The notes under the pieces are model-generated. The model worked only from the letters and a program-made list of their open reading frames with translations, did no database searches and was not told where the DNA came from. Of a stretch of DNA of 16,043 nt, positions 1 to 16,043 are shown in pieces. Position 1 is the first letter of the stretch. Each line of letters opens with the position of its first letter. Source of the stretch: Oscillospiraceae bacterium (lineage in GTDB: Bacteria; Bacillota_A; Clostridia; Oscillospirales; Oscillospiraceae); contig JAFQHF010000033.1 in the NCBI GenBank assembly GCA_017398105.1, forward strand, positions 1-16,043, given 5' to 3'. The translations under genes and the position numbers were made by a program.

Positions 1-48
1 TCGCATAGGATTACGGCGAAATTGAAACTTTGTACTGCAGCAATCCCT

Positions 49-101
49 CAGTCAGATCACGCTTGCAGCGTAATCTGACAGCTCCCTTTACACAAGGGAG
101 C
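49..101. repeat. Double-hairpin dispersed-type repeat
   Basis: Two adjacent hairpins. The first pairs 51-62 with 68-79 (one mismatch). The second pairs 81-88 with 94-101 perfectly around a 5-nt loop. No ORF here looks genuine. From general knowledge, similar double hairpins are scattered between genes in Oscillospiraceae genomes, but this window has only one copy, so family membership is inferred. It lies beyond the 3' end of the minus-strand diguanylate cyclase gene and could affect its transcript end. Confidence 0.55.
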
Positions 102-124
102 CTTGGGCGCTCCCGCGCCAGAGG

Positions 125-189
125 TTTTTTGACACGCTGAAGGCGGCGGAAGGAATTTTCCTTCCGCCGCCTCAGTCTGTCAAAAAGTC
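125..189. repeat. Long near-perfect inverted repeat
   Basis: The inner stem pairs 141-153 with 160-172 perfectly (13 bp) around an A/T-rich 6-nt loop. It extends outward with two mismatches through TTTTTGACA on the left and TGTCAAAAA on the right, giving roughly a 29-bp arm. The T and A runs pair within the stem base, so this is not a textbook one-directional terminator. It could still act as a bidirectional transcript end or 3' stabiliser for the diguanylate cyclase gene to its right. Confidence 0.6.
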
Positions 190-210
190 TGTGCCGGTGA
201 TCATGCTGCT

Positions 211-234
211 GTAGGGGAGGGTCTTGACCCTCCC
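211..234 (+). repeat. GTAG-headed REP-like hairpin, copy 1
   Basis: GTAG at 211-214 is followed at once by a perfect 9-bp stem (215-223 with 226-234) around a TT centre. It belongs to a family of hairpins in this window that all have GTAG directly at the foot of a stem beginning GGGAGG, GGGCGG or a close variant. Confidence 0.7.
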
Positions 235-283
235 TAAAACCAGAACAATTGCGTGCTAAAAACAGATAGAATATTGACAAAAT

Positions 284-1903
284 TTATTGTGCGTCTTGCT
301 TCCGGGCGTACCAGAGCTGCTTGCTGCGGTACATGTCTTCGTCTGCCAGACGGAACAGTTCCGCGCGGGAAATACCGGGATGCTCTGCAGACAGGGCTGC
401 ACCCAGAGCGAAATGGACAGGCAGCTCCGGGGTTTCTGCGTTGTATTTTTCTCCGGCGCGGAGCAGATTCCGGATCTGTTCATCCAGCTGGGCGCGGCCG
501 ATACCGGGAATGGCCGCGGCAAATTCATCGCCGCCCCAGCGGCAGATCACACTGCTGCGGGGCAGGGTGCTGCGTAAAATGGCGGAGAGCGCATAGATCA
601 TCCGGTCTCCGGCATCATGGCCCAGTGTGTCGTTGACCTGCTTCAGTCCGTTCAGATCGATGACCAGAATGGCGTAAGGCTCCGGCAGAGGGATATCACT
701 GTGCATCAGCTCATTCCACCGGGCACGGTTTTCCAGTCCGGTGCGGCTGTCGATGTAAGCCTTCCGGGTGGATTCCTGGACATTTTTGAGAAATACGATC
801 AATGTATAAACAATAAAGCTCAGGATCGCAAAGCTCAGAAGGCCGTTGTCGTTATTTTTGTAATAGAGCAGCAGATCCACGCCGATGCCCGCAAACAGAA
901 GGATCAGCAGCCGCCAGGAAGGGAGAACACCCCATTTTTTATCCCTGATCCAATTCACCAGGGCTGTCAGGGGAATCGAAAAAATGGCTGCGACCAGAAG
1001 AATATGACTGAAGCTCAGATTTTGCCGGATCTCAGCAAGGCCGAAGATCTGCAGGAAAAGAACGGCCAGACAGACAAGGGAAGCGCCGCAGGAAAGCAGC
1101 AGAATCAGTCCGTCCTTCTGCTTCTCAAAAAGGGTGCTGAAATACATCAGAAGGCATACGCTGCACAAAAACAGCGCGCCGACACTGATGTATCCGATTG
1201 CCATGGACGCTTCCGGCAGCAGCAGTGATGCGGATTTCAGATCCGTAATTTTCCACAAGCCCAGGGAGATGGAAAACAGGCTCAGATAAGCCAGTCCGCT
1301 GTTTCCTGTCTTCAGGATGAACCGGAAATACGCGGATACGCCTGCCATAAACAAACCCACGAGAATGCTCAGTGCGCAAAGCACCAGCAGCGGCAGCTCG
1401 CCGGTGAGAATGTCCAGAATCATGGCATCCTGGGCGCCAAACAAAAATTCCGGAGTCTTGCCCAGGGCGGCATCAAACATGGGGGTCAGAACCACAGTAA
1501 CGGTCTGACCGGCCCGTTCCGGCCCTGCATAAACGGAGCACCAGTTGCTGCTGACATTCCTGCCGATGCGGTTATCCTCCGCTCCGGTGAGGCTGTAGAC
1601 CAGCGCATCGTCAAAGTAGACCTGGATTTCGTGGTGGGAAATAGTAAACAGAAGGCTGCTTCCTGTTATTTCCTCCGGCTCCAATACCCATCGGTAAACC
1701 TTCCGCAGGCCGATGGGGGCAGTGCCGTCGGAAACCAGTTCCGTCTGCACACCGGTGACGACCTCATATCCCCGGGGCGTATCAGCCCGGTAGACGGTCG
1801 TGCGTTCTGCGGCGCCCATATAAAGGAAGAAAGCAAAAAAGGCTGCCAGAGTCACGGAAAACAGCACGACAGCAATATTTTTGGTTCGGTTTTGGCTTTT
1901 CAT
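284..1903 (-). CDS. Membrane-anchored diguanylate cyclase (GGDEF)
   Basis: Predicted to make cyclic di-GMP from two GTP at the inner face of the membrane. From the ATG at 1903 (539 aa), residues 8-30 form a membrane segment after a Lys/Arg-rich start. Residues 31-160 look extracytoplasmic. About 165-375 hold several membrane segments resembling a 7TM sensor, and about 380-535 form the GGDEF domain. It shows DSRTGLENR, DLNGLKQVND with LGHDAGD, and an intact GGDEF at 457-461. The RxxD inhibitory site before GGDEF is missing (P and S at the expected R and D positions). No EAL domain is present. An in-frame TTG at 1939 would add 12 residues; I prefer the ATG because it gives a normal signal-anchor start, though neither start has a strong ribosome binding site. 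The sensed signal is unknown. It is divergent from the phosphopantetheinyl transferase gene. Confidence 0.88.
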   Translation of the reverse strand: MKSQNRTKNIAVVLFSVTLAAFFAFFLYMGAAERTTVYRADTPRGYEVVTGVQTELVSDGTAPIGLRKVYRWVLEPEEITGSSLLFTISHHEIQVYFDDALVYSLTGAEDNRIGRNVSSNWCSVYAGPERAGQTVTVVLTPMFDAALGKTPEFLFGAQDAMILDILTGELPLLVLCALSILVGLFMAGVSAYFRFILKTGNSGLAYLSLFSISLGLWKITDLKSASLLLPEASMAIGYISVGALFLCSVCLLMYFSTLFEKQKDGLILLLSCGASLVCLAVLFLQIFGLAEIRQNLSFSHILLVAAIFSIPLTALVNWIRDKKWGVLPSWRLLILLFAGIGVDLLLYYKNNDNGLLSFAILSFIVYTLIVFLKNVQESTRKAYIDSRTGLENRARWNELMHSDIPLPEPYAILVIDLNGLKQVNDTLGHDAGDRMIYALSAILRSTLPRSSVICRWGGDEFAAAIPGIGRAQLDEQIRNLLRAGEKYNAETPELPVHFALGAALSAEHPGISRAELFRLADEDMYRSKQLWYARKQDAQ

Positions 1904-1918
1904 AAGCAAATGGGCAAT

Positions 1919-1984
1919 CGAAAAACGCCCCTTTTGCAATTGGGAAGAACAGTTCCGCCCAAATCATAAAGAAAGCGTTTTCGC
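1919..1984 (-). promoter_or_regulatory. Possible leader hairpin of diguanylate cyclase mRNA
   Basis: In the untranslated leader, 1975-1983 can pair with 1919-1928 (about 9 bp with a bulge). Inside, 1940-1944 pairs with 1958-1962. The fold would bury the alternative TTG start at 1939. No cyclic di-GMP riboswitch consensus was recognised. It may be a simple structured leader or chance. Confidence 0.25.
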
Positions 1985-2044
1985 AGACCGCCAGATCCTT
2001 GTAAAGTATATGATCCCAATCGTGAGAACGTTGTCGTTAAGGGT

Positions 2045-2073
2045 ATTATATCTTCCGTGGGGGAAATTTTCAA
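2045..2073 (-). promoter_or_regulatory. Sigma-70-type promoter for diguanylate cyclase
   Basis: Read on the minus strand: TTGAAA (2073-2068), a 17-nt spacer, and a perfect TATAAT (2050-2045). Transcription would start near 2038, leaving a leader of about 135 nt before the ATG at 1903. Confidence 0.65.
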
Positions 2074-2103
2074 CCTTCCCGCAAATATTTTTCCGGCGAA
2101 GCA

Positions 2104-2132
2104 TTGACACTTGGAAAAAAGAATGATATATG
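2104..2132 (+). promoter_or_regulatory. Promoter for phosphopantetheinyl transferase
   Basis: Consensus TTGACA (2104-2109), a 17-nt spacer and TATATG (2127-2132). Transcription would start near 2139, about 40 nt before the ATG at 2178. Confidence 0.6.
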
Positions 2133-2177
2133 TGTCAGATGTGATTCATGCAGAAGACGTATTCTTGAGGAGGCCGT

Positions 2178-2783
2178 ATGATCCATATACTGTGTGCAGA
2201 TATCTGCGCTGCGGACAAAGACTGCTATCGCCGTCTCTATGAAGGGGCTTCCCCGGAGCGGAAAAAACGGGCGGACCGCTACCTGCGGCAGGAAGACAGG
2301 CTGCGCTGTGTGACAGCACATGCCCTGCTGAAACGGGTGCTGGGTTCGGCGGAATTCCGGGTCGGACAGAAGGGAAACGGAAAGCCGTATATCATAGACA
2401 GGGAAGATTTTCACTACAACCTTTCCCATTCCGGCCGCTATGTGGTGATCGCCTGGGGCGGGGCCGAGGTGGGTGTGGATGTACAGCAGCAGAATGCTGC
2501 CGTCAATATGGAAGCCATTGCCGGACGGTTTTTTACCGCCGATGAGCAGGCCTATATCGGCACAGACCTTCTGCGCTTTTATGAAATCTGGACAAAAAAG
2601 GAAAGCTATCTGAAATATACCGGCAAGGGACTGCAGACGGATCTGCGCTCCTTCAGCACCCTGATACCGGATCCCAAAATCCGATACCATCACCGGCATC
2701 TGGAGGGCGGATACAGCCTGTGCCTGTGTACGACGGACGGCGATGACACCTTTGAACTGCTGGATGTGCGGCAGCTCACATAA
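2178..2783 (+). CDS. 4'-phosphopantetheinyl transferase, Sfp type
   Basis: Moves the phosphopantetheine arm of coenzyme A onto a serine of acyl- or peptidyl-carrier proteins. The 201-aa product carries the family landmarks: GKPY (68-71), FHYNLSHSG (78-86), GVDVQ (99-103) and the WTKKESYLKYTGKGL block (138-152). In Sfp, metal is held by the D and E of GIDIE plus the E of WxxKE. Here D101 and E142 are kept but the middle ligand is Q103. GAGGAGG (2167-2173) sits 4 nt before the ATG, and a consensus promoter lies upstream. The gene stands alone between its promoter and terminator, with no polyketide or peptide synthetase gene in view, so its carrier protein cannot be named. The length is slightly short for Sfp (about 220 aa) but complete. 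Confidence 0.9.
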   Translation: MIHILCADICAADKDCYRRLYEGASPERKKRADRYLRQEDRLRCVTAHALLKRVLGSAEFRVGQKGNGKPYIIDREDFHYNLSHSGRYVVIAWGGAEVGVDVQQQNAAVNMEAIAGRFFTADEQAYIGTDLLRFYEIWTKKESYLKYTGKGLQTDLRSFSTLIPDPKIRYHHRHLEGGYSLCLCTTDGDDTFELLDVRQLT

Positions 2784-2800
2784 AAAATACCGCTTACAGC

Positions 2801-2836
2801 AAACCGGAGCAGGATCAAACCTGCTCCGGTTTTTTG
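2801..2836 (+). terminator. Rho-independent terminator
   Basis: A perfect 13-bp stem (2801-2813 with 2820-2832) around a 6-nt loop, running into a T stretch at 2830-2835. It begins 18 nt after the phosphopantetheinyl transferase stop codon. Confidence 0.9.
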
Positions 2837-2900
2837 CGGTTACTTTGTGATGTGCTTGCCGGGTTGACTCAGCGATGTATCAATTTACAGAGTCCGTTGC

Positions 2901-2926
2901 AGAGGAGGGGCAGGACCCTCCTCTAC
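2901..2926 (-). repeat. GTAG-headed REP-like hairpin, copy 2
   Basis: On the minus strand GTAG (2926-2923) is followed by a stem pairing 2916-2922 with 2903-2909 around a 6-nt loop. The next two base pairs outward also match if the TAG-side bases are included. It lies just past the 3' end of the minus-strand phosphate transporter gene and has no T run, so it is a repeat rather than an obvious terminator. Confidence 0.65.
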
Positions 2927-2954
2927 GTTTATCTGCTAAATTGTATGGGGTCGA

Positions 2955-4727
2955 TCAGGGTTCTTCCGGGAAGACGTACTGGGCCTTGTACCGGGCGAAG
3001 CGTTCGGCGTAGGCGGCGCTTTCGCTCAGCTCACCGGCCTTCAGGGCGTTCAGATATTCGTGGGCTTCCAGCTTGCCCTCGGCTACCTGCAGGATTTCCA
3101 CGGCCACGTTGGAGCAGTGGTCGGCGGTGCGCTCGAAGGCGGTCAGCAGATCGTCCAGAACGAAGCCGTATTCCACACTGCATTCACCGTCCCGCAGGCG
3201 GCGGATATGCCGGGACTTGACTTCACGGACCAGGGTGTCGATGACCTGCTCCTGGGGCTCCACCTTCAGGGCCAGCTCCCGGTCAAAGCTCCGGTAGGCG
3301 GCGTTGGTGCGCTCCAGCACATCCTGCACGGCCCGGCTCAGGATCTCCAGCTCGGCCCTGGCCTGGGCGGAGAAGCTGATTTCCTTGTCATGCATTTCCT
3401 GGGCGGCCTTGCCGATGGATACCGCGTGGTCGGCGATCCGTTCGATATCGGCCACGGTATACAGCAGGGTGTTCAGGATGCGGTTGTCGGAAACGGACAG
3501 ATTCATGCCGGAAAGCTGCACCAGGTAGGTGCCCAGGGCGTCCTGATAGCGGTCGGTCTTATCCTCGATGGCGCGAACCTGCTCCAGAAGCTTTGCATCA
3601 TAGTTCCGGGTCAGACCCATGGCCATGGTCACTGCCCGGGCGGAATCGGCAGCCATTTCGGCGGCGATTTCCTGAGAGCGCTGGATCGCCACGGCTGGGG
3701 TGGCCAGCAGACGCTCGTCCAGCAGGGCCTGCTCCTGAGGTGTCTGTTCACTGGGGATCACCAGGTAGGCCAGCTTCACCAGCAGGCCGTTCAGGGGCAT
3801 CAGCACCAGGGTGGCGGCCACGTTGAAGCAGGTATGGATCACTGCGATATGCCAGGCGGAGGCGGTATCATTCAGGAATTTCCAGTCAATGAACAAGCCC
3901 AGACCGTAGAAGATGATCACAAACAGGGCAACGCCCACCACATTGAACAGCAGATGCACCACGGCGGTGCGGCGTGCGTTCCGGTTGGCGCCGATGGAGC
4001 CCATCATGGCGGTGACGGTGGTGCCGATGTTCTGGCCCAGAATCACGGGAATGGCGCTGCCGAAGGTCACCACGCCGGTGCCGCACAGGCCCTGCAGGAT
4101 ACCCACGGAGGCGGAGGAGGACTGGATGACGCCCGTCAGCACGGCACCGAAGAGGATGCCGATCAGGGGGTTGGAGAAGGAGATCATCAGCCTGGCGAAC
4201 CAGGGCTCGTTTTCCAGGAATTCCATGGAGGAGCTCATCAGATCCATACCGGTCATCAGCGCCATGAAGCCCAGCAGAATGGTGCCGATGCTCTTCTTCT
4301 TTTCACTCTTGGTGAACATATACAGCACAATGCCGATGGTGCCCAGGACGGGGGACAGGGTGGAGGGCTTGAACAGCTGAACCAGGAAGCTGTCGCCTTC
4401 CAGTCCGCTTAAGGAAAGAATCCAGGCGGTGACGGTGGTGCCGATGTTGGCACCCATGATGACACCAACGGCCTGCTTCAATGTCATAATGCCAGAGTTG
4501 ACGAAGCCGACGACCATGACCGTTGTTGCGGAGGAGGACTGGATCACGGCCGTAACCGCCAGACCCAGCAGGAAGCCCCTGAACACCGTGGAGCTCATTT
4601 TTGCCAGAATGGTCTGCAGTTTGCCGCCTGCGGTGCGTTCCAGGGCTTTGCCCATCACGTCCATGCCGAACAGGAACAGCGCAAGGCCGCCCAGCAGGGA
4701 AACAACTTTCAGAATATACATTGTCAT
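2955..4727 (-). CDS. Na+/phosphate cotransporter with PhoU-like tail
   Basis: Sodium-coupled phosphate transporter of the NptA/YjbB type (Na_Pi_cotrans family). The 590-aa protein has two inverted halves, each with the hallmark QSSS motif: QSSSATT (63-69) and QSSSASV (202-208). Each is followed by a matching GANIGTT (92-98) or GQNIGTT (231-237). Hydrophobic segments fill residues 1-325. The rest (about 345-580) is a charged helical PhoU-like region, thought in this family to regulate transport or link it to phosphate signalling. AAGGAG lies about 11 nt before the ATG, and a perfect TATAAT is about 50 nt upstream. Three TTTACA-like hexamers at an exact 11-bp period lie further upstream. The family includes both importers and exporters, so direction is not settled. 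Confidence 0.92.
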   Translation of the reverse strand: MTMYILKVVSLLGGLALFLFGMDVMGKALERTAGGKLQTILAKMSSTVFRGFLLGLAVTAVIQSSSATTVMVVGFVNSGIMTLKQAVGVIMGANIGTTVTAWILSLSGLEGDSFLVQLFKPSTLSPVLGTIGIVLYMFTKSEKKKSIGTILLGFMALMTGMDLMSSSMEFLENEPWFARLMISFSNPLIGILFGAVLTGVIQSSSASVGILQGLCGTGVVTFGSAIPVILGQNIGTTVTAMMGSIGANRNARRTAVVHLLFNVVGVALFVIIFYGLGLFIDWKFLNDTASAWHIAVIHTCFNVAATLVLMPLNGLLVKLAYLVIPSEQTPQEQALLDERLLATPAVAIQRSQEIAAEMAADSARAVTMAMGLTRNYDAKLLEQVRAIEDKTDRYQDALGTYLVQLSGMNLSVSDNRILNTLLYTVADIERIADHAVSIGKAAQEMHDKEISFSAQARAELEILSRAVQDVLERTNAAYRSFDRELALKVEPQEQVIDTLVREVKSRHIRRLRDGECSVEYGFVLDDLLTAFERTADHCSNVAVEILQVAEGKLEAHEYLNALKAGELSESAAYAERFARYKAQYVFPEEP

Positions 4728-4774
4728 AAAAACGCGTTCTCCTTTTTTCTATTTTGCGCAGATTGACAAGGTAT

Positions 4775-4803
4775 ATTATAGAAATATTCCATCGGAGAAG
4801 CCA
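4775..4803 (-). promoter_or_regulatory. Promoter for Na+/phosphate cotransporter
   Basis: On the minus strand a perfect TATAAT (4780-4775) lies 47 nt before the start codon. The hexamer 17 nt upstream (TGGCTT, 4803-4798) is a poor -35, which is typical of promoters needing an activator. Confidence 0.5.
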
Positions 4804-4812
4804 CCGGGCATG

Positions 4813-4840
4813 TGAAAAACTCTCGTAAAATCTTTGTAAA
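4813..4840 (-). promoter_or_regulatory. Pho-box-like direct repeats
   Basis: On the minus strand TTTACA, TTTACG and TTTTCA start at 4840, 4829 and 4818, an exact 11-bp period with 5-nt gaps. They sit about 10 nt upstream of the weak -35 of the phosphate transporter promoter. Gram-positive PhoP and other OmpR-family regulators bind TTAACA-like hexamers with this period. Binding by PhoP here is inferred from the pattern and the target gene. Confidence 0.5.
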
Positions 4841-4917
4841 ATCCTGGCTCAGAAACGGTAAAGACCGGAAAATGACAGTGATTTGTTGGGTATATATTGC
4901 AGTGAAGCGGTTCCCGG

Positions 4918-4954
4918 AAAAAAACGGCAGGGCGGAGGAAAACCTCCGCCCTGC
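4918..4954 (-). terminator. Rho-independent terminator of plsY
   Basis: A perfect 12-bp GC-rich stem (4943-4954 with 4927-4938) with a 4-nt loop, followed on the minus strand by seven T (4924-4918). It begins 16 nt past the plsY stop codon. Confidence 0.9.
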
Positions 4955-4970
4955 AATAGGATTATTCGGT

Positions 4971-5588
4971 TCAGGACTTATCCCCGAAGACCTTGCTCAT
5001 GAATTCGTTGGTGTGCACCAGGTCGTTTTTGCTGAGGGTGCGCTTCAGGTTCGACCAGTGCATGGCGAATACCAGGGCGCAGGCGGCCAGCACCGCCAGA
5101 AGATCCATCCAGTCTCCGCTCTGGAACCAGACCAGCACCGGGAACAGAAAGCAGCCCACCATGGGGGCGATGACGCCGGTGTTGGTGATGAACATACCGG
5201 CAATGCCCAGGGCGATGATCACAAAGAACATCCAGGGCTTGTAGGCCAGGATCAGACCGCCGAAGGTCGCCAGTCCCTTGCCGCCCTGAAAACGCATAAA
5301 CACCGGGAAGCAGTGACCCAGAATGGCGCCGATGCTGGCAAGGATTCCCGCGATCCGCAGGGAAGGGAACAGCAGCTTTGCCAGCTTGAAGGACAGGAAG
5401 GACTTGAAAATATCAAAAATCAGAACAAAAATGCCCGCGGCCTTGCCCAGCACCAGAGCGGTATTGGTGGCGCCCAGATTTTTTGTGCCCTCCTGGGTCA
5501 GATCCACGTGCTTCTTTTTGGAGAGCCAGGAGGAGGGGCTGATGCAGCCGATAAAATAGCCCATGCCGAGGCTGAGAATTGCGTTCAT
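4971..5588 (-). CDS. plsY: Glycerol-3-phosphate acyltransferase PlsY
   Basis: Membrane enzyme that moves an acyl group from acyl-phosphate to glycerol-3-phosphate, giving lysophosphatidic acid, the first step of phospholipid synthesis. The 205-aa protein has the family length and its three cytoplasmic-loop motifs: ISPSSWLSK near residues 16-24, GTKNLGATN (34-42), and GHCFPVF with QGGKGLAT (91-108). Hydrophobic segments alternate throughout. The first motif reads SPSSW where many PlsY proteins have SIPFG or SIPSG, a mild divergence. GAAAGG lies about 10 nt before the ATG. A TTGCAA-17-TATAAT promoter and a strong terminator bracket it as a single-gene unit, divergent from the siroheme reductase gene. 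Confidence 0.92.
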   Translation of the reverse strand: MNAILSLGMGYFIGCISPSSWLSKKKHVDLTQEGTKNLGATNTALVLGKAAGIFVLIFDIFKSFLSFKLAKLLFPSLRIAGILASIGAILGHCFPVFMRFQGGKGLATFGGLILAYKPWMFFVIIALGIAGMFITNTGVIAPMVGCFLFPVLVWFQSGDWMDLLAVLAACALVFAMHWSNLKRTLSKNDLVHTNEFMSKVFGDKS

Positions 5589-5623
5589 AGAGAGTCTGCC
5601 TTTCCAGTTTTTGTATTGCTGCT

Positions 5624-5652
5624 ATTATACCCGTTTTTTTCGTATATTGCAA
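5624..5652 (-). promoter_or_regulatory. plsY promoter
   Basis: On the minus strand: TTGCAA (5652-5647), a 17-nt spacer, and a perfect TATAAT (5629-5624), 35 nt before the plsY ATG. The -35 is embedded in GGTTGCAA, shared with the divergent promoter at 5731. Confidence 0.75.
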
Positions 5653-5730
5653 CCCTGATTCCAAAAGAATGGACGATGGAGATCTTGCTGCCCGGCATCG
5701 GTTTTCGCAGAAAAAATGGCGGTATTTTGG

Positions 5731-5759
5731 TTGCAACCGGCTTCCCAGTATGCTATAAT
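5731..5759 (+). promoter_or_regulatory. Promoter of siroheme reductase gene
   Basis: TTGCAA (5731-5736), a 17-nt spacer, and a perfect TATAAT (5754-5759), 36 nt before the ATG. The -35 lies in the perfect 10-bp palindrome GGTTGCAACC (5729-5738). Confidence 0.75.
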
Positions 5760-5795
5760 AATGAAACAAATATGAAAAAGGAGCGCGATTTTACC

Positions 5796-6677
5796 ATGAG
5801 CAAGCTTTCTGCTGACGATATCAAGCGTGTCAAGGGCCTGGGCTGCCTCCAGGACAAGCGTTACGAGGATGTGTTCAATGTCCGCGTCATCACCCGCAAC
5901 GGCCGCATCACCACCGATGAGGTGCGCACCATTGCCGAGGCTGCGGATACCTACGGCTCCGGCAAGATTGCCATGACCTCCCGCCTGACCATTGAAATTC
6001 AGGGTGTCAAGTATGACAACATCGAGCCCATGATCGCCTTCCTCCGGGAAAAGGGCCTGGACTGCGGCGGCACCGGGGCCAAGGTTCGCCCTGTGGTCTC
6101 CTGCAAGGGCACTACCTGCCAGTACGGCCTTATTGACACCTTCTCCCTCAGCGAGAAGATCCATGAGAAGTTCTACATCGGCTATCACGGCGTAGCGCTG
6201 CCCCACAAGTTCAAGATCGCCGTGGGCGGCTGCCCCAACAACTGCGTCAAGCCCGAACTGAACGACCTGAGCGTCATCGGCCAGCGGTATCCTGCCGTGG
6301 ATCTTGACAAGTGCAAGGGCTGCAAGAAGTGCCAGGTGGAGGCAAGCTGCCCCATCAAGATTGCAAAAGTGGTGGACGGCAAGGTGGTCATCGACCCCGC
6401 TCTGTGCAACCACTGCGGCCGGTGCAGGGACAAGTGCCTGTTCGATGCCATCTCCTACACTGACGGCTACAAGGTCTCCATCGGCGGCCGCTGGGGCAAG
6501 AAGACTGCCACCGCCCAGCCTCTGAACTATGTCTTCACCACTGAGGATGAGGTTCTGGACATGGTGGAGAAGGTCATCTGCTTCTTCCGGGATGAGGGTA
6601 TCGCCGGTGAACGCTTTGCCGATACCATCAGCCGCCTGGGCTTCGATTATGTGGAAGCCAAGCTTCTGAACAAGTAA
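5796..6677 (+). CDS. Siroheme/[4Fe-4S] nitrite-sulfite reductase, AsrC-like
   Basis: Small redox enzyme of the nitrite/sulfite reductase superfamily, probably cytoplasmic, resembling the anaerobic sulfite reductase catalytic subunit AsrC. The 293-aa protein has an N-terminal ferredoxin-like half (about 20-90, with TSRLTIE at 61-67). The siroheme-cluster cysteines are C103/C108 and C146/C150 (GGCPNNC). A two-cluster ferredoxin insert has C173, C176, C179, C185 and C204, C207, C210, C214. The first pair is C-X4-C, whereas AsrC has C-X5-C. The frame is open back to 4812, but the ATG at 5796 is chosen because it follows AAGGAG (5778-5783), lies just after the promoter, and starts the conserved domain. 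No AsrA or AsrB partner gene is adjacent, so the electron donor and true substrate are unknown. Codon use is strongly biased, suggesting high expression. Confidence 0.85.
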   Translation: MSKLSADDIKRVKGLGCLQDKRYEDVFNVRVITRNGRITTDEVRTIAEAADTYGSGKIAMTSRLTIEIQGVKYDNIEPMIAFLREKGLDCGGTGAKVRPVVSCKGTTCQYGLIDTFSLSEKIHEKFYIGYHGVALPHKFKIAVGGCPNNCVKPELNDLSVIGQRYPAVDLDKCKGCKKCQVEASCPIKIAKVVDGKVVIDPALCNHCGRCRDKCLFDAISYTDGYKVSIGGRWGKKTATAQPLNYVFTTEDEVLDMVEKVICFFRDEGIAGERFADTISRLGFDYVEAKLLNK

Positions 6678-6722
6678 ACAACAGTCTGCCATACCGCCGA
6701 AGCGGTTCAACGGCCTTAAAAC

Positions 6723-6764
6723 GACTCCCCCTCTGAAAGACACAGAGGGGGAGTCTGTCTTTTT
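6723..6764 (+). terminator. Rho-independent terminator
   Basis: A perfect 13-bp stem (6723-6735 with 6743-6755), a 7-nt loop and a T-rich tail (6758-6764). It lies 45 nt after the siroheme reductase stop codon. Confidence 0.9.
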
Positions 6765-6770
6765 ACACGC

Positions 6771-6971
6771 TGTAGGGCGGGGTCATATGAATTATTGAAT
6801 GATTGCCCCCGGCAATCATCCGTATTACTGATTCGCTGCGCGGAGCACCACCCCGCCGACCCGCTATCGGTAAATGGCATGTGTGGTTTTAGCGTATTCG
6901 TTACATTCTGCACCGCTTTTCACCCGGGCAGTTCTGCAGCCTGATCGGCGGGGTCATGACCCCGCCCTACA
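6771..6971. repeat. MITE/BIME-like element with GTAG-headed ends
   Basis: A 201-bp non-coding stretch bounded by perfect 16-bp inverted repeats: TGTAGGGCGGGGTCAT at 6771-6786 and its reverse complement at 6956-6971. Both ends carry GTAG pointing inward from the outer edge, as in REP-like hairpins. The right end is itself a complete 20-bp palindrome (6947-6966). The left arm could instead pair with CCCCGCC at 6851-6857. Inside, 6799-6807 pairs with 6811-6819 (9 bp, 3-nt loop). It fills the gap upstream of the importer operon. No cobalamin-riboswitch consensus and no convincing promoter was found inside it. Confidence 0.6.
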
Positions 6972-7000
6972 ATATATTCCGCTGCAATGAGGTACTTCCT

Positions 7001-7921
7001 ATGAAAATCAAACTTTTTTCCTTATTTTTAATCCTGCTCCTGCTGGCGGGCTGTGCTTCGGCTGCCCCGCAGGAGGCGGGTTATACCTTCACCGATGATC
7101 TGGGCCGCACCGTTGCGGTACAGGAGCCGAAGCGGGTGGCCTGTCTGCTGGGCAGCTTTGCCCAGGTCTGGCAGCTTGCCGGCGGCCGGGTGATCGCCAC
7201 TGCGGACGATGCCTGGGATGACCTTGCCCTGGAATTATCCGAAGATACGGTGAACCTGGGCAACACCAAGAATCTGAGCCTGGAGCTGCTGCTGTCGGCG
7301 GAACCGGACTTTATTCTGGCCAGCGCCAACACCCGGCAGAATCTGGAATGGCTGGAAACCCTGGAAGCCACCGGCATTCCCACCGCCTATTTTGACATTT
7401 CGGATTTTGAAGACTACCTGCGCCTGCTGGCGCTGTGCACGGACATCACAGGCCGCAAGGATCTGTATGCGCGCCACGGCACCCAGGTTCAGCAGCAGAT
7501 CGATGCTGTCCTGGAGCAGGCAGACAAACGGGGCACCGCCCCCACGGTGCTGTGTATGCGGGCCTCGGCCTCCATGGTGACGGTGAAAAACAGCGAGGAT
7601 AACGTGCTGGGGGAGATGCTTCACAGTCTCGGCTGTGTGAACATTGCCGATTCCGACACCTCTCTGCTGGAAAACCTGAGCCTGGAAGCCATTCTGGAAG
7701 CAGACCCGGATTTTATCTTCATCGTCCAGCGGGGAGATGACGAGGCGGGTATGCGGGCGTTCGTTGCGGCTATGATGCAGGAGAATCCCGCCTGGCAGCG
7801 CCTGAGCGCCGTGGAGGAGGGAAGGCTCTTCTTTATGGACAAGAACCTGTACAACCTGAAGCCCAACCACCGCTGGGGTGAGGCTTACGAAACATTAGAG
7901 GAAATTCTGGAAAATGGGTAA
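7001..7921 (+). CDS. ABC importer substrate-binding lipoprotein (iron/heme/cobalamin type)
   Basis: Captures a metal chelate outside the cell and hands it to the FecCD permease encoded downstream. The 306-aa protein starts with a lipoprotein signal ending in LLLLAGC, with lipidated Cys at residue 18. It continues as a class III periplasmic-binding fold: DDLGRTVAV (32-40) and EPKRVACL at the start of lobe 1, EPDFILAS mid-protein, then ADPDFIFIV in lobe 2, as in BtuF/FhuD relatives. The frame is open from 6956, but the ATG at 7001 is chosen: GAGG (6989-6992) precedes it, and the earlier stretch overlaps the repeat. The ligand cannot be told from sequence. It is first in an operon with permease and ATPase. 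Confidence 0.88.
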   Translation: MKIKLFSLFLILLLLAGCASAAPQEAGYTFTDDLGRTVAVQEPKRVACLLGSFAQVWQLAGGRVIATADDAWDDLALELSEDTVNLGNTKNLSLELLLSAEPDFILASANTRQNLEWLETLEATGIPTAYFDISDFEDYLRLLALCTDITGRKDLYARHGTQVQQQIDAVLEQADKRGTAPTVLCMRASASMVTVKNSEDNVLGEMLHSLGCVNIADSDTSLLENLSLEAILEADPDFIFIVQRGDDEAGMRAFVAAMMQENPAWQRLSAVEEGRLFFMDKNLYNLKPNHRWGEAYETLEEILENG

Positions 7922-7944
7922 AAAGAGAACAACATCGAAAGAAT

Positions 7945-8062
7945 CTGTCATTGCGAACCAGTCCGCAGACTGGTGTGGTGACCGAAGGGAATGCCTGTGG
8001 TGCAATCCCCTTCGGTTTCGGGAGATTCCCACGCCGGTGTGCGCACCGGCTCGGAATGACAG
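7945..8062. repeat. 118-bp palindromic repeat inside importer operon
   Basis: Near-perfect terminal inverted repeats (CTGTCATTGCG at 7945-7955; reverse complement of CTGTCATTCCG at 8052-8062). Internal hairpins follow: ACCAGT with ACTGGT near 7958-7973, CCGAAGGG with CCCCTTCGG across the middle, and GCCGGTG with CACCGGC near 8033-8050. The shape is a branched cruciform or cloverleaf. From general knowledge, repeats starting TCATTGCGA are dispersed in many bacterial genomes; only one copy is here. It separates the lipoprotein gene from the permease gene. Confidence 0.65.
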
Positions 8063-8087
8063 CGTTGGTGGGAACAAGGGAAAAATT

Positions 8088-9017
8088 ATGCTTGCATGTT
8101 TGACAGCCCTGCTGGCGGCTCTGCTGAGCCTGTGCCTGGGCGCGGCCTCCCTGACGGGGGCCATGGGCAGCTTTATCTTCCGGTATGTCCGTCTGCCGCG
8201 GACGCTGGGCTGTCTGCTGGCCGGGGCGGCTCTGGGCACGGCCGGAGCGGTGATCCAGGGGGTACTGCACAACAGGCTGGCCTCTCCCAGCATCATCGGT
8301 GTCAACGCCGGGGCAGGTCTGGCGGTGACGGTGTGCTGCGCTGCGGGGGCGGTCTCCGGCTGGGCCATTGCCGGGTCGGCCTTTCTGGGGGCGCTGGCAG
8401 CCGTGCTGCTGATCGTCTTCGCGGCGGAGAAGGCGGGCGCTTCCCGCACCACCGTGATCCTGGGCGGTGTGGCGGTGAACGCGGTTCTCAATGCCCTGTC
8501 CGAGGCCGTCACGGTGCTGATCCCGGAAGCGGGTCTCATGAGCGGCGATTTCCGGGTGGGAGGCTTTTCCTCCGTGAGCTATGTGCGGCTGATCCCGGCG
8601 GGGGTGCTGATCCTGGTGAGTCTGACGGCTGTCTTTCTGCTGAGTAACGAGCTGGATGTTTTGTCCCTGGGTGAAGAAACGGCCCAGTCCCTTGGCCTGA
8701 ATGTGAAGCGCATGCGCACCCTGCTTCTGGTGCTGTCAGCCATGCTGGCGGGCAGCGCCGTCAGCTTCGGAGGGCTGCTGGGCTTCGTGGGGCTGATGAT
8801 CCCCCATGCCATGCGGAAATTTGCAGGCGGCGAGAGCCGGTATCTGCTACCCATGTGCGCCTTCGGCGGCGGGGCCTTTGTGACACTGTGCGATACGGCG
8901 GCCAGGGTGGTTTTTGCGCCCTTCGAGCTGCCGGTGGGTATTTTGCTGAACGTGCTGGGCGGGCCCTGCTTTCTCCTGCTCCTGCTGAAGCAGAAGGGAG
9001 GCAGGCTCCATGCTTGA
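8088..9017 (+). CDS. FecCD/BtuC-family ABC importer permease
   Basis: Membrane channel of the importer, pairing with the lipoprotein before it and the ATPase after it. The 309-aa protein is hydrophobic throughout and shows family motifs RLPRTLGCLLAGAALG (35-50), GAVIQGVLHNRLASPSIIGVNAG (about 53-75) and, near residues 226-245, LLGFVGLMIPHAMRKFAGG, the region that contacts the ATPase. The loop after the first membrane segment is shorter than usual. The frame is open from an ATG at 7914 that overlaps the lipoprotein stop. That would put 58 residues, mostly translated repeat, before the first membrane helix. I prefer the ATG at 8088, which has AAGGG 7 nt upstream and starts right at the helix. 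The stop overlaps the ATPase start by 8 nt, indicating coupled translation. Confidence 0.9.
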   Translation: MLACLTALLAALLSLCLGAASLTGAMGSFIFRYVRLPRTLGCLLAGAALGTAGAVIQGVLHNRLASPSIIGVNAGAGLAVTVCCAAGAVSGWAIAGSAFLGALAAVLLIVFAAEKAGASRTTVILGGVAVNAVLNALSEAVTVLIPEAGLMSGDFRVGGFSSVSYVRLIPAGVLILVSLTAVFLLSNELDVLSLGEETAQSLGLNVKRMRTLLLVLSAMLAGSAVSFGGLLGFVGLMIPHAMRKFAGGESRYLLPMCAFGGGAFVTLCDTAARVVFAPFELPVGILLNVLGGPCFLLLLLKQKGGRLHA

Positions 9018-9762
9018 GATCCGGAATCTGACGGCAGGCTATCCCGGCAATCCGGTGCTCCGGGGTATTGACCTGGACATTCCGGAGGGTGCCGTCACCG
9101 TTATCGCAGGCCCCAACGGCTGCGGAAAATCCACATTGCTGAAGGCTCTGGCGGGCATCCTGCCTGCCCGGGGCGCCGTGACACTGGAGGGTCAGCCCCT
9201 TCTGACTCCGGAGCCCCGGCTGCTGGCCCGGAAGATCGCCTATCTGCCCCAGAACCGCCCTGTGCCGGAGATCACCGTCAGGCGGCTGGTGCTTCACGGC
9301 CGGTTCCCGTACTTAAGCTATCCACGCAGATACCGTCCGGAGGATGCGGCAATTGCCGAAGCCGCCATGGCCCGGATGGGGATCTCCGACCTGGCGGACC
9401 GGCCCCTGACCAGCCTTTCCGGCGGCCAGCGGCAGAAGGTCTACATCGCCATGGCCCTGGCCCAGGATACCCCGGTGGTGCTGCTGGATGAACCCAATGC
9501 CTTTCTGGACATTTCCCACCAGCTGCAGCTGATGGCTCTGGCGAAGGGGCTGGCATCGGAGGGGAAAACCCTGGTGACGGTGCTCCATGACCTGACCCTG
9601 GCTCTGGAAAACGCGGATTCTCTGGCGGTGCTCTCGGAAGGCCGGGTGCTGCAGCAGGGAAGCCCGGAGGAAATTTTCGCCTCCGGCTGCCTGACGGAGG
9701 CCTTCGGCGTAACGGTGGACCGCATCCGGACACCCGGAGGGTGGAAATATTATTATGGTTAA
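9010..9762 (+). CDS. FecE/BtuD-family ABC importer ATPase
   Basis: Cytoplasmic ATPase powering uptake with the FecCD permease. The 250-aa protein has Walker A GPNGCGKST (34-42), Q-loop LPQNRP (79-84), signature LSGGQRQKV (136-144), Walker B VVLLDEP (156-162), D-loop FLD (165-167) and switch histidine H193 in VLHDLTLAL, typical of the iron-siderophore/heme/cobalamin group. The ATG overlaps the permease stop by 8 nt and has GGGAGG (8996-9001) 8 nt upstream inside the permease gene. The frame is complete and no catalytic residue is missing. It is the last gene of the importer operon. A GTAG-headed hairpin with a following T run lies 5 nt after the stop and may terminate the transcript. Confidence 0.93.
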   Translation: MLEIRNLTAGYPGNPVLRGIDLDIPEGAVTVIAGPNGCGKSTLLKALAGILPARGAVTLEGQPLLTPEPRLLARKIAYLPQNRPVPEITVRRLVLHGRFPYLSYPRRYRPEDAAIAEAAMARMGISDLADRPLTSLSGGQRQKVYIAMALAQDTPVVLLDEPNAFLDISHQLQLMALAKGLASEGKTLVTVLHDLTLALENADSLAVLSEGRVLQQGSPEEIFASGCLTEAFGVTVDRIRTPGGWKYYYG

Positions 9763-9766
9763 CCAA

Positions 9767-9799
9767 GTAGGGGAGGGATTTATCCCTCCCTCATTTTTT
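9767..9799 (+). repeat. GTAG-headed REP-like hairpin, copy 4, possible terminator
   Basis: GTAG (9767-9770) then a perfect 9-bp stem (9771-9779 with 9782-9790) around TT. A run of six T (9794-9799) follows, so this copy may double as the terminator of the importer operon. Its stem begins GGGAGG. Confidence 0.7.
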
Positions 9800-9849
9800 C
9801 GTCTTTCCCCGCTGCCAGAATTTCAGCTCGGTGGAGACCGGTACATTCA

Positions 9850-9873
9850 GGGCGGAATGAATTCCGCCCCTAC
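9850..9873 (-). repeat. GTAG-headed REP-like hairpin, copy 5
   Basis: On the minus strand GTAG (9873-9870) is followed by a perfect 9-bp stem (9861-9869 with 9850-9858) around a 2-nt centre. The stem begins GGGCGG, the other subtype, and the orientation is opposite to copy 4. Confidence 0.7.
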
Positions 9874-9889
9874 AAAGCGAGCCCATCCC

Positions 9890-9914
9890 GTAGGGGAGGA
9901 TTTTAAATCCTCCC
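9890..9914 (+). repeat. GTAG-headed REP-like hairpin, copy 6
   Basis: GTAG (9890-9893) then a perfect 10-bp stem (9894-9903 with 9905-9914) around a single T. The stem begins GGGAGG, the same subtype and orientation as copy 4. Confidence 0.7.
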
Positions 9915-9967
9915 TCCTGATTTCGTCCAACGGCGTGCCCGGAGCAGATGCAGCCGCGCAGCCCTGA

Positions 9968-9992
9968 GGGCGGATTGGAAATCCGCCCCTAC
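9968..9992 (-). repeat. GTAG-headed REP-like hairpin, copy 7
   Basis: On the minus strand GTAG (9992-9989) is followed by a perfect 8-bp stem (9981-9988 with 9968-9975) around a 5-nt loop. The stem begins GGGCGG, the same subtype and orientation as copy 5. With copies 4-6 it fills most of the 349-bp gap between the importer and export operons. Confidence 0.7.
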
Positions 9993-10032
9993 CGGATATC
10001 TATGCTGCGGGAAACGTATTTTCTATAATTTG

Positions 10033-10075
10033 TTTACAATAATTTCAGATAACTTTCAGTAGGGTATATTACAAT
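10033..10075 (+). promoter_or_regulatory. Export-operon promoter with 11-bp-periodic operator
   Basis: TTTACA (10033), TTTCAG (10043) and TTTCAG (10054) repeat every 10-11 bp. The last ends exactly 10 nt before TACAAT (10070-10075), a plausible -10. No good -35 exists. In E. coli, the PhoB box takes the place of the -35 about 10 nt upstream of the -10, and this layout matches that. An alternative -10 is TATATT (10065-10070). Transcription would start about 30 nt before the ATG. Confidence 0.5.
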
Positions 10076-10111
10076 GATAGCTGTAACAATTATCCATAAG
10101 GAGCGTTTACC

Positions 10112-11863
10112 ATGAGTGATCAGAACCAGCGGGGCGAAGAATTATTCGAGACGCTAAGCAAGAACAAAAAGCAGCGCAGAAAGAAGCTGATCCGCAATGT
10201 GGTCATTGCCATCATCACCCTTGCGGTGATCCTGGTGGTGGCCGTGATCCTGCTGCGCCGGAACGTGGAAGCCCGGTTTGCTGCAGGCGAGGCGGAGGTT
10301 CAGGCCTATACGGTGAAGACCGGTACCATCCATACCGTAGTCTCCGGCAGCGGCATTCTGTCCGAGGAGGATCTGGAGCAGCTGACCGTGCCGGAGGGCG
10401 TGGAAATCAACGAAGTCGTTGTGGATGCAGGCGATGCCGTTTCTCAGGGCGACCTGCTGGCCACTGTGGACATGGCCACCGTCATGACCACCCTGTCCTC
10501 CCTGCAGGAGCAGCTGGATGATCTGGATGACGATATCGACGATGCCCGGGGCGAGGAGGCCTCTTCCTCCGTTACCGCAGGCATTACCGGCCGGGTCAAG
10601 CGGATCTTTGCGGAGCCCGGCATGGACGTTTCCGCCTGCATGGCGGAAAACGGCGCCCTGGCTGTGCTGAGTCTGGACGGCTATATGGCTGTGGATCTGC
10701 AGACCGATCTGCTTTCCAAGGGGGATACGGTCACCGTCCTCCGGGAGGACGGCAAGGAGCTGGAGGGCAGTGTTTCCGCTGCTGCCGGCGGCAGCGCCAC
10801 GGTTCTTGTCACCGACAACGGCCCCCGGTTTGATGAGGAGGTCACCGTTCTGGCATCCGACGGCACCGAGGCCGGTTCCGGTAAGCTCTATATCCATAAT
10901 CCCCTGGCAGTTACCGGCTACGCCGGCACCATCAAGACCGTGTCCGCCAAGGAAAATGCCAAGGTCAATGCCTGGGCACGGCTGTTTACCCTGAAGGATA
11001 CCAGCTTCTCCGCCAACTATGACACCCTGCTCCGGGAGCGTGCCGAGCTGGAGGAAGATCTGCTGGCCCTGCTGACCATCTACCGGGACGGCGCACTGCT
11101 GGCCCCCATGGATGGCCGCATCAGCAGCGTGGAATTTGAAAGCGAGGAGGAGACTGCTGCCGCAGCCTCCGCAAGCACCGCCTCTGCCTATTCTGCCTAC
11201 GCAGCCTATGGCTACGGAACTACGGCCACCACGACCACCGCATCTGCCGCGGCAACCGAAGTGGACGGCACCGCTGTGCTGACACTGTACCCCGACATTG
11301 CCATGAGCATCACCATCAGCATCGATGAAACGGACATTCTGGCCCTGAAGGAAGGCCAGAAGGCGGACATCGAAGTTTCCTCCGTCAGCGAGGAGCTGTT
11401 CAGCGGTGAGGTGACGGAAATCAGCAAGGTGGCGGACACCTCCACCGGCGTGACCATGTATTCCGCCGAGATCACCCTGGATAAGGCAGAGGGGATGCTC
11501 CCCGGCATGACTGCCTCCGTGGATATCAAGATCGAGGGCGTGGAAAATGCCCTGATCATTCCCATCGATGCCCTGCACCAGACCAGCGCCATCAGCTATG
11601 TGTACACCACCTATGATGAAAAGACACAGCAGTACGGCGGCATGGTGGAGGTCACCACCGGCATGCAGAACGACAACGAGGTGGAGATCCTTTCCGGCCT
11701 GCAGGCGGGCGATGTGATCTACTACACCGAGGCCCCTGAGAATATCTTTGCGGCCTTCGCTGCCATGGGCGGCATGGGCGGCGGTATGCCCGGCGGCATG
11801 GGCGGCATGGGCGGACGGCCCGGCAATATGGGCGGCGGCCAGATGCCGGACCGCGGCAGATAA
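10112..11863 (+). CDS. Export ABC system adaptor A (MacA/YknX-like, HlyD family)
   Basis: Membrane-fusion-type adaptor for the MacB-like exporter encoded just downstream. The 583-aa protein has a basic N-tail, a membrane anchor (about 27-48) and an outside portion. Lipoyl-like strands lie at 91-120 (VPEGVEINEVVVDAGDAVSQGDLL), then a short helix (122-146). A second strand-rich module spans 152-295, a second short helix 303-325, and LLAPMDGRISSV 329-340. An Ala/Ser/Thr/Tyr-rich linker covers 347-383. Beta-barrel and membrane-proximal-like parts (384-545) include LTLYPDIAMSITISIDETDI and GMLPGMTASVDI. It ends in a Gly/Met-rich tail (551-577). The helical hairpin is far shorter than in Gram-negative MacA, as expected without TolC. 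AAGGAG lies 8 nt before the ATG. It is a paralogue of the last gene of the operon. Confidence 0.88.
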   Translation: MSDQNQRGEELFETLSKNKKQRRKKLIRNVVIAIITLAVILVVAVILLRRNVEARFAAGEAEVQAYTVKTGTIHTVVSGSGILSEEDLEQLTVPEGVEINEVVVDAGDAVSQGDLLATVDMATVMTTLSSLQEQLDDLDDDIDDARGEEASSSVTAGITGRVKRIFAEPGMDVSACMAENGALAVLSLDGYMAVDLQTDLLSKGDTVTVLREDGKELEGSVSAAAGGSATVLVTDNGPRFDEEVTVLASDGTEAGSGKLYIHNPLAVTGYAGTIKTVSAKENAKVNAWARLFTLKDTSFSANYDTLLRERAELEEDLLALLTIYRDGALLAPMDGRISSVEFESEEETAAAASASTASAYSAYAAYGYGTTATTTTASAAATEVDGTAVLTLYPDIAMSITISIDETDILALKEGQKADIEVSSVSEELFSGEVTEISKVADTSTGVTMYSAEITLDKAEGMLPGMTASVDIKIEGVENALIIPIDALHQTSAISYVYTTYDEKTQQYGGMVEVTTGMQNDNEVEILSGLQAGDVIYYTEAPENIFAAFAAMGGMGGGMPGGMGGMGGRPGNMGGGQMPDRGR

Positions 11864-11873
11864 GGAGGCCCCT

Positions 11874-12545
11874 ATGATCCAACTGAAAGAGGTCTGCAAA
11901 TTCTATCAGGTGGGTGACGATCGTGTCCGTGCGCTGGATCATGCAACGCTGCACATCAAGCCCCATGAATTTGTCAGCATCATCGGCCCCTCCGGCTCCG
12001 GCAAGTCCACCATGATGAACATCATCGGGTGTCTTGACGTGGCGGACGCAGGCGAGTACCTGCTGGACGGCCTGCCCATTGAAAGCTATTCTGAAAACCA
12101 GCTGGCGAAGATCCGCAACGAAAAGATCGGCTTCGTGTTCCAGCAGTTCAATCTGATCCCCAAGCTCACCGCCGAGGAAAATGTGGAGCTGCCTCTGATC
12201 TATCAGAAGGTACCCAAGGCCCAGCGGGCAGAGCGGGTGAAGCAGGCCCTGGAAAAGGTGAACCTGTACCAGCGGGCCAAGCATCTGCCCACGGAGCTTT
12301 CCGGCGGACAGCAGCAGCGTGTGGCCATTGCCCGGGCCATCGTCACCAATCCCAAGCTGATTCTGGCAGACGAGCCCACCGGTGCACTGGATTCCAAGAC
12401 CAGCCAGGAGATCATCGACATTTTCCATGACCTCCATTCCCAGGGAAACACCATCGTCCTGATCACCCACGACAATGACGTGGCGAAACAGGCGGAGCGC
12501 TCCATCCACATTCTGGATGGCCGGATTTCGGAGGTGAAGCTGTAA
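11874..12545 (+). CDS. MacB/LolD-type ABC exporter ATPase
   Basis: Cytoplasmic ATPase of a mechanotransmission-type (MacB/LolCDE/YknY) ABC system that works with the FtsX-like permease. The 223-aa protein has Walker A GPSGSGKST (38-46), Q-loop VFQQFNL (Q90), signature LSGGQQQRVAIARA (142-155), Walker B LILADEPTGALD (162-173) and switch H199 in LITHD, all intact. The frame is open from 11748, but the ATG at 11874 is chosen: AAGGAGG (11862-11868) overlaps the adaptor A stop and sits 5 nt before it, and the family's usual start MIQLKEV falls here. Its stop shares one base with the permease start (TAATG), so the pair is translationally coupled. Confidence 0.94.
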   Translation: MIQLKEVCKFYQVGDDRVRALDHATLHIKPHEFVSIIGPSGSGKSTMMNIIGCLDVADAGEYLLDGLPIESYSENQLAKIRNEKIGFVFQQFNLIPKLTAEENVELPLIYQKVPKAQRAERVKQALEKVNLYQRAKHLPTELSGGQQQRVAIARAIVTNPKLILADEPTGALDSKTSQEIIDIFHDLHSQGNTIVLITHDNDVAKQAERSIHILDGRISEVKL

Positions 12546-13735
12546 TGCAGTCTTTTGTTATGGCATTGCGCTCCATCAGCGCGAACAAGATGCGTGCGGT
12601 GCTGACCATGCTGGGCATCATCATCGGCGTTATGGCCCTGGTGGTTCTGGTGAGCCTGGTCAACGGCGCCACCAATTCCGTCACCAGCGCCGTGTCCGAC
12701 CTGGGCAGCAGCTCTGTCACCGTTACCATTTCCGATGATAAGGGAAAGCCTGTCACCCTGGAAGACCTGGACAACTGGATGGAACGGGAGCCGGGCATGG
12801 GCGAGCTGGCACCCTATACCACCGCATCTCTGGTGGGCAGGCACGGGGCCAACTACGGCACTGTCACCGTTTACGGCACCACCCCCGCCTACTATAACAT
12901 CCAGGCCATGCAGCTTTCCATGGGCCGCTGGCTGAAGGATGTGGACATTTCCAACAACAGCTATGTGTGCATCATCACCGAGAATACGGCAGAGGAGCTC
13001 ATCGGCTATACCGACTGCGTGGGCCAGACCCTGAGCCTGGGCGGCGTGGAGTACAGCATCGTGGGTGTCCTGCAGGATGACGAGGATTCCCTGACCTCCA
13101 TCCTGACCTCCGGATCCCTGATGGCCTATATCCCCTATACCTCTCTGATCCGCCTCAGCGACAGCGTGGTTTCCGATGTTACCACCTTCTATATCAGCGC
13201 CCCGGAGGGGGGCAGTGTGGAACAGGCGGACGAGACCATCGAGCGGATTCTGCTGGAGCGGTTCGACCAGGATGAGGATGCCTTCAATGTTTCCACCTCT
13301 GCCTTCCTGGAGGAGGCTATGGACGATATCACCTCGGTGCTTTCCGTGCTGCTGGGCGGCATCGCCGCCATCTCTCTGGTGGTAGGCGGCATCGGCATCA
13401 TGAATATCATGATGGTCACCGTCACCGAGCGTACCCGGGAGATCGGCATCCGCAAGGCCATCGGCGCCAGCCGGGGCACCATTCTGACCCAGTTTCTGAT
13501 GGAGGCTGTGGTATTGTGCATGATGGGCTGCGGTCTGGGTATTTTCCTGAGCTGGGCGATTCTGCAGGTGGTGTCCACCGTGGTGGCCAGCACCGGCATC
13601 GTCTTTACCCTGGACGGCGGCGTGGTGCTGCTGGCGGTTATTTTCTGCTTCATCATCGGCGTGGTTTTCGGCATGTACCCTGCCAATAAGGCCGCCAAGA
13701 TGAAGCCCATCGATGCCCTGCACTACGGAGGTTAA
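12545..13735 (+). CDS. MacB/FtsX-type ABC permease
   Basis: Membrane half of the exporter. The 396-aa protein has the classic layout: membrane helix 1 (about 17-39), a large outside MacB periplasmic-core domain (40-265), then three helices (about 266-290, 318-342, 356-380). Characteristic motifs are LRSISANKMRAVLTMLGIIIGV (8-29), GGIGIMNIMMVTVTERTREIGIRKAIGA (about 280-307) and the end YPANKAAKMKPIDALHYGG. Family knowledge places this type in export or sensing of peptides, antibiotics or lipids by moving an outside adaptor, rather than by passing substrate through a central channel. Substrate is unknown here. It lies in one operon between the ATPase and adaptor B, with 5 nt to the next gene. 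Confidence 0.94.
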   Translation: MQSFVMALRSISANKMRAVLTMLGIIIGVMALVVLVSLVNGATNSVTSAVSDLGSSSVTVTISDDKGKPVTLEDLDNWMEREPGMGELAPYTTASLVGRHGANYGTVTVYGTTPAYYNIQAMQLSMGRWLKDVDISNNSYVCIITENTAEELIGYTDCVGQTLSLGGVEYSIVGVLQDDEDSLTSILTSGSLMAYIPYTSLIRLSDSVVSDVTTFYISAPEGGSVEQADETIERILLERFDQDEDAFNVSTSAFLEEAMDDITSVLSVLLGGIAAISLVVGGIGIMNIMMVTVTERTREIGIRKAIGASRGTILTQFLMEAVVLCMMGCGLGIFLSWAILQVVSTVVASTGIVFTLDGGVVLLAVIFCFIIGVVFGMYPANKAAKMKPIDALHYGG

Positions 13736-13740
13736 GCCCT

Positions 13741-15864
13741 ATGGACAACGCAGCAAAAAAGAAGCAGATGAAGAAGATCCGCTCCTGGGTCGCGCTGGCC
13801 CTGACGGTGGTGATCCTGACCGCCATGCCCCTGATGGCAAAATCGGAGGCGGAGGCCGACGGCCCCGTGGCCAGCATCCTTTCCGGCACCGTGGAAAAGG
13901 GCAATATCAGCACCGGCCTGCACGGCGGCGGCAATCTGAAAATGGAAAATGCCGAGGACATCAAGCTGCCCTCCGGCGTGAAGATCACCGAATTTCTGGT
14001 GAAAAACGGCGATACCGTAAAAGAAGGCGATCCTGTGGCGGCGGTGGACACGGTCAGTGTCATGACCGCCATCATGGAGGTCCGGGATACCATGGACTAC
14101 CTTCAGGAGCAGATCGCCGATGTGCGCAATGAGACCGTCAGCAGCGCCGTCAAGGCTGTGGCAGGCGGACGGATCAAGGAAATTTATGCCCAGGAGGGAG
14201 ACAGTGTCCAGTCCGTCATGCTGGAGCATGGATGTCTTGCCCTGCTGAGCCTGGACGGACTGATGGCTGTGGAGCTGAAAAGCGATCTGCCCCTGTCCAC
14301 CGGCGACAGTGTCAGCGTGGTTCTGGCGGACGAAAAAACGGTCGAAGGCCGTGTGGAATCCAGCCTGGACGGTGTGATCATCGTGACCGTTGAGGACGAG
14401 GGCTACGACATCGGCCAGGCCGCTGCCGTGACCACCCCGGAAGGGGAAACCGTGGGCGCGGGCAGCCTGTATGTCCACAACGCCTGGAAGGCTACCGCCT
14501 TTACCGGCACCATTTCCCGGGTTCATGTAAAGGACGAGAAGACCGTCCGCTCCGGCACCCGGCTGTTTACCCTGAAGGATACGGACTTTACCGCCCAGAT
14601 GGAATATCTGTCCGACCGGCACCGGGAGTACGAGGTTCAGCTGCAGGAGCTGTTCCAAATGTATGAATCCGGTGTGATTACCGCGCCCCGGAACGGCGTG
14701 ATCTCCGGCGTGGATGAGGACAGTACCTTCCTGCTTTCCGGCGAGAAGGTGGACTGGGAGGCTGTGCCTCTGGCCGATTCTCAGGATAAAGGCTGGACGA
14801 TTCTGCTGCTGAGCAGCGAAGGCGGCGCAGAGGAACCCGGCACCGGTGAAAGTCAGCCCCCGGCCCCCAGCGATCCCAGTACGCCCAGCACCCCCGGCAC
14901 CGGGGAAATCGTTACCTATACCGGCTATGCGGGCCGGGTGTCCTACATCGGCAGCACCGAGGTGATCCTGACCATGAGCCAGGTGGGCGGCACCGTTACC
15001 AAAACGGCGGAAGGTGCCTGGGATTTGTCTCAGGTGAATCTGGATACCGCCAATATGCTGACCCCCAACTGCATTTTTACCGTAGGGGATGCATCCGCCT
15101 ATGCTGTGGGCGATATCGTGGTGGTGGCCTATGACGAGGCAGGGCAGTACACCGTGATCATGGCCCAAAAGGCCAATCCCGATCCGGAGCCTTCCATTCC
15201 CGGGATGCCCGGCGGTTACCCCGGGGGTATGGGTGGTCTGGGCAGCCTGGCGGGCCTCTTCGGCGGCATGAGCGGCATGGCCGGCCTGTACGGCTCCGGT
15301 GCAGCCGCAGTTCCGGAAGAACCGGAGCTGTATGATCTGGAGGGTGATGTGCTGATGACCGTCACACCTCAGGATGTGGTGAGCCTGGTGATCACCATTG
15401 ATGAGCAGGATATTTCCAAAGTTTCCGTGGGTCAGACGGCCCAGGTGAAGGTGGAAGCCCTCCGGGGCCAGCTGTTTGAGGCAGAGGTGGTGCAGGTAGG
15501 CACCTCCGGCACCAACAACGGCGGCAGCAGCAAGTTCACCGTGAAGCTGGAGCTGCCCTACGGCGAGAATATGCTGGACGGCATGTCCGCCGCGGCGGAG
15601 ATCCCCCTGTATACCAGAATGGAAGTTCCCACCATTCCGGTGGAGGCTCTGGCGGAAGTGGGCGCAAGGACCGTGGTCTACACCGCTTTGGACAAGGAGA
15701 CGGGAGAACCGTCCCAGCCCGTGGAGGTCACCCTGGGCATGTCCGACGGCAGGCGGGCAGAGATCCTCTCCGGCCTTTCTATGGGCGATACCTATTATTA
15801 CAGCTACTATGACATCATGGAGCTGGACACCTCCGTCAATACCCAGAAATATACCTTCGGATAA
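13741..15864 (+). CDS. Export ABC system adaptor B, enlarged paralogue
   Basis: Second HlyD/MacA-like adaptor of the same operon, 707 aa. A Lys-rich start and membrane anchor (about 15-33) lead to the same order seen in adaptor A: lipoyl-like strands (75-103), short helix (106-130), strand-rich module (135-280, ending RLFTLKDTDF as in A's LFTLKDTSF), second helix (285-310) and ITAPRNGVISGV (313-324). It then adds a Pro/Ser/Thr/Gly linker (362-389), an extra beta domain (390-478) and a Gly/Met/Leu-rich stretch (486-520) before the barrel and membrane-proximal parts (530-690). GGAGG (13727-13731) in the permease end lies 9 nt before the ATG. It shares clear sequence with adaptor A along its length, so it arose by duplication. 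Whether A and B form one mixed ring or alternate is unknown. Confidence 0.87.
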   Translation: MDNAAKKKQMKKIRSWVALALTVVILTAMPLMAKSEAEADGPVASILSGTVEKGNISTGLHGGGNLKMENAEDIKLPSGVKITEFLVKNGDTVKEGDPVAAVDTVSVMTAIMEVRDTMDYLQEQIADVRNETVSSAVKAVAGGRIKEIYAQEGDSVQSVMLEHGCLALLSLDGLMAVELKSDLPLSTGDSVSVVLADEKTVEGRVESSLDGVIIVTVEDEGYDIGQAAAVTTPEGETVGAGSLYVHNAWKATAFTGTISRVHVKDEKTVRSGTRLFTLKDTDFTAQMEYLSDRHREYEVQLQELFQMYESGVITAPRNGVISGVDEDSTFLLSGEKVDWEAVPLADSQDKGWTILLLSSEGGAEEPGTGESQPPAPSDPSTPSTPGTGEIVTYTGYAGRVSYIGSTEVILTMSQVGGTVTKTAEGAWDLSQVNLDTANMLTPNCIFTVGDASAYAVGDIVVVAYDEAGQYTVIMAQKANPDPEPSIPGMPGGYPGGMGGLGSLAGLFGGMSGMAGLYGSGAAAVPEEPELYDLEGDVLMTVTPQDVVSLVITIDEQDISKVSVGQTAQVKVEALRGQLFEAEVVQVGTSGTNNGGSSKFTVKLELPYGENMLDGMSAAAEIPLYTRMEVPTIPVEALAEVGARTVVYTALDKETGEPSQPVEVTLGMSDGRRAEILSGLSMGDTYYYSYYDIMELDTSVNTQKYTFG

Positions 15865-15869
15865 GGTTC

Positions 15870-15900
15870 AAGCCCCCGGCCCGTCAGGGCCGGGGGCTTT
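15870..15900 (+). terminator. Terminator of export operon
   Basis: A perfect, very GC-rich 13-bp stem (15870-15882 with 15887-15899) with a 4-nt loop, 5 nt after the adaptor B stop. The T tail is short (15898-15900), but stem strength and position support termination. Confidence 0.8.
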
Positions 15901-15962
15901 GAGCTTGTCGAAAAACCCCTTCGGGCTTTTCCGCCAGTTTTTTTGCAGTCTGCTGCGCGCAT

Positions 15963-15989
15963 AATTTGTTCGCCTATGGCGAACAAATT
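15963..15989. repeat. Perfect 12-bp hairpin in 3' non-coding repeat region
   Basis: Positions 15963-15974 pair perfectly with 15978-15989 around TAT. It lies in a non-coding stretch after the export operon that also holds a C/G hairpin with T runs near 15915-15945 and ends at a further inverted repeat. No gene is seen between 15865 and the window end. Confidence 0.55.
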
Positions 15990-16012
15990 CCACACTTGCA
16001 GCCTGAGAAGTA

Positions 16013-16043
16013 TTTTCTGCCAGGTACACGCCCCGGCAGAAAA
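16013..16043. repeat. Inverted repeat at window edge
   Basis: TTTTCTGCC (16013-16021) pairs perfectly with GGCAGAAAA (16035-16043) around a 13-nt loop. The window stops at its last base, so it may be part of a longer dispersed repeat or a terminator for a gene beyond the edge. Confidence 0.45.

Follow-up and report, generated by a model that had tools for sequence, protein, structure and literature searches.

The 16,043-nucleotide stretch of Oscillospiraceae DNA analysed here (the window) contains eight hairpin elements which are very probably GTAG-type REPs, mostly arranged as REPINs. On this view they are non-autonomous and owe their multiplication, past or ongoing, to a RAYT/TnpA-REP protein, i.e. 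a transposase of the Y1-HUH type that works on single-stranded DNA. This reading is based on the GTAG foot, the covarying stems, the inverted pairs, the REP-bordered or REP-containing RAYT genes of relatives, the matching of stem types to RAYTs and the pyrimidines found 5' of GTAG. The window hairpins are REPs, featuring a GTAG-type foot and a palindrome conserved despite sequence change, and six of the eight form three inverted pairs that are REPINs, with GTAG outermost and the pair recurring as a unit. REPtrons, in which a Y1-HUH gene is bordered by REPs of the dispersed type, occur in relatives only; we agree with the preliminary description that the window is devoid of a Y1-HUH (RAYT) gene, and RAYTs serving its own REPs are predicted only, at the least one resembling that of locus L093 (for the stem of the copy at 211) and one resembling that of L084 (for the stem of 6947-6970).

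Two of the eight REPs are solitary. The first (211..234, + strand) consists of GTAG and a 9-bp stem with a 2-base loop, and together with its tail shares 31-32 identical bases with REPIN ends of the related genome G003. The second (2902..2926, - strand) is imperfect, in that GTAG either overlaps the longest perfect stem (2901-2924) or abuts nine pairs with one mismatch; the earlier claim that GTAG abuts every stem holds for this copy only if the mismatch is allowed. The first REPIN (6772..6970) carries GTAG at both outer ends and measures 137 bp once an insert in its left REP is subtracted. What had been described as a half copy at 6772 is in fact this left REP, complete but split at its loop, with the 5' half at 6772..6786 (+ strand), the 3' half from about 6849 and an insert of about 62 bp between them (6787..6848, junctions uncertain by a few bases), of which 52-55 bases match positions 2770-2823 of the related locus L093 at 85%, outside any REP. 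The 24-mer of the right REP (6947..6970, - strand) recurs in 5 of 15 related genomes. The remaining two REPINs each pair unlike stems: one of 107 bp (9767..9873) joins REPs 9767-9790 (+) and 9850-9873 (-), and one of 103 bp (9890..9992) joins REPs 9890-9914 (+) and 9968-9992 (-).

With hairpins defined by a perfect stem of at least 8 bp and a loop of at most 8 bases, the window holds 18, seven of which have GTAG at the stem foot (215-234, 2901-2924, 6947-6966, 9771-9790, 9850-9869, 9894-9914 and 9968-9988). Across 300 dinucleotide shuffles of the window the mean was 2.5 hairpins (maximum 9) and 0.03 GTAG-footed hairpins (maximum 1), confirming that the GTAG association noted earlier is real. 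Without any preselection for stems, a stem of at least 8 bp begins at 6 of 10 GTAG|GG sites in the window versus 26 of 2,899 other NNNN|GG sites, and in 50 related loci at 26 of 170 versus 219 of 104,030. A census of the same 50 loci made without assuming GTAG (197 hairpins, stem of at least 9 bp, loop of at most 6) finds GTAG at the stem foot 15 times where 0.9 are expected, a 16-fold excess in these relatives; the only foot tetramer above it is AAAA (17), whose hairpins we read as putative terminators. An Rfam scan of the whole window returned no matches. That the hairpins are chance products of GC-rich spacers, for which only the G+C-rich stems speak, is a reading of negligible probability given the shuffles and the recurrence of identical 24-mers up to 33 times per genome, with zero occurrences in reversed reading (G003 type).

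The stems also change in a manner that preserves pairing, as had been proposed. In an alignment of 22 REPs from the window and relatives, each selected because it has a stem, both sides have changed in 7 of 9 stem pairs. The covariation score is 0.734, whereas shuffling gives a mean of 0.181 and sliding gives values up to 0.153; the two bottom pairs are invariant and the third is G-C or C-G in 16 of 22. Neither outcome named beforehand as refuting, GTAG unenriched at the stem foot or stems free of compensatory change, was borne out in the relatives. We considered whether such hairpins might instead be immobile intrinsic terminators or mRNA-stabilising structures serving the host, as their intergenic position, often downstream of genes, and the T-run after hairpin 9771-9790 could suggest. 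That hairpin is an exception: as a rule, the combination of a G+C-rich hairpin and a T-run expected of an intrinsic terminator is missing, and in a set of 102 dispersed REPs the stem is followed by G in 67 cases and by T in 25, without any T-run pattern. Furthermore, the window has separate terminator-like hairpins (e.g. 2801-2832 and 6723-6755), and a host-serving role would leave the fixed one-sided GTAG, the inverted pairs and the matching gene unexplained, making it very unlikely.

Genes for Y1-HUH proteins accompanied by the same kind of hairpins are found in related genomes, as had been predicted, and here the proposed link to RAYTs finds its support. Hairpins of the GTAGGG type (GTAG[GA]G) lie within or near 28 of 30 RAYT loci in a family sample (L095 and L083 being one gene). 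Six partner proteins score 74.7-82.8 bits with the NCBIfam REP-transposase model NF047646, one of them above its cut-off of 80, and a profile search of the PDB with five proteins gave E. coli TnpA-REP (4ER8, E=1.5e-9) as its sole match. The RAYT motifs (HUH, W-Q and Y...NP) are present in the five proteins examined, although L081 has YIDANV. Motifs and family score together identify the partners as predicted RAYT/TnpA-REP proteins. The hairpins could alternatively derive from an ordinary IS200/IS605 element, as its ends or as relics (MITEs), and owe their movement to resident IS200-type transposases, since fold and catalysis are common to both kinds of enzyme and IS200-type genes do occur in related genomes (7 loci above 80 bits). 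However, GTAG[GA]G hairpins accompany 11 of the 13 divergent Y1-HUH loci but none of the 7 that are IS200-like, and the partner proteins fall far below the IS200 model cut-off of 55 bits (four of six at 19.4-27.9, two unlisted). Genome G013, moreover, has two IS200-type matches and no REPs, and G001 one match and six REPs. Taken together, these data render an IS200/IS605 origin extremely improbable.

The distribution of REPs largely follows that of RAYTs, with exceptions in both directions. Taking counts as lower bounds (from the best 150 candidates per genome for 15 related genomes and the best 52 in the wider family count, some counted REPs sitting within RAYT genes), REPs are present in 11 of the 15, at 6 to at least 147 copies, and absent from four, and at least ten REPs are found in 23 of 44 RAYT-positive versus 5 of 106 RAYT-negative genomes (p=1e-10; 23 of 28 REP-rich genomes are RAYT-positive). 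The exceptions are the five REP-rich genomes without a RAYT match and the 21 RAYT-positive genomes with fewer than ten REPs. G010 has 43 REPs and no Y1 match, G005 has 20 REPs and an IS200-like protein as its sole Y1 match, and G113, which has RAYT matches and where dispersed REPs were expected, gave no GTAG[GA]G hairpins in a 400-kb sample. Stem type matches the resident RAYT in each of three types searched by exact pattern in the 15 genomes, others such as the L091 type of G002 being left out: the G003 type has 33 copies in G003, 3 in G015 and 0 in the 13 others; the G004 type 30 in G004, 2 in G015 and 0 in 13 others; and the G007 type 25, 14, 11, 9 and 3 in G007, G002, G004, G015 and G005, and 0 in the other ten. 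The G007 type is thus common in G002 and G004, and also lies on one flank of the G015 RAYT. Among the 50 loci, 27 of 29 REPs are intergenic, i.e. outside open reading frames of at least 150 aa. Downstream of the Na/Pi gene, the intergenic spacer contains a REP both in the window and at 4 of 46 loci (L013, L015, L037 and L038), with differing stems; no base-exact empty site was found, this spacer being too diverged.

Two pyrimidines precede GTAG in 75 of 93 contexts versus 131 of 451 controls (in the window itself, only 5 of 8 REPs), which looks like a possible cutting and joining signature. Based on published TnpA-REP biochemistry, an exposed DNA strand would fold, RAYT would bind GTAG and the stem and cut immediately outside GTAG, and the freed element would join another pyrimidine site, with the stem sequence serving as a tag that matches each RAYT to its own REPs. 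REPIN length is 133-140 bp in 29 of 34 pairs, in stretches from G002, G003 and G015 picked among the top-scoring matches listed, and 48-110 bp in other loci; a general length of 133-140 bp would suit G002 and G003, but fails for those loci and for the window's two intact pairs. A shared function of the spacers was also dropped, as eight representative spacers have no common sequence beyond one weak match between two G003 copies. Within a single REPIN subfamily of G002 (16 copies), the spacers fold with eight doubly changed pairs.

The system falls within the known REP/RAYT kind, perhaps near RAYT subclass 2.4 (Bertels group 4), for which the text of Quentin et al. 2018 (PMC6006769) gives NH[IFV]H, WQ and YIxNNP motifs, long and double-foot REPs, three G-C pairs at the stem bottom and in-gene REPs. 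Shared features are NHxH, WQ and YIxxNP-type motifs, a protein length of ~160-190 aa, long GTAG REPs whose perfect stems have G-C pairs at their base, a double foot in certain REPs (L093, L015 and L036) and in-gene REPs that leave the frame intact. Unlike in subclass 2.4, the third pair of the stem is variable, as is the residue preceding NP (mostly not N), stem-matched REPs flank HUH whereas that text places them "generally" between HuH and Y, and the hosts are gut Clostridia, which it does not name for 2.4. E. coli TnpA-REP (4ER8, subclass 2.2) ranks second by Foldseek (rmsd 3.3), and the W, Q, H and R of its GTAG-contact region are kept, with E100 replaced by D; in contrast to E. coli REPs, stems here are perfect, lack a bulge and change fast in sequence. 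The one-end GTAG tag, the 6-13 bp stems with alternative complementary residues, the pairing and the mostly intergenic location recall the GTAG-tagged REP families described by Di Nocera et al. 2013 (PMC3733652), which are reported from Proteobacteria, Cyanobacteria, Chloroflexi and PVC in a text without "Firmicutes" or "Clostridi". A Y1-HUH fold and single-strand hairpin ends are shared with IS200/IS605 elements (IS608, ISDra2), from which the REP partners differ in scoring below the IS200 cut-off and in carrying GTAG REPs, which IS200-like loci here lack. In the papers surveyed, GTAG REP/RAYT systems come mainly from Proteobacteria, Cyanobacteria, Bacteroidetes and a few other phyla, and our literature search turned up none reported for Clostridia; the systems seen here are present in many gut members of that class known mostly through metagenomes.

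Finally, 18 RAYT genes contain two REPs within the reading frame (L099, at a contig edge, and single-REP genes were left out), with identical arms in 15 of the 18 pairs and the HUH motif bracketed in 16. We tentatively suggest, as a possibility we rate at somewhat below even, that the RAYT gene in this bacterial family itself contains the tag of its substrate, namely two in-frame REPs with matched stems flanking HUH, such that enzyme and recognition sequence may travel and diverge as a unit, with copying or the activity of RAYT maintaining the likeness of the two internal REPs. Fast-changing perfect stems and in-frame matched pairs offer a natural series for testing co-evolution of transposase and DNA hairpin, a question opened biochemically for only three RAYT/REP pairs according to PMC8266576. 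In a RAYT tree (omitting L095, L099 and L122), which has three long branches, two of them meeting, the genes with two internal REPs do not form one clade and require 7 changes versus a shuffled mean of 11.3. One clade (support 99/97), comprising the window's relatives, has REPs solely outside the gene; all eight of its genomes with a REP count are REP-rich, the numbers running from 46 to at least 147.

Scanning the 16,043-base window for perfect hairpins (stem of at least 8, loop of at most 8) re-found those listed in the preliminary description, and 7 of the 18 recovered have GTAG at the stem foot, whereas 300 dinucleotide shuffles of the window yielded 0.03 on average and never more than one. 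These small palindromes (REPs) are all intergenic; coding share, on a hand-picked gene list, is 86.5%, and the nine proteins scanned with Pfam are all of ordinary types: GGDEF, phosphopantetheinyl transferase, Na/Pi cotransporter, glycerol-3-phosphate acyltransferase, sulfite/nitrite reductase domains, an HlyD-type protein, and the binding protein, permease and ATPase of a FecCD-type uptake system. Solitary REPs lie at 2902-2926 and at 211, where the copy and its tail equal the ends of inverted REP pairs (REPINs) in the related genome G003 over 31-32 identical bases. Three REPINs with GTAG at their outer ends occupy 9767-9873 (107 bp), 9890-9992 (103 bp) and 6772-6970 (137 bp once an insert is left out). 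The REP at 6772 had been described as a half copy; the REP itself stands but its other half is present at about 6849, the two halves being parted at the hairpin loop by about 62 bp. We find 52-55 bases of this insert at 85% identity outside a REP in a related locus (window 6787-6848; L093:2770-2823), and it may represent one more small element, mobile or dispersed, with hairpin loops as its target.

The window's Na/Pi protein led to 74 loci, which span Oscillospiraceae, 'Faecousia' and more distant Clostridia; with 83% identity for the best full-length match, the same species is probably not among them. Stem feet show a 16-fold enrichment of GTAG across 50 of these loci (689 kb), and a stem of at least 8 bp begins at 26 of 170 GTAG|GG sites versus 219 of 104,030 other sites. 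In 22 equal-length REPs, pairing is 100% by construction since all were selected for having a stem, but the double changes are not: two-sided changes occur in seven of nine stem pairs, with a covariation score of 0.734, compared to 0.181 on average after shuffling and no more than 0.153 when slid. Both the GTAG foot and the compensatory stem changes proposed from the window alone are thus borne out in relatives. REP pairs in stretches of G002, G003 and G015, picked by high model scores, measure 133-140 bp in 29 of 34 cases and those at other loci 48-110 bp, so that, given the window pairs of 107 and 103 bp, the longer format is a trait of some subfamilies. One G002 REPIN subfamily (L165-L176, L179-L182) has extra hairpins in its spacer, with eight pairs changed on both sides among 16 copies, and an 839-aa ORF of L015 has a REPIN inside its 3' end (L015:10093-10182).

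The preliminary description had supposed a Y1-HUH transposase partner (RAYT, or TnpA-REP) accompanied by the same kind of hairpins, and such a gene is present in relatives. Pfam Y1_Tnp matches occur in 11 of 15 related genomes; GTAG[GA]G hairpins are found at none of seven IS200-like loci (Y1_Tnp above 80 bits) and at 11 of 13 more divergent Y1 loci, all but L080 and L090 (nine under a strict scan). Six divergent proteins score 74.7-82.8 bits with the NCBIfam REP-transposase model, only L084 exceeding the cut-off of 80, and a profile of five has E. coli TnpA-REP (4ER8, E=1.5e-9) as its only PDB match. For the L117 protein, an AlphaFold model (pLDDT 86.4, 22 sequences) retrieves ISDra2 and 4ER8 as its leading Foldseek matches. 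By NCBIfam, the dnaN-recF interval holds a RAYT gene in two genomes (L083, L088), as does prfA-tsaB in two (L081, L084); these repeated positions in different genomes favour vertically kept genes, and the RAYT therefore looks resident rather than roaming. The coding sequence of the L093 RAYT gene has a double-foot REP as its 3' end (L093:1790-1817).

In a family-wide search, 28 of 30 RAYT loci have GTAG hairpins in the gene or within 500 bases. Eighteen RAYT genes contain a sense REP at codons 31-46 and an antisense REP at codons 86-106, which bracket the HUH pattern in 16 (it had no match in L114 and L119; the Y pattern had none in L116). The 8-base arm is identical between a gene's own two REPs in 15 of 18 cases and in 6 of 306 cross-gene comparisons, and none of 20,000 permutations was as close. 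Quentin et al. (PMC6006769) describe in-frame REPs for subclass 2.4, located in general between HuH and Y; the two-sided, stem-matched internal pair is an addition to that account. In the predicted L117 structure, the lowest core confidence falls around residues 41-50 and 91-110 (block means 70-74), blocks that roughly coincide with the REP inserts. In a tree of 33 rows, nine flank-type genes cluster together with support of 99/97, the genes from the window's nearest relatives included; two further flank-type rows fall elsewhere, and internal types are mixed over the rest.

REP abundance is associated with the enzyme across genomes, with exceptions in both directions. Among 150 genomes from the GTDB family to which G002 belongs, 44 have a RAYT match, and, with REPs counted among at most 52 candidates per genome and some lying inside RAYT genes, 10 or more REPs are found in 23 of these 44 versus 5 of 106 without (p=1e-10), and 20 or more in 16 versus 4 (p=6e-7). 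Fewer than 10 REPs were counted in 21 of the 44. The counting model derives mainly from REPs found in the clade of the window, and other stem lengths are therefore under-counted. Among the first 15 genomes, the eight with divergent Y1 genes hold 28 to at least 147 REPs, and the other seven (G001, G005, G006, G010-G013) hold 6, 20, 0, 43, 0, 0 and 0, respectively. G010, G021, G045, G061, G149 and G160 are REP-rich yet have no RAYT match: their assemblies may be incomplete, their RAYTs may have been lost, or another helper may act there. Across the class, 43 of 391 genomes match at E 0.001 or better, and 400 kb of G113 contain no GTAG[GA]G hairpin despite six RAYT matches in that genome.

Stem type and RAYT match for the three types that were counted by exact pattern in 15 genomes. 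Copies of the stem type beside the G003 RAYT number 33 in G003 and 3 in G015, with none in the other 13 genomes; for the type that flanks a G004 RAYT (four free positions) there are 30 copies in G004, 2 in G015 and 0 in 13. The G007 type (25 in G007, 14 in G002, 11 in G004, 9 in G015, 3 in G005, 0 in 10) borders the G007 RAYT on one side, the opposite side having a stem one change away. It also borders the G015 RAYT on a single side, and the G002 and G004 RAYTs carry one-pair variants of it.

Dispersed REPs also share a potential cutting signature, two pyrimidines (YY) directly preceding GTAG in 75 of 93 distinct contexts versus 131 of 451 GTAG[GA]G control sites without a hairpin (p=3.5e-20), and in 5 of 8 window REPs; bases -8 to -4 are near chance between copies (1.34 of 5 alike). 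As E. coli TnpA-REP is described as cleaving at CT, 5' or 3' of the REP (PMC8266576), a cut right before GTAG is the natural reading. We propose that REPs are non-autonomous elements mobilised by a RAYT that would recognise GTAG and stem on single-stranded DNA, cut outside GTAG and join the element elsewhere; the window's genome presumably has, or had, such RAYTs. As for hosts, PMC3733652 assigns GTAG REPs to Proteobacteria, Cyanobacteria, Chloroflexi and PVC; the terms 'Firmicutes' and 'Clostridi' are absent from its text and, by term search, from that of PMC2817692. Besides a reference title, the text of PMC6006769 names Clostridia only for IS200-type subclass 1.1; it describes subclass 2.4 as scattered over a number of phyla, given in its figures, so earlier Firmicutes database matches are possible.

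The window contains other repeats. A second dispersed kind at 7945-8065 has GTCATTGCGA with an inverted copy at its far end, and parts of it have matches at 84-94% in L011 and in two places of L009; it is reminiscent of the known CATTGCGA/CGTC-type repeats. A further repeat at 41-118 has two hairpins, and parts of it have 79-90% matches in L085 and in two places of L036. Finally, within 15901-16043 the last 72 bases match the start of L005 at 92%, and there is an inverted repeat at 15963-15989, so a repeated element may form the end of the contig.
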